Positions 1-64,000 of a DNA stretch of 64,000 nucleotides are shown in pieces. Made by a program: the position numbers and the translations under genes. How positions within the stretch are numbered: position 1 is the first letter of the stretch; each line of letters begins with the position of its first letter. The notes beneath the pieces are model-generated. The model did not search any database. It was not told where the DNA came from and saw only the letters and a list, made by a program, of their open reading frames with translations. This stretch comes from Paludibacter sp. (GTDB lineage Bacteria > Bacteroidota > Bacteroidia > Bacteroidales > Paludibacteraceae): contig JAQTUE010000006.1 of assembly GCA_028710415.1 (NCBI GenBank), positions 1 to 64,000 on the forward strand, given 5' to 3'.

Positions 1-35
1 TACAAGTCGTAATTTGAGTGACTGCTTACTTGAAT

Positions 36-68
36 AGCGACGGCTTCACTTCGAGTGAAGCCGTCGCT
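36..68. repeat. Palindromic repeat, family B (REP-like)
   Basis: A perfect 15-bp inverted repeat with a 3-nt loop (arm AGCGACGGCTTCACT). Related palindromes lie at 2367-2401, 28348-28382, 42786-42820 and 44712-44746, always between genes. Here it is followed 16 bp later by a family A palindrome. Confidence 0.85.
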
Positions 69-83
69 AACAAACATATTTAT

Positions 84-131
84 CGACCCGCTCGCTCTAA
101 GCGATTAAGGGGATTTAAAGCGAGCGGGTCG
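84..131. repeat. Palindromic repeat, family A (RAYT-associated type)
   Basis: The ends CGACCCGCTCGC and GCGAGCGGGTCG are perfect inverted repeats around a variable centre of about 24 nt. The same ends recur at 1479-1523 and 44763-44808 and cluster on both sides of the RAYT gene at 14468-15148, which suggests that transposase moves or maintains the family. Confidence 0.85.
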
Positions 132-160
132 AAGTAAGTTGATTCTAAAAATACAATACG

Positions 161-1021
161 ATGAACATAAAAACAACAATTGGCTGGATAGGCCTTGGAA
201 GAATGGGGATTCCCATGTCGAAACGACTGATGGACGAAGGATACCCTGTAATGGTTTATAACCGCACGAAGGGAAAGGAAGAAGCATTCACAGAATCACT
301 TTTTTCTATCAGTTCGTCACCGGCAGAGATACTCAAAAAAAATGAGGTGGTGGTGGTAATGGTTTCGGATGACAAGGCGATACAGGATATTTTTACCGGG
401 CCTTTTGGATTGCTGAGTACCGGGGTGAGTGGGAAGATTATCATCAACATGAGCACCATATCACCGGATGTCAGCAAGGAAATGGCCCTGTTATGCAACA
501 AACAGGGAATCCACTACCTGGATGCCCCGGTATCCGGAAGCGTGAAACAAGCCGAAACGGGGACCCTGGTGGTAATGGCCGGGGGAGAGGAAGATGCATT
601 TCAAAAGGTGAGACCGATCCTGAACCATTTAAGCAAACTGGCTATCAGGGTCGGTGCGAATGGCGCCGGCAACAATGCCAAGCTGGCAGTGAACACCCTG
701 CTGGGAATCATGAGCCAGGGGCTGGCTGAAGTCGTGCTCTTTGCACAACAGAATGGCATTCAGACGGAAGATTTGCTGAATATCATCAACAACAGTGCCA
801 TGGGGAATGTGTATCTGAAAATTAAAGGCGATGCGATACTGAACGATAACTTCCAGGCGGCTTTTGCCCTGAAACATATTGCCAAGGATTTACGGCTGGC
901 AAAACAAAGCGGCCTGAAATCACCCCTGGGTACTACCATCCTGAAAACATTCCAGGAAGCAGAGGCGGAATATGGCGAAGAAGATATTATTGCAGTGATT
1001 AAGAAGCTGGAGAAAGAATGA
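161..1021 (+). CDS. NAD(P)-dependent beta-hydroxyacid dehydrogenase (3-hydroxyisobutyrate dehydrogenase family)
   Basis: A cytosolic oxidoreductase of 286 residues, full length for the family. It opens with a Rossmann nucleotide-binding motif (GLGRMG, residues 11-16). The substrate-binding signature DAPVSGS lies at 121-127, and the catalytic lysine is probably K174 in the NNAK motif that starts the all-helical C-terminal domain. Family members reduce short semialdehydes such as succinic, glyoxylic or tartronic semialdehyde, or oxidise 3-hydroxyisobutyrate. Which substrate applies here cannot be read from sequence. The gene stands alone. Its TGA stop runs directly into a low-complexity intergenic element. 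Confidence 0.9.
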   Translation: MNIKTTIGWIGLGRMGIPMSKRLMDEGYPVMVYNRTKGKEEAFTESLFSISSSPAEILKKNEVVVVMVSDDKAIQDIFTGPFGLLSTGVSGKIIINMSTISPDVSKEMALLCNKQGIHYLDAPVSGSVKQAETGTLVVMAGGEEDAFQKVRPILNHLSKLAIRVGANGAGNNAKLAVNTLLGIMSQGLAEVVLFAQQNGIQTEDLLNIINNSAMGNVYLKIKGDAILNDNFQAAFALKHIAKDLRLAKQSGLKSPLGTTILKTFQEAEAEYGEEDIIAVIKKLEKE

Positions 1022-1260
1022 AGTTTGAAGAGTTTGAAGAGTTTGAAAAGTTTGGGGTTTGAAAGGTTTGAAAAGTTTGAAAAGTTCCGCGTTCCGTGTT
1101 CCGCGTTTTGGGGATTGAAGCATTCAGCATTTGGAATAATAACTTAGTCAACCCTGGTAAGCGTTTTGTGTTTTGTGTTCCGTGTTCCGTGTTTTGAGGA
1201 TTGAGGATTGAAGCTTTCAGTAATTGGAATAATAACTCAATCAACCAATCAACCACCTTA
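1022..1260. repeat. Modular low-complexity intergenic element
   Basis: The element consists of ordered modules: tandem 9-mers (GTTTGAAGA-like), then GTTCCGYGTTCC-type 7-mers, then GGGATTGAAG, then TTGGAATAATAAC, then words like TCAACCAATCAACC. The module set occurs twice in a row. The same order, in either orientation, recurs at 2179-2345, 44835-44960, 45905-46110, 46295-46470 and 48540-48870. It begins at the stop codon of the preceding gene. Confidence 0.8.
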
Positions 1261-1264
1261 AGAT

Positions 1265-1373
1265 AAACCCTTATTATTACACTGTATATTAGTATTATAA
1301 TAAGGGAATAAGGGTGGGTTTTGAGGTGATAGGATTTTCTACGAAGGGAAAAAATGAAGAAAAATAAGGGTTT
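1265..1373. repeat. MITE-like palindromic element, short copy
   Basis: Bounded by a perfect 10-bp terminal inverted repeat (AAACCCTTAT / ATAAGGGTTT). The right arm carries AGGGAATAAGGGTG and TTTTCTACGAAGG, shared with the copies at 42898-43040 and 46121-46291. It encodes no protein. The left arm is shortened compared with the other copies. Confidence 0.75.
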
Positions 1374-1633
1374 AAAGAAATACAGTTTGAAGAGTCCCGA
1401 AAAATCGGGATGTCGAATACTCCATTTGAAAGGTTTGAGGTTTGAGGTTTGACAGGTTTGGGGTTCAGCGGCTGAATACGACCCGCTCGTTTAGAACCTG
1501 TTCTTGCAGTAACGAGCGGGTCGATAAATATTAACTACACTCATGGAAATAATGAAGTAGGTGGATATTTCAGTGAGCTTTAACTTTCAATCAACTTAAT
1601 CAACTCAATCAACTAATTAACCAATCAACCCTT
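1374..1633. other. Gene-free stretch with degenerate repeats
   Basis: More degenerate TTTGAGGTTTGA-type 9-mers are followed by a family A palindrome at 1479-1523, then TCAATCAACTTAATCAAC words up to the next gene. I see no coding potential and no clear promoter. Confidence 0.6.
1479..1523. repeat. Palindromic repeat, family A
   Basis: Ends CGACCCGCTCG and CGAGCGGGTCG flank a 23-nt centre. That centre is the near-perfect reverse complement of the centre of the copy at 44763-44808, so the element has a defined orientation and is more than two matching arms. Confidence 0.85.
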
Positions 1634-1825
1634 TTACTTTTCTGACGGTTTAATATATCTGGAGGTTTTTTTTAATTCACGGGCTTTTACTTTAATCACT
1701 TTCCCATTTTCTGAAAATATAAGATCACCATCTTCCTTTTGTCTGTCGGACAGTAATTTATTGTATGACATTTCAATCCCCTGTAGAATCTTTGTCCTCA
1801 TATCTTTTAATTCAACTTTTGTCAT
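1634..1825 (-). CDS. Small protein coupled to a zeta-toxin-like gene, function unknown
   Basis: A 63-residue charged protein rich in lysine and glutamate with no membrane segment. Its ATG overlaps the stop of the upstream zeta-toxin-like fragment by four bases (ATGA), so the two were translated as one unit. Small partners of this kind often accompany zeta-like ATPases in Bacteroidota, but I do not recognise a named family. With its partner truncated it may now be relic DNA or may still be expressed. Confidence 0.6.
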   Translation of the reverse strand: MTKVELKDMRTKILQGIEMSYNKLLSDRQKEDGDLIFSENGKVIKVKARELKKTSRYIKPSEK

Positions 1826-2179
1826 AATGTTACAATGTGATTATAAATTTGTTGATTTTTTATGTTTATGTTTTTAGTTTTATTTCCCTCTGCAATTATT
1901 TGAAAAGGAGAATTTGAATTATCAACAATCAACCAGTAATCGCAAATGGGAATATACAATTTAGAAAGGTTAACTATTCCTGCTTTGTACCGACGATAGA
2001 TTACATCTTCGGGTATATTATGCCCTCCTTGCATTACTCTTTCATTTACACGCTTTAAAGCTAATTCTGGTGTGTTAAGCCAAAAAAATAATAACGTTAC
2101 AAAGTATCCTTTAGTTTGAGCAATTTGAATTAATTTTGAATATGATTTGGTAGCTAAAGTTGTTTCAAAGGCAAAAAAA
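1822..2179 (-). pseudogene. 5'-truncated zeta-toxin-like P-loop ATPase
   Basis: The remaining reading frame matches the C-terminal two thirds of Bacteroidota zeta-toxin-family proteins. It contains FAFETTLATKSYSKL, then GYFVTLLFFWL, then a GGHNIPEDVIYRRY stretch typical of the family. The N-terminal Walker A region (usually GxNGAGKS/T) is missing. The frame instead continues upstream into the intergenic 9-mer repeat, which reads as a meaningless Phe-Ser-Asn-Ser tract. The repeat element therefore deleted or displaced roughly the first 70-80 residues. The fragment cannot bind ATP as it stands. Confidence 0.75.
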
Positions 2180-2345
2180 ATGAAGTTTGAAGAGTTTGAA
2201 GAGTTTGAAGAGTTTGATGTTTGAAAAGTTCCGTGTTCCATGTTCCGCGTTCCGCGTTACTGGGATTGAAGGATTATGCATTTGGAATATCAACCAACGG
2301 AACGTAGAAATGTTTGGCAAGAGGGTTCAACTAATTAATCAATTT
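2179..2345. repeat. Modular low-complexity element that truncates the zeta-toxin gene
   Basis: Starts AATGAAGTTTGAAGAG, almost the same sequence as the element beginning at 1019. The GTTCC 7-mers, GGGATTGAAGGATT, TTTGGAATATCAACC and TTAATCAATTTAATAATCAA modules follow in the usual order. Confidence 0.75.
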
Positions 2346-2366
2346 AATAATCAATTATTCGTCCAA

Positions 2367-2401
2367 TAGTGAGGGCTTCACTCGAAGTGAAGCCCTCACT
2401 A
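2367..2401. repeat. Palindromic repeat, family B
   Basis: Inverted repeat with arms TAGTGAGGGCTTCACT and AGTGAAGCCCTCACTA around a 3-nt centre. Confidence 0.85.
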
Positions 2402-2406
2402 ATAAC

Positions 2407-2440
2407 AAAGCCGGCATCGAGATAATCGATACCGGCTTTT
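2407..2440 (-). terminator. Terminator of asd
   Basis: GC-rich stem AAAGCCGG...CCGGCTTT with a T-run on either strand. It lies about 95 bp past the leftward asd stop codon. Between it and asd (2490-2540) there are only CTACCTACTA-type tandem words. Confidence 0.7.
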
Positions 2441-2535
2441 CCTAAATTATAAAAGACTAGTTACTGTAGTGTATTATTTCTACCCACTACCTACTACTTA
2501 CTATAAACTACCTACTATAAACTACCTACTACCTA

Positions 2536-3546
2536 CTACTTAACGTCGCCTTCAGCAATCAGGTATTCAGCAATCTGAACGGCATTCAGGGCAGCACCTT
2601 TTTTGATCTGGTCGCTGACACACCAGAAGGTAATGCCGTTGGGGTTGGAAATATCCTTGCGGATACGACCTACATGAACAGGATCTTTGCCTGAAAGGAA
2701 CAAAGGCATTGGATATTTCTTTTCAGAAGGATTATCCATCAGTTCCACACCCGGGGCAACAGCAAATGCTGCACGGGCTTCTTCAACAGAGATAGGTTTT
2801 TCTGTTTCAGCCCATACACTTTCGGAATGTGCACGCAAGGCAGGAACACGCACACACATGGCACTCACTTCGATATCGGAATGCATGATTTTACGTGTTT
2901 CGTGGTACATTTTCATTTCTTCCTTGGTATACCCGTTGTCGGTAAATACATCTACCTGTGGAATGAGGTTATAAGCCAGCTGATAGGCAAATTTGTCAAC
3001 AGTAACTGCTTCACCTGCCAATACCTGTTTGTATTGAAGTTCCAGTTCATCCATGGCTGCTGCACCGGCACCACTGGCTGCCTGATAGGTGGCAACATGA
3101 ATACGTTTGATATGCGATATATTTTCCAGCGCTTTCAATGCCACTACCATTTGAATGGTGGTACAGTTCGGGTTGGCGATAATACCACGTGGACGCGCTT
3201 TGGCATCAGGGGCATTCACTTCGGGCACTACCAACGGAATGTCTGTATCCATGCGGAAAGCGGATGAATTATCGATCATCACAGCCCCGAATTTGGTAAT
3301 GTCAGCTGCAAATTCTTTGGATATACCGGCTCCTGCGGAGGTAAATACTATATCATACGGTTTAAAATCATCGCCATGCTTAAGCTCTTTAACAGTGAGT
3401 TTTTCACCTTTAAAGTCATAGACACTCCCCGCACTGCGTGACGAACCAAAAAGGCCCAGCTCAGTCAATGGGAAATTGCGCTCATCGAGCACACGCAAAA
3501 ATTCTTGTCCTACGGCACCACTGGCACCTACAATTGCTACTCTCAT
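2536..3546 (-). CDS. asd: Aspartate-semialdehyde dehydrogenase
   Basis: Makes aspartate semialdehyde from aspartyl phosphate with NADPH, the branch point to lysine/diaminopimelate, threonine and methionine. The protein has 336 residues, the usual length. It has the N-terminal nucleotide-binding motif GASGAVG (7-13), a phosphate-contacting SSRSAG segment (35-40), and the active-site cysteine C128 in NPNCTT. The gene is monocistronic and leftward, with a terminator downstream. Reverse-strand CAAAnnTA boxes at 3649-3656 and 3769-3776 are possible promoters. Confidence 0.97.
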
Positions 3547-3648
3547 TGTGTTTAAATTTAGATTCCCAATACCCTCACCGGGTTATTGAAGAAAGTTATT
3601 TAAAAATAGGTTCTTTAGTAGTTGAAAATTAATTCATTCGCTAAAAAA

Positions 3649-3656
3649 CAAAAATA
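3649..3656 (-). promoter_or_regulatory. Candidate -7 box for asd
   Basis: Reads TATTTTTG on the minus strand, matching the Bacteroidota consensus TAnnTTTG, about 100 bp upstream of the asd start. A second candidate lies at 3769-3776. Confidence 0.4.
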
Positions 3657-3804
3657 AAAAAAATGTGTTTTATTAAATCTACAACCATCACTGGTTGAAA
3701 TACTCAATCTGCCTTTTCCCACCATTTATTCCCGTTTAAGGAAGTAAGGGTGATTTTTATACAGACCGCAAAAGTAATTCATTTCAATAGAATTATGACA
3801 CACT

Positions 3805-5589
3805 ATGAAGAATTTAAGCCTCTTTTTTGCGTTTTTTGTGCCTGTTTTATGTTTTGCTCAGATAAATGAAAACTTTTCGGATGGGAATTTTACAACTAAT
3901 CCCATCTGGACAGGTACAACTTCCGGTTTCGTTGTGAATGCGGCTTTTCAGTTGCAATCTCAAGCTATAACCGCTTCAACCTCCTTTTTGTTTACGCCAT
4001 CCGAAGCTTTTGAAAACGCCACCTGGGAATGTTCGGTCAAAATTGCGTATAACCCATCGGCGTATAATTATGCCATGGTGTACCTGGCATCCGACAAAGC
4101 CGATGTTTCATCCGGGTGTAACGGCTATTATGTCCAGATCGGGGGTTCGAATGATGAAGTATCGCTGTATGTTCAGGAAGGGACTAAAAAAACCAGGATT
4201 ATTGACGGAAAAGATAAACGCACTGATAGCAATGTGGTTGACCTTCGAATTAAAGTAACCCGCGATGAATCGGGTAACTTTGTACTCTTCAGCAGGCTTG
4301 CAGGCGAAAGTGACTATGTTCCGGAAGGAACCGTTCAAAATATGACGGTTAAAAGCAGTACTTATTTCGGGTTGCTGTATGTAAACACTTCCCTGACCGG
4401 AAAAGACTATTATTTTGACGATATTGTCGTAACCGGGAGTAAGGTGATAGACCGGGATCCTCCAGTGTGGAAAACCCTTATCCTGGAACAACCCAATAAG
4501 CTAATTCCGGGATTTTCAGAGGCAATGGATTTTGCGCATGCTGCGTTTGTAGTTGATGGAGGAATCGGCAGCCCTTCTTCGCAAAGCGTTTCGGGTGATC
4601 AGAAGTCAGTGATGCTTACTTTTGAACCTGATTTTGAGCCCGGAAAGCTTTATTCGCTCCAGGCAACAGGCTTAACGGATATTGCAGGGAATCCACTTGC
4701 CATCACTTCCCGGACAACAGGAATAACTGAACCCATTGGGAAGGATGACCTGATAATTAACGAAGTTATGTTTGATAACCCGGATAGTTCAGCCGAGTAC
4801 CTGGAAATTTACAACCGCTCGAAAAAGCTGCTGGATGTCTCAGGACTGGTGTTTACCACCCGGAAAACCGATGGCACTTTAAATTCTGGAAACAGCATAC
4901 CCGATCAAACAACTTTGCTTCCGGGCGGATACCTGGCACTTACTCCGGACGCAGAAAAGGTACGGGCCTATCATGCTTGTCCGGAAGGAAGTTGCATCCT
5001 GACCACAGACTGGAATGCCCTGAATAATGAAAGTGCGACGGTGGTGCTGTCAAATTCAGCCAAGGACACCTTGTACGACGAACTTACCTATAATGTTAAA
5101 TGGCATCACATTTTGGTTAAGAACCCGAAAGGCGTTGCCCTGGAACGCATCAATCCGGAATTGCCCACTCAAAGTCCCTTATCCTGGCATTCGGCAGGAT
5201 CGGAAGTGAATTATGGTACGCCGGGGTATAAAAACTCACAGTATCGCGATGTTGAGACAAACACAGGGTCAAAAAAAACGGTCTGGACAGATCCTGAAAG
5301 CTTTACCCCGGATAATGATGGGGTGGATGATGTTTGCTTTATCCGGTACAGGACGGACGCCAACGGATATGTTGCAAATGTTGTCATTTTGAACGCTGTG
5401 GGGTATCCTGTTTTCCATCTGGCATCCAATATCTTACTCTCCACCGAAGGTTTTATGACCTGGGATGGCAAAACGGATAAAGGAAAGAATGCGAATGTAG
5501 GAATTTATGTGCTTTATTTTGAGATGTTTAATCCAAACACCGGCAACAGAAAACAACTGAAAATGCCAATTGTTGTATCATCTCGATAA
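3805..5589 (+). CDS. Secreted lamin-tail-domain protein with a CHU_C-like C terminus
   Basis: A 594-residue exported protein with a signal peptide ending near CFAQ (residue 19). In order: a concanavalin-like beta-sandwich (about 20-212), a bacterial Ig-like segment (about 215-300), a lamin-tail domain starting at LIINEVMFDNP (about 312-450), and a C-terminal segment beginning FTPDNDGVDD. That last segment resembles the gliding-motility/T9SS type B tail, which anchors or secretes proteins at the cell surface. Lamin-tail domains in bacteria often sit in secreted or surface-associated proteins. No catalytic domain is visible, so a structural or adhesive role is the best guess. Confidence 0.75.
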   Translation: MKNLSLFFAFFVPVLCFAQINENFSDGNFTTNPIWTGTTSGFVVNAAFQLQSQAITASTSFLFTPSEAFENATWECSVKIAYNPSAYNYAMVYLASDKADVSSGCNGYYVQIGGSNDEVSLYVQEGTKKTRIIDGKDKRTDSNVVDLRIKVTRDESGNFVLFSRLAGESDYVPEGTVQNMTVKSSTYFGLLYVNTSLTGKDYYFDDIVVTGSKVIDRDPPVWKTLILEQPNKLIPGFSEAMDFAHAAFVVDGGIGSPSSQSVSGDQKSVMLTFEPDFEPGKLYSLQATGLTDIAGNPLAITSRTTGITEPIGKDDLIINEVMFDNPDSSAEYLEIYNRSKKLLDVSGLVFTTRKTDGTLNSGNSIPDQTTLLPGGYLALTPDAEKVRAYHACPEGSCILTTDWNALNNESATVVLSNSAKDTLYDELTYNVKWHHILVKNPKGVALERINPELPTQSPLSWHSAGSEVNYGTPGYKNSQYRDVETNTGSKKTVWTDPESFTPDNDGVDDVCFIRYRTDANGYVANVVILNAVGYPVFHLASNILLSTEGFMTWDGKTDKGKNANVGIYVLYFEMFNPNTGNRKQLKMPIVVSSR

Positions 5590-5627
5590 TTTCGAAATAT
5601 TAACATGCTATTGTCCAACAAATCAGC

Positions 5628-5635
5628 TATCTTTG
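5628..5635 (+). promoter_or_regulatory. -7 box of the FKBP gene cluster
   Basis: TATCTTTG matches TAnnTTTG, 49 bp upstream of the first FKBP gene. Confidence 0.55.
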
Positions 5636-5683
5636 CAGCGTTTTTTGAAGTAAAATGAAATATTAATACACAACAAAGTAAGA

Positions 5684-6268
5684 ATGGAGAAAGTAAGTTA
5701 TGCATTGGGTTTAAGTTTGGGCAACAATTTGTTAGGAAGCGGAGTAAACGCTTTGGATTATGCTCAACTGGCTCAGGGAATTCAGGACGTAATGGAACAA
5801 AACAAACCGAAAATGAGTTATGAAGAAGCTCAAACGGTTATAAATGAATTTTTTCAGGAACTTCAGTCTAAAGTAAGCGGAGCGGCTCAAAGTGAAGGAA
5901 TCGCCTTTTTGGAAGAAAACAGCAAACGTGCCGAAGTAGTAACTTTACCAAGCGGATTGCAATATGAAATCATAAACGAAGGTGCCGGAGCAACTCCAAC
6001 AGCATCCGATAATGTCAAAGTACATTATCACGGGACCTTAATCGACGGAAAAGTATTCGATAGTTCTGTGAATCGTGGCGAACCAGCTACCTTTGGGGTG
6101 ACCCAGGTGATCAGCGGTTGGGTGGAAGCTTTGCAACTAATGCCTGTCGGTTCAAAATGGAAACTTTTTATACCTTCGGAATTAGCCTATGGCGCACAGG
6201 GAGCCGGACAGACCATTGCACCTCATACAGCATTGGTTTTCGAAGTTGAATTACTGGATATTGTCTAG
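5684..6268 (+). CDS. FKBP-type peptidyl-prolyl isomerase, cytosolic
   Basis: Catalyses cis-trans isomerisation of X-Pro bonds during folding. The 194 residues comprise an FKBP N-terminal dimerisation domain (SYALGLSLGNNLL at the start, about 1-75) and a catalytic FKBP domain (about 88-194). The catalytic domain has the hallmark [18 protein letters not shown], a GWVEALQLMPVGSKW segment and a terminal LVFEVELLDI strand. There is no signal peptide, unlike the next three genes. It is the first of four tandem rightward family members. Confidence 0.92.
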   Translation: MEKVSYALGLSLGNNLLGSGVNALDYAQLAQGIQDVMEQNKPKMSYEEAQTVINEFFQELQSKVSGAAQSEGIAFLEENSKRAEVVTLPSGLQYEIINEGAGATPTASDNVKVHYHGTLIDGKVFDSSVNRGEPATFGVTQVISGWVEALQLMPVGSKWKLFIPSELAYGAQGAGQTIAPHTALVFEVELLDIV

Positions 6269-6335
6269 ACATTTACAATTTATATATTACCATTTAAATC
6301 ATAATCGATCGAATCAAACAATTAGAAAAACAAGT

Positions 6336-7163
6336 ATGAAAAAAACAGTATTAATTCTTGCTGCAATAAGTTTAGTGTTTGCATCAACTGAAGCAAAAAG
6401 TAAAAAACCGGAAAAAACAATTGTTCAGGCTCCGGTAAAAGTATTGGTTAACGACGTTGACTCCATGAGCTATGCCCTTGGTTTGAATGTAGGAGCGGAT
6501 TTCTCAAAAAATCTGAAAGGTATCCCCGGAGGTAAATCCAATATCGAATTGTTGATAAAAGGATTTTCTACTGCCATGAGAGGTGATTCAGCGTTAATGA
6601 AACCTGAAGCTGCCATGGAATACTTTAAGGGCTTTATAGCAAAAGCTTCGGCAAAAGATGCAGAAGTAAAAAAAGGAGCCGGAGAGAAATTTTTAGCTGA
6701 AAACAAAACAAAGGATAGCGTACAAACTACTGCCAGTGGATTACAATACAAAGTTCTGGTTGCAAAAGATGGTCCGAAACCACAGGCTACTGACTCTGTA
6801 AAAGTTCATTATCAGGGATTCCTGGTTGATGGAACTAAATTTGACAGTTCTGTTGATCGCGGCGAACCTATTACGTTCCCGTTAAACCAGGTTATTCCGG
6901 GTTGGACAGAAGGTGTTCAGTTAATGTCAGTTGGTTCAAAATATAAATTCTATGTTCCTTATGCACTGGGATATGGCGAAAAAGGTGCCGGAAACGGAGC
7001 AATCCCTGGTTTCTCAACCCTGATATTTGAAGTGGAATTACTTGGTATCAAACCTTTGAAACAAGTTGCACCTGCAACAGAAACAAAACCTGCTGCAACA
7101 ACTTCAAAAGTGGTGAAAAAAAGCACGACAACTAAAAGCGCAACAACCAAAAAGGTAAAATAA
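6336..7163 (+). CDS. FKBP-type peptidyl-prolyl isomerase, exported
   Basis: 275 residues when started at the ATG that gives a signal peptide (MKKTVLILAAISLVFA). An upstream in-frame extension would overlap the previous gene and has no signal. It has an FKBP N-terminal domain (SMSYALGLNVGADF), a full catalytic FKBP domain with VKVHYQGFLVDGTKFDSS, and a Lys/Thr/Ala-rich tail of about 30 residues after the last strand. It probably acts in the periplasm. It lies 67 bp after the previous gene, so probably in the same transcription unit. Confidence 0.9.
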   Translation: MKKTVLILAAISLVFASTEAKSKKPEKTIVQAPVKVLVNDVDSMSYALGLNVGADFSKNLKGIPGGKSNIELLIKGFSTAMRGDSALMKPEAAMEYFKGFIAKASAKDAEVKKGAGEKFLAENKTKDSVQTTASGLQYKVLVAKDGPKPQATDSVKVHYQGFLVDGTKFDSSVDRGEPITFPLNQVIPGWTEGVQLMSVGSKYKFYVPYALGYGEKGAGNGAIPGFSTLIFEVELLGIKPLKQVAPATETKPAATTSKVVKKSTTTKSATTKKVK

Positions 7164-7227
7164 TTTCAGTTGGCAATTAACTGCAAAATAAAGAAAACAA
7201 TTAAAAAATTTATAAATTACAAATCAA

Positions 7228-7788
7228 ATGAAAAAACAAAGTATTTTATCGTTGGTAGCTCTGGTTGCCATTTTCGTGCTTACTTCGTGCAATAAATACG
7301 AAGCAAAAAGTGCAACACTGAAAACTCAAAATGACAGTTTGAACTATTCACTCGGTTTAGCTAATGGTGATGGTATCAAAAACTATTACATGAAAACAGA
7401 TTCTTCGAGCAAGCCAATCATTGCTTTGATGAAAGCATTGGACCAGGCTTACAAACCGGGAGCTAACAAAGGTGAAATGTATAAATTAGGTCTTGAAATC
7501 GGTAATTCATTCAAACAACAAAAAGCTAAAGGTTTGATGGGTGATTCAACACTTACATTCAACGACAAATTAGTGAAACAAGGTTTAGTAAATGCATTGA
7601 ATGGTTTCAGCAAAGGTATGACTGCTAAAGAAGCTCAGGAATATATCCAAAAGACCATGAAGAAAATGCAGGAAGAAAAAATGAAACAACAAATGCCTTC
7701 TATGCCTCAAGGTATGCCTCAACAAGCCCCACAAGGACAACAGGCTCCACAACAAGCACCACAACAAGCACCACAACCAGTTAAATAA
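7228..7788 (+). CDS. Lipoprotein with an FKBP N-terminal domain only
   Basis: A 186-residue lipoprotein (lipobox LTSC, C21). It carries the FKBP N-terminal, helical dimerisation domain ([17 protein letters not shown] onwards) but ends after that domain in a Met/Pro/Gln-rich tail (PQQAPQ repeats). The catalytic isomerase domain is absent. It is very close to the N-terminal half of the next gene, including the shared [11 protein letters not shown] segment and helix pattern. A duplication followed by loss of the enzyme domain is likely. It may dimerise with the complete paralogues or act as a chaperone without isomerase activity. Confidence 0.85.
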   Translation: MKKQSILSLVALVAIFVLTSCNKYEAKSATLKTQNDSLNYSLGLANGDGIKNYYMKTDSSSKPIIALMKALDQAYKPGANKGEMYKLGLEIGNSFKQQKAKGLMGDSTLTFNDKLVKQGLVNALNGFSKGMTAKEAQEYIQKTMKKMQEEKMKQQMPSMPQGMPQQAPQGQQAPQQAPQQAPQPVK

Positions 7789-7818
7789 TAGTTCAACAAA
7801 AAAATAAAAAACAGAAAA

Positions 7819-8733
7819 ATGAAAAAACTGAATATATTCATGGCGGTGGCCTTGGTAGCCGCATTTGCATTTTCTTCGTGCGATAGCAACAAAGCAAAAA
7901 TGCCAACTTTAAAAACTCAACTTGACAGTTTAAACTACGCGTTTGGACTTGCAAACGGTGATGGTATCAAGAACTATTATATTAAAGGTGATTCTGCACA
8001 GAAATCAATCAAAGCTTTGTTAGAAGGAATGAACGAAGGCATGAAAGGTAAAGTTGAAAAGGGAAGCACAGAAATGGTTGATTTAGGAACAAAAATCGGA
8101 TCTTCATTGAAAGACCAGACTAAATCAGGTTTAATGGGTGATTCTACCTTGAAAGTAGATATCAAACTGATCAAACAAGGATTGATCAACGGTTTACGCG
8201 GATCAAAAGTTCAAATGACTCCGGCACAAGCTCAGGAATACCTTCAAAAAACCATGACTGCATTGCAATCAAAGAAAATGGAAAAACTTTATGGTGGTAA
8301 TAAAACAGCCGGTGAAAAATTCTTAGCTGAAAATGCTAAAAAACCAGGTGTTAAAACTACTGCTGACGGATTACAATACGAAGTTATCAAACAAGGAACA
8401 GGTGCCCTTCCAACAGATACAAGCAAAGTAAAAGTGAATTATCATGGTACTTTGATTGATGGAACTGTATTCGATAGTTCTGTTGATCGCAAGGAACCAA
8501 TCGTATTCCAGGTGAACCAGGTTATCAAAGGATGGACTGAAGCATTGAAAATGATGCCTGTCGGATCGAAATACAAATTGTATATTCCTCAACAATTGGC
8601 TTATGCCGGTGCTGACCGTGGTAAAATCAAACCTTTCTCTATGTTGATTTTTGAAGTGGAATTAATCTCAATTGAAAAATCTATGCCACAACAACAAATG
8701 CCACAACAACAAATGCCACAACCAAGACAATAA
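7819..8733 (+). CDS. FKBP-type peptidyl-prolyl isomerase, lipoprotein
   Basis: A 304-residue lipoprotein (lipobox FSSC, C20). It has an FKBP N-terminal domain (about 35-160), a catalytic FKBP domain (about 178-288) with [18 protein letters not shown] and [15 protein letters not shown], and a MPQQQ-repeat tail. It starts 30 bp after the shortened paralogue and ends the cluster before a strong terminator. It probably works at the inner face of the outer membrane on exported proteins. Confidence 0.92.
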
Positions 8734-8771
8734 TAATTGATGTATTTCAGTTATTGAATGATTGACTTTTT

Positions 8772-8806
8772 AAAAAGCCGGAGTAAAAGTACTCCGGCTT
8801 TTTTTA
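8772..8806 (+). terminator. Terminator of the FKBP cluster
   Basis: Perfect stem AAGCCGGAGTA / TACTCCGGCTT followed by seven T residues, 39 bp after the last stop codon. Confidence 0.92.
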
Positions 8807-8900
8807 TCAAAATGTCAGAATTAAAGCTCAAAAATCTATCTTTTATACTAATTATTCTGTTTATGGAGAATAAAATCTTTCATTTACCATTTATTTTGTA

Positions 8901-8908
8901 TAATTTTG
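8901..8908 (+). promoter_or_regulatory. -7 box of the Lrp-family gene
   Basis: TAATTTTG matches TAnnTTTG, 31 bp before the start codon. Confidence 0.5.
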
Positions 8909-8939
8909 CTGCCTAAATGATATACATAAATCAAATTAC

Positions 8940-9395
8940 ATGGAAAAGATAGATCAATTGGACAGAAAAATTCTGCAGATCATTACCAAGAATGCCCGCA
9001 TGCCTTTTAAAGACGTGGCGGAAGAATGCGGCGTTTCGCGTGCTGCCATTCATCAGCGTGTACAACGCCTGATCGACATTGATGTAATTACAGGATCAGG
9101 ATATACCGTAAATCCAAAAATGCTGGGATTCCAAATGTGCGCCTACATTGGCATTACCCTCGAACGTGGGTCGATGTATAAGGAAGTAGTTTCCGAACTG
9201 GAGAAGATACCTGAAATTGTGGAATCGCAGTATACCTTAGGATCCTATACAATTTTGATTAAGCTTTACGCCAAGAATGATGAACATTTAATGGAGTTGC
9301 TTAACGGTAAGATACAGGAAATAAAAGGCGTGGCGACTACCGAAACCCTTACATCACTGGATCAGCGGATTAAAAGAACAATCCCGATTGAATAA
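8940..9395 (+). CDS. Lrp/AsnC family transcriptional regulator
   Basis: A 151-residue DNA-binding protein. An N-terminal winged helix-turn-helix (about 4-62, with DRKILQIITKNARMPFKDVA and SRAAIHQRVQRL) is followed by the RAM ligand-binding/oligomerisation domain (about 66-150). Family members sense amino acids or related metabolites. The ligand is not predictable here. No amino acid biosynthesis operon is adjacent except trpS downstream, which seems to be transcribed separately. Confidence 0.92.
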   Translation: MEKIDQLDRKILQIITKNARMPFKDVAEECGVSRAAIHQRVQRLIDIDVITGSGYTVNPKMLGFQMCAYIGITLERGSMYKEVVSELEKIPEIVESQYTLGSYTILIKLYAKNDEHLMELLNGKIQEIKGVATTETLTSLDQRIKRTIPIE

Positions 9396-9521
9396 TTAGT
9401 TTATAGTTTGAAGTTTGTAGTTGAAGATACAAAGTCTGATGCTACTATAATTTATTTATAGTGATTATCTGTTTACGGTTACTTTTAACGTAACCATAAT
9501 GAGTAATCGGAAAGAAAAAAC

Positions 9522-10517
9522 ATGGAAACAGTAGTTAGTGGCATCAGGCCAACCGGAAACCTTCACCTGGGGAATTATTTTGGAGCTTTACGTAATTTTA
9601 TCAGCATGCAAAATGAGCATAATTGCTATTTTTTCATTGCCGATTACCATTCCCTTACCACCCATCCCACACCACAGGACTTGCATGGCAATGTGCGCCA
9701 GATCCTGGTGGAATACCTGGCGGCAGGCCTTGACCCTGAAAAGTCGACCCTGTATATTCAAAGTGATGTCCCTGAAGTGAGTGAATTGTACCTGTTCCTG
9801 AATATGAATGCTTATATCGGTGAACTTGAAAGATGTACTTCGTTCAAGGATAAAATCCGCCAACAACCTAATAATGTGAATGCAGGCCTGTTGACCTATC
9901 CGACCCTTATGGCTGCGGATATATTAATTCACCGTGCCACCAAGGTGCCGGTGGGTAAGGACCAGGAACAACACCTGGAAATGACCCGTACCTTTGGAAA
10001 CAGGTTTAACCGGTTGTATAACGTTGATTATTTTCCTGAACCACAGGCATTCAATTTCGGTCAGGAACTGGTAAAGATTCCCGGACTGAATGGCAGTGGC
10101 AAAATGGGCAAATCGGAAGGAGAGGGGAATGCAATCTTCCTGGCTGATGAACCAGGCGATATTCGCAAGAAAGTCATGAAGGCGGTTACTGATGCCGGTC
10201 CTACCGAACCGAACCAGGCTAAACCGGAAGCCATACAGAATATATTCCAGCTGATGAAGGTAGTTTCAACCCCTGAAACATTTGAATATTTTGATGAAAA
10301 ATACAATACGTGCCAGATTCGCTATGGCGATATGAAGAAACAACTGGCAGAAGATATGATCCTCTTCACAACACCGTTCCGTGAGCGAATTAAAGCCATT
10401 CTGAGCGACGAAGAGTATGTTTCCAAAGTAGCACGCATGGGCAAAAATAAAGCTCAGGAAAGTGCCGCTAAAACCATTCGTGAGGTAAGGGAAATTGTAG
10501 GGTTTAAGAAATTCTGA
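9522..10517 (+). CDS. trpS: Tryptophanyl-tRNA synthetase
   Basis: Charges tRNA-Trp. 331 residues, class Ic synthetase. The HIGH-type motif is PTGNLHLGN (10-18) and the KMSKS-type loop is KMGKS (194-198). Both are normal variants in TrpRS. The C-terminal helical anticodon-binding region is complete. The stop codon is followed at once by TTGATTAGTTGATT low-complexity words (10520-10590) and then a terminator. Confidence 0.97.
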   Translation: METVVSGIRPTGNLHLGNYFGALRNFISMQNEHNCYFFIADYHSLTTHPTPQDLHGNVRQILVEYLAAGLDPEKSTLYIQSDVPEVSELYLFLNMNAYIGELERCTSFKDKIRQQPNNVNAGLLTYPTLMAADILIHRATKVPVGKDQEQHLEMTRTFGNRFNRLYNVDYFPEPQAFNFGQELVKIPGLNGSGKMGKSEGEGNAIFLADEPGDIRKKVMKAVTDAGPTEPNQAKPEAIQNIFQLMKVVSTPETFEYFDEKYNTCQIRYGDMKKQLAEDMILFTTPFRERIKAILSDEEYVSKVARMGKNKAQESAAKTIREVREIVGFKKF

Positions 10518-10616
10518 TCTGTGTTTGGTTGATTAGTTGATTAGTTGATTAAGTTGACTGGTTAATTGGTTGACTGGTTAATTAGTTGTTAGGAGACAAA
10601 ATTGTATAGAAAGTTA

Positions 10617-10656
10617 TAAAAAAGGCTTTTCCCAGATTGGGAAAAGCCTTTTTTAA
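10617..10656. terminator. Bidirectional terminator between trpS and the HAD gene
   Basis: AAAAGGCTTTTCCC and GGGAAAAGCCTTTT form a near-perfect hairpin with T-runs in both directions. It lies between two convergent genes. Confidence 0.9.
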
Positions 10657-10685
10657 TTACAGAAATCGCTTTTCAGAACTATGCA

Positions 10686-11534
10686 TTAATTCAGAATAAA
10701 CCTTTCAACCACTTCAGCCACACCATCGTTGTTGTTCGAAGCCACAATATAATCGGCATGATGGCGTAATTCAGGACTTACATTATCCACCCAGATTCCC
10801 AGTCCGGCATATTGAACCATGGAAAGGTCGTTACCGGCATTGCCTACTGCTATTACTTCGCTTTGTTTGATGCCCAGTTTGTTGGCTAATAAATCAATGC
10901 TGGCTGCTTTATCGATGCCACGTGGCATTACTTCCAGGAAGAAAGGCTTGGACCGGGCAACACTTAAATCACTTCGTTCGGCTTTCAGCTTTATTTCTAC
11001 TTCTTTCAGGTAATCGGGATGTTCCAACAGAATGCATTTTACGGCCGATGTAGTTATTTCAGACTTGAAACTGTCAACTTTGTAATGCGGAATGCCTGTC
11101 AGTTTTATTTCAACATCAATGTATTTAGACTCGGTTTCCGAAATCACCCCTTTGTCGGAATAAGTAATAATGTGTACATTATTCTCGATGCTAAAGTCGT
11201 ACAGGCTATGAATCTCAGTTTTAGTAAGACTTGTTTCAAATAGTGTTTCGTTGTTTTTCATTGAAGTAATCGTTGCACCATTGAACGAAATCATATACGA
11301 ATCGTACTGCTCCAGTTTTAATTCTTCAGCGTAGCGCATCATGGCCGGAGTTGGTCTTCCCGAGGCAAGGACTACTTTTATACCCTGTTTTTGAGCCTTC
11401 ATCAGCAGTTCTTTATTGCGGCCGGATATGCTGTAATCGTCGCGGAGCAATGTGTCGTCCAGATCAAGAACCAGCATTTTATAGTTACCTTCAACCGTTT
11501 TTGAAGAGTCAGTTTCTGAATAATTTAATGACAT
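10686..11534 (-). CDS. HAD-superfamily phosphatase, Cof type
   Basis: A 282-residue cytosolic phosphatase of the Cof/YbiV-like HAD branch. Motif I is LDLDDTLLRDD, with the nucleophile Asp followed by the acid/base Asp. Motif II lies in VVLASGRPTP, and the conserved AVGNAGNDLSMVQYA motif IV is near residue 240. The inserted C2 cap domain lies in the middle. Such enzymes dephosphorylate sugar phosphates, FMN or similar small molecules. The N terminus carries about 15 extra residues before the HAD fold. Confidence 0.88.
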   Translation of the reverse strand: MSLNYSETDSSKTVEGNYKMLVLDLDDTLLRDDYSISGRNKELLMKAQKQGIKVVLASGRPTPAMMRYAEELKLEQYDSYMISFNGATITSMKNNETLFETSLTKTEIHSLYDFSIENNVHIITYSDKGVISETESKYIDVEIKLTGIPHYKVDSFKSEITTSAVKCILLEHPDYLKEVEIKLKAERSDLSVARSKPFFLEVMPRGIDKAASIDLLANKLGIKQSEVIAVGNAGNDLSMVQYAGLGIWVDNVSPELRHHADYIVASNNNDGVAEVVERFILN

Positions 11535-11573
11535 TGGAATTGGGTTTGGTTTGTTGCGGGGAGTAAAGAATAA

Positions 11574-11613
11574 GAAAAGAGCCTGTCCTAATTGCTGAAC
11601 AAGCTCTTTTTCT
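11574..11613 (-). terminator. Terminator of ppnP
   Basis: Hairpin GAGCTTGTTC...AGGCTC on the minus strand followed by a T-rich run. It lies just past the ppnP stop and before the HAD gene. Confidence 0.7.
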
Positions 11614-11629
11614 CATTTCATGTCTGATT

Positions 11630-11911
11630 TTATTTATACAAACAAAGATACGGAGTATCTTCAGTACATTTCACCTTGAATTTTACATCCCTGGCTACTA
11701 CAAAGCTTTCAAACTTTTTATATGTTTTCCATTCGGCTTCCCCGGGTTGTTGAATGGTGAGCTGACCGGAAATGACTGTCATAACTTCTATGGAGCCTGT
11801 ACCGAATTCATATTCACCGGCTTTCATGACACCTACGGTTGCAGTGCCTTCGGATGATTCTAATGCGATGGAAACAACTTTTCCATCAAAGTATTGGTTT
11901 GTCTTGAACAT
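11630..11911 (-). CDS. ppnP: Pyrimidine/purine nucleoside phosphorylase
   Basis: A small single-domain cupin-like protein of 93 residues, the full length for the PpnP (formerly DUF1255) family. Family members phosphorolyse a broad set of nucleosides. Seen here: the N-terminal YFDGKVVSIAL strand, a GVMKAGEYEFGT segment, and the terminal PYLCLYK. It is monocistronic, with its own promoter and terminator. Confidence 0.93.
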   Translation of the reverse strand: MFKTNQYFDGKVVSIALESSEGTATVGVMKAGEYEFGTGSIEVMTVISGQLTIQQPGEAEWKTYKKFESFVVARDVKFKVKCTEDTPYLCLYK

Positions 11912-11949
11912 AATAACAGGGTTTATTGGATGATTATTTTATTAATATG

Positions 11950-11984
11950 CAAAAATAACACTAAAACTGTATTTTTATTGCAAA
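11950..11984 (-). promoter_or_regulatory. Promoter of ppnP
   Basis: On the minus strand TTTG (11984-11981), 23 bp, TATTTTTG (11957-11950). This matches the Bacteroidota -33/-7 pattern, with the start codon 38 bp downstream. Confidence 0.7.
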
Positions 11985-12039
11985 GGTAAAGCTATTTCTT
12001 CATTTTACAAACAATCTAAGGTAACGAAAACAGAATAGC

Positions 12040-12069
12040 TTGAATTCACAGTATAATTTCGTATTTTTG
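12040..12069 (+). promoter_or_regulatory. Promoter with -7 box four bases from the start codon
   Basis: TTG at 12040-12042, a 19-bp spacer, then TATTTTTG at 12062-12069. The ATG follows at 12074, so transcription would begin at or next to the start codon. Confidence 0.6.
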
Positions 12070-12073
12070 CAGT

Positions 12074-12463
12074 ATGAAACGATTCCTGGCATATTCTTTA
12101 ATATTGATAACTCTATTGGCCGGAGTTGTTTCATCTACTGCGTTCAAAAGTAAACCGTGCCTGCCGGTATCTCAATCTACCGGACATCAACAAACAATAC
12201 CCAATCAACATCAGTCTTACTTTTCTTCTTCCGATTTATTTCTGGCGGTAGGGGTAAACAATGAACAAATCCGGCTTTCGAATTCTCTGCAGAACTTCTC
12301 GCATCGTGTATTACCATCATTGTTGAATGCATTTCGGATTCAACATTCAATACAGCTTACACAACAAAGATTCTCTACCGGTACAACGGTTTTTTTACTG
12401 AATTCAGCCAACAAACAGCTGGATGGATACTACCTGTACCATCTCCGCAAATTACTGATTTGA
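12074..12463 (+). CDS. Exported protein of unknown function
   Basis: 129 residues beginning with a clear signal sequence (MKRFLAYSLILITLLAGVVSS). The rest is Ser/Gln/His-rich with one hydrophobic patch near the C terminus and no family I recognise. No later Met gives a signal peptide, so this start is preferred even though the promoter box sits four bases upstream, which implies a leaderless mRNA. Confidence 0.6.
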   Translation: MKRFLAYSLILITLLAGVVSSTAFKSKPCLPVSQSTGHQQTIPNQHQSYFSSSDLFLAVGVNNEQIRLSNSLQNFSHRVLPSLLNAFRIQHSIQLTQQRFSTGTTVFLLNSANKQLDGYYLYHLRKLLI

Positions 12464-12584
12464 TCCCTTTCCCAGATTCTTATTCTGAGCTACTTCGTAG
12501 CATCATTCTTTAATTACAACTCATAAATTACAAACTACAATTTGTGAACATCATTCGTATGTTCGCATTCAACATTATACCCTT

Positions 12585-13118
12585 ATGGAAACAAATAAAT
12601 CAATAGAACAGGTTCTTGATAACCTGGATAAAAATATAGTAAATCAAACAAAGGGCCCGATATGGTTGGGTTTTTTGTATCTGATACCCGGAATTGTATC
12701 ACTGGTTGTTTATTCATATTTTGATTGGGAGTCAACTAATGTTTTTCCCCATGTGCTGTTTATTTTAGGTACGGTTTTTTTAATCATTGCTCTAATTAAG
12801 TTTTTCTTCAGGAAGAGCCGGTATGTTTCAGCCGAAAGCAATGCTAAAATTCAACCATTTTCGATCTACTTCAATGTAAGTGAGCAAACTAAATTAATCA
12901 GATTATTGGAATCAGGTAATCTGACGGAACTGAAAACCCTGAAGCCATCCATTGTTGATGGATTAAAACTTCGGGTGCTGGCTACAAAAGATGGTCAAAT
13001 ATGTTATTCGCAGGTAATCGCTTTTGTGATGAATGAATATGCCAACGTTTCCGCTGTTCAGAAACATACTACGGCAGATTATCAGATTCTTACCGAAGTT
13101 GTGCGTTCCCGGAAATAA
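12585..13118 (+). CDS. Membrane protein with two helices, function unknown
   Basis: 177 residues. A short acidic cytosolic N terminus precedes two adjacent transmembrane helices (about 25-45 and 55-72). A soluble C-terminal domain of about 100 residues follows with no motif I can name. It starts 121 bp after the previous gene on the same strand and ends before a terminator. Confidence 0.65.
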   Translation: METNKSIEQVLDNLDKNIVNQTKGPIWLGFLYLIPGIVSLVVYSYFDWESTNVFPHVLFILGTVFLIIALIKFFFRKSRYVSAESNAKIQPFSIYFNVSEQTKLIRLLESGNLTELKTLKPSIVDGLKLRVLATKDGQICYSQVIAFVMNEYANVSAVQKHTTADYQILTEVVRSRK

Positions 13119-13157
13119 AATCCTTGATCCGAATTAAACATTTCAATCAAAATGAAG

Positions 13158-13193
13158 TCTAAAGGGAAGTCTGCAATATGGCTTCCTTTTTTT
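13158..13193 (+). terminator. Intrinsic terminator
   Basis: Stem GGAAG...CTTCC followed by seven T residues, about 40 bp after the membrane-protein gene. Confidence 0.8.
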
Positions 13194-13335
13194 ATGCCCC
13201 GGACTTTGGCGTCTTATTAATTTGGGATTTCATGAATCTACCGGTCTGGAATTGACTTCAATTCATTACTTTTGCAACCAGATTCTTAAGAACCGGATAC
13301 TCAAATACTATAACACTAAGAATATACTTACTATT

Positions 13336-14154
13336 ATGAAACGATTAAATTTATTATTAGCAACAATCCTGGTATGCAGTCTTGCTTTTTCAAGGGTACA
13401 GGTGGATACCATTTCGGTGTTTTCGCCCAAGATGAAGAAAGAGGTAAAGAGTGTGGTCATCCTGCCGGAAAACTATTCCATCAAGAAACATTACCCGGTG
13501 GTGTATTTGCTTCACGGGTACAGTGATAATTATGCCAAGTGGGTTAAAACGGTACCTGCCATTAAAACCCTGTCCACTGAGCATCAGTTTATCATTGTTT
13601 GCCCTGATGGCGGCTATAGCAGCTGGTATTTCGACAGCCCCATCGATTCTGCCTTTCAGTACGAATCGTACATTACCAGGGATTTGCTGCCCTATGTTGA
13701 TACCCATTATACTACAATCCCCAATCGTGCTTCCAGGGCAATTACAGGTCTGAGTATGGGCGGCCATGGCGCGTTGTACCTGGCTATCCGTAACCCGAAT
13801 TTATTTGGCAGTGCAGGCAGTATGAGCGGTGGTGTAGATTTGCGTACTTCCACTAAATCCTATGACATTGCAAAAAGAATCGGATCCATGGAAGTAAATC
13901 ATGCAGAATGGGATAACCGTTCTGTGATCAATATGGTTACCAATCTAAAAAATAAAGAGCTTAATTTAATCATTGATTGCGGTGTATCCGATTTTTTCTA
14001 CCAGATCAATGCCGGATTGCACCGCAGGCTTATGGCATTGAAAATAGACCATGATTACATTGAACGCCCCGGGGAGCATAACTGGCAGTACTGGGAGAAT
14101 TCAATTCGCTATCAGTTCCTGTACTTTGACAGGTGTTTTCAGAAAGTGAAGTAA
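13336..14154 (+). CDS. Exported alpha/beta-hydrolase esterase (esterase D / feruloyl esterase-like)
   Basis: 272 residues from the ATG that yields a signal peptide (MKRLNLLLATILVCSLAFS). The putative-esterase fold is evident: oxyanion region YLLHGYSDNYAKW (58-69), nucleophile S140 in GLSMGGHGA, and the catalytic His in GEHNW near residue 254. Relatives are carbohydrate esterases, including CE1 feruloyl and acetyl esterases, so removal of ester groups from plant polysaccharides is plausible near this glycan region. The substrate is not certain. Confidence 0.85.
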   Translation: MKRLNLLLATILVCSLAFSRVQVDTISVFSPKMKKEVKSVVILPENYSIKKHYPVVYLLHGYSDNYAKWVKTVPAIKTLSTEHQFIIVCPDGGYSSWYFDSPIDSAFQYESYITRDLLPYVDTHYTTIPNRASRAITGLSMGGHGALYLAIRNPNLFGSAGSMSGGVDLRTSTKSYDIAKRIGSMEVNHAEWDNRSVINMVTNLKNKELNLIIDCGVSDFFYQINAGLHRRLMALKIDHDYIERPGEHNWQYWENSIRYQFLYFDRCFQKVK

Positions 14155-14169
14155 ACTACTACCCTAAAC

Positions 14170-14387
14170 CGACCCTGTCGTTATTCACGACGGGGCCGAT
14201 AAATATACCGGATAACCCTTTTTATCGACCTGCTCGTCCTTGCAACTAATCTAGTTTGTAATCGAGCGGGTCGTTTTCATCTCCCACGACCCCGTCGTTA
14301 TTTAAGACGGGGCCGATAAAAAGAAATGATAACCAATTATCGACCCCCTCGCCATTATGCTGAGAAAAAGTGTAAGCGAGCGGGTCG
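14170..14387. repeat. Cluster of four GC-rich palindromes upstream of the RAYT gene
   Basis: Hairpins at about 14170-14199, 14225-14273, 14287-14315 and 14341-14387. Two have the inner stem GCTCG/CGAGC with long centres; two have the stem GTCG/CGAC with short TTATT centres. The outer CGACC/GGTCG or GGCCG ends are kept. Stem changes are largely compensatory. Confidence 0.85.
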
Positions 14388-14467
14388 TTATGTAAGCGAG
14401 TGGGTCATTACAAATCTCACTAAACTTTTAATCAAAAGAGTTGTTATATGCTATAAATCTTCAAATT

Positions 14468-15148
14468 ATGGAATTCACTAAAGGAGAATTATACCATATC
14501 TACAATCGCGGAAATAACCGGGATAGGGTTTTCTATACTCATGGAAACTATTTATTCTTCCTTAAAAAGATTAATACTTTTATTTCACCTTATGCTGATA
14601 TTATTGCATGGTGTTTAATGCCAAATCACTTTCACATAATGGTATCTGTCAATGAGGTTGAACTACTACCTTTAAAGGATTTAAATCAAGCAAATAATAT
14701 CGATCCGCTCACTGTAGTAAGCAAACGGGGTATAAAGAAACGATCATTAAACCAGTCAATAGGGATCATGCTCAGGTCGTATACCAATGCAATACACAAA
14801 CAAGAGAATAGGACAGGAGCATTGTTTCAGGAAGAAACGAAAGCTATCCTGTTGGCAGACAACATATCGTATGTTCCTTCGTATTTTCCTTCTGCTTTTG
14901 GCACCATCATTACTGCCTATCAGGATGATGATAAAAGTTATGCTGAAAGATGTTTCAATTACATTCATCGGAATCCGGTGTCATCAAACTTAGTAAAGAG
15001 ACAAGAAGACTGGGAATTCTCTTCGTATCGTGATTATATGGGGATAAGGAATGGTAAATTAATCAATAAGGAAAAGGGAATGGAATATTTTAATACGGCC
15101 CAATCCAACGACCCCGTCGTTATTCACGACTGGGCCGATAAAACATAG
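14468..15148 (+). CDS. REP-associated tyrosine transposase (RAYT, Y1 HUH family)
   Basis: A 226-residue single-stranded DNA nuclease/transposase. It has the metal-binding HxH pair H54/H56 in MPNHFHIMV, the conserved SYTNAIHKQENRTGALFQE block, and the catalytic tyrosine Y165 in NYIHRNPV. The ATG giving MEFTKGELYHIYNRG is preferred because family proteins begin here; an in-frame ATG nine codons upstream is possible. The last 13 codons (from about N214) are encoded by one of the palindromes that surround the gene. RAYTs recognise and process their cognate REP hairpins and usually do not move as insertion sequences. Confidence 0.9.
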   Translation: MEFTKGELYHIYNRGNNRDRVFYTHGNYLFFLKKINTFISPYADIIAWCLMPNHFHIMVSVNEVELLPLKDLNQANNIDPLTVVSKRGIKKRSLNQSIGIMLRSYTNAIHKQENRTGALFQEETKAILLADNISYVPSYFPSAFGTIITAYQDDDKSYAERCFNYIHRNPVSSNLVKRQEDWEFSSYRDYMGIRNGKLINKEKGMEYFNTAQSNDPVVIHDWADKT

Positions 15149-15266
15149 AACCTTTTATCGACCCGCTCGCCATTACCAGTAAACAAGTTTGTTAGTGAGT
15201 GGGTAATTCTCATTTTATCGACCCGCTCGCCATTGCAGGTAATCAGACGTGTAAGCGAGCGGGTCG
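15109..15266. repeat. Cluster of palindromes overlapping the RAYT 3' end
   Basis: Three hairpins at about 15109-15136 (inside the coding sequence), 15159-15204 (decayed right arm) and 15219-15266 (perfect ends CGACCCGCTCGC / GCGAGCGGGTCG). They belong to the same family as the upstream cluster. Confidence 0.85.
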
Positions 15267-15272
15267 TAAATA

Positions 15273-15308
15273 AAAAGGAGCTGTTCGATATCGAACAGCT
15301 CCTTTTAG
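15273..15308 (-). terminator. Terminator of pckA
   Basis: Perfect stem AAAAGGAGCTGTTCG / CGAACAGCTCCTTTT. The T-run lies on the minus strand for the leftward pckA. Between it and pckA there are only CTTGACTCTTGAATCTTGA low-complexity words (15313-15371). Confidence 0.88.
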
Positions 15309-15372
15309 TTAGTATAAATCAAAGTCTTGAGTCTTGACTCTTGGTTCTTGACTCTTGAATCTTGAATCTTAA

Positions 15373-16968
15373 TTACAATTGTGGTCCTGATGGGATCAAT
15401 GCTTTAGCTGCATCGTTGTCACAGTATTGTACAAAGTTCTTCACGTACATGCCGGCAAGTTTGGTAGCTTTTACTTCCCATTCTTTTGCATCAGCATATG
15501 TGTGACGTGGATCCAGGATACCTTCGGATACGTTGTTCAACGCTACCGGAGCATACAGGTTCATGATTGGAATATGTACTTTTTCTGCTTTTTCAATAGA
15601 ACCATCGATGATAGCATCAATGATAGCACGTGTATCTTTCAATGACATGCGTTTGCCTGTTCCGTTCCATCCGGTGTTAACCAGATAAGCTTTAGCACCA
15701 TGTTCTTTCATTTTGCCTACCAAAGTCTTTGCATACATGGTTGGGTGCAATGTAAGGAACGCTTCACCAAAGGCTGGAGAGAACGAAGGAACCGGTTCAG
15801 TGATACCACGTTCGGTACCGGCCAGTTTCGAGGTAAATCCGGATAGGAAGTGGTATTGAGCTGATTGTTCGTCCAAAATAGATACCGGAGGCAATACCCC
15901 AAATGCATCAGCCGACAAATAAATGATTTTCTTTGCGTGACCTGCTCTGGATGGAGAAACGATTTTATTGATAAAATAGATTGGGTAAGAAACACGGGTG
16001 TTTTCTGTTACCGATTGATCTTCGTAATTGATTTTACCTACAGAATCATCAACTGTTACGTTTTCTAACAATGAATCACGACGGATGGCTCTCCAGATAT
16101 CCGGCTCGTTCTTTTCAGACAGGCCGATTACTTTTGCATAACAACCACCTTCGTAGTTGAATACGCCGTTGTTATCCCAACCATGTTCATCATCACCGAT
16201 CAAATAACGTTTTGGATCAGCCGACAAAGTAGTTTTACCTGTTCCGGATAAACCGAAGAAGATAGCTACATCACCTTCTTTACCAACATTGGCAGAACAG
16301 TGCATAGAAGCCATGCCTTTTAATGGCAGGTAATAGTTCATCAAGGCAAAAATACCTTTTTTCATTTCGCCACCGTACCAGGTTCCGCCGATTACCTGCA
16401 TTTTGGTAGTCAGGTTGAACAAAGTAAAGTTTTCTGAGTTTAATCCTTGTTCTTTCCAGTTAGGATTGGTTACTTTCGATCCGTTCAGGGTTACGAAATC
16501 TGGTTCACCATAGTTGGCCAGGTCATAATGGGAAGGACGGATAAACATGTTTGTCACGAAATGTGCCTGCCAGGCCACTTCCATGATAAAACGTACTTTC
16601 ATGCGGGTATCTTCGTTGGTACCGCAAAAAGTATCCACAACATAAAGTTTCTTAGCTTTTGATAATTGGCCTGTAACTAAATCTTTACAGCTTTCAAAAA
16701 CTTCAGGAGTTGTCGGACGGTTGATAGTGCCATCCCACCATAGGTTCTCATTGGTAACAGCATCCTGTACGAAATACTTGTCCTTAGGGGAACGGCCGGT
16801 GAATTTACCGGTGAAAACTGCAACTGCACCTGTGTCAGTCAAAATACCTTTTTCAAAACCTTCGTTAGCAGGATTAACCTCATCCTGAAATAATACCTCG
16901 TAAGAAGGATTGTGTACGATTTCGAAATTACCCGAAATGCCGTACTTGCTTAAATCCAAATTTGCCAT
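15373..16968 (-). CDS. pckA: Phosphoenolpyruvate carboxykinase (ATP)
   Basis: Interconverts oxaloacetate and PEP with ATP/ADP. In Bacteroidota it often runs toward oxaloacetate during fermentation to succinate. 531 residues, full length. P-loop [11 protein letters not shown] (239-249), the kinase-2 region GDDEHGW (258-264), and the substrate-binding [10 protein letters not shown] near residue 57 are all present. Monocistronic, with a leader of about 70 bp and a strong terminator. Confidence 0.97.
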
Positions 16969-17423
16969 TTTTTTTAAATTAATTGATCTTATGTTGATTT
17001 TAATATCTCTTTTTGACTGAGCCTTCTTTAACGATACAAAAATACTATAATATTATGAAGTGGAGAAACAATTAAAGAAATTTTTCTTTAATTATGGCAA
17101 AATACATAGAAAATAGATATTTATTCCGTTTTTCCGCCCAAATTGATCGTTTTGAGCCTTGCCTGGTTATTTTTATGCAGAAATATGGACCCTGAGTTGG
17201 TTATGCACTTTCATTAAACACTCCCCCGGTGCATTTTGTTGACTACAGGTTTTGATTTTAAGAACTAAAAATGGTATACTATTTCTTTTATTAAAGAGAA
17301 AGATGTTGCCAATCCATTCTGACTTCGTGTAATGTTTTCATCATAATGGCTTTATCAGGTTTGATAGTGAACAATCAATTGAAAAAGTCATTATCTTTGT
17401 TTCTGAAAAAATCTTAATACTCA
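16969..17423. other. Divergent promoter region between pckA and the GH5 gene
   Basis: Contains a minus-strand -7 box (TATTTTTG, 17044-17037) for pckA and TATCTTTG at 17392-17399, 25 bp before the GH5 start. I see no gene, repeat or riboswitch-like structure in the rest. Confidence 0.55.
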
Positions 17424-19391
17424 ATGAAAAAACAACTCTTACTGACTGCCGGCATCTTTCTCATAGGCTTCTCTCTGTTATCCCATGCCCAGGCTCCCTT
17501 CAGCCGGGGGGTGAACCTCACAGGTTGGTTTCAGACTTCCGGTTCCCACCAGATTCAGTTCACAAAATACACCAGGCAGGATTTCGTAAATATCAAAAGC
17601 CTGGGTTGTGATGTGATCCGCCTGCCCATAAACCTGTTCTATATGGCCGGCAGCAAGCCCGATTATACCCTCGATCCATTGTTTTATCAATTCCTCGACC
17701 AGGCCGTGAGTTGGGCCGAAGAACTGCATATTTACCTGCTGCTTGATAACCATTCTTCCGATGATATTGCCAGTTTTAACCCGGACCTGGAAGCCATCCT
17801 TTCGAAGACATGGTTGCAAATGGCGACCCATTATAAAAACAGGTCATCGTACATTATGTACGAGATCATGAATGAACCTCATGGAATTACAACCCAGGCA
17901 TGGGGCAAAATACAGCAAACAGCCATCACCGCCATTCGATCGGTTGATCCAGTCCATACCCTCATTGTCGGGCCTTCCAGCTACAACAGTTACACCGACC
18001 TGAGCCTGCTTCCTGTGTATACTGATCCCAACCTGATTTATACATTTCATTTTTACGATCCCTTCGTTTTTACCCATCAGGGAGCTACCTGGCCATCGCC
18101 TTCCATGGCTTCGCTTGCCAATGTGCCTTTCCCGTATAATGCTGCCACTATGCCTGCCGTTCCATCAGATCTTGCCGGTACCTGGGTTGCCGGTTCCATC
18201 GGCAATTATATGAATGAGGGTACCGTGGCGAAAGTTCATGCGCTCCTCGATATGGCCGTGACTTTTAAAACCAGCAGGAATGTAAAGCTCTATTGCGGGG
18301 AGTTTGGCGTGTACACACCCAACAGCAATGATGCCGACCGTGTAAACTGGTACCGCGAGGTGCGCAGCTATCTCGAACAAAAAGGCATTGCATGGACTAC
18401 CTGGGATTATCAGGGTGGTTTTGGGTTGTTTAAAAAAGGCTCCAATGAACAGTTCCTCAACGACCTGAACGTTCCGCTGGTACAGGTATTAGGGCTGACT
18501 GCCCCTGTTCAGCAGGTTTTTGTACTAAAGCCTGATACCGTGGGTATCACAGTGTATACCGATTTTATTGGTGAAAAGATTCAGGAGGCGAGTAATGCTT
18601 CAGGGGCAACCATCGATTTTTATTCCACTGAAAAACCCAACAACGGCACTTATTGCCTGTACTGGAATGGTTCAGCACAATACGGTACCCTAGGGTTTGA
18701 TTTTCTTCCCGATAAAGACTTGTCAACCCTCAAGGCCCAAAACTATGCCCTGAGCCTGTTGGTAAAAGGAAATACCCCGGGGACACAATTCGATCTTCGC
18801 TTTATCGACACCAAAACATCTGTAGCTACCGACCATCCCTGGCGCATGAACTATACGGTGGATGATACCAAAGTCCCCTGGGATAATGCCTGGCACAAGC
18901 TTTATATCCCGCTTTCCCAATTTATCGAAGGTGGTTCGTGGGATAATGCCTGGTATCCTGCAATCGGTGTCTTCGACTGGAAAGCTGTTGACCGGTTTAA
19001 TATTGTTGCCGAGCAGGCTTCACTGGCCAATAAATCCTTCTGGTTCGATAATATACAGCTTACCAACCGCGATACCGCCCGGGTATTGAATACTGCTTTG
19101 CACGGTATTCGCATGGATACGAACCTTGCGTTGAAAGTATTTCCCAACCCGGCCATTCATTCCACCACCATCTACTATACCCTACCTAAATCACAATCTA
19201 TCGATATCAGCATATATACTGTTTCAGGGCAAAAGGTCAGGACAATCTTTCATTCCACCCAGCCTGCCGGTGAGTATTCAATACTTTGGAATATGAACAA
19301 TGACCGCGGTTTTTCAGTTCCCGAAGGTATTTATTTCTGCACGGCACTTATCGGTGACCGCGTATGCAATGCCAAAATCATAGTTTTATAA
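17424..19391 (+). CDS. Secreted GH5-family beta-glycanase with T9SS sorting domain
   Basis: A 655-residue endo-glycanase with a signal peptide (cleavage near SHAQ). The GH5 barrel spans about 25-345: RLPIN at 66-70, acid/base E151 in MNEPHG, and nucleophile E293 in CGEFGVY. A beta-sandwich resembling a carbohydrate-binding module follows (about 370-555), ending in SFWFDNIQLTN. The last 80 residues are a T9SS type A sorting domain (VFPNPAIHSTTIYYTL...). The enzyme should be secreted or held on the cell surface. The substrate is likely a beta-1,4-glucan such as xyloglucan or cellulose, inferred partly from the GH74 gene nearby. Confidence 0.88.
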   Translation: MKKQLLLTAGIFLIGFSLLSHAQAPFSRGVNLTGWFQTSGSHQIQFTKYTRQDFVNIKSLGCDVIRLPINLFYMAGSKPDYTLDPLFYQFLDQAVSWAEELHIYLLLDNHSSDDIASFNPDLEAILSKTWLQMATHYKNRSSYIMYEIMNEPHGITTQAWGKIQQTAITAIRSVDPVHTLIVGPSSYNSYTDLSLLPVYTDPNLIYTFHFYDPFVFTHQGATWPSPSMASLANVPFPYNAATMPAVPSDLAGTWVAGSIGNYMNEGTVAKVHALLDMAVTFKTSRNVKLYCGEFGVYTPNSNDADRVNWYREVRSYLEQKGIAWTTWDYQGGFGLFKKGSNEQFLNDLNVPLVQVLGLTAPVQQVFVLKPDTVGITVYTDFIGEKIQEASNASGATIDFYSTEKPNNGTYCLYWNGSAQYGTLGFDFLPDKDLSTLKAQNYALSLLVKGNTPGTQFDLRFIDTKTSVATDHPWRMNYTVDDTKVPWDNAWHKLYIPLSQFIEGGSWDNAWYPAIGVFDWKAVDRFNIVAEQASLANKSFWFDNIQLTNRDTARVLNTALHGIRMDTNLALKVFPNPAIHSTTIYYTLPKSQSIDISIYTVSGQKVRTIFHSTQPAGEYSILWNMNNDRGFSVPEGIYFCTALIGDRVCNAKIIVL

Positions 19392-19857
19392 AACCTTAGA
19401 GATTTGAGAATCAAATCATAAATCCTGATCTGATTAATTTGCTATCCCAACCTTTCAACCTTTTCAACCGTCAACCTTTTCACATCCTAACCCTTTCGCC
19501 TCACTATCTTTTCACCAGGATGATACACTAAAATAGTATCTGATTCCATAATATTTCCAAGATAATTTATATATATTCCCTATCTATATAAGTAGGAGAT
19601 ATATTGGAATCATTTAGGAGTTATATAGGAGATATCTTAAACATGATGGTAACCGAATGGTGAATTAGTAGCAACCTGATAAATGCGACACTAATTTTTA
19701 AACTTATTGGTCACTAACTTGTTGGAAATATAAAGGAAGATGTTTTTTAGCGGGGGACTTTGTTGACCTTTACGACGCTGATTCAACGTCGTAAAAGTCG
19801 TGAAGGTCGCCCGAAAACAATACTAAAAAGAAACCACAATCTTAAAACCCAAAAGCC
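19392..19857. other. Gene-free stretch between GH5 and the four-helix protein
   Basis: Holds CCTTTTCAACC-type low-complexity words (19440-19500), an AT-rich imperfect palindrome (19542-19634), and a GGGGGACTTTGTTGACC motif with a perfect hairpin TTTACGACG/CGTCGTAAA at 19770-19795. I see no coding sequence. Confidence 0.55.
19542..19634. repeat. AT-rich imperfect palindrome, family D
   Basis: ATTCCATAATATTTCC and GGAGATATATTGGAAT face each other around CTATCTATATAAG. A related palindrome with the same CTATATAA centre lies at 28518-28607. Confidence 0.55.
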
Positions 19858-20430
19858 ATGGATAAGCAATACAATGCCAATGGTTTTATCCCAAAGCACG
19901 GAGGTTACGAACGATTGATTACCTACCGGAAGTCCGAGATTATCTATGATGGAACGCAGTATTTCTGTAAAAAGTATTTTCAACGCTATGACCGGACTAT
20001 CGACCAGATGGTGCAGGCAGCGCGTTCGGGCAAGCAAAACATTGTAGAGGCGAGTATGGCATCGGGGACTTCGAAAGAGACGGAAATAAAACTCACGAAT
20101 GTGGCCCGTGCATCGCTTGAGGAATTGTTGATTGATTACAAGGATTTCCTGAGAACAAACAAGCTTATCTTTTGGGATAAAACCCATCCATATTATTCGC
20201 ACCTTACACAAAAACATAAAACCCCAGATGCCAATTACGAAACTTACAGGAAAGGTATTGAGAACCCTGACCCGGAAGTATCGGCCAATGTGATGATAAG
20301 CCTGATAAATGTAACTTCATACCTACTCGCTCAACAAATAAAGACACTGGAAAGGGAATTTTTGGAAGAAGGAGGGTTGCGGGAACGAATGACTCAGGCA
20401 AGAATTGAAGTCAGGAAAAAGCAGAACTAA
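19858..20430 (+). CDS. Four-helix-bundle suffix-domain protein
   Basis: 190 residues. It has the S23-like four-helix bundle core (SEIIYDGTQYFCKKYFQRYDRTIDQMVQAARSG onward), a second helical block (LTNVARASLEELLIDYKDFL) and a C-terminal coiled helix. This matches what is called a four helix bundle suffix domain protein. Relatives include the proteins encoded in 23S rRNA intervening sequences and the Avd accessory protein of diversity-generating retroelements, but no rRNA or reverse transcriptase is present here. Function unknown. The gene is bracketed by GGGGGAC-containing repeats. Confidence 0.75.
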   Translation: MDKQYNANGFIPKHGGYERLITYRKSEIIYDGTQYFCKKYFQRYDRTIDQMVQAARSGKQNIVEASMASGTSKETEIKLTNVARASLEELLIDYKDFLRTNKLIFWDKTHPYYSHLTQKHKTPDANYETYRKGIENPDPEVSANVMISLINVTSYLLAQQIKTLEREFLEEGGLRERMTQARIEVRKKQN

Positions 20431-20846
20431 CATTAATTCAAAAAATAATTATTAAGTCATATTGATTATTTATCCGGGGACAATGATGAGATTGGGGGAC
20501 TGAGATGACTTTTGCAACAATGATAAATGATAGTTGAAGAATTGAAAATTTTCTATCGGGGGACAATGTTGTCTTCTGCAACAATGATCAAAGATAGTTG
20601 AATAATTTAAAATATTTATCCGGGCCCTATGATGACTGTTGCGAATCATAGTTTTCTGCCAACTAAGGAGAATAATGCCCTCAAATAACATTTCCCCCCC
20701 TTACTGGATACATACTTGCTCCATCGGGTACTGATAATAAGCGTATTTTTGTAGCATAAACATGATTTGAAATAAAAACATGTTAATGGGTTAACCTTTG
20801 CTATTGGGATGAATATCCTGTTAAACTGAAATACAACACTATTATC
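20431..20846. other. Tandem degenerate repeats and promoter before the GH74 gene
   Basis: Two clear copies of a roughly 60-bp direct repeat start near 20491 and 20551 (GGGGGAC..., TGCAACAATGAT, GATAGTTGAA). A third, weaker copy starts near 20611. A -7 box TATTTTTG lies at 20744-20751, about 95 bp before the GH74 start codon. Confidence 0.6.
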
Positions 20847-23027
20847 ATGATAAAAGCGCTATTCTTCTCCTTTTCACTGTTTATTCTTAGTATCCTACCA
20901 ATTCAGGCACAACCCAATGCAGCAGGGTATGACTGGAAAAGCGTAAAAATTGGTGGTGGGGGATTTGTTACTGCTATCATTACCTGTCCGCAAGAGAAGA
21001 ACCTGATCTATGCCCGTACGGATGTGGGTGGAGCATACCGTTGGATGGAAGCGAGTAAATCGTGGAAACCATTGGTGGACTGGGCTTCAAGAGGGGAATC
21101 GACATTCCTGGGCATTGAAAGCATTGCCATCGACCCATCGGCACCCAACAAGGTATACATGTCCGCAGGATTGTACAACTATTCTCCCAGTTCAATACTT
21201 TGTTCCAACGATTACGGTGAGACCTTTACGCGCAATGATGTGAGTTTCCAGATAAACGGGAACGGTATGGGTCGTAACAACGGGGAACGGTTGGCAGTAG
21301 ATCCGAACAACGGTCAGGTGTTATTTTGCGGATCGAGAGCTGCAGGCCTGTGGAAAAGCACAAACAGTGGTGTCACCTGGTCGAAGGTAACAGCCCTTCC
21401 TGTAACTACTACGACGAATGGCAACGGCATTAGTTTTGTGGTATTTGATGAGACCAGCGGCAATGGAACTGCTTCCCAAAAGATCTATGTGGGAGTATCG
21501 CGCATTGGTTCGGACAATGTGTATGTCACCAGCAATGGAGGTACAACCTGGAGCCCGATAACCAATCAACCGGCTACCACCCTCATGCCCCAACGTGCAA
21601 TGAAAGCAGGCGATTATTTGTATATGACCTATGCAGATGCCGAAGGACCGTGGAATCCAACCAGGGGTGCCGCCTACAGGTACAATACTAAAACAAATGT
21701 CCTGACCAGTATTGCCCCGGATACCTCCCCATATAGCGGCATTACGGTGGATGCCTCGAACCCGGATGTCATCATGCTTTCGACGATCAACAAATATGAT
21801 AAGCAAATCTGGGAAGGCGGAACAACCACCGGGGATAACATTTACCGTTCGACGAACGGAGGAACCACGTGGACTAACCTGAGTATCGGGAAACATTTGA
21901 AAGCAGATATTACACAAAATCCATGGATTGGCACAAAGCCGCAGTTGCATTGGGTAAGTGACATTCGCATTGATCCTTTTAATCCTGAAAGGGTAATGCT
22001 GACTTCGGGGAACGGTTTATTCATGACTGACAATATCTCGGCAACCAAATCCACCTGGACATTTCAGGTGAACGGGTTGGAAGAAATGGTACCCCTGGAT
22101 ATGGTGAGTATCCCCAATGGCCCGTTTATCAGTGTTATTGGTGATTATAATGGTTTTATCCATACCGATCCGGCAGTATCCCCGGTCACCGGGTTCCTGA
22201 GATCAGCAATGGGAACGACAACAGGTATTGATTTTGCCGAAAACAATACTAACTTTGTAGTCGTATCGGGTAGCTCAAAATCAAAAGTATATTATTCAAC
22301 CAACCAGGGCGCAACCTGGACCGGAGTAACAACATTGCCGGTAAGTAAGGCTGCCAGTGGAAATGTTGCAGTATCTGCCGATGGCGGGACAATTTACTGG
22401 TATCCTAAAAACGGCGTAAACACGTACTATACCAAAGACAAAGGAAATACCTGGAAAGTGCTGCTGAACGGAATAACACTGAAATCAAGGCCGGTAACCG
22501 ACAGGGTAAACCCGGATAAAGTGTATGCCTATTATGCCGGAAATATGTACGAATGCACGTATAATTCAACTACTTCTGTATACGATTACTTTACAGTATC
22601 GATTGGAAACGGAGGAAGCAATATCATACGTGCTGTACCGGAGAGCTCAGGAGACCTTTGGATTCCACTTCATTCCGGAGGATTGAAACGATATGCCCGG
22701 CAAGGTACCGTCAACACCAAACTGACATCAGTAAGCGTTTGCAATGCAGTAGGATTAGGTAAGGCAGTCGTGGGGAACTCATATCCTTCGATCTACATCT
22801 GGGGTACACCAGTAGGTGGGGTATTAGGAATCCATCGGTCGGATGACATGGGAGTTACCTGGACAAGGATTAATGACGATGCCCATGAATTCGGGGGACC
22901 CGGGAACGGGAATTATGTGATGGGTGACCGGAATGTAACCGGTAGGGCGTTTATGAGTACAGCAGGTCGTGGAATTGTTTACGGTGATAAAACTACGGGC
23001 ACTGGCTCTGACACCGGAAAGCGATAA
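20847..23027 (+). CDS. GH74-family xyloglucanase-like enzyme, separated from its sorting tail
   Basis: A 726-residue exported protein with a signal peptide (to about A21). It is made of two seven-bladed propellers. The family's conserved YARTDVGGAYRW (55-66) carries the first catalytic Asp (D59). A GIDFAENN segment near residue 458 probably carries the second. Many SNGGTTWxxI / STNGGTTWTNL propeller repeats are visible. GH74 enzymes cut the xyloglucan backbone. The frame ends at a stop just before a T9SS sorting domain that continues in another frame, so a one-base indel near 22990-23025 has cut off the tail, unless it is a sequencing error. Confidence 0.88.
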   Translation: MIKALFFSFSLFILSILPIQAQPNAAGYDWKSVKIGGGGFVTAIITCPQEKNLIYARTDVGGAYRWMEASKSWKPLVDWASRGESTFLGIESIAIDPSAPNKVYMSAGLYNYSPSSILCSNDYGETFTRNDVSFQINGNGMGRNNGERLAVDPNNGQVLFCGSRAAGLWKSTNSGVTWSKVTALPVTTTTNGNGISFVVFDETSGNGTASQKIYVGVSRIGSDNVYVTSNGGTTWSPITNQPATTLMPQRAMKAGDYLYMTYADAEGPWNPTRGAAYRYNTKTNVLTSIAPDTSPYSGITVDASNPDVIMLSTINKYDKQIWEGGTTTGDNIYRSTNGGTTWTNLSIGKHLKADITQNPWIGTKPQLHWVSDIRIDPFNPERVMLTSGNGLFMTDNISATKSTWTFQVNGLEEMVPLDMVSIPNGPFISVIGDYNGFIHTDPAVSPVTGFLRSAMGTTTGIDFAENNTNFVVVSGSSKSKVYYSTNQGATWTGVTTLPVSKAASGNVAVSADGGTIYWYPKNGVNTYYTKDKGNTWKVLLNGITLKSRPVTDRVNPDKVYAYYAGNMYECTYNSTTSVYDYFTVSIGNGGSNIIRAVPESSGDLWIPLHSGGLKRYARQGTVNTKLTSVSVCNAVGLGKAVVGNSYPSIYIWGTPVGGVLGIHRSDDMGVTWTRINDDAHEFGGPGNGNYVMGDRNVTGRAFMSTAGRGIVYGDKTTGTGSDTGKR

Positions 23028-23235
23028 TACTATCAACCTATATCCCAACCCAACCTGCAATATGCTTTACAGCAGGCAACCTGCCAGGCAAATAGAGATA
23101 TTCAGCCTGAACGGGGTAAAGCTGAATGAAACCAATGAATCGGAGATATTGGTAAGCGGGTTGCAAAACGGGTGTTATATTGCACGGATCAGGACAATGA
23201 ACGGAACATACAATCAATTGTTTATAAAAAAATAA
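23002..23235 (+). pseudogene. T9SS type A sorting domain shifted out of frame from GH74
   Basis: Reads ESDNTINLYPNPTCN, then QIEIFSLNGVKL, then YIARIRTMNGTYNQLFIKK, which is a complete sorting domain. Its frame is different from that of the GH74 gene and opens inside it. It has no start of its own with a signal peptide, so it was surely the C terminus of the GH74 protein. Confidence 0.8.
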
Positions 23236-23248
23236 AAAACAGGTTAAG

Positions 23249-24544
23249 TTGAAACACATTTGCCTATTATTTTGCCTGATGGCAGCATTAACCCTGACCA
23301 CCGAAGCGCAGCCGAAATTGATTCCGGTTGCAAAAGGCTTGGCAGGGAACTCCATCAATGCGGTTGTATTCAGGAAAAATTCACTGGTAACCTATCACGA
23401 TGTTCAGTTTATTGCCTTTTACAATCCGAAAGGTAAGGTGGTACTGAGTAGACGGAAGCTCCATACCTCCAACTGGGAGCTTACAGAGACTTCCTTTGCC
23501 GGAAACACCCGGGATGCCCATAATGCCATCAGCATCATGGTGGATGGAGATGGATACCTGCATTTATCCTGGGATCATCATGGAAATAAACTGAATTATG
23601 CAAGGTCGGTATCTCCCTTGTCGTTGCAATTGACTGCTAAGATCCCCATGACCGGGGAGCATGAAACAAATGTCACCTATCCTGAATTCTACAAAATGCC
23701 CCAGGGCGACCTGCTGTTTTTATACCGTGATGGACAATCGGGGAAAGGGAACCTGGTGATAAACTACTATGATGTAAAAAGCAAAACATGGAATCAAAGA
23801 CAATCCTGCCTGATTGACGGCGAAGGGAAACAAAATGCATACTGGCAAGCGTGTGTGGATTCAAGAGGAACTATCCATATATCGTGGGTATGGAGATCAT
23901 CGCCTGATGTGGCCAGCAATCACGACCTGTGTTATGCCCGATCAAGCGATGGGGGAGTAACCTGGGAGAAATCGACCGGTAAGAAATATAATTTGCCCAT
24001 AACAGTACAAAATGCGGAATATGCCTGGCGGATTCCCAGGAACAGTGAGTTGATAAACCAGACATCGATGACCACTGATGAAGCAGGGAATCCCTTTATA
24101 GCTACTTATTGGCGAAGCGGGGATTCGGATATTCCAAACTATCAGGTAGTTTATCATTCAGGAAATACCTGGAAAGAATTGAATACAGGATTTCGAAAAA
24201 CACCCTTTACGCTGAGCGGTGCCGGCACCAAACGGATTCCAATATCCCGTCCCCAGGTACTGGTAAGCGGGAAAGGAAATAAAGCCATTGTTAGATTGTT
24301 TTTCAGGGATCACGAACGGGGCGATAGAGTTTCCATGGCAGTGTGTAAAGATATAAATCAGAATCGCTGGAAGCTAACCGACCTGACCGATTCTGGTGTT
24401 GGGGAATGGGAACCATCATATGACACCGAACTTTGGAAAGACAAAAAGCTACTGCATTTATTTGTGCAGAAAGTGGAACAGGCAGATGGGGAAGGTGTGA
24501 CCAAATCACTTCCTGAGATGGTTTATGTTTTAGAAACAAAGTAG
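23249..24544 (+). CDS. Exported BNR-4 repeat protein (putative glycan-active enzyme)
   Basis: 431 residues from a TTG start 14 bp after the sorting domain. The start gives a good signal peptide (KHICLLFCLMAALTLTTEA), so it is preferred over later Mets. It is a seven-bladed propeller of the BNR-4 family: DGDGYLHLSWDHHGNKLNYARS and DSRGTIHISWVWRSSPDVASNHDLCYARS-type blades. Relatives are often annotated as sialidase-like, and some are polysaccharide lyases. Enzyme class is not settled by sequence. It seems cotranscribed with GH74 and the SGNH gene. Confidence 0.75.
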   Translation: MKHICLLFCLMAALTLTTEAQPKLIPVAKGLAGNSINAVVFRKNSLVTYHDVQFIAFYNPKGKVVLSRRKLHTSNWELTETSFAGNTRDAHNAISIMVDGDGYLHLSWDHHGNKLNYARSVSPLSLQLTAKIPMTGEHETNVTYPEFYKMPQGDLLFLYRDGQSGKGNLVINYYDVKSKTWNQRQSCLIDGEGKQNAYWQACVDSRGTIHISWVWRSSPDVASNHDLCYARSSDGGVTWEKSTGKKYNLPITVQNAEYAWRIPRNSELINQTSMTTDEAGNPFIATYWRSGDSDIPNYQVVYHSGNTWKELNTGFRKTPFTLSGAGTKRIPISRPQVLVSGKGNKAIVRLFFRDHERGDRVSMAVCKDINQNRWKLTDLTDSGVGEWEPSYDTELWKDKKLLHLFVQKVEQADGEGVTKSLPEMVYVLETK

Positions 24545-24568
24545 TCAGAACAGAGAAAATAATTATCA

Positions 24569-25342
24569 ATGACAACTCGCAGGGATTTTATTAAAAAAGC
24601 AGGATTACTCAGCCTGGCAGCCATGAGCTTGCCGGAACTATTAACGGCTGCCAATAACCTGGATCTTCCGGAAGATCATGAACCTAGCGGCAAAGGCCTC
24701 ACCATCCTATTTCAGGGTGACAGCATTACCGATGGCAACCGAACGCGGAATACCGACTGGAATCATGTGATGGGGCATGGGTATGGGTATCTGATTGCAA
24801 GCCGCCTGTGGTACGACTATCCGCATAAAAACCTGATGTTCTATAACCGGGGCATCAGCGGGAACCGGGTAAAGGACCTGGAAACCCGTTGGCAAAAGGA
24901 CACCCTTGACCTGAAGCCAGATGTGATCAGCATACTGGTGGGGGTGAACGATATCGGTGCCGTGGTATATAACCAGGATCCGGAAACCATTGAAAAGTTT
25001 GAAGAAAGGTATATTCATATTTTAGAAATGACCAAAGCGGCGTTACCCGGTAGCCTGATTGTACTTTGTGAACCTTTTATCTTACCTTTGGGCAGGGTGA
25101 ATGAAAAGACTGAAACCTGGCAGGCAGAGGTTAAGAAACAACAGGCAGTAGTTCGTAAACTTGCGGAAAGGTATCATTGTATTTTTGTTGAATTGCAGGA
25201 ACCATTTCGGAATGCCTGTAAAAAAGCACCTCAGGATTACTGGATCTGGGATGGGATACATCCCATGCCGGCAGGGCATGAACTGATTGCACGGGCATGG
25301 ATCAAGGAAGTGCGCAAAAAACTAACCTTTATAAAGGGGTAA
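24569..25342 (+). CDS. Exported SGNH/GDSL hydrolase (carbohydrate esterase-like)
   Basis: 257 residues with a twin-arginine-type leader (TTRRDFIKKAGLLSLAAMS). SGNH blocks: GDSITDG (50-56, nucleophile S52), a block II/III region RGISGNRVKD and VGVNDIG, and DGIHPMPAGH near the C terminus with the catalytic Asp/His. It probably removes acetyl groups from plant polysaccharide in the periplasm. It starts 24 bp after the BNR-4 gene and probably belongs to the same operon. Confidence 0.88.
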   Translation: MTTRRDFIKKAGLLSLAAMSLPELLTAANNLDLPEDHEPSGKGLTILFQGDSITDGNRTRNTDWNHVMGHGYGYLIASRLWYDYPHKNLMFYNRGISGNRVKDLETRWQKDTLDLKPDVISILVGVNDIGAVVYNQDPETIEKFEERYIHILEMTKAALPGSLIVLCEPFILPLGRVNEKTETWQAEVKKQQAVVRKLAERYHCIFVELQEPFRNACKKAPQDYWIWDGIHPMPAGHELIARAWIKEVRKKLTFIKG

Positions 25343-25447
25343 TCACTAACCTGGATAAACCAGAATTAAGATTTGAACGCGGATTAATGCAAATCAGGCG
25401 GATTAAATAACGGATCAGAAAAATACTGCGTATTTTGATTTTAAGAC
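25343..25447. repeat. About 105-bp dispersed repeat, copy 1
   Basis: Shares CTAACCTGGA, CCAGAATTAAGA, GGCGGATT and CGTATTTTGATTTTAA in the same order with 63723-63828. Both copies lie right after a gene. The rest of the gap to 25570 shows nothing further. Confidence 0.65.
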
Positions 25448-25570
25448 TGGATATATACTTTTATAAATAAAATAGTTAGAATCGAATTATGCCATATAAT
25501 GCTAAAAATGCACGAAATTGAGAATTAAGTTACTAAAATAAAAATCAACTAAATCAAAAATATCAATTAC

Positions 25571-28072
25571 ATGAAAAAGCTTCATTTACTGGTACTGGTT
25601 TTGACGATGTACAGCTTATCTGTGGCAGGAAAAGAACTGCATGATGTGCAAAGCTTCAATCAAAACTGGAAATTCACATTGGCCGACAGTACGCTTAATG
25701 CTTCTGCCAACAGTTATAACGATAATTCCTGGCGAAGCCTGAACCTGCCTCACGATTGGAGCATTGAGTCTGACTTTGGCAAAGATTTTCCAGCTTCTCC
25801 GGGAGGTGGCGCCTTGCCGGGAGGCCTTGGCTGGTACCGTAAATCATTTACTGTGGATAAAGCCGAAGCAGGAAGACGTGTTTACATTGACTTTGATGGG
25901 GTGTATCGTAACAGCGAGGTCTGGATTAATGGTACTTCAGTAGGGAAACGCCCATACGGGTATATTTCCTTTCGGTACGACCTGACACCGTATATCCGGT
26001 TCGGTGAACAGAATGTGATTGCCGTGAAAGTAGATAATTTAAAACAACCCAATTCACGGTGGTATTCAGGTTCCGGCATTTTCAGGAATGTTTGGCTTAC
26101 GATCCTGAATCCGGTTCATGTGGATCATTGGGGCACCTATGTCACCACACCTCAGATTAATGCTGACAGTGCTACCATTGCCATACAGACCACCATTAAA
26201 AACGATGAGAATAAATTAAGGACTGTCCGTGTAGAACAATTGCTCTACGATGCACAGGGATTGTTGGTAAGCAAAGCCAGCGGATCATTTTATGTAAATC
26301 CCGGAACATCGCATCAATACCTGCAACAAATCGTTGTGAAAAAACCGCTGTTGTGGAATATCGAAAATCCATACCAGTACAAGCTGGTAACACGCACTCA
26401 TGTTCTTTTTCGTCCGACAGATGAGTATGTAACCCAGGTAGGTATCCGTTCGTTTACTTTTGATGTAAAAAAAGGGTTTATCCTGAATGGTAAGCGCGTG
26501 AAGATTAATGGTGTCTGCAATCATCATGATTTAGGTGCTTTGGGTGCTGCGGTCAATACCCGTGCCATTGAACGCCAGTTGCAAATACTTAAAGATATGG
26601 GCTGTAACGGCATACGTTGTTCACACAATCCACCGGCTCCCGAACTGCTGGACCTGTGCGATAAAATGGGCTTTATTGTTATGGACGAAGCCTTTGATAT
26701 GTGGCTCAAGAAAAAGGTTACCTACGATTATTCCCTTGATTTCCCGGAATGGCATGAACGCGACCTGACCGATCTGATCGTGCGTGATCGTAACCATCCA
26801 TCCGTGTTTATCTGGAGTATTGGGAATGAAGTGGGCGAACAATGGGGCGAAGCAAAGATTGATGACACCGATCTGCAGAAAGCAAATGTCCAGCTCAATA
26901 ACCGGAAAATCTCAGAATCGGAAGATACGAAACTGGGTAAGCTGGGTAAGAATGCCTTGCTTACCAGGCATCTGGCGGATATTGTTAAAAATGTAGACCC
27001 CACCCGTCCTGTATCGGCAGCCTGTAATGGAACTGATGACAAAAACCCGTTATTCCTTTCCGGGGCATTGGATATGATTGGGTTTAACTATCATGAAGGT
27101 GAATATGCAGGCATTACCAAACGTTATCCTGACAAGCCGTTCTTCTCAAGTGAATCGGTTTCTGCCCTTCAGACACGTGGCTTTTACCTGATGCCTTCGG
27201 ACAGTATGAATATCTGGCCTGAAAGCTGGGACAAACCGTTCTTTAATCCATTGCAAAAATGTTCGGCTTACGATAACAGCCATGCTCCCTGGGGTTCAAC
27301 ACACGAAGCAACCTGGAAGATTGTAAAAAAATACGATCACATTGCCGGTCAATATATCTGGACCGGGTTTGATTATCTGGGCGAACCAACCCCTTATTGG
27401 TGGCCTTCGCGCAGTTCGTACTTTGGAATCATCGACCTGGCAGGTTTCCCCAAGGATGTGTATTATATGTACCAAAGCGAATGGACCAACAAGGATGTGT
27501 TGTATATCTTCCCTCACTGGAACTGGAAGGCAGGTCAAGCGGTGGATGTTTGGGCATATTACAACAATGCCGATGAAGTGGAGTTATACCTGAACGGACA
27601 GTCCTTGGGTAAACGCAGCAAGGCGGGCGATGACCTGCACGTTATGTGGCGAATAAAATATGAACCCGGAACGTTGAAGGCTGTTTCGCGCAAGAATGGG
27701 AAGGAAGTATTGACCCGGGATATTAAGACTGCAGGAGTGCCTGCCAGCATTCGCATGATAGCCGATCGACCGGAAATAACTGCCGATGGCAAGGATCTTT
27801 CTTTTGTTACCGTCGAATTGATCGATAAAGATGGGAATGCTTATCCATTGGCCGATCAGTTGGTGAAATTCACCGTTGAAGGTGAAGGAGCTATTGTAGG
27901 GACTGATAATGGCGACCAGAATGAACATGCTTCGTTGAAAAAGCCGGAACGCAAGTTGTTCTACGGAAAATGCCTGGCAATAGTACAGAATACCGGAAAA
28001 CCGGGTAAAATTGTCCTGAAAGCTTCTGTAGAAGGAATGCCGGCACAGGAAATTACAATTGTCAGTAAATAG
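25571..28072 (+). CDS. GH2 beta-galactosidase family enzyme
   Basis: 833 residues with a signal peptide (cleavage near SVAG). Domains: sugar-binding jelly roll (about 28-185), Ig-like domain (about 190-290), GH2 TIM barrel (about 295-600), DUF4982-like domain (about 620-690) and a C-terminal Ig-like domain. The acid/base is E420 in IGNEVGE and the nucleophile is E528 in SSESVSA. It is likely to be periplasmic and to remove galactose (or a related sugar) from oligosaccharide side chains, fitting a role in xyloglucan breakdown. The last codons and 3' flank are duplicated 695 bp downstream. Confidence 0.9.
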   Translation: MKKLHLLVLVLTMYSLSVAGKELHDVQSFNQNWKFTLADSTLNASANSYNDNSWRSLNLPHDWSIESDFGKDFPASPGGGALPGGLGWYRKSFTVDKAEAGRRVYIDFDGVYRNSEVWINGTSVGKRPYGYISFRYDLTPYIRFGEQNVIAVKVDNLKQPNSRWYSGSGIFRNVWLTILNPVHVDHWGTYVTTPQINADSATIAIQTTIKNDENKLRTVRVEQLLYDAQGLLVSKASGSFYVNPGTSHQYLQQIVVKKPLLWNIENPYQYKLVTRTHVLFRPTDEYVTQVGIRSFTFDVKKGFILNGKRVKINGVCNHHDLGALGAAVNTRAIERQLQILKDMGCNGIRCSHNPPAPELLDLCDKMGFIVMDEAFDMWLKKKVTYDYSLDFPEWHERDLTDLIVRDRNHPSVFIWSIGNEVGEQWGEAKIDDTDLQKANVQLNNRKISESEDTKLGKLGKNALLTRHLADIVKNVDPTRPVSAACNGTDDKNPLFLSGALDMIGFNYHEGEYAGITKRYPDKPFFSSESVSALQTRGFYLMPSDSMNIWPESWDKPFFNPLQKCSAYDNSHAPWGSTHEATWKIVKKYDHIAGQYIWTGFDYLGEPTPYWWPSRSSYFGIIDLAGFPKDVYYMYQSEWTNKDVLYIFPHWNWKAGQAVDVWAYYNNADEVELYLNGQSLGKRSKAGDDLHVMWRIKYEPGTLKAVSRKNGKEVLTRDIKTAGVPASIRMIADRPEITADGKDLSFVTVELIDKDGNAYPLADQLVKFTVEGEGAIVGTDNGDQNEHASLKKPERKLFYGKCLAIVQNTGKPGKIVLKASVEGMPAQEITIVSK

Positions 28073-28347
28073 GATTTTAGAATACTTATTTTAGTTGATT
28101 ATAAACCCTTTTTAAAGGCTTGATGAATCATTTGAGTACTCTATTACTCTTTAATGGTAAATTATCTGGAATAACAATTTAAAATGCGTTTATCCGGGCT
28201 TCAATAATTAACCAATAATGTCTGACTCAGGTTATGGATAAATTCTGAATCATGTATCTTTTTAAAACAAATAGCTGTGGGCAATGCCCATGGCTATTTT
28301 GTTTTAAAAACATAAATACCTATTGATTAGTTGATTAGTTGACAAAT

Positions 28348-28382
28348 AGTGACGGCTCTTCACTTCGAGTGAGCCGTCACTA
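28348..28382. repeat. Palindromic repeat, family B
   Basis: Arms TAGTGACGGCT and AGCCGTCACTA around a partly paired centre. One arm has an extra CT, so the inner stem is imperfect. Confidence 0.75.
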
Positions 28383-28517
28383 CCAACAAACCTTTCAAAC
28401 ATCAAACCTTTCAAACTCTTCAAACTCTGGACTCATTCCTTACCTCATGCCTCTCTTCACATATTCTTCATGATGTCACCATCATAACGCTTCTAAACAA
28501 TAAATAATTAATTCATT

Positions 28518-28607
28518 TTCCAATAGTATTCCATATATATTCCATATCTATATAATATTGGAATATATATGGATCATATATGGAACACATATGGAATATA
28601 TATGGAA
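28518..28607. repeat. AT-rich palindrome, family D
   Basis: Repeated TTCCATATATATTCC and GGAATATATATGG words facing each other around CTATATAATA. Related to 19542-19634. Confidence 0.6.
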
Positions 28608-28746
28608 CACCACCGATATGGTAGTGATATGCTGGCGGAATCAACAAGGGAAAGTTATGGATAAAATAACAGAAAGTATCCATTGAAATCCTTTCATCAG
28701 CTTTCATTTTAAGTCTGTGAAAACAAAACTTGTTTATGTTTGAATT

Positions 28747-28975
28747 ATTACGATTGTCAGTAAATAGGTTTTAAAAGGCCTGTCTTAATTGATTATTGCC
28801 TTTTTAAAAGCCTAATGAGTCATTGGAGTAGCGTTGCCACTTAATGGCAAATAATATAAAATAACAGTTTAAAATGTGTTTGTCAGGGCTACTTTTATTC
28901 TCTAATAAAGGCGGACTCAGGTTATGGGAAATTTCTGATTCATGTATATTTTTAAAACTATATCACACAGAATCA
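28747..28975 (+). pseudogene. Duplicated 3' tail of a GH2-type gene
   Basis: ATTACGATTGTCAGTAAATAG repeats the last six codons and stop of the GH2 gene (28052-28072) with one mismatch. The next about 200 bp also align with the real 3' flank (for example GACTCAGGTTATGG and CATGTAT.TTTTTAAAAC). Only the tail survives. Confidence 0.7.
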
Positions 28976-29050
28976 TTCATTTGGAATATATTATTATTAT
29001 TTGTAGCAGGTATATGTGTAAAAATAAATATTTAAGAGGTAGAAAAACAA

Positions 29051-29085
29051 AAATCCCCCGACAAACCTAAATTTACCGGGGGATT
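29051..29085 (-). terminator. Terminator of the leftward PUL operon
   Basis: AAATCCCCCGG...CCGGGGGATTT-type stem. On the minus strand it is followed by a T-rich tract, about 80 bp beyond the GH5 remnant. Confidence 0.8.
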
Positions 29086-29162
29086 TACCTAAAAAAACTA
29101 ATACCTAAACAACTGGAAAAACCACAACATCTAATTAATCTGAAAACAAAAAAGTAATAATT

Positions 29163-29636
29163 CTATTCGGCAGCTCCCTGCATCAAGCCATCTAATGCCT
29201 GCTGATCAGCTACTGCATACGTATTTCTATTGATTAAACCACCGGTATCCCAGAAAAAAGGTAACAACCCGTTTGCAATTGCCTGTTTTGTTACATATTT
29301 CAGGAAATAGGCCCTGGAGGCTAAATGCAACTTTAATGCATCACCTGTCGGATTGTCCCGACGCATGGCTCCAAATTTACCAATCACAACCGGGATACCT
29401 TTATCCACAAACTGTTTCTTCATGAGGCCAAAATTAGTATCAACAGTAGCTTCTTCACCCCAGGTGGCATTATGTGCAACATCGGTGGTTGAGTGAAAGT
29501 TTGCACCCCAATAATAAGCCATATTACCCCAGGTTTCATCCTTGCTCATGCCACTAAAATTCCAGGGAGTATAATAGTGAACTTCAGCCATCATCTTATT
29601 AGGTAATTTATCGGTTGGCAAAAGGGTCATCAACAA
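29163..29636 (-). pseudogene. C-terminal remnant of a GH5 endoglucanase with a mutated nucleophile
   Basis: 157 residues matching the second half of a GH5 barrel: VHYYTPWNFSGM, then YYWGANFHST, then the nucleophile strand, then PFFWDTGG. The first half, with the acid/base Glu and signal peptide, is missing. The position where the catalytic Glu is expected (GEFGA in the family) reads GKFGA (K87, codon AAA). With truncation and loss of the nucleophile it is inactive as a hydrolase. It is the last gene of the SusC/SusD operon, where an endo-acting GH5 is common. An 18-bp tandem duplication (29653-29688) lies just upstream. Confidence 0.85.
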
Positions 29637-29652
29637 GGAATCATTAAGAACG

Positions 29653-29688
29653 ATAGTAATGTCTGCTAAAATAGTAATGTCTGCTAAA
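29653..29688. repeat. 18-bp perfect tandem duplication
   Basis: ATAGTAATGTCTGCTAAA occurs twice head to tail at the broken front of the GH5 remnant. It marks a rearrangement scar. Confidence 0.8.
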
Positions 29689-29698
29689 ATTGAAATAA

Positions 29699-29744
29699 AA
29701 AAAGAGGCTGACTGTGTCCGTATAACCGGAACAATCAGCCTCTT
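29699..29744 (-). terminator. Terminator after the SusE-like gene
   Basis: AAGAGGCTGATTGTTCCGG / CCGGACACAGTCAGCCTCTT forms a long imperfect stem followed by a T-run on the minus strand. It lies between the SusE-like gene and the GH5 remnant and would reduce transcription of the remnant. Confidence 0.8.
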
Positions 29745-29773
29745 GAAACTATCATCAAAACATAAACTCCTGA

Positions 29774-30601
29774 TTAATGAGAATCGTAATAATCTTTAGA
29801 AATGTAGTTATAAACCAGCCATGCTCCGGGGGCTGTCACAGCGAGAACTTGCATATGATCAGCATCAAGTGTTTTAATAGTCAATAAAGCATTCCAATTA
29901 AGAACATTACCTCCTTGTCCTTTGTCATGCAATAATTGCGCACCATAGGTGATCAATTGGCTGGTACCCGGGAACAACATAAATGTACCGGTTCCGGAAT
30001 ACTGCGGAAACATTTTGTTATCCGATTTGAAATTAGCATTGCCCATCAGGTCAAAAGTCATGGTACCGTAATCGCCCTTTGAAACACCGGCCCAACCGAT
30101 ATCTGAAAATGCAGGATCCCATTCCCAACCGGTACCACCAAAGTAAAATGGACTAGTGAAACCACCTTTGCTTACACCATCAGCATCTATAGCCAATACC
30201 CATGTCTTTGATTTTCCAAGTCCTCCGGTAAGATTAACCCACATTGGTCCGCTTACATAGTCAGCATCGATGGTTGTAACTTCGAAAGCATAAGGCTCTG
30301 CAGTAACAATTCCACCCGCGCTTAACACACTGTACCTAATAGTGTCTTTACCCGGAAAAGGGACATCAATAGTATCAGTCATTTTAACCGATGTACCGAC
30401 AGGAGTTACCCAGAATGGCTGCGCATTGGGGGTCGAACTCTTCAGGATAAATTTATTTGGATTTGTAGCATCCCTTGTCACACTGAATTTCAAAACACTT
30501 TTGTCTAATGGTGCTTTTAATTCATATTGATCTGGTGTACAAGCAAAAAATACAATTGTCACCAGCGACAATATCGAAAATAATTTAAATATTTTGTTCA
30601 T
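29774..30601 (-). CDS. SusE-like outer-membrane glycan-binding lipoprotein
   Basis: 275 residues from the ATG that begins MNKIFKLFSIL; an ATG three codons upstream is also possible. Lipobox FFAC places it on the outer membrane. An N-terminal SusE-like Ig domain (about 25-110) is followed by a beta-rich domain with GTGWEWDPAFSDIGW that probably binds carbohydrate. It starts 25 bp after susD. Such surface glycan-binding proteins help capture the polysaccharide before import. Confidence 0.8.
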   Translation of the reverse strand: MNKIFKLFSILSLVTIVFFACTPDQYELKAPLDKSVLKFSVTRDATNPNKFILKSSTPNAQPFWVTPVGTSVKMTDTIDVPFPGKDTIRYSVLSAGGIVTAEPYAFEVTTIDADYVSGPMWVNLTGGLGKSKTWVLAIDADGVSKGGFTSPFYFGGTGWEWDPAFSDIGWAGVSKGDYGTMTFDLMGNANFKSDNKMFPQYSGTGTFMLFPGTSQLITYGAQLLHDKGQGGNVLNWNALLTIKTLDADHMQVLAVTAPGAWLVYNYISKDYYDSH

Positions 30602-30625
30602 AATAGTCATCTTTTAAAGTTTATT

Positions 30626-32263
30626 TTACCAACCTTGATTTTGTTTCAATACTCCACCCGAAAGGGTTATCTGGGTATTCGGAATTTGCATAAAGCCTCT
30701 GGTGGCTTTAATTTTAGTTACATCATATGTTACTTCATCATCAATACCGGCACTCTTAACCGTTTGCGCAGCAGCAGCAATTACATTAGCAGCATTATCT
30801 AACCCTGTACGCAATAAATCCCAATAGTGGATACCTTCAAAGGCAAACTCAAAGCGACGCTCTGTCTGGATATCACTCAGGGATACCGTTGCAACTGCAG
30901 TCAAACCAGCACGTGTGTGAACTTTATTGAAATACGCTGTTGCATTAGGAGAACCAAGTTCAGCAGCCATTAACAGCACATCAGCGTAACGGATTAGGAC
31001 ATAATCCTGGTCCTGCGAAACCTGGAAATCTTTCAAACCACCTGTGTCCGAAGTTCCATCAGGCAATGCTGTAGGAGTGTATTTCTTAACAGTATATCCG
31101 GTGTATTCGCGTTGATCTGCTATATTAAATAAGCTTTGAATATTTTCACCCACCAGGTCAATCACAGAAGCTGTTCTGCGTTTGTCACCGGAAGGATACG
31201 CATTTACAAGTTGAGGATTAACCGTACAAGCACCCCAGCCTTTTCCGTAAGGGGAGAAATTTAAACTGCGCATACCCATCATGACCAGCCAGCCGTTTCC
31301 ATCATTGTTTCCGTTATAATCTGTTGTACCGTTGAATTTTTGGGCAAATACAACTTCTTTATTTCCTTTTCCTGCATAACCCGTTTTATCCAATGTGTTG
31401 GTGGCAGGTACGGGAATATAACTTGCTGCCGGCCAAAGTTTTTTATAAGGAATAGTATCAAATTCATTGCTGGCAACTACATCTTCCAGTCCAGCTAAGA
31501 CCTCTGGTTTTGTTACTCCAAGATCGTCTTTACCATAGTAACCTGTATAGAAAAGATATACCCGAGCCAACAATGCTTCAGCAGCATAGCGTGTTACACG
31601 TCCATCGTTTGTTGCTGCCTGAGCTTTTGGATATGCATTAGCAGGAATATTTTTTGCTGCAAAGGTTAAATCGCTTGCAATCAATTTATATACATCTGAA
31701 GGATTAGCCTGAGGAATAATGCCAACTGATGGCACAGTCAATAAAGGTACATTTTCAAATAAACGCACCAAATCAAAGTACATATTTGCACGTAAGAAAC
31801 GTGTTTCGCCTTCGATACGTTTTTTTGTAACATTATTCACTGAATCGTCAGTAGATTTCCATGATGGAATAGTTGGCAATTTTTGCAATAAATTATTGCA
31901 ACGGAAAATCGCTTTGTAATAATTACTCCAGACATCATTAAAGATATTGTTGTCTGCAGGCGACTGGCTTTTATCCAACCGATCGAGCAATTGAAATCCC
32001 CTACCATCATTCGCTCCGGTTCCACCAAAACATTCATCGGATGCAACAGAAGCAACCATATAAATACCAAATGTGGAGCTTGTGCGTTGATATCCATCGT
32101 AGCATCCCACCAATGCCATTTCGGCATCAGCTTCCGTTTTAAAAAAGTTTTCATCGAGAAGCTGTGATTTCGGTACTGAAGTCAGAAAACTATCTGAACA
32201 TGACGCAAAAAGACCGAGGGTCAAAGCCCCCGCTATGATTATATTTAATTTGAATCTCTTCAT
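30626..32263 (-). CDS. SusD/RagB family glycan-binding lipoprotein
   Basis: 545 residues with lipobox FASC (C21). Has the SusD N-terminal region (FLTSVPKSQLLDENFFKTEADAEMAL) and tetratricopeptide-like helices, and the typical C-terminal block RRFEFAFEGIHYWDLLRTG. It forms a lid over the SusC barrel and delivers oligosaccharides to it. It starts 22 bp downstream of susC in the usual order. Confidence 0.95.
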   Translation of the reverse strand: MKRFKLNIIIAGALTLGLFASCSDSFLTSVPKSQLLDENFFKTEADAEMALVGCYDGYQRTSSTFGIYMVASVASDECFGGTGANDGRGFQLLDRLDKSQSPADNNIFNDVWSNYYKAIFRCNNLLQKLPTIPSWKSTDDSVNNVTKKRIEGETRFLRANMYFDLVRLFENVPLLTVPSVGIIPQANPSDVYKLIASDLTFAAKNIPANAYPKAQAATNDGRVTRYAAEALLARVYLFYTGYYGKDDLGVTKPEVLAGLEDVVASNEFDTIPYKKLWPAASYIPVPATNTLDKTGYAGKGNKEVVFAQKFNGTTDYNGNNDGNGWLVMMGMRSLNFSPYGKGWGACTVNPQLVNAYPSGDKRRTASVIDLVGENIQSLFNIADQREYTGYTVKKYTPTALPDGTSDTGGLKDFQVSQDQDYVLIRYADVLLMAAELGSPNATAYFNKVHTRAGLTAVATVSLSDIQTERRFEFAFEGIHYWDLLRTGLDNAANVIAAAAQTVKSAGIDDEVTYDVTKIKATRGFMQIPNTQITLSGGVLKQNQGW

Positions 32264-32285
32264 AATAATGTGTATTTAAAAGTAT

Positions 32286-35200
32286 TTAAAATTTAAGATT
32301 AACTCCTACCAGTACGGTTCTCGGACGTGGATAATATCCTAAATCAACTCCGGAAACCCAATTTTGTACACCATATCCAATTTCGGGATCCATTCCATTG
32401 TACTTGGTAAATGTAAACGCATTCTCCACTGAACCATATACACGGCACTGGCTGATGGCTTTCAGATGAATGAGTTTGGCAAAGTCGTAGCCAAGGCTAA
32501 TATTGCTGATTTTCAAGTAATCTCCTGCATGAATATACAGATCGGAGAACTGCCAGTTAATGTTGTTAACTGTCACACGTGGTATACGGTTTGATGTTCC
32601 TTCGCCTGTCCAACGGTTTAATATCTCAGTGGTATAGTTTGATTGTCCCCCGGTCTGACCATATGATTGAACAATCTTGTTGCCTAAAGCACCGGCACCA
32701 TTTACACTAAAATCAAAGTTTTTGTACTGAAAGCCCAATGTAAAACCACCTGTTATTGTAGGCATACCATTGCCTAAATCAATTTTATCTTTGGTATCAA
32801 TAACACCATCATGATTCTGGTCAACGAATTTCACATCTCCCGGTTGTGCATCCGGTTGTAAAATTCCTTTTCCGGCAGCTTTCCATGCAGCAATATCACC
32901 CTGGTTCTGGAAAAGTCCATTAGTTTGGTATCCCCAGAAGTATCCAAGAGCATGCCCGTTTTCGGCACGATAGAATTCCTCGGAGTTGGCGTACAACATA
33001 TTGGTATATCCGTGTATGATACCATCTACTGTCGGAATCACACCTACAACATTCTTATTATAAGCACCATTCACTCCGAAATTGTATTTAAAATCGCCGA
33101 TATTGTCACTCCAGCTGAGAGCCAGTTCAACCCCGGTGTTTTTCACATTGCCACCATTAATCGTCCAACTATCAAAGCCGGAAGTTGTAGGAAGAGGGGC
33201 ACCCTGTACAATCCAGTCTTTGGTTGTTTTAATATAGAAATCTCCGGTTAATGATAAACGGTTTTTTAGGAAACGGGCATCAACCCCGATATTTGTTTGT
33301 TCGGATGTTTCCCATTTCAGGTCTTTATTTGGCAATGTGGTCTGAAAAGCACCGGCCGTATTTATATTTGCATTTCCAAAATCGTAATTCGCAGCCGGAT
33401 TGGAGCTAGATGTAGCTGTTGAAGTACTGATAAGTGCTGCGTATTGATAATCACCAATGTTTTGATTACCTACCTGTCCCCAGCTTGCGCGTAACTTCAA
33501 CTGATCGAGCCAATCTGTAGTAGAAGCCATAAAGGATTCATTGGTAATGGACCATCCAGCAGAAACTGATGGGAAGTAGCCCCATTGATGACCCGATGCA
33601 AATCTGGTAGAGCCATCAGCCCTTAATGTTGCGTTCAACAGATATTTCTCCTTATAGTTGTAACCCAACCTTCCGAAATAGGAAAGACGGCTATAATCAG
33701 TAGAGGCACTACCTCCAACAGTTCGTGTTTCTATAAGGGTTTTACCATCAGTATCAAGATGAGCTTTTCCTGTCGTATTATCTAAATACGCATGATCAAA
33801 ATTATCCATTTGTGGCACCAGATTCCAGTTGCTCCCTGAGACGCCTACACCCTGGAATTTTACGGCTTCTGTCCCAATTAAAGCATTGAAAGCATGATCT
33901 TCATTTACTTTAAAATCATAGCTGGCGGTATTGGTCGATGTCAGAGTATACCCACTGCCCATATTTTGGTTAACAGTTTCATGATCTTTATTGTACGAAT
34001 ACACTGAAAATTGATATAACGGATTTAAACTATGATAGTTCGAAGCGTAATAGTTAATCCCAAGAATAGATTTAATCTTCAGGTTTTTAACAGGTTGAAG
34101 TTCTGCGTATACATCACCTAAAAGTTTTTGATTTGTAGACAGATTGTCGGTATTTGTCATCATGGCACCGTATGGATTACCATCTGTCTGATTCCATTTG
34201 GAATTGCTTGTGTCGTTATAGGGACTGTTATAAATATTATTGTTGCTATAAACCGGTGCCAGTGGAGAAACACTAAAAGCTCCACGTAATGTATTACCAT
34301 ACTGGTTTCCCACAGCAATACCTACATTGTTGATGAAATTTAAGTTTAAATGTTGTCCTACTTTAAGCACATTTTTATAAACATCATGTTCAGAGTTTAT
34401 CCTAAACCCATAGCGTTCATAATTTGAAACGGATGAACCTCCAACGATACCTTCCTGTGAATTATAACTTAACGACATGGAATAGGTGGAAGTTTCCGAT
34501 CCTCCATTAATATTCAGGGAGTAATTTTGGGTTTTGGCATCCTTTTTAATCATTTGTCCCATCCAGTCTGTATCAGCAAGTGGCCCCTTTGAAGCCCAGT
34601 TAAACGGTGCAAGGCCTGAGTTAACCTGCTGTTCATCCATGATCATTTTAAATTCCTTTGCATTCAATAAAGGGACTTTACGTGCAACGTTCTGAACTCC
34701 GTAATAGGCATCAAATGATACCTGACTTTTACCTTTAGTCCCTTGTTTTGTCGTTACCAGAATAACGCCATTGGCAGCCTGAGAACCATAAATAGCCGCA
34801 GAGGCAGCATCTTTTAATATGTCAATTGATTGAATATCAACAGCATTTAGTGTTGTTATATCCCCCTCAATACCATCTATGATATATAATGGTCCTGAAT
34901 TTCCAATGGTTCCCAAACCACGGATAGTTACTTTCACGTCTGATCCAGGTTGACCGGAAGTCGATGAAATACTTACACCGGGAGTTATACCTTGCAAAGC
35001 GTGCAAAGGATTGGTAGTATTCATTTTGGCCACGTCATCGCCTTTTACCTGAACAGTCGCCCCGGTAACCAGTTTTTTCTTTTGAACACCATATCCAACT
35101 ACCACCACTTCATCTAAAGATTGTTGATCTTCTTTTAACCGTATATTTAAGACGGTTCCTCCAACTTTCACTTCCTGACTTAAATACCCGATATACGAAA

Positions 35201-35468
35201 ACTTAAGAGTTTCACCTGTTTTTACCTGGAGGCTGAAAGCTCCGTTAAAATCTGTAATGACTCCCTGGGATGTCCCTTTTACCATTACGCTTACTCCAAT
35301 AAGGGGTTCGCCACTGGCATCGGACACAACGGTACCCGAAACTTTCCCGTCGGAATTCTGGGCGGATACCAGTCCAAAAGAACATAGCATCACCGCAAGG
35401 ATTACGTACTTGTTAAAAAGGTTTTTTGTTACCCTTTGAACACTTTTAATCACGTGTTTTTCATTCAT
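32286..35468 (-). CDS. SusC/RagA family TonB-linked outer-membrane receptor
   Basis: 1060 residues: signal peptide, N-terminal carboxypeptidase-regulatory-like domain (SGTVVSDASGEPLIGVSV...), a TonB-box-like DEVVVVGYG near residue 118, plug domain (ALQGITPGVSISSTSG...), and a long beta-barrel ending in a terminal Phe (VLVGVNLKF). It imports oligosaccharides with energy from TonB. Lies 55 bp after the GH31 gene, so GH31, SusC, SusD and SusE-like are one leftward operon. Confidence 0.96.
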   Translation of the reverse strand: MNEKHVIKSVQRVTKNLFNKYVILAVMLCSFGLVSAQNSDGKVSGTVVSDASGEPLIGVSVMVKGTSQGVITDFNGAFSLQVKTGETLKFSYIGYLSQEVKVGGTVLNIRLKEDQQSLDEVVVVGYGVQKKKLVTGATVQVKGDDVAKMNTTNPLHALQGITPGVSISSTSGQPGSDVKVTIRGLGTIGNSGPLYIIDGIEGDITTLNAVDIQSIDILKDAASAAIYGSQAANGVILVTTKQGTKGKSQVSFDAYYGVQNVARKVPLLNAKEFKMIMDEQQVNSGLAPFNWASKGPLADTDWMGQMIKKDAKTQNYSLNINGGSETSTYSMSLSYNSQEGIVGGSSVSNYERYGFRINSEHDVYKNVLKVGQHLNLNFINNVGIAVGNQYGNTLRGAFSVSPLAPVYSNNNIYNSPYNDTSNSKWNQTDGNPYGAMMTNTDNLSTNQKLLGDVYAELQPVKNLKIKSILGINYYASNYHSLNPLYQFSVYSYNKDHETVNQNMGSGYTLTSTNTASYDFKVNEDHAFNALIGTEAVKFQGVGVSGSNWNLVPQMDNFDHAYLDNTTGKAHLDTDGKTLIETRTVGGSASTDYSRLSYFGRLGYNYKEKYLLNATLRADGSTRFASGHQWGYFPSVSAGWSITNESFMASTTDWLDQLKLRASWGQVGNQNIGDYQYAALISTSTATSSSNPAANYDFGNANINTAGAFQTTLPNKDLKWETSEQTNIGVDARFLKNRLSLTGDFYIKTTKDWIVQGAPLPTTSGFDSWTINGGNVKNTGVELALSWSDNIGDFKYNFGVNGAYNKNVVGVIPTVDGIIHGYTNMLYANSEEFYRAENGHALGYFWGYQTNGLFQNQGDIAAWKAAGKGILQPDAQPGDVKFVDQNHDGVIDTKDKIDLGNGMPTITGGFTLGFQYKNFDFSVNGAGALGNKIVQSYGQTGGQSNYTTEILNRWTGEGTSNRIPRVTVNNINWQFSDLYIHAGDYLKISNISLGYDFAKLIHLKAISQCRVYGSVENAFTFTKYNGMDPEIGYGVQNWVSGVDLGYYPRPRTVLVGVNLKF

Positions 35469-35523
35469 AATTCATTTAAATTTAAAATTAATATAATTGG
35501 TTGTCTTTATTTTATTTTTTGGG

Positions 35524-38373
35524 TTAATCGAATGCTATAGTTGTTTTATTTCCTGTATAATGTATTGTCTTAGAATTAGGTGAAGCACTGTCAATCCCTG
35601 CAGGATTACTTGGGCTGACCAGTACAAACCTGAAGTTACGTTCTTTTACCAGGCCTGTGAAATTACCTTTCCGGTTATCAATGCTTAGAGTTTTCGTTTC
35701 ATTGTTGTAGCTGAATTGAATGGTGCTGTACGATCCTTTTTCATAATTGTAATTTACATTTTCGTCTTCGTACAACGAAAAGATTCCGTTCTTACCTGCA
35801 TACACATAAATAGTCAGGTCGGTCTGGGGTTTCGAGGTGTTCTGTACTACCTGGCCCACGGGTAGGATGCTTCCAGCCGGAACAAAGATTGGCATGCGGT
35901 CATACGGCGCAGAGACTGTTTGCGTCTTACCCCCTGCATTGAACTTTCCATCATATAAATTGTACCATCCTGCATTTACCGGGAAATACACTTCACGGGA
36001 ACGTCCCTTATAATGGTATACCGGACAGACCATCAGGTTGCAGCCGAACATATACTGGTCGCTTATATTGAGCACGTTTGCATCACTTTCATAATCCATC
36101 ATCAATGGACGCATGATGGTAAAATCATTGAAATGGCTCATTCCGGCCAGGGTATAGATATAAGGCATCAGGCGGTAACGCAGTTCGGTGTAGTACAACA
36201 TGGCCTTGTAAGCAGGATGGGTATCGGGGGCGATATTCCACAATTCGCGGTAGGGTGGTTGCCCGTGTGAGCGGAACAAAGGTACAAATGCACCAAACTC
36301 ATGCCAGCGTACATTCAGTTCCCGCCATTCGTTCAGGTCTTCCGATCCTTCTTTTGCTTTTTCATATCGTTTCTCCACACAGAATCCACCATTATCCATG
36401 GTCCAGTATGGATTTCCAGAGATTGAAAAATTCAAACCTGCAGAGATCTGGGCTTTCAAATCTTCCCACCGGGTACCGATATCGCCACTCCAAATGGCAG
36501 CTGCGTATTTCTGCGAACCGGCAAAACCCGAACGGGTAAGCAGGAATACTCGGTCGGTATTATTCGTTGAACGTTGGCCTTCATAAATCCCTTTTGCATT
36601 CATCAAACCATACGCATTGAAAAATTCGGTTGAGGAACCTGCAGCTGTAGGATTCATTAGTTTTTTCCGATACGCCATACTCGAATTTGAATTAATATCC
36701 GGTTCGGAGGCATCCATCCACCAGGCATCAAAGTGTTTGCTGTATAAATGGTCATTCATTTGCTTCCAGAACAATTCACGGGCTCCCTGGCTGTAAGCAT
36801 CATAAAATGAACCGGTATATCCTGTCCCGATCCAGTCCCGGATACTATCGTTCACAGCCTGTTTGAACATCCAGCCTTTAGTGTCAAAACCCTTGTAATG
36901 TTTCGTGTTGTTATAGAATTTAGGCCATACGGAAATCATAATCCGCGCACTGGAGTCGTGCACCTCTTTGACCATGGCATCAGGATCCGGGAAACGGGCA
37001 GCATCGAATTCATGGCTTCCCCAGGCATCCTGATTCCAGTACGACCAGTCCTGTACGATGTTGTCAATCGGTATCTGACGATGGCGGAATTCGCGCAACG
37101 TATTCAGTAATTCGTCCTGGGTCTTGTAACGTTCCCGGCTTTGCCAGAATCCCATCGACCATTTAGGCATCACCTGTGCCTTACCAGTTACATACCGGTA
37201 TCCACTGATTACCTGATCGGGGTTGTTTCCGCGAATAAAATAATAATCGAGTTGTTTTCCCATTTCCGACCAGAACGATAATCTGGATTGATCAGCTGCT
37301 GGAACAGGGCTAAGGGCTTTCAGGCTGATGTACGATACGCCGCCATCGGGCTTCCATTCAATGCGTAGTTTGTGTTTTGTTTCCGCTTTCAGGTTGGCAG
37401 TAAATTTATAGCTGTTCGGGTTCCAGGCAGTACGCCACCGTTCGGCTACTACCAGGCTGTCGTCAAGATACACTTTTGTATATCCGGCATAGTACAATAT
37501 AAAATGATAGAGTCCGCTTTGGTTGGGTTTTATTTCACCTTCCCAGTTGATGGCAGCATTATTAAAGGGAAAATCCTTCGGGAAGTCAGTCACCGTTTCC
37601 AGGTTTTCATAATCGATCTTGCTTTCCTGACGTTCCACAAAGATATTCTTAGGATCCTTGTTAATCATATAGGATGCAGTCAGGCCTCCTTCTTTTCCGT
37701 TCTTATCGTAGAGTTTAAACTGGTTTAGGTTGGCATATTCGCGTGGATCGCCAAAACGGGTCAGGGAATAATTATCCCACAGGATGCCGTAGTTTTTATT
37801 GGAGACAATAAAAGGTACGGATACTTTGGTATTGTATTGATAGAGCACTTCGTTTTTTCCCTTGTAATTAAATTCATCCGATTGATGCTGGCCCAGTCCA
37901 TAAAAAGCTTCATCATTCGGCGATTCAAATACCTGCCGGTAAGTATATCCGGCATGTCCATCTATTTGGATAGGGTTGAATGATTTGCCGCCACCCTGTT
38001 TTTCCTGCAGGATAACTTTTCCATTCAGGTCGGTGAACCTGATTTCACCGGTTGCAAGCGATACGATTGTTTTGGTCGTTTTTGTCTGAAGGATGACGTT
38101 ATTCTTTTCCTGCGATACATTCCAGGTTGAATTTTCTGACGGGGTATAGGTTGCTATCAGGCTGGGGGTATCGGATAGTTTACCCGAAGGAGTGGCTGTT
38201 ACGTGGATGATATCATCATTGACAACCTGAAGGCAGATGGTCTTTGCATCTTTAGTAGTTGCCTGCTTCATGGAAATAAGTATTCCGTTTGATATTTTTT
38301 GGTAATTAGCGCCATTGCAACCAACCAACGTTGCAAAAGTAAAAAACAACACAATTATTTTATTCCTCTTCAT
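35524..38373 (-). CDS. GH31 alpha-xylosidase-like lipoprotein with PA14 domain
   Basis: 949 residues with lipobox VGC (C19). An N-terminal beta-sandwich is interrupted by a PA14 domain (about 230-360, with YHFILYYAGYTKVYLDDSL). The GH31 barrel has the nucleophile D554 in WWMDASEPD, and C-terminal beta-domains follow. A PA14 insertion is known from GH31 alpha-xylosidases that act on xyloglucan oligosaccharides, which is the basis for the substrate inference. First gene of the SusC/SusD operon and divergent from the regulator. Confidence 0.9.
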   Translation of the reverse strand: MKRNKIIVLFFTFATLVGCNGANYQKISNGILISMKQATTKDAKTICLQVVNDDIIHVTATPSGKLSDTPSLIATYTPSENSTWNVSQEKNNVILQTKTTKTIVSLATGEIRFTDLNGKVILQEKQGGGKSFNPIQIDGHAGYTYRQVFESPNDEAFYGLGQHQSDEFNYKGKNEVLYQYNTKVSVPFIVSNKNYGILWDNYSLTRFGDPREYANLNQFKLYDKNGKEGGLTASYMINKDPKNIFVERQESKIDYENLETVTDFPKDFPFNNAAINWEGEIKPNQSGLYHFILYYAGYTKVYLDDSLVVAERWRTAWNPNSYKFTANLKAETKHKLRIEWKPDGGVSYISLKALSPVPAADQSRLSFWSEMGKQLDYYFIRGNNPDQVISGYRYVTGKAQVMPKWSMGFWQSRERYKTQDELLNTLREFRHRQIPIDNIVQDWSYWNQDAWGSHEFDAARFPDPDAMVKEVHDSSARIMISVWPKFYNNTKHYKGFDTKGWMFKQAVNDSIRDWIGTGYTGSFYDAYSQGARELFWKQMNDHLYSKHFDAWWMDASEPDINSNSSMAYRKKLMNPTAAGSSTEFFNAYGLMNAKGIYEGQRSTNNTDRVFLLTRSGFAGSQKYAAAIWSGDIGTRWEDLKAQISAGLNFSISGNPYWTMDNGGFCVEKRYEKAKEGSEDLNEWRELNVRWHEFGAFVPLFRSHGQPPYRELWNIAPDTHPAYKAMLYYTELRYRLMPYIYTLAGMSHFNDFTIMRPLMMDYESDANVLNISDQYMFGCNLMVCPVYHYKGRSREVYFPVNAGWYNLYDGKFNAGGKTQTVSAPYDRMPIFVPAGSILPVGQVVQNTSKPQTDLTIYVYAGKNGIFSLYEDENVNYNYEKGSYSTIQFSYNNETKTLSIDNRKGNFTGLVKERNFRFVLVSPSNPAGIDSASPNSKTIHYTGNKTTIAFD

Positions 38374-38435
38374 GATTTATAATAGTCAATTTAGATTTAA
38401 ATTTATTGGAACAAATCCATTTTTTTTAAGTTGTA

Positions 38436-38443
38436 CAAATATA
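38436..38443 (-). promoter_or_regulatory. -7 box of the PUL operon
   Basis: Reads TATATTTG on the minus strand, 62 bp upstream of the GH31 start. No clear -33 box. A dependence on the HTCS activator would fit a weak -33. Confidence 0.4.
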
Positions 38444-38582
38444 CCTTCAAAAATCTGTACTTATTGGATTGAATGTTCTTATCGTTGGTTGTAAATGATA
38501 ACCGATGGGTGCCAAATGTTCCCGTATAGGGAGCTGAATGATAACTAAGCTAAAAAGGAATACAATTAAGTCATTTATTTTA

Positions 38583-38590
38583 TACATTTG
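38583..38590 (+). promoter_or_regulatory. -7 box of the HTCS gene
   Basis: TACATTTG matches TAnnTTTG, 29 bp before the chosen ATG. It would overlap an alternative GTG start at 38590, which argues against that start. Confidence 0.5.
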
Positions 38591-38619
38591 TGTCATCAAA
38601 TCAAAAACTTCCCGGTTTT

Positions 38620-41600
38620 ATGAATAAATTCTTATTTGCCATACTTTGTTTTCTTTCCCTGGGTTTGCATGCTGAGACTTATAATTTTGCCCACCTGGAT
38701 AATACACAGGGTTTATCGAATAACCAGATCGAACGTGTGTTCAAGGACAGCCGTGGCTTTATGTGGATCGGTACCAATTTCGGACTTAACCGTTACGATG
38801 GATATCATGTCAAAGTATACAAGTCCATCAAGAACGACAGCACTAGCCTGATATACAATGCTATATACAAGATTCAGGAAGATAAGAACGGAAACCTGTG
38901 GATAACAGGCTATCCAAGGTATGCCATCTATGATGTGTTGACCGAGAAATTCAATCGTGATATTTTAACCTACCTGGCACCCTATGGCATTCATTTTATA
39001 CCTGCCCTGGTTGAAATAGACTCCCAAAAGAACTTCTATTTTTATAAAACCAATGATGGTATTTATAAGTATGACATTGTTTCTAAAAAACTGCTTCATT
39101 TCAGGCAATCCACGAATATCAACACCCTGAGTAAAGGCATTATTACGGCTATCAACCCTGATAAGGGCTTCTTTTGGGTGCTTTATCAATCGGGCTTGCT
39201 GGAGCGGGTTAATGAACGCACCAATACGGTGGATTTCCGGAACCGGTATGTCCAGGACAATGCTGCCGGATCGAGTATTCCCAAAAAATTGTACATTGAT
39301 GCAAAAGGTTGTCCCTGGGTCTTCCCTGGTATCAACGATAAAGGGACATTGTATTTCAATATGGCCAAAGGGCAATGGGCGTTTTTTGGTAATGACAAGC
39401 GTGATTTCCGTTCTCCCGGTGATGTGTTTATTTCCTCCAATTTTGTGCGGGACATAGCACAGGATAACAAGGGGCGTATCTGGCTGGCCACCGACCATGG
39501 CGGGGTGAATGTGTATGATAAGAAAACAAATGGCATTACCGTGCTGCGGAATGACCCCTTGAATCCCAACTCGCTGAGCCAGAACTCTGCTATCAGCCTG
39601 TATTACGATAATACCGGGATCATGTGGGTGGGTACTTATAAAAACGGTGCTTCCTATTACCACCCGGGGATGTTTAAGTTTGAGAAATCACCTTTGTTCT
39701 TTTATACCAATCCGGAGCTCGAGAACAAGGATTGCAACATGCTTTATGAAGACCGTGCCGGGAACCTGTGGATCGGTACCAACGGAAGTGGTGTGTTGAA
39801 ATGGGATAAAAAAACACAGCATTTCAGGCTTTACAGGAACCAAAAGGAAAATCCCTCGAGCATCTCTTCGGATATTGTGATCTCCATGCTCGAGGACAGG
39901 AGGGGAACCATGTGGTTTGGCTCTTACCTCGGAGGGTTGGATAACCTGATTGGCGAACGGTTCACGCACTACCAGCCGGATATACAAAACCCAAATTCAT
40001 TATCCAATAAGAGTGTGTACGGGTTGGTGGAAGACCGCCGTCAAAACCTGTGGATAGCTACTTTGGGCGGAGGCCTGGATGAACTGGATATTACCAGGAA
40101 GAATTTCACCCATCATAACCTTACAAATGCAAAAGGCTTATCTTCCAATTACGTCCTTTCACTCTACACCAAAGATTCAACGCTGATCTATTTAAGTACA
40201 TCCCATGGAGTCAACCTGATGGATACAAGGACAAATTCAATTACCCCTCTGTTCAGGAACAGTGGCCTTCAAAACAAGCTGACCGAATTAATCTCTTACA
40301 ATACGGTAGTAGATAAACGCAAACAGGTTTGGATTGCTACCGACAACGGAATCAATATCTACAATCCGGCCAACAATACCATCAACTATATCAATAAATC
40401 AAACGGATTGTCGAGTGACCAGGTAGTGTCGCTGATGGAAGATAACAACGGCAATATCTGGGCAGGTACCCGTAACGGGCTGGCATGCATTTATTGCACA
40501 GTCAATACCACCACTAAAAAGTATGAGTATAACGTGGTTTCATTCGATGAAAATGATGGGCTGTTAAGTTCCATTTTTAATCAAAATGCGATCTATAAAA
40601 ACAAACAGGGTAAAATATTTGTAGGATGTACCAAGGGCTATACCTCCTTTGATCCACAGACGATCCTGTTTAATACCATTGTTCCTCAACCCAGGTTTAC
40701 CTCGTTAACCATCGGGAATGAAGATATCTCACCAGACACCCGGTATAAAAAAAGGATTATCCTGGATACTTCCATAACCCATAAAAAGAAAATAGTGCTT
40801 CACTATGATGAGAAGAACTTTACAATCAATTTCTCATCACTGTGTTACATTCATCCCGAAAAAAACAGGTACCGGTATAAATTAAAAGGCTTTGATGATG
40901 ACTGGACGATTACTGCCAATGGGGTAAGTTTTGCTTCCTATTCTAATTTAAACCAGGGCACCTACCAGTTGATGGTCTATGCCAGTAACAACGATAATGT
41001 GTGGAGTTCCAAGCCGCTTATCCTCGAAATAGTCATACTCCCTCCTTTCTGGTTTAGCTGGTGGGCTTTCGTGTTCTATTTCATACTGGGCGTTGTGGCA
41101 TTGTGGTATATCGTGAATTTCAACCTGCGCAAGCAACTGAACAAGTTTGAGAATGAACGCAGCATTAGGGAAGCCAAACAGCTGCATGAGATTGATGAAA
41201 TGAAATTCCGGTTCTTTACCAATATCAGTCATGAATTTCGTACCCCGCTCACCCTGATTGTCAGTCCGGTGGAGAAACTGTTGCAGGAAGCAAAGACGGA
41301 AGAAGAGAAATCCTTGTTGAATATTATCCAGCGCAATGCATACGGGCTGCTGGAGCTGGTGAATCAACTGCTCGATTTCCGCAAGCTCGATGTTCACAAA
41401 GATTCCCTGAACATATCGGTGGGTGATGTGGTGGCATTTATCAAGGATATCTGTTATTCCTTCACCGAACTGGCAAACCGTAAATCGATCAATTTCTCCT
41501 TTTCAACGTCAGTATCGGAGCTAAGAATGGAGTTTGACCCGGAGAAAATGAAAAAGATTGTTTCCAACCTGCTCTCCAATGCATTTAAGTTTACCCCTGC

Positions 41601-42753
41601 AGATGGTAAGATTGATGTGCACATTGGAGTAGTTCAGCAGCTCAATGATGAGAAACAGTTATTGAAATTTACCGTATCCGACAGTGGCATTGGCATTCCC
41701 TCCAAGGATCTGGATCGTATCTTCGAGCGCTTCTACCGGGTGGAGAATCCTGAGAATGGCCATCAGACAGGTACCGGAGTCGGGCTGCATATTGTGAGCG
41801 AATATGTAAAACTGCACAACGGCGATATAGGTGTCGAAAGCCGCCTGGGCAAAGGTTCTGTCTTCACGGTTTCGATACCGGCCATCCAGCATATGCAGGA
41901 GGAAATCATCAATCAGAACAAATCGGATATCATTCTTCCCGAAGAACAAACCTCCGAGGAGAAAGTCATCCTGGAAGAGAAGCGCAACAAGCTGCCCCTT
42001 ATGTTGATTGTGGACGATAACGAAGACTTCCGTAATTTTATCTCGGCTCTCTTTGTTGAGAATTACCGGATACTCAAAGCTGAAGACGGGGAAGCTGCCC
42101 TTCAGATTATCCTGGATAAAATGCCCGATATGATTATCTGCGACGTGATGATGCCCAAGATGGATGGCTTTGAGTTGTGCCGTATGGTAAAGCAGGATAT
42201 CCGCATCTCACACATCCCGATCATCCTGCTCACCGCCAAGGCTGGTGACGAGAACAAATACCGCGGGCTGGAGGCAGGTGCCGAGGATTATATCTCCAAA
42301 CCGTTCAATATGGAAATGTTGTCTCTCAAAGTCTCCCGTATCATTGAACGTCAGAAGAAAACCCGCGAACAGTTTAAACGCAAAGTGGATATCACTACCT
42401 CGGACGTGGAAATAACCTCCATGGATGTGAAGTTCGTAAAAAAGGCAGTAGCGTTGGTGGAATCCAATATCGCCAGCAGTGAGTTTTTGGTGGAGGACCT
42501 ATGCCGCGAAATGGGCATGAGCCGGGTCTATTTCTATAAAAAAATCCTGTCGCTTACCGACAAGACTCCATCCGAATTTATACGCTTCATCCGCCTCAAA
42601 CGGGCTGCCGATCTGCTGGAAAAGAGCCAGCTCTTTGTCAACGAAGTAGCCTACCAGGTTGGTTTCAACGACCCCAAATACTTCCGCAAATACTTCAAGG
42701 ATGAGTTTGGGGTGAGTCCGAATGAATATAAGAAGAAGTTCACGGAATCGTGA
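38620..42753 (+). CDS. Hybrid two-component system regulator (HTCS) of the PUL
   Basis: 1377 residues in one polypeptide: signal peptide (MNKFLFAILCFLSLGLHA), periplasmic sensor of 14 or so propeller-type repeats (Reg_prop, with many GLVEDRRQNLWIAT-like blades), a Y_Y_Y domain, one transmembrane helix (about 812-832), histidine kinase domain (phospho-acceptor H871 in NISHEFRTP, ATPase motifs GIGIPSKDL and GTGVGLHI), receiver domain (D1175 in CDVMMPK), and a C-terminal AraC-type helix-turn-helix. Such proteins bind an oligosaccharide in the periplasm and activate the adjacent PUL. The ATG is preferred over an upstream GTG because it starts the signal peptide and lies downstream of the -7 box. 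Confidence 0.96.
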   Translation: MNKFLFAILCFLSLGLHAETYNFAHLDNTQGLSNNQIERVFKDSRGFMWIGTNFGLNRYDGYHVKVYKSIKNDSTSLIYNAIYKIQEDKNGNLWITGYPRYAIYDVLTEKFNRDILTYLAPYGIHFIPALVEIDSQKNFYFYKTNDGIYKYDIVSKKLLHFRQSTNINTLSKGIITAINPDKGFFWVLYQSGLLERVNERTNTVDFRNRYVQDNAAGSSIPKKLYIDAKGCPWVFPGINDKGTLYFNMAKGQWAFFGNDKRDFRSPGDVFISSNFVRDIAQDNKGRIWLATDHGGVNVYDKKTNGITVLRNDPLNPNSLSQNSAISLYYDNTGIMWVGTYKNGASYYHPGMFKFEKSPLFFYTNPELENKDCNMLYEDRAGNLWIGTNGSGVLKWDKKTQHFRLYRNQKENPSSISSDIVISMLEDRRGTMWFGSYLGGLDNLIGERFTHYQPDIQNPNSLSNKSVYGLVEDRRQNLWIATLGGGLDELDITRKNFTHHNLTNAKGLSSNYVLSLYTKDSTLIYLSTSHGVNLMDTRTNSITPLFRNSGLQNKLTELISYNTVVDKRKQVWIATDNGINIYNPANNTINYINKSNGLSSDQVVSLMEDNNGNIWAGTRNGLACIYCTVNTTTKKYEYNVVSFDENDGLLSSIFNQNAIYKNKQGKIFVGCTKGYTSFDPQTILFNTIVPQPRFTSLTIGNEDISPDTRYKKRIILDTSITHKKKIVLHYDEKNFTINFSSLCYIHPEKNRYRYKLKGFDDDWTITANGVSFASYSNLNQGTYQLMVYASNNDNVWSSKPLILEIVILPPFWFSWWAFVFYFILGVVALWYIVNFNLRKQLNKFENERSIREAKQLHEIDEMKFRFFTNISHEFRTPLTLIVSPVEKLLQEAKTEEEKSLLNIIQRNAYGLLELVNQLLDFRKLDVHKDSLNISVGDVVAFIKDICYSFTELANRKSINFSFSTSVSELRMEFDPEKMKKIVSNLLSNAFKFTPADGKIDVHIGVVQQLNDEKQLLKFTVSDSGIGIPSKDLDRIFERFYRVENPENGHQTGTGVGLHIVSEYVKLHNGDIGVESRLGKGSVFTVSIPAIQHMQEEIINQNKSDIILPEEQTSEEKVILEEKRNKLPLMLIVDDNEDFRNFISALFVENYRILKAEDGEAALQIILDKMPDMIICDVMMPKMDGFELCRMVKQDIRISHIPIILLTAKAGDENKYRGLEAGAEDYISKPFNMEMLSLKVSRIIERQKKTREQFKRKVDITTSDVEITSMDVKFVKKAVALVESNIASSEFLVEDLCREMGMSRVYFYKKILSLTDKTPSEFIRFIRLKRAADLLEKSQLFVNEVAYQVGFNDPKYFRKYFKDEFGVSPNEYKKKFTES

Positions 42754-42897
42754 AAGAGTTTGAAGAGTTTGAAAGGTTTGTTTGATAGTGAAGGCTTCAC
42801 TCCGAGTGAAGCCTTCACTAGACTAATTCAGGTTATTTAATTGAGATTCAAATAGAAAAATCCTTCAAATCGCTGAACCCCAAACTTCAAACTCTTA
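42754..42897. repeat. Low-complexity 9-mers with a family B palindrome
   Basis: AAGAGTTTGAAGAGTTTGAA starts at the regulator's stop codon. A family B palindrome follows at 42786-42820 (arms TAGTGAAGGCTTCACT / AGTGAAGCCTTCACTA), then CCCCAAACTTCAAACTC words in the opposite sense. Confidence 0.75.
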
Positions 42898-43040
42898 AAA
42901 CCCTTATTTTTCTTTATTTATTCCCTTCGTAGAAAATCCTAACACCTCAGAACCCACCCTTATTCACTAATTTAAATTATTAACATACTGTGTTATAATT
43001 AGGGAATAAGGGTGAGATTTAGAGGGCTAATTTTTTCTAC
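42898..43040. repeat. MITE-like palindrome, left part, interrupted by IS110
   Basis: Starts AAACCCTTATTTTTC. It contains CCCTTCGTAGAAAATCC, the centre, AGGGAATAAGGGTGA and AGAGGGCTAATTTTTTCTAC, in the same order as the copy at 46121-46291. Similarity stops exactly after CTAC at 43040 and resumes as TAAGGATG at 44646. Confidence 0.8.
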
Positions 43041-43107
43041 TTCTATGTTGTAATCCAAATTTCAAGAATATTATTATGTATTATTAATATTTTATTCAAA
43101 TACTTAT

Positions 43108-43115
43108 TATCTTTG
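43108..43115 (+). promoter_or_regulatory. -7 box of a structured RNA inside the IS element
   Basis: TATCTTTG matches TAnnTTTG. Transcription would begin at about 43120, the first base of the outer stem of the RNA described next. Confidence 0.55.
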
Positions 43116-43119
43116 TTAT

Positions 43120-43228
43120 CAGAAAGATGAAGAGGAAATAGGCTCTGCTGGGGAGCAACCTATCAGCAATAATCTTTCTGCGTTATACAGTAAATTAGAA
43201 GGGGATGGCAATTTGCTGTCCCTTTTTT
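43120..43228 (+). ncRNA. Candidate structured small RNA with pseudoknot and terminator
   Basis: An outer 9-bp stem CAGAAAGAT (43120-43128) / ATCTTTCTG (43172-43180) encloses a hairpin ATAGG (43138-43142) / CCTAT (43159-43163). The loop sequence TGCTG (43146-43150) can pair with CAGCA directly after that hairpin (43164-43168), giving an H-type pseudoknot. A terminator stem at 43202-43222 with six T residues ends it. A promoter box precedes it. I do not recognise a known family. It runs opposite to the transposase gene. Confidence 0.55.
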
Positions 43229-43324
43229 ACTTTACTGGTTTCGCTTTATGGTCTAATAAAACCCAATCATTAATTTTGAAAAACATCTAGTAAAGTATGA
43301 CTTCAATTTTTAAAAACCTACCAA

Positions 43325-43370
43325 ACAACCTTCTATAAGTAGACTGATGCTACAATTCCCTGTTTTAGTT
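43325..43370 (-). ncRNA. Candidate donor-binding hairpin of the IS110 guide RNA
   Basis: On the minus strand an inner stem GTAG/CTAC with loop CATCAGT is flanked by internal-loop strands CAGGGAATT and TTATAGAAGG. The second is complementary to CTTCTAT at the element's left end (43040-43046). The first shares AGGGA with the right end (ATAGGGAC, 44638-44645). This follows the target hairpin in the same order as in known bridge RNAs. The matches are shorter than for the target hairpin. Confidence 0.5.
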
Positions 43371-43379
43371 AGTAAGTAA

Positions 43380-43437
43380 GAAATGCCACAGACTAAGGTA
43401 AGCAGACAAAGCTGCAAGTAGAAAAAGTGGTCATTTC
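43380..43437 (-). ncRNA. Candidate target-binding hairpin of the IS110 bridge RNA / seekRNA
   Basis: Outer stem GAAATG-CCAC / GTGG-CATTTC with one bulged base, inner stem GCAG/CTGC with loop CTTTGT. The internal loop strands on the minus strand are TTTTTCTACTT and TTACCTTAGTCT. The first equals the left half of the insertion site plus core (TTTTTCTAC, 43032-43040). The second is complementary to core plus right half (ACTAAGG, 44644-44650). It begins six bases after the transposase stop codon. Confidence 0.75.
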
Positions 43438-43443
43438 TAATTT

Positions 43444-44607
43444 TTATTTAGTTTGGAGGTGTAACTTGACAATTCTTGGCTCATATTTTATTTCGTTTTT
43501 TAAAACAGTATAAATTCTGTTTGAAAGTTTACGCGCTATTCTTACTATTGCTTTATTTGAATCCATCCGCTTGCAATAATCTGAAAAAGCTTTACTTAAA
43601 GCTGGATCAATTGATGCTGCTTTCCAAGCACATTCAATTAAGGCTGTTCGCAAAAAGTTATTACCACGTGGTGTCATTTCACCCTTTCTTTCAACCTCTC
43701 CGCTTGAATGACAATTTGGTACGATCCCAATCAGGCTTGCAAATTTATCTTCATTTTCAAAACGTTTTATATCTTCAATTTCTATTAAAAATAGAATTCC
43801 CGTAATCATACCTATTCCAGGAACGCTTCTTATCAATTCCATTTTCTTAAAATAGGCTTCACTTTGTGATAATGCCTTTATCTTTTTTGTAGTTATTAAC
43901 AATAATGCTCGTTGTTGTTCTGCTTGGTTTATTAAAAAATTCAAAGCACTTGTTCCGCTATCATATTGAAATCTAATTTCTTTTAACCAATTCATGAAAC
44001 GATTAGACCAATGTGTACTAGATTTTTGAAATTCATTTGGGAATTTTATACCATAATAATAAAGCATAGCCTTGATTCGCAATTTCAAACGTACCAAATC
44101 TTTGACTATAGAGCCGCGGACTCGTATTAAAGATCGATTCTCCATTGTTTCCTGACTTGGTGTAAAGATTCCTTGTAATTCATTGGATCGAAGTGAACGA
44201 CCCAATTTATTGCTATCAACTTTATCTGTCTTGTGCATTTTTTCTTTACCTGTTATTGGTACATCTACAGGATTTACTACAATATTATCTATTCCTAATC
44301 CTTTCAATTTATAATGAATCCATAAACCGCTAAATTCAGCCTCATAAACTGAATGATAAATCCCATTTGGGAAATTCAATCTCAAATAATCAGATAATAC
44401 TTCAGCCACTGCTGGTTGTTGAAAAGTCTTATGATGTAAGTTTTCTGTAAATATAGATACATTCCAACTCTTCAAATGGACATCAATTCCAATGAATATA
44501 TTTTGTCCTTCAAAATTTAATTCTTTATTTTGTGTTTGCATAAGTCCTTGAGTTTTATGTTTTAAGTTTACTATCTCAAAATTATAATACTCTTGTGACT
44601 TATGCAA
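43444..44607 (-). CDS. IS110-family DEDD transposase / bridge-RNA-guided recombinase
   Basis: 387 residues from the first ATG. The ATG 22 codons later (44541), giving MQTQNKELNFEGQN, has AAGGA just upstream and may be the true start. The N-terminal RuvC-like DEDD domain shows GIDVHLKSW, YEAEFSG and HKTDKVDSNKL. The C-terminal transposase_20 domain shows SVPGIGMITGILFL and CHSSGEVERKGEMTPRGN with the conserved serine. These recombinases insert circular elements at sites chosen by an RNA with separate target and donor loops. The reading frame is intact, so the element may still be active. Confidence 0.93.
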   Translation of the reverse strand: MHKSQEYYNFEIVNLKHKTQGLMQTQNKELNFEGQNIFIGIDVHLKSWNVSIFTENLHHKTFQQPAVAEVLSDYLRLNFPNGIYHSVYEAEFSGLWIHYKLKGLGIDNIVVNPVDVPITGKEKMHKTDKVDSNKLGRSLRSNELQGIFTPSQETMENRSLIRVRGSIVKDLVRLKLRIKAMLYYYGIKFPNEFQKSSTHWSNRFMNWLKEIRFQYDSGTSALNFLINQAEQQRALLLITTKKIKALSQSEAYFKKMELIRSVPGIGMITGILFLIEIEDIKRFENEDKFASLIGIVPNCHSSGEVERKGEMTPRGNNFLRTALIECAWKAASIDPALSKAFSDYCKRMDSNKAIVRIARKLSNRIYTVLKNEIKYEPRIVKLHLQTK

Positions 44608-44711
44608 TTTTTAATTGCATTTTATTCTTCTACAAACATAGGGACTAAGGATGCCAGAACAAAAATAAGGGTATATGACAAATTGGTTAATAGGTTAATT
44701 TGGTTGATAAA

Positions 44712-44746
44712 TAGTGAGGGCTTCACTCGGAGTGAAGCCCTCACTA
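44712..44746. repeat. Palindromic repeat, family B
   Basis: Arms TAGTGAGGGCTTCACT / AGTGAAGCCCTCACTA around CGG. A family A palindrome follows after 16 bp, the same pairing and spacing as at 36-131. Confidence 0.85.
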
Positions 44747-44762
44747 TGATGTTAATATTTAT

Positions 44763-44808
44763 CGACCCGCTCGTTGCTGCAAGAACAGGTTCTAAGCGAG
44801 CGGGTCGT
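44763..44808. repeat. Palindromic repeat, family A
   Basis: CGACCCGCTCG and CGAGCGGGTCG ends. The centre TTGCTGCAAGAACAGG is reverse complementary to that of 1479-1523. Confidence 0.85.
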
Positions 44809-44991
44809 AATAAATGAGCGGGTCGTAATCAGATAGTACTATTCCAACTGCTGAATCCTTCAATCCCCAAAACGCGGAACACGGAACACAGAACGCGGAA
44901 CTTCAAACCCCAAACTTCTCAAACCTTATTTAACTGTTATTCTATTAAACAAATCGGAATCCTGAACGTTAATCTATTAAATAAATAGAAT

Positions 44992-45915
44992 ATGGAAAAA
45001 TCTATTTTAGTGATTGGTGGAACGGGTTACCTTGGTGGTAAAGTAATCAAAGAATTGCTTGCCAGGAAGGTAAAAGTCAGTGCATTGGTTCGTCCGGATA
45101 CTGACCCGAAAGCACTGGAGGTCCTGGGAGTTCATATTATTTCCGGTGATATTACTCATCCCATCACCATTTTACCGGCTCTGAACGGTATCGATGCAGT
45201 GGTATCTACTGCCATCGGATATTCCAAACGAAAGAAAGGCGACAGTTTACAAAGTGTGGATGATGCCGGCAACCGCAACCTGGTGGATGCACTGAGCCAA
45301 TCTACTGTTAAGCGGTTTGTATTTACAAGCATCCTGACTGCCGACAAGGCCATGTCGGTTCCTCATTTTTGGCAAAAGAAACTCATTGAAGATTATATGG
45401 ATCAAAAAGGGTTGAAGTATGTAGCCCTGAGGCCGGGTGCTTTCCTGGACCAGAATCCCGCTCGTGATCAGTTTGCTGCCTCCCTGAGGAAAGGCAAATT
45501 AAAAGTTCCCGGGTCATCCTCGGTCAAATGGACTTATATTCTGACCACCGATTTAGCCAGGTACCTCGCCATTGCAGCTATCGATGAAACTATCCCTCTT
45601 GGCAAAATCGATATTGGCATGGAAGAACCCATGAATGCTGAAATGCTGGCGGAATATGCTCACGAATACACCGGAAAACCCGTAAAATTAAGTGTTATTC
45701 CCTGGTCCTTACTGAATTTTTTATTTTCGGTCCTGGGACCATTTGTTCCATTTACGGCAGATATGAAAAAAATGTTCGAGTACTTTATGACCGGACAGTA
45801 TGTTGCCGACACCACAAACCAACAGAAGTATTTTGGGGAAGTACCCACCGTAAAAGATTCCGCATTCCGGTATTTCAATCAGATTGGATTGCGTAAAGGA
45901 GAGTTGATTAGTTAA
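44992..45915 (+). CDS. NAD(P)-binding oxidoreductase, NmrA/atypical SDR type
   Basis: 307 residues. The N-terminal Rossmann motif GGTGYLGG (9-16) is followed by SALVRPDTDP, typical of atypical short-chain dehydrogenases of the NmrA/isoflavone-reductase type. A single hydrophobic stretch near residue 240 (SLLNFLFSVLGPFVPF) may touch a membrane. Family members include redox enzymes and NAD(P) sensors. The substrate is unknown. It is flanked on both sides by the low-complexity elements, and its TAA stop lies within the TTAATTGGTTAATTAAG words. Confidence 0.85.
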   Translation: MEKSILVIGGTGYLGGKVIKELLARKVKVSALVRPDTDPKALEVLGVHIISGDITHPITILPALNGIDAVVSTAIGYSKRKKGDSLQSVDDAGNRNLVDALSQSTVKRFVFTSILTADKAMSVPHFWQKKLIEDYMDQKGLKYVALRPGAFLDQNPARDQFAASLRKGKLKVPGSSSVKWTYILTTDLARYLAIAAIDETIPLGKIDIGMEEPMNAEMLAEYAHEYTGKPVKLSVIPWSLLNFLFSVLGPFVPFTADMKKMFEYFMTGQYVADTTNQQKYFGEVPTVKDSAFRYFNQIGLRKGELIS

Positions 45916-46462
45916 TTGGTTAATTAAGTTGATTGGTTAAATAGTTGATTAAGTTGATTAAGTTGATTAAGTTGATTGAGTTAATTAAGTTGACTAAGTT
46001 ATTATTCCAATAGCAGAATACTTCAATCCCAATAACACGGAACGCAGAACACAGAACGCGGAACTTTGAATGCTGAACCTTAAACCTCAAACTCCAAACT
46101 TTTCAAACAATATTTCTTAAAGCCCTTATTTTTCTTTATTTTTCTTCCCTTCGTAGAAAATCATGCCACCTAAGAATCTGCCCTTATTCCCTTATTAAAT
46201 ACCTATTATACTGTAAAATAATTAGGGAATAAGGGTGAAGTTTAGAGGGCTAATGTTTTCTACTAAGGGTCGGGGACAAAAATAGGGGTTTATCTTAAAG
46301 TGGTTAATTCGTTGATTAAGTTGATTGGTAGATTCGTTGATTAAGTTAATTAAGTTGACTAAGTTATTATTCCAATTGCAGAATACTTCAATCCCAATAA
46401 CACGGAACACGGAACGCAGAACACGGAACATTGAATGCTGAACTTCAACCTCTTCAACCTCT
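45916..46462. other. Two low-complexity elements around a full MITE-like palindrome
   Basis: 45905-46110: GTTGATTAAGTTGATT words, then TTATTCCAATAGCAGAA, CTTCAATCCCAATAA, GGAACGCAGAAC words and AACCTCAAACTCC words. 46121-46291 is the MITE. 46295-46470 repeats the same modules in the same order, ending at the stop codon of the leftward lyase gene. Confidence 0.75.
46121..46291. repeat. MITE-like palindrome, full copy with an unoccupied IS110 target
   Basis: Left arm CCCTTATTTTTCTTTATT and CCCTTCGTAGAAAATC, right arm AGGGAATAAGGGTGAAG, AGAGGGCTAATG and ACAAAAATAGGGGTTT. It contains TTTTCTACTAAGG at 46256-46268, matching the target read from the IS110 guide hairpin in 13 consecutive bases. Confidence 0.75.
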
Positions 46463-48424
46463 TCACTTCTTTTTTTGTTTTCCCACTTTAGATTCATTCC
46501 CTTCCAATATGACTGCCTGATATCTGGGTGTCATAATCTCAGGTTGCGGGATATTATCCACTCCGTCCCCGATATAAAACCCAAGGTAAGGAGGTTGGTT
46601 ATAAGCTACATTTTGCCAGGCTACGCCTAGCCGGTAGGTAGCATCGTGCATCGGGGTATAAAGCCTGTGGGTGGTAGGAATGGTGGTTGTGTAAAGCAAC
46701 AATTTGCTTGAATCATTCTTGCAACGTAAAAGTACTTCTTCCCTCCAGTCGCCCAACAAATCGGCACTCAGGCAGGGAGTTGATTTGGTGCCATTGATGG
46801 AGAGTGCATCGGTGAAAGTCATTATCCGTTCAGTGCCATCGCCGGTCCATTTGTCTATGCCGGTGCGGTCCAGTAATTCATCCTGCAGGTCCCCATCCCA
46901 GTAGATCCTGAAATTGATGGAGGGTTTATGGGTTGAGATCTGTACGCCCTTGCAGGAATAAGTTCCTCTGCCTGATGCGCTCCACATTTCAAAACCACGG
47001 TGCCTGGGATCAATGTCCGCTGCCAGTCCACGGCCGTTATCACTTTCGGTAGGTTCGCCCCAGAGTATTTCCCCTGTTTTAGCATCATGCAGTTCATACC
47101 CGTATTCGGCATCGTGGTTTTCATGGACTTCCCATACTTCCAGTCCCGGACGGTCAGGGTCCAGGTCGGAGAGGTGCATGGCATCCCCATGGCCCAGGCC
47201 GGTGCTGTACATCAATGAACCGTTGTCGTCAATGGCGCAGGAACCATACACGATTTCATCTTTCCCATCACCGTCAATGTCGCCGACACTCAAATTATGA
47301 TTCCCCTGTCCATAGGCACCTACGCCCGGGGTAATCCCTGAATCATAAAACCAGCGTTGAACCAGTTTCTTATCTTTCACATCATAGGCTGCCAGTGCTG
47401 TCCGGGTGTAGTATCCGCGGCACATCACCACGCTGGGGTGAACGCCGTCCAGGTAGGCAACACAAGCCAGATAGCGGTCTTCCCGGTTTCCGTATCCATC
47501 TCCCCATCCTTTATTTAATTGATCGGGTGTCGGATTGGTGGTGGAAGCTTCCCGTGGCGGGTTATAGGCAATGGTGTTGAGTTCCCCGCCCGTTTTACCG
47601 TTGAAAAGGGTCAGATATTCCGGTCCGCGGAGAATGATTCCTTTTATCTGTTTCCCGTTTGTTTTCACAATCCCCGAGCGATAATCGGCATTGATGCTGT
47701 CGCCCTCCATGATCACCTGTTTCCCTTTGCCATCCTTGGTTCCGGGAGCTGTTTTGCACACCACTTCGGCAATGCCATCGCCATCAAAGTCATACACCAT
47801 AAACTGGGTATAATGCGCCCCGGCACGTATGTTCCTGCCCAGGTCAATTCTCCAGAGCTGTTTCCCGTTCAGCTTATAGGCATCCAGGTAGACCTTTCCG
47901 GTATAGCCCGACTGGGAATTATCCTTTGCGTTTGTTGGATTCCATTTCACTACAATTTCATACTCACCATCCCCATCCAGGTCCCCCACGCTGCAGTCAT
48001 TAGCCACGTACGCATACTTCATCCCTTCAGGGGTTACATCACCTTCAGGACGATTCAATTGGATAGTTTTAAACTGTTGTTCCCATGGGGTGACTGCAAC
48101 GGCATTTTCAGGATTGCTTTCCTTGCCATTCAGTACGGGTTTTACGGTATACGTATCGGATAGGGTTCCAATACTGTCGAGAAAGTTGGTGGATGTGGCT
48201 ACAGGAGTCTGATTGATCCTGATTCGGTTGTTGCGGTAGATATTAAAAGTGATATTCTTCGTGTCCGTTCCCAGCATCCGCCAACTCAGGAACACGCCAT
48301 TACTGACTTTTACTGCCACCAATCCGCGGTTCAGGTATTCCATTTGACGTTTCTCAGCATGCACGGAAGAGATACAAAGGGTGTAAAATGCCAGTATAAC
48401 CAGCAAAGTGTTGATTTTTTTCAT
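46463..48424 (-). CDS. Rhamnogalacturonan lyase, PL11 family
   Basis: 653 residues with a signal peptide (MKKINTLLVILAFYTLCISSVHA). The family signature MEYLNRGLVAVKVSNGVFLSWRMLGTD opens the mature protein. Eight propeller blades follow, with Ca-binding motifs of the DLDGDGEYEIVVKW / DFDGDGIAEVVCKT / DIDGDGKDEIVYGS type. PL11 enzymes cut the backbone of rhamnogalacturonan I in pectin. Monocistronic. A -7 box (TATCTTTG on the minus strand) is at 48470-48477. The last residues are a Lys run ending at a low-complexity element. Confidence 0.95.
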   Translation of the reverse strand: MKKINTLLVILAFYTLCISSVHAEKRQMEYLNRGLVAVKVSNGVFLSWRMLGTDTKNITFNIYRNNRIRINQTPVATSTNFLDSIGTLSDTYTVKPVLNGKESNPENAVAVTPWEQQFKTIQLNRPEGDVTPEGMKYAYVANDCSVGDLDGDGEYEIVVKWNPTNAKDNSQSGYTGKVYLDAYKLNGKQLWRIDLGRNIRAGAHYTQFMVYDFDGDGIAEVVCKTAPGTKDGKGKQVIMEGDSINADYRSGIVKTNGKQIKGIILRGPEYLTLFNGKTGGELNTIAYNPPREASTTNPTPDQLNKGWGDGYGNREDRYLACVAYLDGVHPSVVMCRGYYTRTALAAYDVKDKKLVQRWFYDSGITPGVGAYGQGNHNLSVGDIDGDGKDEIVYGSCAIDDNGSLMYSTGLGHGDAMHLSDLDPDRPGLEVWEVHENHDAEYGYELHDAKTGEILWGEPTESDNGRGLAADIDPRHRGFEMWSASGRGTYSCKGVQISTHKPSINFRIYWDGDLQDELLDRTGIDKWTGDGTERIMTFTDALSINGTKSTPCLSADLLGDWREEVLLRCKNDSSKLLLYTTTIPTTHRLYTPMHDATYRLGVAWQNVAYNQPPYLGFYIGDGVDNIPQPEIMTPRYQAVILEGNESKVGKQKKK

Positions 48425-49521
48425 GAAGTCTTTTTTGATGAAAGGTTTTAATTGTCACAATGCAAAGAACAAAGATAAGGTACTGAAACAAATAACAGAA
48501 TGATAATTTTGATATTTTTTATCTTGTTGTTGATTTTATTTGGTTGATTGGTTGATTAGTTAATTGGTTAATTAGTTAATTGGTTGATTAAGTTGATTGT
48601 GTTAATTAAGTTGACTAAGTTATTATTCCAATTGCAGAAAGGCTTCAACAAACAACAACGCGGAACGCAGAACACGGAACACGGAACACTTCCCCAACCT
48701 CAAACTTTTCAAACCTCAAACTCTTATACTCTGTCTCAGGGTTATTATTCCAATTGCAAAATGCTTCAATCACAACAACGCAGAACGCAGAACGCAGAAC
48801 ACGGAACACGGAACGCTGAACCCCAAACTCTTCAAACCTTTCAAACCTTTCAAACCTCAAACCAATTCGGGCAATTCATCGCATTGGCTCTCATTTTGAA
48901 CTTGAATGCCATCCATTCTTTGTATAAAGGGCCTTTCCAGGGGGGATATAGGGGGTTAGCAGGGGGTTCGGTGCGCTGGGGCCCTCGAAACCCCCTCGAA
49001 AGGCCCTCGATACCCCCTCGATGCCCCCTCGATACCCCCTCGATACTTAAAACGAGTCCAAAGCAAGTTCAGAGGGAATGGTAGTGCGAAAGATTCCTGG
49101 ATTCCGTCGATTTGTTTTTGAAAAAGGGCTGTCATTTCATGCCGTTTTTCTTCCACCTGGAAAATCCGGATACGATTTCAGCTGGGTGAACCGATGGCTG
49201 GAAGGAGTTGTTTTAGTGGCTGAAAAAAACAAACGGAATGTTTAATTTCACAAAGCTATACCCGTATTTTTTAAATCGTTGATAACTTATTCAACTATTC
49301 AAAAGAATAATTAGGTTAAAGAAAATAAAGTAATTATCTTTGGTGCGAAATTTAATTAAAAAGAAAAAGTTTTTCCACTATACTTCGATTAAGCAATTTT
49401 AAGCAGGAGTATTTGTTCAAAAACCTTGCAATTCAATAATGTACCGGTAAATTGAGAAATATGTGCAATTGGATTGTGGATATATTAGAGTTATGTGTTA
49501 TTTTAGAAAAGAAAAAAAAGA
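48425..49521. other. 1.1-kb gene-free region: low-complexity elements and G-run tract
   Basis: Two copies of the modular element lie head to tail (48540-48720 and 48735-48870). A G-run/C-run tract follows (48927-49046). A 55-codon open frame at 49078-49245 (MVVRKIPGFRRFVFEKG...) has a purine-rich AGAGGGA before its ATG, but I recognise no family, and an opposite-strand frame overlaps it, so I do not call it a gene. A -7 box TATCTTTG lies at 49335-49342 for the next gene. Confidence 0.6.
48927..49046. repeat. G-run / C-run tract with quadruplex potential
   Basis: On the plus strand the runs are G6, G5, G5 and G4 within about 48 bp (48940-48981). Then an 11-bp period unit, CCCCCTCGATA, occurs with C5 runs at 49013, 49024 and 49035 and imperfect copies before them. 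The minus strand therefore reads repeated GGGGGTATCGA. Confidence 0.8.
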
Positions 49522-51342
49522 ATGAAAAGAATTGCAGGACAACCCGAAAAAAAATACAACTATTTAAAGGATTTAGATGATAAACAATTTCCATTTCTTA
49601 TCGCAGATATTCTCTTTTTTATTTTCGAACATACTGAAATTAGAGTTATGGATGGTCCTGGAGATGGAAAGCGTGATATTATTTCAAAGAATAAAGAAGG
49701 TAGACCAAGTATAACACAATGTAAATTTCATATTGATTTTAAAACCAGTGTTAGTTCAAGAGAAACTGATGAAATTGTTATTGCTTTAATGAAATTTAAT
49801 TCACAAATAGGAATATTTGCAACAACAGGCAAATTATCTCCTCAAGCAAAAAGAGAATTTACAAATGACTTTCCTAAATATGAACTTAGTTTTTTGGAAG
49901 GAACTGATATAGTTGATATAGTATTGTCGAGTCCAATTTTAACTTCAGTTTGGATTAATAATGAATCTATCGAACTAACAAGTAAAACTCTTGTATTTCC
50001 CTTTATCATTAGAGATATAATTGCTGACAAAACAATAACAGAATTAGATTTTAATTTAACTAAAGAAGCTAAAATCATTAAAAATTCAGTATCTAAAGAA
50101 TATTTTCATCCATATAGAAGCCCAAATCAGATTACATTTAAAGAATCTGGCACTTTTATTTACTGTAATAACCTAATCTATATTGGTGCAATAAAGATGC
50201 ACGAAATCAATATAATATCTGAAAGTGTTTTTAAAAAAATAATTGAATCTATTCAAAACCAATATAAGCTATTTTCTTTAAGAATCGGTGTTCCATTTTT
50301 AGCCAAAGTAGAAACTGATGAGTTTAAAGAAAAACTCAAATTTGAAATTCAGCCAATTACATATGTAATTAATGAAGGAAAAATATATTTAGAAAAAGAA
50401 TATGTTATTCCTAATAATTATCCAGATTGCATTTTTCCAAATCGTTTAGGACATTTAGAAGCACCTTGGGCAGCATGGTATCTAAATAATATAAATACTT
50501 GTTTGCAGATTGAATTAATGCTTCCATATGATATTCAGGATGATGTACAAACTTTATGCATAAAAGAAACTCATTTAAGAAAACTAGATGAATCATTATT
50601 TTATGCTATTACAAAAGAACAATATAATCAATTAGAATCAATTTTCGATGTAAATGATTTGCCTAATTGGAATTGCGAATTTGGTTTTGACGGACACCTT
50701 ATAGGCTGGCTTCATCCATTCCTTATCGACAACTCAAGTTTTATAAGTTTCAAAACAGATGATGATAGACTTGTATTGAACGAAGATGAATCTATTGAGA
50801 ACGAATTTAGACTTAAAACTATTGAGGTTCAAGCCACTTTGACAAATTTCAGTTTTAAAACTTGTACAACAAAAAAGGCGATTAATATATCTGAATTAAC
50901 GAATAATCCATTGTTTATTGAACCAACTTCTCTTAAATATACATGTGCTGAATTGTATCATTATTTTGACAATATCCCTTCTCCTGTTCTCTTAAAAGAC
51001 AGAACATTTAATTTTATATGTATTTGGGATATTCCGTCTTTTGAATTGAATTCAAAGATAACCAAGTTAATCAATAAGCAAGAATTCGATTCTGTTTATA
51101 ATGTTTCTGTCAATTTCGAAGTTAGAACTACCCATCGAGAAACAAATAAATATGGGAGATTAGATATGATTTACAAGGTTTCATTAGATATTTCTGCTAA
51201 CGATTTTTTAAATAGAGTTTTATCAGAAATATCATTATTCAAAGATATGGTAGAAATTATTATAAAGACTAAGCATTCAGATGCTGTTTTAAAAACTGAG
51301 TATTATTGGAATCAAGAAATTGGTATTTATTTCAACATTTAA
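49522..51342 (+). CDS. Mrr-like restriction nuclease domain fused to a large unknown domain
   Basis: 606 residues, cytosolic. The first 120 residues look like an Mrr-type PD-(D/E)xK nuclease: FPFLIADILFF helix, then GPGDGKRD (D52), then a strand with QCK (K68), then helix and GIFATTGKLSPQAK. The remaining 480 residues show no motif I know and could sense a trigger or bind nucleic acid. Codon use is AT-rich compared with the PUL genes. Stand-alone nuclease fusions of this kind are frequent in anti-phage islands, so a defence role is a reasonable guess, not a demonstrated one. Confidence 0.7.
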   Translation: MKRIAGQPEKKYNYLKDLDDKQFPFLIADILFFIFEHTEIRVMDGPGDGKRDIISKNKEGRPSITQCKFHIDFKTSVSSRETDEIVIALMKFNSQIGIFATTGKLSPQAKREFTNDFPKYELSFLEGTDIVDIVLSSPILTSVWINNESIELTSKTLVFPFIIRDIIADKTITELDFNLTKEAKIIKNSVSKEYFHPYRSPNQITFKESGTFIYCNNLIYIGAIKMHEINIISESVFKKIIESIQNQYKLFSLRIGVPFLAKVETDEFKEKLKFEIQPITYVINEGKIYLEKEYVIPNNYPDCIFPNRLGHLEAPWAAWYLNNINTCLQIELMLPYDIQDDVQTLCIKETHLRKLDESLFYAITKEQYNQLESIFDVNDLPNWNCEFGFDGHLIGWLHPFLIDNSSFISFKTDDDRLVLNEDESIENEFRLKTIEVQATLTNFSFKTCTTKKAINISELTNNPLFIEPTSLKYTCAELYHYFDNIPSPVLLKDRTFNFICIWDIPSFELNSKITKLINKQEFDSVYNVSVNFEVRTTHRETNKYGRLDMIYKVSLDISANDFLNRVLSEISLFKDMVEIIIKTKHSDAVLKTEYYWNQEIGIYFNI

Positions 51343-51512
51343 TAAAATAACACTTAATACATAGACTTTCGTGCAGTTGGAACAATCCAGCATGAAAAGT
51401 AGGTTTTACTCCAGAATTTATTTTGTCGCAGGGTGAGAGGTGAATTCTCCCACAAATCGCAAAATAGATATAGTTTTAGTCGTTAGCAGTAACTGTAATA
51501 AAATTAAATGAC
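51343..51512. other. Intergenic module with GGGTGAGA hairpin
   Basis: TTTTGTCGCAGGGTGAGAGG...TTCTCCC (51421-51451) and AGTCGTTAGCAGTAACTGTAA (51478-51498) resemble parts of other gaps in this region at 56258-56285, 57361-57430 and 61795-61830. Confidence 0.45.
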
Positions 51513-52259
51513 ATGCTTGATAAATGTGAACATACCGACAAAAATGATGATTTTCTAGCTGACATTGAAAAGTATGGTTTGACTGTTGTATTAATTCAAG
51601 CGACGGATTATTTACCTTCTTTTGGATATACAATCGGATTATGGAAGAATTATAAACACCCTGAAATTATTGGATTTGGGCTTAATACCGAAACTCTTCA
51701 TATTGTACTTAATGACATAGCAGAACTTGTGAAAAGTGGACAAACAATAGAAACATACAAAAATTATCCAAACATATTCGAAAGCGGAAAGGCAGTATTC
51801 ATTTCTGTTGACCAAAAAAATCTAACAGACTATTTTGGAACAGCCATAAACTTATATAACACAGAGAACTTTCCAGCAATTCAACTTGTGTGGACTGACA
51901 GAAATGATAGATTTCCTTGGGAGACAGATTTTGAAGAAGAATTCAAATACAATCAACCATTACTTGACAGAAACGCTGACTTTAAATTTATTGAAGATAA
52001 AAATCTTGGTATATTCACAACAAGACAATGGCTGGAGCTTGAGAAACCAATATTAAGAGTGATTCACGATATTGATGGAGATTGGCAATTTCTGTCAGGT
52101 GACCAACTTCCTGAAGACATTAGATATGTGAGTCTGGAAGAGATTATTAAACGTGACTCGACATTGAACGAAGTATTCAATCTTGAATATGGAGAATCAG
52201 CGAACAGAAAATTTATTAATGGACAATGGTTACGAACAAAAGAAAATAATGAAGACTAA
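51513..52259 (+). CDS. DUF4262 domain protein with a C-terminal extension
   Basis: 248 residues. The N-terminal 150 match DUF4262 (YGLTVVLIQATDYLPSFGYTIGLW, GFGLNTETLHIVLNDIAE, then FPAIQLVWTDRNDRFPW). The C-terminal 85 residues (PILRVIHDIDGDWQFLSGD...) look like a small DUF2185-type immunity-protein domain. Both domains occur near polymorphic-toxin and accessory loci, but the biochemical role is unknown. AT-rich, probably acquired. Confidence 0.75.
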   Translation: MLDKCEHTDKNDDFLADIEKYGLTVVLIQATDYLPSFGYTIGLWKNYKHPEIIGFGLNTETLHIVLNDIAELVKSGQTIETYKNYPNIFESGKAVFISVDQKNLTDYFGTAINLYNTENFPAIQLVWTDRNDRFPWETDFEEEFKYNQPLLDRNADFKFIEDKNLGIFTTRQWLELEKPILRVIHDIDGDWQFLSGDQLPEDIRYVSLEEIIKRDSTLNEVFNLEYGESANRKFINGQWLRTKENNED

Positions 52260-52734
52260 ACGACTATATGCTAATACACGCACTTATGAGTCATTAGTTG
52301 GTAAAAGTGCATTTTAGAAGTCTTGCTACTGCATTTACTTTGTACTTTCGGATGTGTCCTTTATTTAATGGAAAAATGGGATTGCCTATGGCTGGGATAT
52401 GTTATAAGGAGTGGCTGCTAGCAATGAATGAATAGTATTTCATGAACAAATTAAATAAGGAATTAAGTCAATCAATTACAATGATAAGATTTGCGAAACA
52501 GACTATTTGTGATCCAACATAATTTAAATAATTGACTCGCGAAAGACATTTGCATTTATACAAAGATTTTTATCAAGAGTATCCAACCATTTTGCGCTCA
52601 GTGACCGCAGAATTGACAGGCAAAGCAGATAGTAATAGATTGAATTCAGAAATACCTGAAAATCCATTATATAAGGCATTGAATTAGAAAATGCAAAGTT
52701 TTATTGTCGAATTATAGGGTTAACTCATAGGAAG
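52260..52734. other. Gap with cassette-type module and a gene remnant
   Basis: ACTTTCGGATGTGTCCTTT...AATGGAAAAATGG...GCCTATGGCTGGGA (52344-52397) closely matches 56176-56226. A short frame with a DUF1016-like segment follows (52532-52687). Confidence 0.5.
52532..52687 (+). pseudogene. Possible remnant of a DUF1016 (YhcG-type) nuclease
   Basis: The frame reads RERHLHLYKDFYQEYPTILR and then SVTAELTG, which resembles the FYxxYPxIxxxVSAxL segment of DUF1016 proteins. It stops after 51 codons and lacks the rest. Short and based on pattern memory alone. Confidence 0.3.
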
Positions 52735-52911
52735 AGCCACGTAGTGGTGATATTTTGGTAGAAACGATAAATAAACGATAATTAAGCCGCGTAGCGGTGA
52801 TAGTATGGTAAAAAATAAATAAGGGTTTTTAAGCCACGTAGTGGTGATATTTTGGTAGCAATGATATATAATGATAATCAAGCCGCGTAGCGGTGACATT
52901 TTGGTAGAAAT
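52735..52911 (-). repeat. Four-unit hairpin array upstream of the IS200-like gene
   Basis: Hairpins CCAC-GTA-GTGG at 52737 and 52834 alternate with CCGC-GTA-GCGG at 52787 and 52883, about 49 bp apart. Each is followed by TGATATTTTGGTAG or a close variant. Both stem arms change together, so the hairpin is under selection. Reversed, each unit reads like those of the downstream array. Confidence 0.9.
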
Positions 52912-52955
52912 GTGAATCAATCAATCATCTAATAAACCTATAAAAATCTAATCAC

Positions 52956-53417
52956 ATGGCAAACGCGTATACTCAAATCAATGTTCATGTTGTTTTTGCG
53001 GTGAAAGGTCGCGAAAATGTAATTCGTAAAGAAGTAATGGACCAGGCATGCAAATACATGCACGGTATATTGGTAAACCTGAAACAATTCCCATTGGCAA
53101 TAGGTGGTTCTAAAAATCATGTTCATTTATTTTTTGAACAACACCCGGATACAAATCTGTCGGACATTGTAGAGAAAACAAAGTCAAATGTTTCGAAATG
53201 GATCAATGAAAATAAGATGATCATGGGTCATTTTGAATGGCAGCGAGGGTATGGTGGTTTTAGTTATTCACGCAGTCAGCGGAATAATGTTATCAAATAT
53301 ATCATGAAGCAGGAAGAACATCATAAGGGACAGACATTCAGGGAAGAATACATGGAGATGTTGAATAAATTTGAAATTGCATTTGATGATAGGTATGTGT
53401 TTGAATTTTATGAATGA
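52956..53417 (+). CDS. IS200-like Y1 transposase (TnpA)
   Basis: 153 residues, full length for IS200/IS605 TnpA. It has the HxH metal site H55/H57 in KNHVHLFF, the FEWQRGYGGFSYSRSQ block, and the catalytic Y115 with Q119 in KYIMKQEEHHKGQTF. It cuts and joins single-stranded DNA at hairpins. No tnpB or IS200 ends are evident. It is set between arrays of inverted short hairpins and may act on these, as RAYTs do on REPs. Confidence 0.93.
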   Translation: MANAYTQINVHVVFAVKGRENVIRKEVMDQACKYMHGILVNLKQFPLAIGGSKNHVHLFFEQHPDTNLSDIVEKTKSNVSKWINENKMIMGHFEWQRGYGGFSYSRSQRNNVIKYIMKQEEHHKGQTFREEYMEMLNKFEIAFDDRYVFEFYE

Positions 53418-53451
53418 ATTTGATCATTTAATTTGGAGCACAATATTGTCA

Positions 53452-53975
53452 ACCAAAATGTCGGTGGTATTCATATCAAATCATTGCGACCATAATGTCG
53501 GTGCTACGCACCTAAGATAATACAACTGTAAATCAATGCTACCATAATGTCGGAGCTACGCACCTAAGACAATATAACTGTAAATCATGGCTACCAAAAT
53601 ATCGGTGCTACGCACCTAAGATAATACAACCGGAAATCAGTGCTACCAAAATTTCAGTGCTACGCACCTAAGATAATATAACTGTAAATCAATGCTACCA
53701 TAATGTCGGTGCTACGCACCTTGAATATTCATATATAATGATTGCTACCAAAATATCGGTGCTACGCACCTTGAATATTCATATATAATGATTGCTACCA
53801 AAATATCGGTGCTACGCACCTTGAATATTCATATATAATGATTGCTACCAAAATATCGGTGCTACGCACCTAAGATAATATAACTGGAAATCAATGCTAC
53901 CATAATGTCGGTGCTACGCACCTAAGATAGTCTAACTGTGAATCAGTGCTACCAAAATATCGGTTCTAACATCTT
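53452..53975 (+). repeat. Downstream hairpin array, nine good units in 50/52-bp steps
   Basis: GGTGC-TAC-GCACC hairpins start at 53500, 53552, 53604, 53656, 53708, 53758, 53808, 53858 and 53910, each preceded by CTACCAAAATATC or CTACCATAATGTC. Decayed units lie at each end. The link sequence is of two kinds, TAAGATAATATAACTG (52-bp step) and TTGAATATTCATATATAATG (50-bp step). Confidence 0.92.
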
Positions 53976-54470
53976 GAATATTAATATCAATTTATAACTA
54001 TTATCACTATCTAGTTGACAAATCTTAAGAGCATTGGATCTGAAAAGTGCTTAGCACCGATCCGAAAATAAGAAAATGGTGAAGCTTGTGGCTGAGTACC
54101 AACAATAGACATGTCTCTTTGTCCATTTAATTAAGAGTGCAAATCCAGAGGGACAGACACCCACGTGGGAATGAAGCGACGGGAACAATACTCTTGAAAT
54201 ATCCCAACTTTCAGGTTGGCGAAGTGAAAGGCTGCTATATTTTTGCACGGAGTGGGGAAGGGAAGAAGGCTTCGAAATCAAACTATGTGAAAGGGTAAAG
54301 TTGATTTTAATCAAAGAGTTTAGCGAATTTCAAATCAGTGTAATACATACAGTTGGAATAATATATTCCAATAATAAGTATGATCCTTATACATTTAATT
54401 TAAAATGCATATCATGTGGGACGAAGGGTCAACATCACCGAAATATCTAAAAAAATATAAGTTGAAAAAT
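53976..54470. other. Structured-looking non-coding segment before the barrel genes
   Basis: 54062-54124 matches the module at 56190-56258 (GTGGCTGAGTACCAACAATA versus GTGGCAGAGTACCAACAATA). Then AAGAGT (54133) / ACTCTT (54190) encloses CCCACGTGGG, and CCAAC/GTTGG forms a hairpin at 54204-54219. No gene. A frame reading into the next gene from 54405 lacks a signal peptide. Confidence 0.45.
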
Positions 54471-55298
54471 ATGATAAAAAAAATTAGTTTAATTTTACTG
54501 TTTATGTATTCAATTTCAATATATGGAAAGGAGTTATATTTTAAACCCTACATAAGATATCATTTGCCCCTGTTTGCACAAAATGCCCCAAACTATTTCA
54601 ATATTGATTTACCTATAAATCAATCAGGTTATCGAACATTAAGTTATCCGATTGAGAATTTCTCTCTTGCCGAAGGTTTTAAATATGGCGGTACAATAGG
54701 TTATGCTTTCGATGATGTAATAGGCATGGAGTTGAGTAGCGATTATTTCTCTACTGACAAAACATTTATGAATGGTATCATCAACTGGAAGTTGAACGCA
54801 TGGAACATTATTCCAACATTCACATTTTCAATGAAATACATAAAATCATCTGTAATAGGAAAAGTTGGATTCATAACAGGAATAACAGAACAAGAAAAAT
54901 CTATTAAGCCTGTTTGGAGTACGTCTTCGGTAAGCTATAAATTTAACAAAAATATAAGCGTCGGTTATACGATTTCCATTGAATATAATTATAAGCTATC
55001 AGACAAGTTAGCTTTTGCCGCCGAGTGTGGAATAGAAAATACCTTCTATACACCAACAAAAGCTGAACTTACTAATTATTTCAATCCAAACTACCCGATT
55101 GATTATTATTCCACTTATATCAGAACCATCAAATATGTAAGCAATATAAGAAATCAACAAACTTATGGGCAATACGATGGGTCGTCAACAATCTATCTTC
55201 CAGATCAAAATAGTGCACAAACAAGAATAAAAGAAACTCTCATAATGAACAGCCTGTTTTTAGGCATTAGTCTAAAATATAATATCTTCAAAAAATGA
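54471..55298 (+). CDS. Predicted outer-membrane beta-barrel protein
   Basis: 275 residues from the ATG giving the signal sequence MIKKISLILLFMYSISIYG. The rest is alternating polar/hydrophobic strands rich in Tyr and Asn, ending in ISLKYNIFKK. The pattern is that of an eight-strand-type outer-membrane barrel. Function unknown. It overlaps the next gene by four bases (ATGA), so the two are cotranslated. AT-rich. Confidence 0.7.
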   Translation: MIKKISLILLFMYSISIYGKELYFKPYIRYHLPLFAQNAPNYFNIDLPINQSGYRTLSYPIENFSLAEGFKYGGTIGYAFDDVIGMELSSDYFSTDKTFMNGIINWKLNAWNIIPTFTFSMKYIKSSVIGKVGFITGITEQEKSIKPVWSTSSVSYKFNKNISVGYTISIEYNYKLSDKLAFAAECGIENTFYTPTKAELTNYFNPNYPIDYYSTYIRTIKYVSNIRNQQTYGQYDGSSTIYLPDQNSAQTRIKETLIMNSLFLGISLKYNIFKK

Positions 55299-56095
55299 AA
55301 AGACTAATTATAATATTTACACAAATAATGCTTTGTATTCTATCTGTAAATGCTCAATTGTATTTGAAAGCGTTTACCGGGTATTCATTAAGCCTGAATA
55401 CTTACAAAAATATATCCAGAGAAATCGTCAATAACATTGAGAATGTTTACCCCTATACTTATAAAAACGGAGAAGGTATGAATCTGGGAATTGCAGTTGG
55501 ATATCAAATAAATAAGAATCTATCGGTGGAAGCAAACTGCAATACTCAATTGTTTACGACTCAAAAGATAACAATCCCTTCTTCGATAGATTATGCTTCA
55601 AATACACAATCTTTTTATATTTCAGGTATTTTTGGTAGACTTGACTACAGGCATCAGATTATTCAACTCTCACCGCAGTTAATGTACCGTGTAAACTATC
55701 ATAAAATAAACCTATATATAAAAACAGGTCCGAATTTCATAAGTGCAAGAAGTTATATCTCCGACTATTATAAAGAATTTATATTCTCTGAAACACACTG
55801 GGGATTCGATTATAAAGATGCGGAGTCAAAAAGATCTCTTGAAGGGAAATGGAGTATCGGGCTACAATCTTCATTTGGGATAGAATATCCGATTTCAACA
55901 AAGATGACTTTATTTGGAGAGCTTTTAGCGGTAAACAACAACTTTCATTTTGATAAATCCATTCTCCAAAGCTATGAAATTGAAGGCGTGAGTCAGATTA
56001 ATGAAAGTACACAAACAACCTTTGATTTTTCTTCTGAAAACAAATGGGACTTTAGTCAAATAGGACTAAATGTAGGTATTAAGTATACATTTTAA
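55295..56095 (+). CDS. Predicted outer-membrane beta-barrel protein
   Basis: 266 residues with signal peptide (ending near VNAQ). It has barrel-type strands (LNLGIAVGYQINKNLSVEANC, YIKTGPNFISARSY) and a C-terminal aromatic strand ending in YTF, the usual signal for barrel assembly. It is coupled to the previous gene, and the two may be diverged duplicates. Confidence 0.72.
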   Translation: MKRLIIIFTQIMLCILSVNAQLYLKAFTGYSLSLNTYKNISREIVNNIENVYPYTYKNGEGMNLGIAVGYQINKNLSVEANCNTQLFTTQKITIPSSIDYASNTQSFYISGIFGRLDYRHQIIQLSPQLMYRVNYHKINLYIKTGPNFISARSYISDYYKEFIFSETHWGFDYKDAESKRSLEGKWSIGLQSSFGIEYPISTKMTLFGELLAVNNNFHFDKSILQSYEIEGVSQINESTQTTFDFSSENKWDFSQIGLNVGIKYTF

Positions 56096-56363
56096 TCATA
56101 AACGAAAAAATATAATTCATTTGAATTAAGACTTGAATTAAAATATTAAATAAATGCAGCATAAATTCTGCCATCCTTCCGGATATGTCCTTTATTAAAT
56201 GGAAAAGTGGTGATAGCCTGTGGCAGAGTACCAACAATAAAAATGTCCCTTTGTAACAGGGTGAGAGGTGAAATCTCCCGTAAACCTAAAAGAGCTGATA
56301 TTCGAGATTGTTACAGGCAAGTGCAAAAAACCGAATAAAACAACTAAAACACCCTTTTCACTT
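56096..56363. other. Intergenic cassette-type module
   Basis: CTTCCGGATATGTCCTTT (56175-56192), GTGGCAGAGTACCAACAATA (56220 on), then AACAGGGTGAGAGGTGAAATCTCCC (56255-56279) with GAGA/TCTC pairing. It is the most complete copy of the module seen between genes here. Confidence 0.5.
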
Positions 56364-57113
56364 ATGAAACAACTTATCTTTTCTTTCTTATTTATTGCCC
56401 TATTTCAGCTCACAGCACATGCTCAATATGAATTTGGAACGTATTTTATCGACGCAAATCTAAATTTCAATTCATCGAATGTAAAAATTGATGATATTAC
56501 TGCTTCTTCTTCAAAAGAGAACTTTTTTGATATAAACCCAGAAATTGGGTACTTTATACAGAATAATCTTGCCATAGGAATAGGGTTGAGATATTCTAAG
56601 TCATTGAATTCAGGTACCTATACTCCTTATAAAATGAATAATATAGATGGGTCTTTGGATTACACATTATCTCCTACCACTTCAAATGATTTCAATGAAA
56701 TAGCTCCGGTACTGTTTATAAAATACTTTTATCAGCCCACCAAAAAACTGAGTTTATCACTCAAAGCAAGTTACTCAAAAGGGTGGGGGACTTATAACCT
56801 GATACAAAAATACACGAAAGACCCACAAGGCATTGAAACAGTAGTCCTTTCCGAAAAGCATAAAATAGAGTCCAAATACCTTTTCTTATCCCCGGAACTT
56901 CAGTATCTGGTAACCAAGAAAGTGGGACTGCAAATAAATTTCAATGGTTTGGGGTATACCTCGACTACCAGATATGATAATGATTATTTCTATTTTAGTT
57001 CATACAATCCAAGTCTTAGTAAAGGCAGCACCACAAAAAGAGATATGGAATCAACGAATTTTAGCATAAATCCTGAAGCATGGAGCTTTGGGGCATTTGT
57101 ACTTTTAAATTGA
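56364..57113 (+). CDS. Predicted outer-membrane beta-barrel protein
   Basis: 249 residues from the ATG giving MKQLIFSFLFIALFQLTAHAQ. An upstream frame extension runs into the intergenic module and is not used. Has barrel features (FFDINPEIGYFIQNNLAIGIGLRY, KLSLSLKASYSKGWG, WSFGAFVLLN terminus) and resembles outer-membrane beta-barrel domain proteins common in this phylum. Function unknown. Confidence 0.75.
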   Translation: MKQLIFSFLFIALFQLTAHAQYEFGTYFIDANLNFNSSNVKIDDITASSSKENFFDINPEIGYFIQNNLAIGIGLRYSKSLNSGTYTPYKMNNIDGSLDYTLSPTTSNDFNEIAPVLFIKYFYQPTKKLSLSLKASYSKGWGTYNLIQKYTKDPQGIETVVLSEKHKIESKYLFLSPELQYLVTKKVGLQINFNGLGYTSTTRYDNDYFYFSSYNPSLSKGSTTKRDMESTNFSINPEAWSFGAFVLLN

Positions 57114-57537
57114 TGGATTGGAATAAAGGAGTCGAAGGAGAGGAATTGAGATTACGTTGGTTTCAGGTAATATGATAAATTACTAAAGTGGATAAGGTAA
57201 GTTTAAACAACTGAATAAACCCTGTGCAAAAAAAGACCAGTATCTGTTGACCTTTGTTGAAAAAGTTCAGTTTAAAACGGCACTGGTTATCAGTAGAGGT
57301 CACCTCTTCGCTGTGAGCTGAACTTTCCGGATGGGTGCAACTATTAAACCTGAACGAAAAAGGGTGAGAAAGCTCTCGCAGCCCGCCAATTGAACATAAT
57401 CCCAGTCGTTAGCCGTCAGTGTAAAAAAACGAATTCGGCTTTTACGACAAAATATAAGAAGAATGTGAAACTCTTATAGACTTTTTTAATTTCACATAAA
57501 TACATAATTAATTATTATAAATACAAACACATAAATC
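57114..57537. other. Gene-free gap with cassette-type module
   Basis: AAAGGGTGAGAAAGCTCTCGC (57359-57379) and CAGTCGTTAGCCGTCAGTGTAA (57411-57432) match the pattern at 51430-51498. No other feature. Confidence 0.45.
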
Positions 57538-59310
57538 ATGAGACCATTATTTTACGGACTATTTTTTGTTCTTTTTTTACTTTTCAGTTGTAATACAATA
57601 AACAATCCGGTTGATTCTGTAAAAACTAATATCGATTCTACAACTATCACAATATCAGTGGAAGATAGTATAACACTTTCTATAAACAAGTCTATTGATA
57701 CAATTCAGAATAAAGATTATAACTGGAAATCGCTTGCAACCAACATTGCTTCAGTTTCAAGATATGGTGTTGTAAAAGGGATTGCATCAGGAAAAACTAA
57801 GATTGTTATCACTTCAAATGATGGAAAACATGAAAGTGATACTTGTGTAGTAGTAGTTTTAACCCCAGGTACAGCAACAAATCCATATAAAATCAGAACA
57901 ATTGAAGATCTGAAAAAAATGAGAGATCGTATCAATAATCAAAACGCCAGGTATGCTAATAAATACTATCAATTGATCAACAATCTGGATTTATCGAATG
58001 AATCTGCGTGGTACCCCATTGGAATCAATGAATATATTAGTTTTTCGGGCCAGTTTGATGGGAATAATAAGGTTATTAGTGGATTAAAGTTAAGTGATTC
58101 GGCAGATGTAAATTTTGTTGGATTCTTCGGAAGTGTAAGAATTGGGAAAATTCTTAACCTGGGTGTTGTTTCAAGCACAATAAGCGGAAAAAAGGAGGTA
58201 GTAGGTGGAATTGTTGGATTAATGGTAGGTGGAAGTATCGTAAATTGCTATCATCGAGGTAATTTGGGAGGGGTTTACTTTGTTGGTGGTTTGGTTGGTG
58301 AAGCTTTATCATTAACAATTAGTCAATCCTATTCGGATGGTGAAATACTTTGTGCAATAATAGCCGGAACCGAAGCAGGAGGACTTGTTGGTACTATGGA
58401 TTTTTCAACAATCTCAGATAGTTACTCCAAAGGCAAAGTAGTTTCATATTATTGTTCAGGAGGAATTGCCGGCAGTTGCAGTAACGGAAGCATTACAAAC
58501 AGTTATTCTGAATCTGAAATTATCTCTAATCAGAGAGGTTCAGATTTATCACTTGCAGGAGGTATAGCAGGTGTAGGTTTTCAAACTCTTATTAATCAAT
58601 GCTACAATAAAGGAAACGTAATAGCTTATACAGGGATTGCAGGTGGCATTACTGCAAATTACGGTAGTTTATATAATTGTTATTCTGTTGGAAATGTTTC
58701 TTCAATAGTCACTCTAAGTGATTCAGAATATCCAACATATGCTACTGCAGGAGGAATTATAGGTAGAAACGGAACTGCGTACAATTGTTACTCAACGGGA
58801 AGAATTTATGCTTATGGACATGCTAACAGTTATTGTGGCGGAATAGCAGGCAGTGCAGATATTGTCAATAATTGTTATTCTTCATCAAGAGTTTATACAC
58901 TTGTTACAGGTTCTAGTGTATATGGAGAGTTGGCTTTTGCAGGTGGTATTGCAGGTAACTGTCCACAAATTAATAATTGTATTGCAATGAATGATAGTAT
59001 TACTGCAATTTCGCAATATCAGAATTCTTATTCGTGTAGAATTGTAGCTGAATATAACAGTAATAATTCTGCTCAATTCAGTGCTAATTACGCTAAATCG
59101 GCCATAAAGTTATTTGACGGAGTTTCATGGTCAAGTAAGAAAATAGTTACTGATTACTCCAATTATAACAAATTCGGGAGTATATTAACCGGTGATGTAT
59201 TGAATTTGCTAAATAATTACGTTACACTAAACAGTACTGTCAATAATATTACATTAAAGAACTGGGCTATAATCTCAGGGACAAATAATGGATTGCCAAT
59301 ATTTAAATAA
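57538..59310 (+). CDS. Surface lipoprotein with Ig-like domain and GLUG repeats
   Basis: 590 residues with lipobox FSC (C18). A Big_2-type Ig domain (about 35-105, ending SDTCVVVV) precedes a linker GTATNPYKIRTIEDLKKMRD, then about ten GLUG-type repeats (GGIVGLMVGGSIVNCYHRG, GGLVGTMDFSTISDSYSKG and so on) that form a beta-helix. Such proteins are adhesins or surface-layer components. The repeat number may vary between strains. AT-rich like its neighbours. Confidence 0.8.
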   Translation: MRPLFYGLFFVLFLLFSCNTINNPVDSVKTNIDSTTITISVEDSITLSINKSIDTIQNKDYNWKSLATNIASVSRYGVVKGIASGKTKIVITSNDGKHESDTCVVVVLTPGTATNPYKIRTIEDLKKMRDRINNQNARYANKYYQLINNLDLSNESAWYPIGINEYISFSGQFDGNNKVISGLKLSDSADVNFVGFFGSVRIGKILNLGVVSSTISGKKEVVGGIVGLMVGGSIVNCYHRGNLGGVYFVGGLVGEALSLTISQSYSDGEILCAIIAGTEAGGLVGTMDFSTISDSYSKGKVVSYYCSGGIAGSCSNGSITNSYSESEIISNQRGSDLSLAGGIAGVGFQTLINQCYNKGNVIAYTGIAGGITANYGSLYNCYSVGNVSSIVTLSDSEYPTYATAGGIIGRNGTAYNCYSTGRIYAYGHANSYCGGIAGSADIVNNCYSSSRVYTLVTGSSVYGELAFAGGIAGNCPQINNCIAMNDSITAISQYQNSYSCRIVAEYNSNNSAQFSANYAKSAIKLFDGVSWSSKKIVTDYSNYNKFGSILTGDVLNLLNNYVTLNSTVNNITLKNWAIISGTNNGLPIFK

Positions 59311-59616
59311 TTAGGCTTATCACAAAGACTAAGTTGCTTAATCTATGTTTGGTAATGCTGTATTTTTAAAAATTAATGTTGTGTTGTGCAAACAATGTAT
59401 GACCGTCAGAACATAGAATCATGACAGGAAAGACATTAAAACCAAACACCGACCACCTAAAACATGCATACGTTCATTGGCTGGCTGATGTACATTTTGC
59501 AGGATATGTTCCCACATTCATTTTGTCACAGAACTAGCATTGAATGTTCATTCCGTTAAAGTAGCGACTAAATACCCATAATCACGTAGTTGTGCGGCGT
59601 ATCAAAAAAACATATC
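59311..59616. other. Gap with partial cassette-type module
   Basis: GGATATGTTCCCACATTCA (59502-59520) followed by TTTTGTCACAG matches GTTGCTCCCGCATTCATTATTCACAGG at 61780. Nothing else is recognised. Confidence 0.4.
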
Positions 59617-60612
59617 ATGAAACAAGTATTTACGATAATTTTAATTTTAGCATTCTCCCTTACTGCTTTCGGACAAACGAAGACAGCAAAAGACTACGGA
59701 TTCACTCATTTGCAATTTGACTATAAATCAGACAAAGTTGACATTCTGGTAAAGTCTAAAAAGGGAGAAGAGCATATAAAAAAGCCATTGATGTTTTTTT
59801 GCCAGGGGAGCTTACCCAGACCTTTAATTATGTATGATGAAAAGGGTATATTCCGGGTATTTCCATTTATCCCGGATAGTTTTATGGTTAAGTATCATGT
59901 TGTAATAGTTGGTAAACCCTGTATTCCAGTTATGAGAGACATAAAAACACTGAATTCAAATTATTGCTATGTGGACAGTGCCGGAAATTACACCAAAGAA
60001 TATTCAGATAGAAATCTACTGAACTATTATGTGGACAGAAACATTAAAGTCATAAAGTATTTACAAAAACAAAAATGGGTTTCGAATAAAGAACTGGTAT
60101 TAGCAGGGCATTCAGAAGGAAGTACTGTTGCAGCAAAAATGGCAAGCTGCTCGCACGTAGCAACACGTTTGATTTATTCGAGTGGCAACCCAATGGGTCG
60201 GATTATGTCTATCATTCAACAAAACAGGGCAATCGAAACAGACAGCTTGAGATCAGGTGAAGAAATGATGATGTACTGGCAAAATATAGTGATGGATAAA
60301 ACGAATATGGATGCTACTCATGGCGACGCCTATAAAGCAACCTATGGATTTTCATACCCGCCGATGGAGTATTTGGAAAAATTGAAGATTCCGGTCCTTA
60401 TATGTTACGGTACCAAAGATTGGTGTGCCCCCTTTGTCGACTATATGAGAGTTGATTTCATACGAAATGGAAAAACAAATTTTCAATTCAATCCTTACCT
60501 TGGAACTGAACATAATTACTATCCGGTCACTAAAGAAAACAAACCAAATTATGACATGCCTAACTGGGATAGAGTTGCGAATGATTGGCTCAAATGGATG
60601 GAACAAAAATAG
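59617..60612 (+). CDS. Exported alpha/beta hydrolase
   Basis: 331 residues from the ATG giving MKQVFTIILILAFSLTAFGQ. A TTG upstream is rejected because it lacks a signal. Nucleophile S166 in AGHSEGST, the acid Asp in CYGTKDWCAP and His in GTEHNYYP form a triad. It belongs with peptidase/esterase-like exported hydrolases of unknown substrate. Isolated, with no linked pathway. Confidence 0.8.
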   Translation: MKQVFTIILILAFSLTAFGQTKTAKDYGFTHLQFDYKSDKVDILVKSKKGEEHIKKPLMFFCQGSLPRPLIMYDEKGIFRVFPFIPDSFMVKYHVVIVGKPCIPVMRDIKTLNSNYCYVDSAGNYTKEYSDRNLLNYYVDRNIKVIKYLQKQKWVSNKELVLAGHSEGSTVAAKMASCSHVATRLIYSSGNPMGRIMSIIQQNRAIETDSLRSGEEMMMYWQNIVMDKTNMDATHGDAYKATYGFSYPPMEYLEKLKIPVLICYGTKDWCAPFVDYMRVDFIRNGKTNFQFNPYLGTEHNYYPVTKENKPNYDMPNWDRVANDWLKWMEQK

Positions 60613-60733
60613 ATACGGCCAGCTATTATATAGGACTACGAGCGGTTGGAACGACCCGGTATAAACTTAAACCTTTACCGGAACGTTACTGATTGTTTAC
60701 CGTAGTTTTCCAAAATAATTAAAGAAACAAGAT

Positions 60734-60868
60734 ATGAATCAACCTAAAATTGCATTAATAACCGGCGTTCCGGATGATATTGGAGGTGTGATTGCATTTT
60801 TATGTACTGAAGATGCCCGTTGGATAAACGGACAACGAATAGAAGTATCGGGTGGTATGCATTTATAA
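60734..60868 (+). pseudogene. Internally deleted short-chain dehydrogenase
   Basis: 44 codons. The start [11 protein letters not shown] is the first strand of an SDR Rossmann fold. It then joins in frame to [16 protein letters not shown] and IEVSGGMHL, the C-terminal end of the same family. About 200 residues with the catalytic Ser-Tyr-Lys are missing. Confidence 0.8.
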
Positions 60869-60938
60869 GACAAAACTAACCTTTCATCTTTGAAGTTTAG
60901 AGAGTCGTTGAATTAACAAAAAGTATTTATAAGAAGCT

Positions 60939-61703
60939 ATGATGATCTTTTTCGAAACATTAAAATACAGAAATGAGCCATTATTTTATTTTGGATTAAT
61001 TTGCTTTGTGTTAGCAATTGTTTTCTTGCTACTCATTAAAATATCTACGATTCAATTGGCAGGAGTAAATGCCTGGAACAAACCCTTTAAATTTGCAATG
61101 TCTATCCTGTTTTATTCCTGGTCAATGGCCTGGTATTGCTATTACTTGCCATCTTTCACTATCAATATTTTCAGTTGGGCAGTGATTATTTTATTAGGTT
61201 ACGAAATTGGTTACATAGCTATTCAAGCTGGGAGGGGACAACTTTCGCATTATAATAACAGCACTCCATTTTATTTATTTCTTTTCCAGGTAATGGGTTT
61301 AGCAGCCACGTTAGTAACACTTTACACAGCCTATATTGGGGTTTTATTTTTTCTAAATGACTTACCGGATTTACCCCCGGCATATCTTTGGAGCATTCGG
61401 ACAGGCATTCTGATTTTTGTTGTATTTTCTTTTGAAGGTGCACTCATGGGAGGACGAATGTCACATACCATTGGAGGTGAAGATGGAAGCATTGGAATAC
61501 CCCTGTTAAAATGGAGCAAGAAATTTGGCGACCTTCGGGTTTCACACTTTATCGGTATGCACGCATTGCAAGTGCTTCCATTCCTTGCTTATTATTTTAT
61601 AAAAAACACATTGGCGATTTTTATTGTCAGTGCTTTATATGGCTTTCTTGCATTGTACACATTGATTCAGGCATTGAAAGGAAAACCATTTTATAAATTT
61701 TAA
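60939..61703 (+). CDS. Multi-pass membrane protein of unknown function
   Basis: 254 residues with about seven predicted transmembrane helices, from LFYFGLICFVLAIVFLLLI near the start to FIVSALYGFLALYTLIQAL at the end. Several conserved-looking polar residues lie between (AWNKPFKFAMS, GGRMSHTIGGEDG, FIGMHALQVLPFLAYY). I do not recognise the family. No partner gene except the SDR remnant upstream. Two in-frame ATGs start it; either could be used. Confidence 0.75.
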   Translation: MMIFFETLKYRNEPLFYFGLICFVLAIVFLLLIKISTIQLAGVNAWNKPFKFAMSILFYSWSMAWYCYYLPSFTINIFSWAVIILLGYEIGYIAIQAGRGQLSHYNNSTPFYLFLFQVMGLAATLVTLYTAYIGVLFFLNDLPDLPPAYLWSIRTGILIFVVFSFEGALMGGRMSHTIGGEDGSIGIPLLKWSKKFGDLRVSHFIGMHALQVLPFLAYYFIKNTLAIFIVSALYGFLALYTLIQALKGKPFYKF

Positions 61704-61980
61704 ATGCAGTAAGTGCAAGAGGAAAACCACAGTGCTACTATCGGTTCGGCAATAGATCAATAAAAGTGTATTTCACAATGTTGCTCCCGCATTCATTATT
61801 CACAGGACGAGAAAGTATGATCCCTCGTTGTGCCTGGCGTTTGATTGACACCTTTTAGTGGAAGCCGGTAGTTAAGTTGGTCTATACTTTCTTCAAGAAA
61901 CCATGTGCGAAGCCCGTTTTTATTAGGTTTTAGGACAAAAAAGCCTTATTTTTGTATCACACAAATTAAAGAAAACGATT
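61704..61980. promoter_or_regulatory. Cassette-type module and promoter of the ABM gene
   Basis: The module GCTCCCGCATTCATTATTCACAGG with GACGAGAAAGTATGATCCCTCG lies at 61783-61830. A -7 box TATTTTTG is at 61947-61954, 26 bp before the next start codon. Confidence 0.5.
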
Positions 61981-62256
61981 ATGATTCGATTAAATGTATT
62001 TATCTCGGTAGAAGATGTAAACCGCGCAAAGGTATTGGATGCTGCCATAGAATTGACTGCTGCATCGGTAAAAGAAGATGGTTGTATTGCCTATGATATT
62101 TTTGAAAGCGCTACCCGTCCCAATGTGTTGCTGATTTGCGAAACATGGAAAGACAGTGAAGCAATCTCAAATCATGATAAGGAGGCTCATTTCATTAAAA
62201 ATATTGCTATTCTGAAAGAGTTTTCAACTATCAAAGTCGAGAAATTCGAATTTTAA
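61981..62256 (+). CDS. Antibiotic biosynthesis monooxygenase (ABM) domain protein, YgiN-like
   Basis: 91 residues, a single ferredoxin-like ABM domain that functions as a dimer. Seen: N-terminal IRLNVFISV strand, KEDGCIAYDIFES strand, and the LLICETWKDSEAISNHDKEAHF segment with the family's conserved W and H. Relatives are quinone/heme-type monooxygenases or simple stress proteins. Has its own promoter. Confidence 0.85.
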   Translation: MIRLNVFISVEDVNRAKVLDAAIELTAASVKEDGCIAYDIFESATRPNVLLICETWKDSEAISNHDKEAHFIKNIAILKEFSTIKVEKFEF

Positions 62257-62717
62257 TGTAAGTAGTTCCCGCAACATTAATATCATCCGGATATTCATTT
62301 ATGAGTGTAGCTTGTGTAGTGAGGCATAGTATCCTGAATATGTCAAGAAAGAACCAAATCTTACCCAAATAAAGGTTGGTATACCTTACCTGGATATTTT
62401 TAATTCAAATTGGAAAACTAAATTCAATTTAAAGGTTAGTTACTTGATTTTTATCTACTTGGTTTTAATCAATTCTTTTGAACAATCATTATCAGCGCTT
62501 TGTTTAAGTGTTGAATAGACTGATTACATACGTTTTTGTGAATTGACAAAGAGATAGTTTAATACGGTATGGTTTGAACTAATTGGATGAATAAATACTA
62601 TCTTTGTTTATTGAATTTGAAGACTAAGATTAAAATTCTGAACAGTTGAGAAAATGGTATTGAATTGTATCGTTTTAAGTATCAATTATTAGCTTCAACC
62701 TTTTACTTTCTCAAAAG
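62257..62717 (+). promoter_or_regulatory. Leader with a canonical promoter for the toxin-antitoxin pair
   Basis: TTTG at 62573-62576, 22 bp, TATCTTTG at 62599-62606, a good fit to the Bacteroidota -33/-7 pattern. A leader of about 105 nt follows. The preceding 300 bp show no gene or repeat. Confidence 0.65.
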
Positions 62718-63281
62718 ATGGCAACCGAATTTCAAATTAAGTTTAACGAAGACAAGGCAATCAATGCAGTATTGTACATTGTTGGAAAGTTAAGGAGAAA
62801 AGATTTTCATAAAATCTTTAAGATACTCTATTTCTCAGATAGAGAACATTTGAATGAATTTGGCAGATCAATCACCGGAGACAAATACATCGCAATGCCT
62901 GACGGGCCTGTGCCAACAAATCTGTATGATATTTTTAAAGCTGTACGAGGTGATGGTTATTTTAAAGAAAACGGTAAGAAATTTGCTAAGTATTTTTCTG
63001 TCGTTGACTGGGATATTGTAAATTCAAACAAAGAACCGGACCTACGCAAGTTATCAAAAACAGACTTAAAACACATTGATAAATCCCTTGAATTATATGG
63101 GGAAATGTCCTGGGATGAAATCAGAGAAAAGTCACATGATTATGCCTGGAGAAATACTCCAACCAACAAAGAGATTAATTTTGAAGATATCATCAGGGAA
63201 GTTGGTGGAGATGATGATTATATCAATTACGTTAAAGAGCAAAACTTTCTTATAAGTCTTGTAAATAATGACGATAAATGA
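62718..63281 (+). CDS. Panacea-domain (DUF4065, SocA-like) antitoxin
   Basis: 187 residues. The Panacea hallmark is present: VLYIVGKLRRKDFHKIFKILYFSDREHLNEFGRSITGDKYIAMPDGPVPTNLYDIF in the first 75 residues, with helical extensions after. Panacea proteins neutralise many unrelated toxins. The stop of this gene overlaps the next start by 14 bases, typical of an antitoxin-toxin operon. The N terminus starts directly with the domain; no DNA-binding domain is fused. Confidence 0.85.
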   Translation: MATEFQIKFNEDKAINAVLYIVGKLRRKDFHKIFKILYFSDREHLNEFGRSITGDKYIAMPDGPVPTNLYDIFKAVRGDGYFKENGKKFAKYFSVVDWDIVNSNKEPDLRKLSKTDLKHIDKSLELYGEMSWDEIREKSHDYAWRNTPTNKEINFEDIIREVGGDDDYINYVKEQNFLISLVNNDDK

Positions 63282-63711
63282 TAATTTAAATAAGAACGAC
63301 AAAGACCGGTTATTTAAATTGTCATTCATAAAGGGAGCAGTATTTATCAATAAATTTGAAAATATTGACCACCCAAAATTCTTTATTATAGTAGGATTAA
63401 GTAAAGACAAGATTTTCACATGCTCAGTATATATAAATTCAAATATACCAAAAGCAATAATGAAAAGGCAAGCTCTTTTAGATTTACAAGTGCCAGTAAA
63501 AGGGACGAAATACAGTTTTTTGAATCATGATTCCTTTGTTTGTTGTTCTACTCCACTACTAATTGAAACAGTTACTATTCAGAAATGGATTGCTTCTAAA
63601 ACTTGTTTTTTCAAAGGTCAATTGGATAAGGAAGATTTAGAAAATGTTACAACAACTATGATTCAGTCCGGTTTATTATCAGACGAAGAGCTTGAATTGT
63701 ATTTCTCATAA
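63268..63711 (+). CDS. Putative toxin partner of the Panacea antitoxin
   Basis: 147 residues, no signal peptide or membrane helix. The order FIKGAVFINK, HPKFFIIVGLSKDKIFTCSVYIN, then KGTKYSFLNHDSFVCCSTPL weakly recalls the SH3-like barrel of PemK/MazF or related toxin folds, but I cannot assign a family. Position (second gene, 14-base overlap) makes it the expected toxin. A terminator lies about 150 bp downstream. Confidence 0.65.
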   Translation: MTINDNLNKNDKDRLFKLSFIKGAVFINKFENIDHPKFFIIVGLSKDKIFTCSVYINSNIPKAIMKRQALLDLQVPVKGTKYSFLNHDSFVCCSTPLLIETVTIQKWIASKTCFFKGQLDKEDLENVTTTMIQSGLLSDEELELYFS

Positions 63712-63722
63712 TTAGATTTCGG

Positions 63723-63828
63723 TCACCCTAACCTGGACAGGCCAGAATTAAGAATGGAACGCTGATAAACGCTGATTTGGCGGATTTAAAACGGGTAAGA
63801 AAAACACTTCGTATTTTGATTTTAATAC
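63723..63828. repeat. About 105-bp dispersed repeat, copy 2
   Basis: Matches 25343-25447 in order: CTAACCTGGA, CCAGAATTAAGA, GAACGCTGAT, GGCGGATT, CGTATTTTGATTTTAA. It lies 12 bp after the toxin stop codon. Confidence 0.65.
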
Positions 63829-63861
63829 CAAACATAACAAATCCTAATTGTAAAGATAAAA

Positions 63862-63903
63862 GAGACTGTATCAAAAGTGATGCAGCCTCTTTCTTATTTT
63901 TCG
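63862..63903 (+). terminator. Intrinsic terminator after the toxin-antitoxin pair
   Basis: AGAGACTGTATCA / TGATGCAGCCTCT pair with two G-U pairs, followed by TTTCTTATTTTT. The last 100 bp of the window after it show nothing I can name. Confidence 0.7.
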
Positions 63904-64000
63904 TTCAGGTATCATCTTTAATCAGTCTTGAACTATTCAGACTATGTATCTGTTAAACATCGACGAAACCATCAAAAGGGCATAGCCCTGCTGGTTTGTA

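Follow-up and report, generated by a model that had tools for sequence, protein, structure and literature searches.

Introduction

Guide systems in which an RNA directs an insertion sequence to its site are already known from IS1111 and IS621 (PMC11187229, PMC11208160). Members of the IS1111 group are described as having subterminal inverted repeats of 7-17 bp (PMC11208160) and a protein of 330-350 aa with the motif GL-P----S(t)G. In their RNA, the match to the top strand of the target lies 5′ of the match to the bottom strand (PMC11187229).

Here we describe an element found in a window of 64,000 nucleotides from Paludibacter sp. (assembly GCA_028710415.1, contig JAQTUE010000006.1, positions 1 to 64,000 of the forward strand). 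We are nearly certain that it is an IS110-family transposon of the IS1111 group, inserting by means of a guide RNA from the region 3′ of its transposase gene. In addition, its right end holds what looks, from predicted features, like a small-RNA gene opposite to the transposase (about 43108-43228, plus strand).

Results

An IS1111-group element inserted in a dispersed repeat

The element occupies 43041-44645 on the minus strand (1605 bp), with the core AC at 43039-43040 and 44644-44645. Its ends were set using 20 uninterrupted copies of the target repeat together with the ends conserved among relatives. Relatives with recognisable ends have, with small changes, the same left end GTCCCTATGTTTGTA and the same right end ...ACAACATAGAAG; outside these shared ends, the flanking sequences of the relatives differ from one another. 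The subterminal inverted repeats CTATGTTGTA (right end, 43043-43052, plus strand) and CTATGTTTGTA (left end, 44631-44641, minus strand) match over 10 bases with one additional T in the latter, a length within the range given for the IS1111 group. An alternative boundary that makes CTACAAACATAGGG part of the target (this sequence is repeated in locus L002) was rejected because relatives keep CTACAAACATAGGG as the element end and intact repeats are found without it.

The element encodes a DEDD transposase/recombinase (43444-44541, minus strand) of 365 aa counted from a conserved ATG. Its membership of the IS110 family, proposed in the earlier note from the letters alone, is borne out by a match to NCBIfam NF033542 (IS110-family RNA-guided transposase; 185.5 bits for a cut-off of 140), and the Pfam domains PF01548 and PF02371 both exceed their cut-offs. 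While the listed open reading frame begins at an upstream TTG, the start is likely the ATG at 44541, because four relatives (L007, L008, L009 and L011) have stops just before the matching ATG. The motif of the IS1111 group appears as GIVPNCHSSG, and at 365 aa the protein is longer than the range given for the group. Residues D20, E67, D106 and D109, which we take to be the DEDD residues, are invariant among 11 aligned transposases. Residue 69, within YEAGF, is Gly in the other 10 proteins and Glu in the window; judging from this substitution, the window copy of the transposase may therefore be impaired or inactive. The only solved relatives found by sequence are IS621 (E 6e-8) and ISCro4 (E 2e-8), both through weak, C-terminal matches (residues 217-354).

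The element interrupts a repeat, whose left part TTTTTTCTAC (43031-43040, plus strand) and right part TAAGG (44646-44650, plus strand) were identified by repeat comparison. Written out with the AC core, the target sequence is TTTTTTCTACTAAGG. The 12-mer TTTCTACTAAGG is found at at least 35 exact places in the host genome, compared to about 1 or 2 expected from an estimate based on base composition. With one mismatch there are 79 forward and 71 reverse places, compared to 56 and 33 for a reversed control pattern. The joined flanks TTTTTTCTAC^TAAGG resemble all 20 uninterrupted repeat copies that were fetched, the nearest being L185, L186, L190, L191 and L198. Beyond the shared 12-mer, the left flank beats all 50 shuffles in 20/20 copies and the right flank in 17/20. 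The window itself contains an uninterrupted copy at 46257. Because the uninterrupted copies resemble the joined flanks, we take TTTTTTCTAC^TAAGG, within a dispersed intergenic repeat, as the site and 43041-44645 as the element; the ends implied by the flank coordinates of the earlier note are thus supported by empty sites (20/20 copies). The empty site contains AC once: as in the IS110 family, the site is specific, the core is shared and the target is not duplicated.

The repeat itself has a wide distribution. In the window TTTCTACTAAGG is found at 46257-46268, 42924-42935 and 46148-46159, and it is present on many host contigs, often with an inverted partner TTTCTACGAAGG about 60-110 bases away, an arrangement that resembles paired REP-like repeats. 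In another repeat copy (locus L002 1501-1530; contig C69 25442-25471), a piece of about 25 bases of the left end is found at the same junction and passes directly into repeat sequence, the remainder of the element being missing. Read by eye, this piece seems to be the remnant of a second insertion.

Target loops change together with insertion sites

The predicted core of the bridge RNA/seekRNA is found at 43313-43436 (minus strand), downstream (3′) of the transposase gene, which ends at 43444; the earlier note had put it on this side of the gene, as in IS1111. The downstream region is long: counted from where the stop codon begins up to and including ...ACAACATAGAAG, it has 407 bases, compared to 104 bases upstream of the ATG. 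Long noncoding sequence and a guide RNA downstream of the gene are the arrangement of the IS1111 group. Two of the relatives (L126 and L131) have, by eye, a similar small open reading frame of about 75-80 codons between the donor loop and the right end, possibly a passenger gene.

The RNA core consists of a target-binding hairpin followed by a donor-binding hairpin, with covariation in an alignment of relatives (A2). In transposase orientation, the 5′ arm of the target loop, TTTTTCTAC (43426-43418, minus strand), is complementary to the target's right half and the 3′ arm, CCTTAGT (43398-43392, minus strand), copies the left half. This loop was the starting observation of the earlier note. Its claim that the left flank plus core (TTTTTCTAC at 43032-43040) is identical to the 5′ arm is correct to the base, and the complementarity it reported between CCTTAGT and core plus right flank (ACTAAGG at 44644-44650) holds as well. 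The 5′ arm as first written, TTTTTCTACTT, agrees with the flank over the first 9 of 11 bases. The chance of matching 9/9 and 6/6 bases at fixed positions is about 2e-9 given AT-rich base frequencies, a figure uncorrected for the choice of place in the RNA, for which the margin is nonetheless ample. The arms also follow the IS1111 order, with the segment that would pair with the top strand located 5′ of the one that would pair with the bottom strand.

We collected related elements from genome searches (matches in 14 of 199 genomes, 11 of 48 of the genus and 15 of 393 of the order, each count of matches including the own genome), from the best 80 of 366 coding stretches from named genomes and from three loci of viral contigs. 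Searches with the transposase protein gave no match in plasmids and, with a single transposase protein, no match in viral contigs. The resulting 131 loci correspond to 91 distinct elements, 50 of them with both ends recognised. A first regular expression for the bridge RNA found 10 elements and a looser one parsed 59 of 82 distinct right-end stretches. Three of these (L015, L128 and L131) were removed as misplaced, leaving 56 elements in alignment A2; the 23 unparsed right ends, mostly from Bacteroides, Alistipes and Dysgonomonas with a different donor hairpin, are outside the 56. Another nine elements without a recognised end were left out of the guide test (n = 47), which scored nine positions of the 5′ arm and eight of the 3′ arm. 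A one-base linker before TGCRG was left free, equally in own and swapped pairs.

Of 799 guide positions, 635 agree with the flanks of the element itself, while swapping flanks between elements gives a mean of 340 (sd 13) and a maximum of 397 in 10,000 permutations, figures that overstate the significance because related elements are not independent. The own site is strictly the best for 29 of 47 guides and among the top three for 45. Agreement varies along the arms. Positions 1-4 of the 5′ arm match in 94-98% of elements and the ninth position in 51%; positions 3 and 4 of the 3′ arm match in 100% and 96%, compared to 26% with swapped flanks. Positions 1-2 of the 3′ arm are invariant in every element and are therefore uninformative, matching swapped flanks also. 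The IS1111 arm order is the one scored in all 47 elements, with the target taken in transposase orientation. The poorest fits of the 5′ arm are found in L084 (3/9, with 5/8 in the other arm) and L125 (4/9, with 7/8 in the other arm), followed by L005 and L042 (5/9 each) and L004 (6/9).

Two other versions of the test point the same way. An earlier anchored test, in which 10 of 50 elements were unparsed and several were one base off register, gave 467 own matches for a permutation maximum of 312, with the own site the unique best for 24 of 40. A free longest-common-substring comparison of guide and flank gave 636 for a permutation maximum of 557, which is significant but noisy. The check proposed in the earlier note, whether loop changes track insertion sites, accordingly comes out in its favour (635/799 own matches, permutation maximum 397), and the joint change of loop and site in 47 elements supports its proposal that one hairpin reads both halves of the target. 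The opposite pattern, an unchanged loop at unrelated sites, is no rule among these 47 elements, in which loop and site change together, with poor fits on one arm in L084 and L125.

Donor loop and fold of the guide RNA

The donor loop is located at 43330-43362; like the repeat nature of the target and the opposite-strand module at the right end, it is absent from the earlier note. Its 5′ arm CAGGGA (43357-43362, minus strand) is complementary over AGGGA to the left end GTCCCTATG, and its 3′ arm ATAGAAG (43330-43336, minus strand) is identical to the right end CATAGAAG. From these arm matches, both hairpins read the right half and then the left half in transposase orientation, which is the IS1111 order of PMC11187229. 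The 5′ arm follows the variants of the left end (CCCTATG, CCTTATG, CCGTATG, CTGTATG and others). Over 53 elements, of which 27 share one left end, it matches at 223 positions, with two of the seven positions hardly ever matching; permutations give a mean of 182.5 (sd 4.1) and a maximum of 200, so that none of 10,000 reaches the observed value. The 3′ arm is near-invariant in A2, too constant for a permutation test.

Both hairpins are supported by covariation. Changes on both sides are seen in 26 of the 27 pairs among the 56 elements of A2, where shuffling gives 16.6. Pairing holds in 92.5% of cells, which falls to 80.5% on shuffling, and the covariation score of 0.452 drops to 0.233 on shuffling and to 0.06-0.14 when the partners are slid. 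On the transposase strand, G-U pairs (97) outnumber A-C mismatches (17), as expected if this strand is the RNA. Taken alone, the window bridge RNA folds no better than shuffled sequences (-18.9 kcal/mol, z -0.5).

The target being a dispersed repeat of the host genome, its sequence is common around the element, and the loop might be a fossil copy of an always-used repeat, captured by the element and guiding nothing. We consider this highly improbable: the loops of relatives match many different sites, per arm and in register, and the stems are conserved around loops that change. What the compared sequences themselves show (a transposase gene, element ends, an empty site, an RNA fold that covaries, loops that vary jointly with target and donor) points instead to insertion by a guide RNA. 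In such a mechanism, the transposase and the RNA encoded just 3′ of its gene would form a recombination complex. In transposase orientation, the 5′ arm of the first hairpin would pair with the top strand right of the core and the 3′ arm with the bottom strand left of it, while the second hairpin, arranged like the first, would read the circular donor at the junction of its two ends. The strands would be exchanged at the AC core common to donor and target, which is GT on the minus strand, and the element would thereby enter the TTTTTTCTAC^TAAGG repeat without duplicating it. From the published family we take by analogy that the transposase binds an RNA made from this region, that the intermediate is circular and how the chemistry proceeds.

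A predicted small RNA gene at the right end

In 36 of the 50 elements with both ends, an extra conserved stretch is found between the donor loop and the right end, which we call the module; the other 14 are without it. Twelve of these 14 are among the 47 guides tested, and their guides match the flanks at 11 to 17 of 17 positions. The module is therefore not needed for targeting.

In the window, the module contains a predicted -7 box TATCTTTG (43108-43115, plus strand), which fits TAnnTTTG, the -7 consensus of the main Bacteroidota sigma factor (sigma-ABfr; PMC7366714). It is followed by a predicted small RNA of about 109 nt (43120-43228, plus strand), supported by fold energy, a covarying core of 18 pairs and a match to our model R2 at 43113-43184, and by a predicted intrinsic terminator (43198-43229, plus strand) in which a hairpin precedes TTTTTT. 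These are the features of a small RNA gene in Bacteroidota (-7 box, structured RNA and intrinsic terminator), with mixed evidence as to the strand.

Of 74 distinct copies, 50 have the exact TAnnTTTG at a distance of 28-48 bases ahead of the core, compared to a mean of 2.1 and a maximum of 6 in 200 shuffles that preserve base content only; one of the 74 (a second place in L046) is probably no true copy. The opposite strand of the same stretch has it in 5 copies. In a wider set, 41 of 80 copies have the box (shuffles: mean 2.2, maximum 7). Judged by a criterion of our own, 60 of 74 copies have a hairpin and T run resembling a terminator, compared to 3 of 74 on the transposase strand, and with so few the module was rejected as a sense-strand transcription terminator. 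A general terminator scanner called no terminator in the window; in L152 it called one, on the transposase strand.

The fold energy of the small RNA strand in the window is -40.2 kcal/mol (z -3.7); the other strand, taken over slightly more sequence, gives -31.5 (z -1.9). For the 18-pair core, the covariation score is 0.487 versus 0.208 and changes on both sides are seen in 239 versus 78 cells; 14 pairs have such changes, a number reached by 44 of 500 shuffles. All these counts come from copies related by descent and are not independent events. Over 71 copies, the covarying helices read on the strand opposite to the transposase gene have 90 G-U pairs versus 32 A-C mismatches (74 versus 25 in helix 1, 16 versus 6 in helix 2), or 69 versus 32 without the outermost pair. 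Two further column pairs of alignment A4 (31/47 and 25/53), which hardly covary and are omitted from the opposite-strand structure, would in 70 and 42 of 71 copies form G-U pairs if the transposase strand were the RNA, where the other strand would have A-C; the G-U versus A-C signal is therefore not decisive for the strand. We nonetheless consider it likely that the module is read opposite to the transposase gene. In L039, L091 and L139, the small-RNA core or parts of it look duplicated near the right end.

The module is found beside several transposase families

A first model of the module (R1) matched in 30 of 149 related genomes. Among 22 of its matches examined away from or beside IS110 genes, several lie where an IS3 or IS256 transposase gene ends. 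The second model (R2) has a match at E <=1e-6 in 59 of 393 genomes from the order and at E <=1e-5 in 9 of 395 from the phylum, with up to 7 matches in one genome. Among 80 distinct copies, 42 have a transposase upstream on the expected strand: an IS256 variant in 20, IS3 in 11, IS110 in 9 and IS256 in 2. The median distance from match end to core is 97 bases for the IS256 variant (maximum 610), 115 for IS3 (maximum 942), 327 for IS110 (maximum 365) and 192 for IS256 (maximum 192).

For 17 of the 80 copies there is too little sequence to judge the neighbour; another 21 offer at least 600 bases but show no reference transposase. A profile search with upstream frames of 12 of these 21 orphans found no transposase; eight frames match other families above cut-off (for example xanthine dehydrogenase, PBP4, IPP isomerase, ketopantoate reductase and a restriction specificity subunit), one matches DUF4382 below cut-off and three match nothing, two of the three having been compared with NCBIfam only. 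The orphans L141 and L208 share an end resembling ACCAACTATTTTTGGCATCATTAC, and L140, L151, L154 and L171 have a similar one; by eye, these copies may be remnants of IS256-type elements. The near-identical modules L166, L168 and L174, for which no transposase was found, have shared flanks next to different neighbour genes in two genomes and are possibly a miniature mobile element.

A plasmid search with module DNA returned a single 45-base match. Eight viral sequences match the module pattern. Two of them (L202 and L206) have the promoter box at the usual distance, L199 and L201 end at a contig edge and the remaining four are chance-like. An Rfam search with 20 loci found two tRNAs only, and the module matched no family at gathering score; for 43100-43280 of the window, the best hit is rli61 with 23.4 bits for a gathering score of 50. 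A literature search over titles and the beginnings of abstracts gave, among the papers listed, no account of the module, although one may exist. The passages of PMC2864571 on Bacteroidetes motifs, which list one named Transposase-resistance without further account, do not describe the module.

Possible roles of the module

Our preferred reading, to which we give about even credence, is that elements of at least three unrelated transposase families in Bacteroidota (IS110/IS1111, IS3 and IS256) share a small RNA gene that has a promoter box and terminator of its own, lies tail-to-tail with the transposase gene and is absent from Rfam 15. A near-invariant segment GCUCUGCUGNNGAGCAAC in the module fold is common to several IS families, which argues for one common binding factor. 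The most economical guess is that the module is a transposon control element, in which the convergent small RNA and its terminator at the tail of the transposase gene would limit read-through or block transcription entering backward from outside. The module (43108-43264) might also be an insulator only, a terminator against backward transcription from outside into the transposase gene that produces no free small RNA. The opposite-strand terminator-like hairpins (60/74 copies) fit such a role, as does the position of most of the 42 transposase-linked copies close behind the gene, and the exact TAnnTTTG is absent from its place in 24 of 74 copies and in 39 of 80 of the wider set. Nonetheless a bare terminator needs neither a promoter box at a fixed distance (50/74 copies, at most 6 in shuffles) nor a covarying, partly invariant hairpin upstream, and we hold the insulator to be unlikely.

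We rank marginally lower, as also unlikely, a module that acts within the transposase mRNA on the minus strand; it might, for instance, form a pseudoknot at the 3′ end that controls stability or the end of translation. Such a role would account for the A4 columns 31/47 and 25/53, which are G-U on that strand in 70 and 42 of 71 copies, for a U-G pair present in 47/47 in the minus-strand RNAalifold structure and for the position of the module directly at the stop codon when it occurs in IS3 and IS256 elements. By eye, moreover, the conserved start motif GGTTTTYTTAGSCATA can pair with a conserved loop segment, TATTGCTGA or TATNCCTGA; in L147, for example, AGGTATAA can pair with TTATACCT. Against it, the covarying helices favour the opposite strand (G-U 90 versus A-C 32), and so do fold energy and the promoter and terminator signals. 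In the window (and in relatives), GGTTTTYTTAGSCATA is found at 43240-43264 on the minus strand, and its pairing with the loop would span the terminator hairpin.

Discussion

The 47 natural pairs of target and guide come from a Bacteroidota branch of IS1111 and should help to learn the pairing rules and to find recombinases from these bacteria. If the shared small RNA gene is real, the module would be a common control or protection unit of Bacteroidota mobile elements, swapped between families. And if it is transcribed, one small RNA would be common to unrelated insertion sequences, which raises the question of the common need it serves.

Among described systems, the seekRNA of IS1111 elements (ISEc11, ISPa11 and ISKpn4; Siddiquee et al. 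2024, PMC11187229) has, as here, an RNA located 3′ of the gene, inverted repeats in subterminal position, two short segments that match the target in the same arm order, and sites that differ between members. Unlike in the account given there, the donor loop is visible here in the next hairpin, where it follows changes of the left end; an opposite-strand module is present in many members and the transposase is somewhat longer (365 aa). The bridge RNA of IS621 (Durrant et al. 2024, PMC11208160) likewise has a target loop and a donor loop, and each of them reads the two halves flanking a two-base core; in the IS110 group to which IS621 belongs, the RNA is described in the left end, the opposite order relative to the gene (PMC11187229).

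ISPpu9 of Pseudomonas putida, with its RNAs Asr9 and Ssr9 (PMC8450116), is also reported to insert at one position in a dispersed palindromic repeat and to have both a downstream sense RNA and an antisense small RNA, as predicted here. Asr9 is described as antisense to the 5′ UTR upstream of the gene, whereas the module is found at the 3′ end. Unlike what is reported for ISPpu9 in that source, the predicted antisense RNA recurs here in other IS families.
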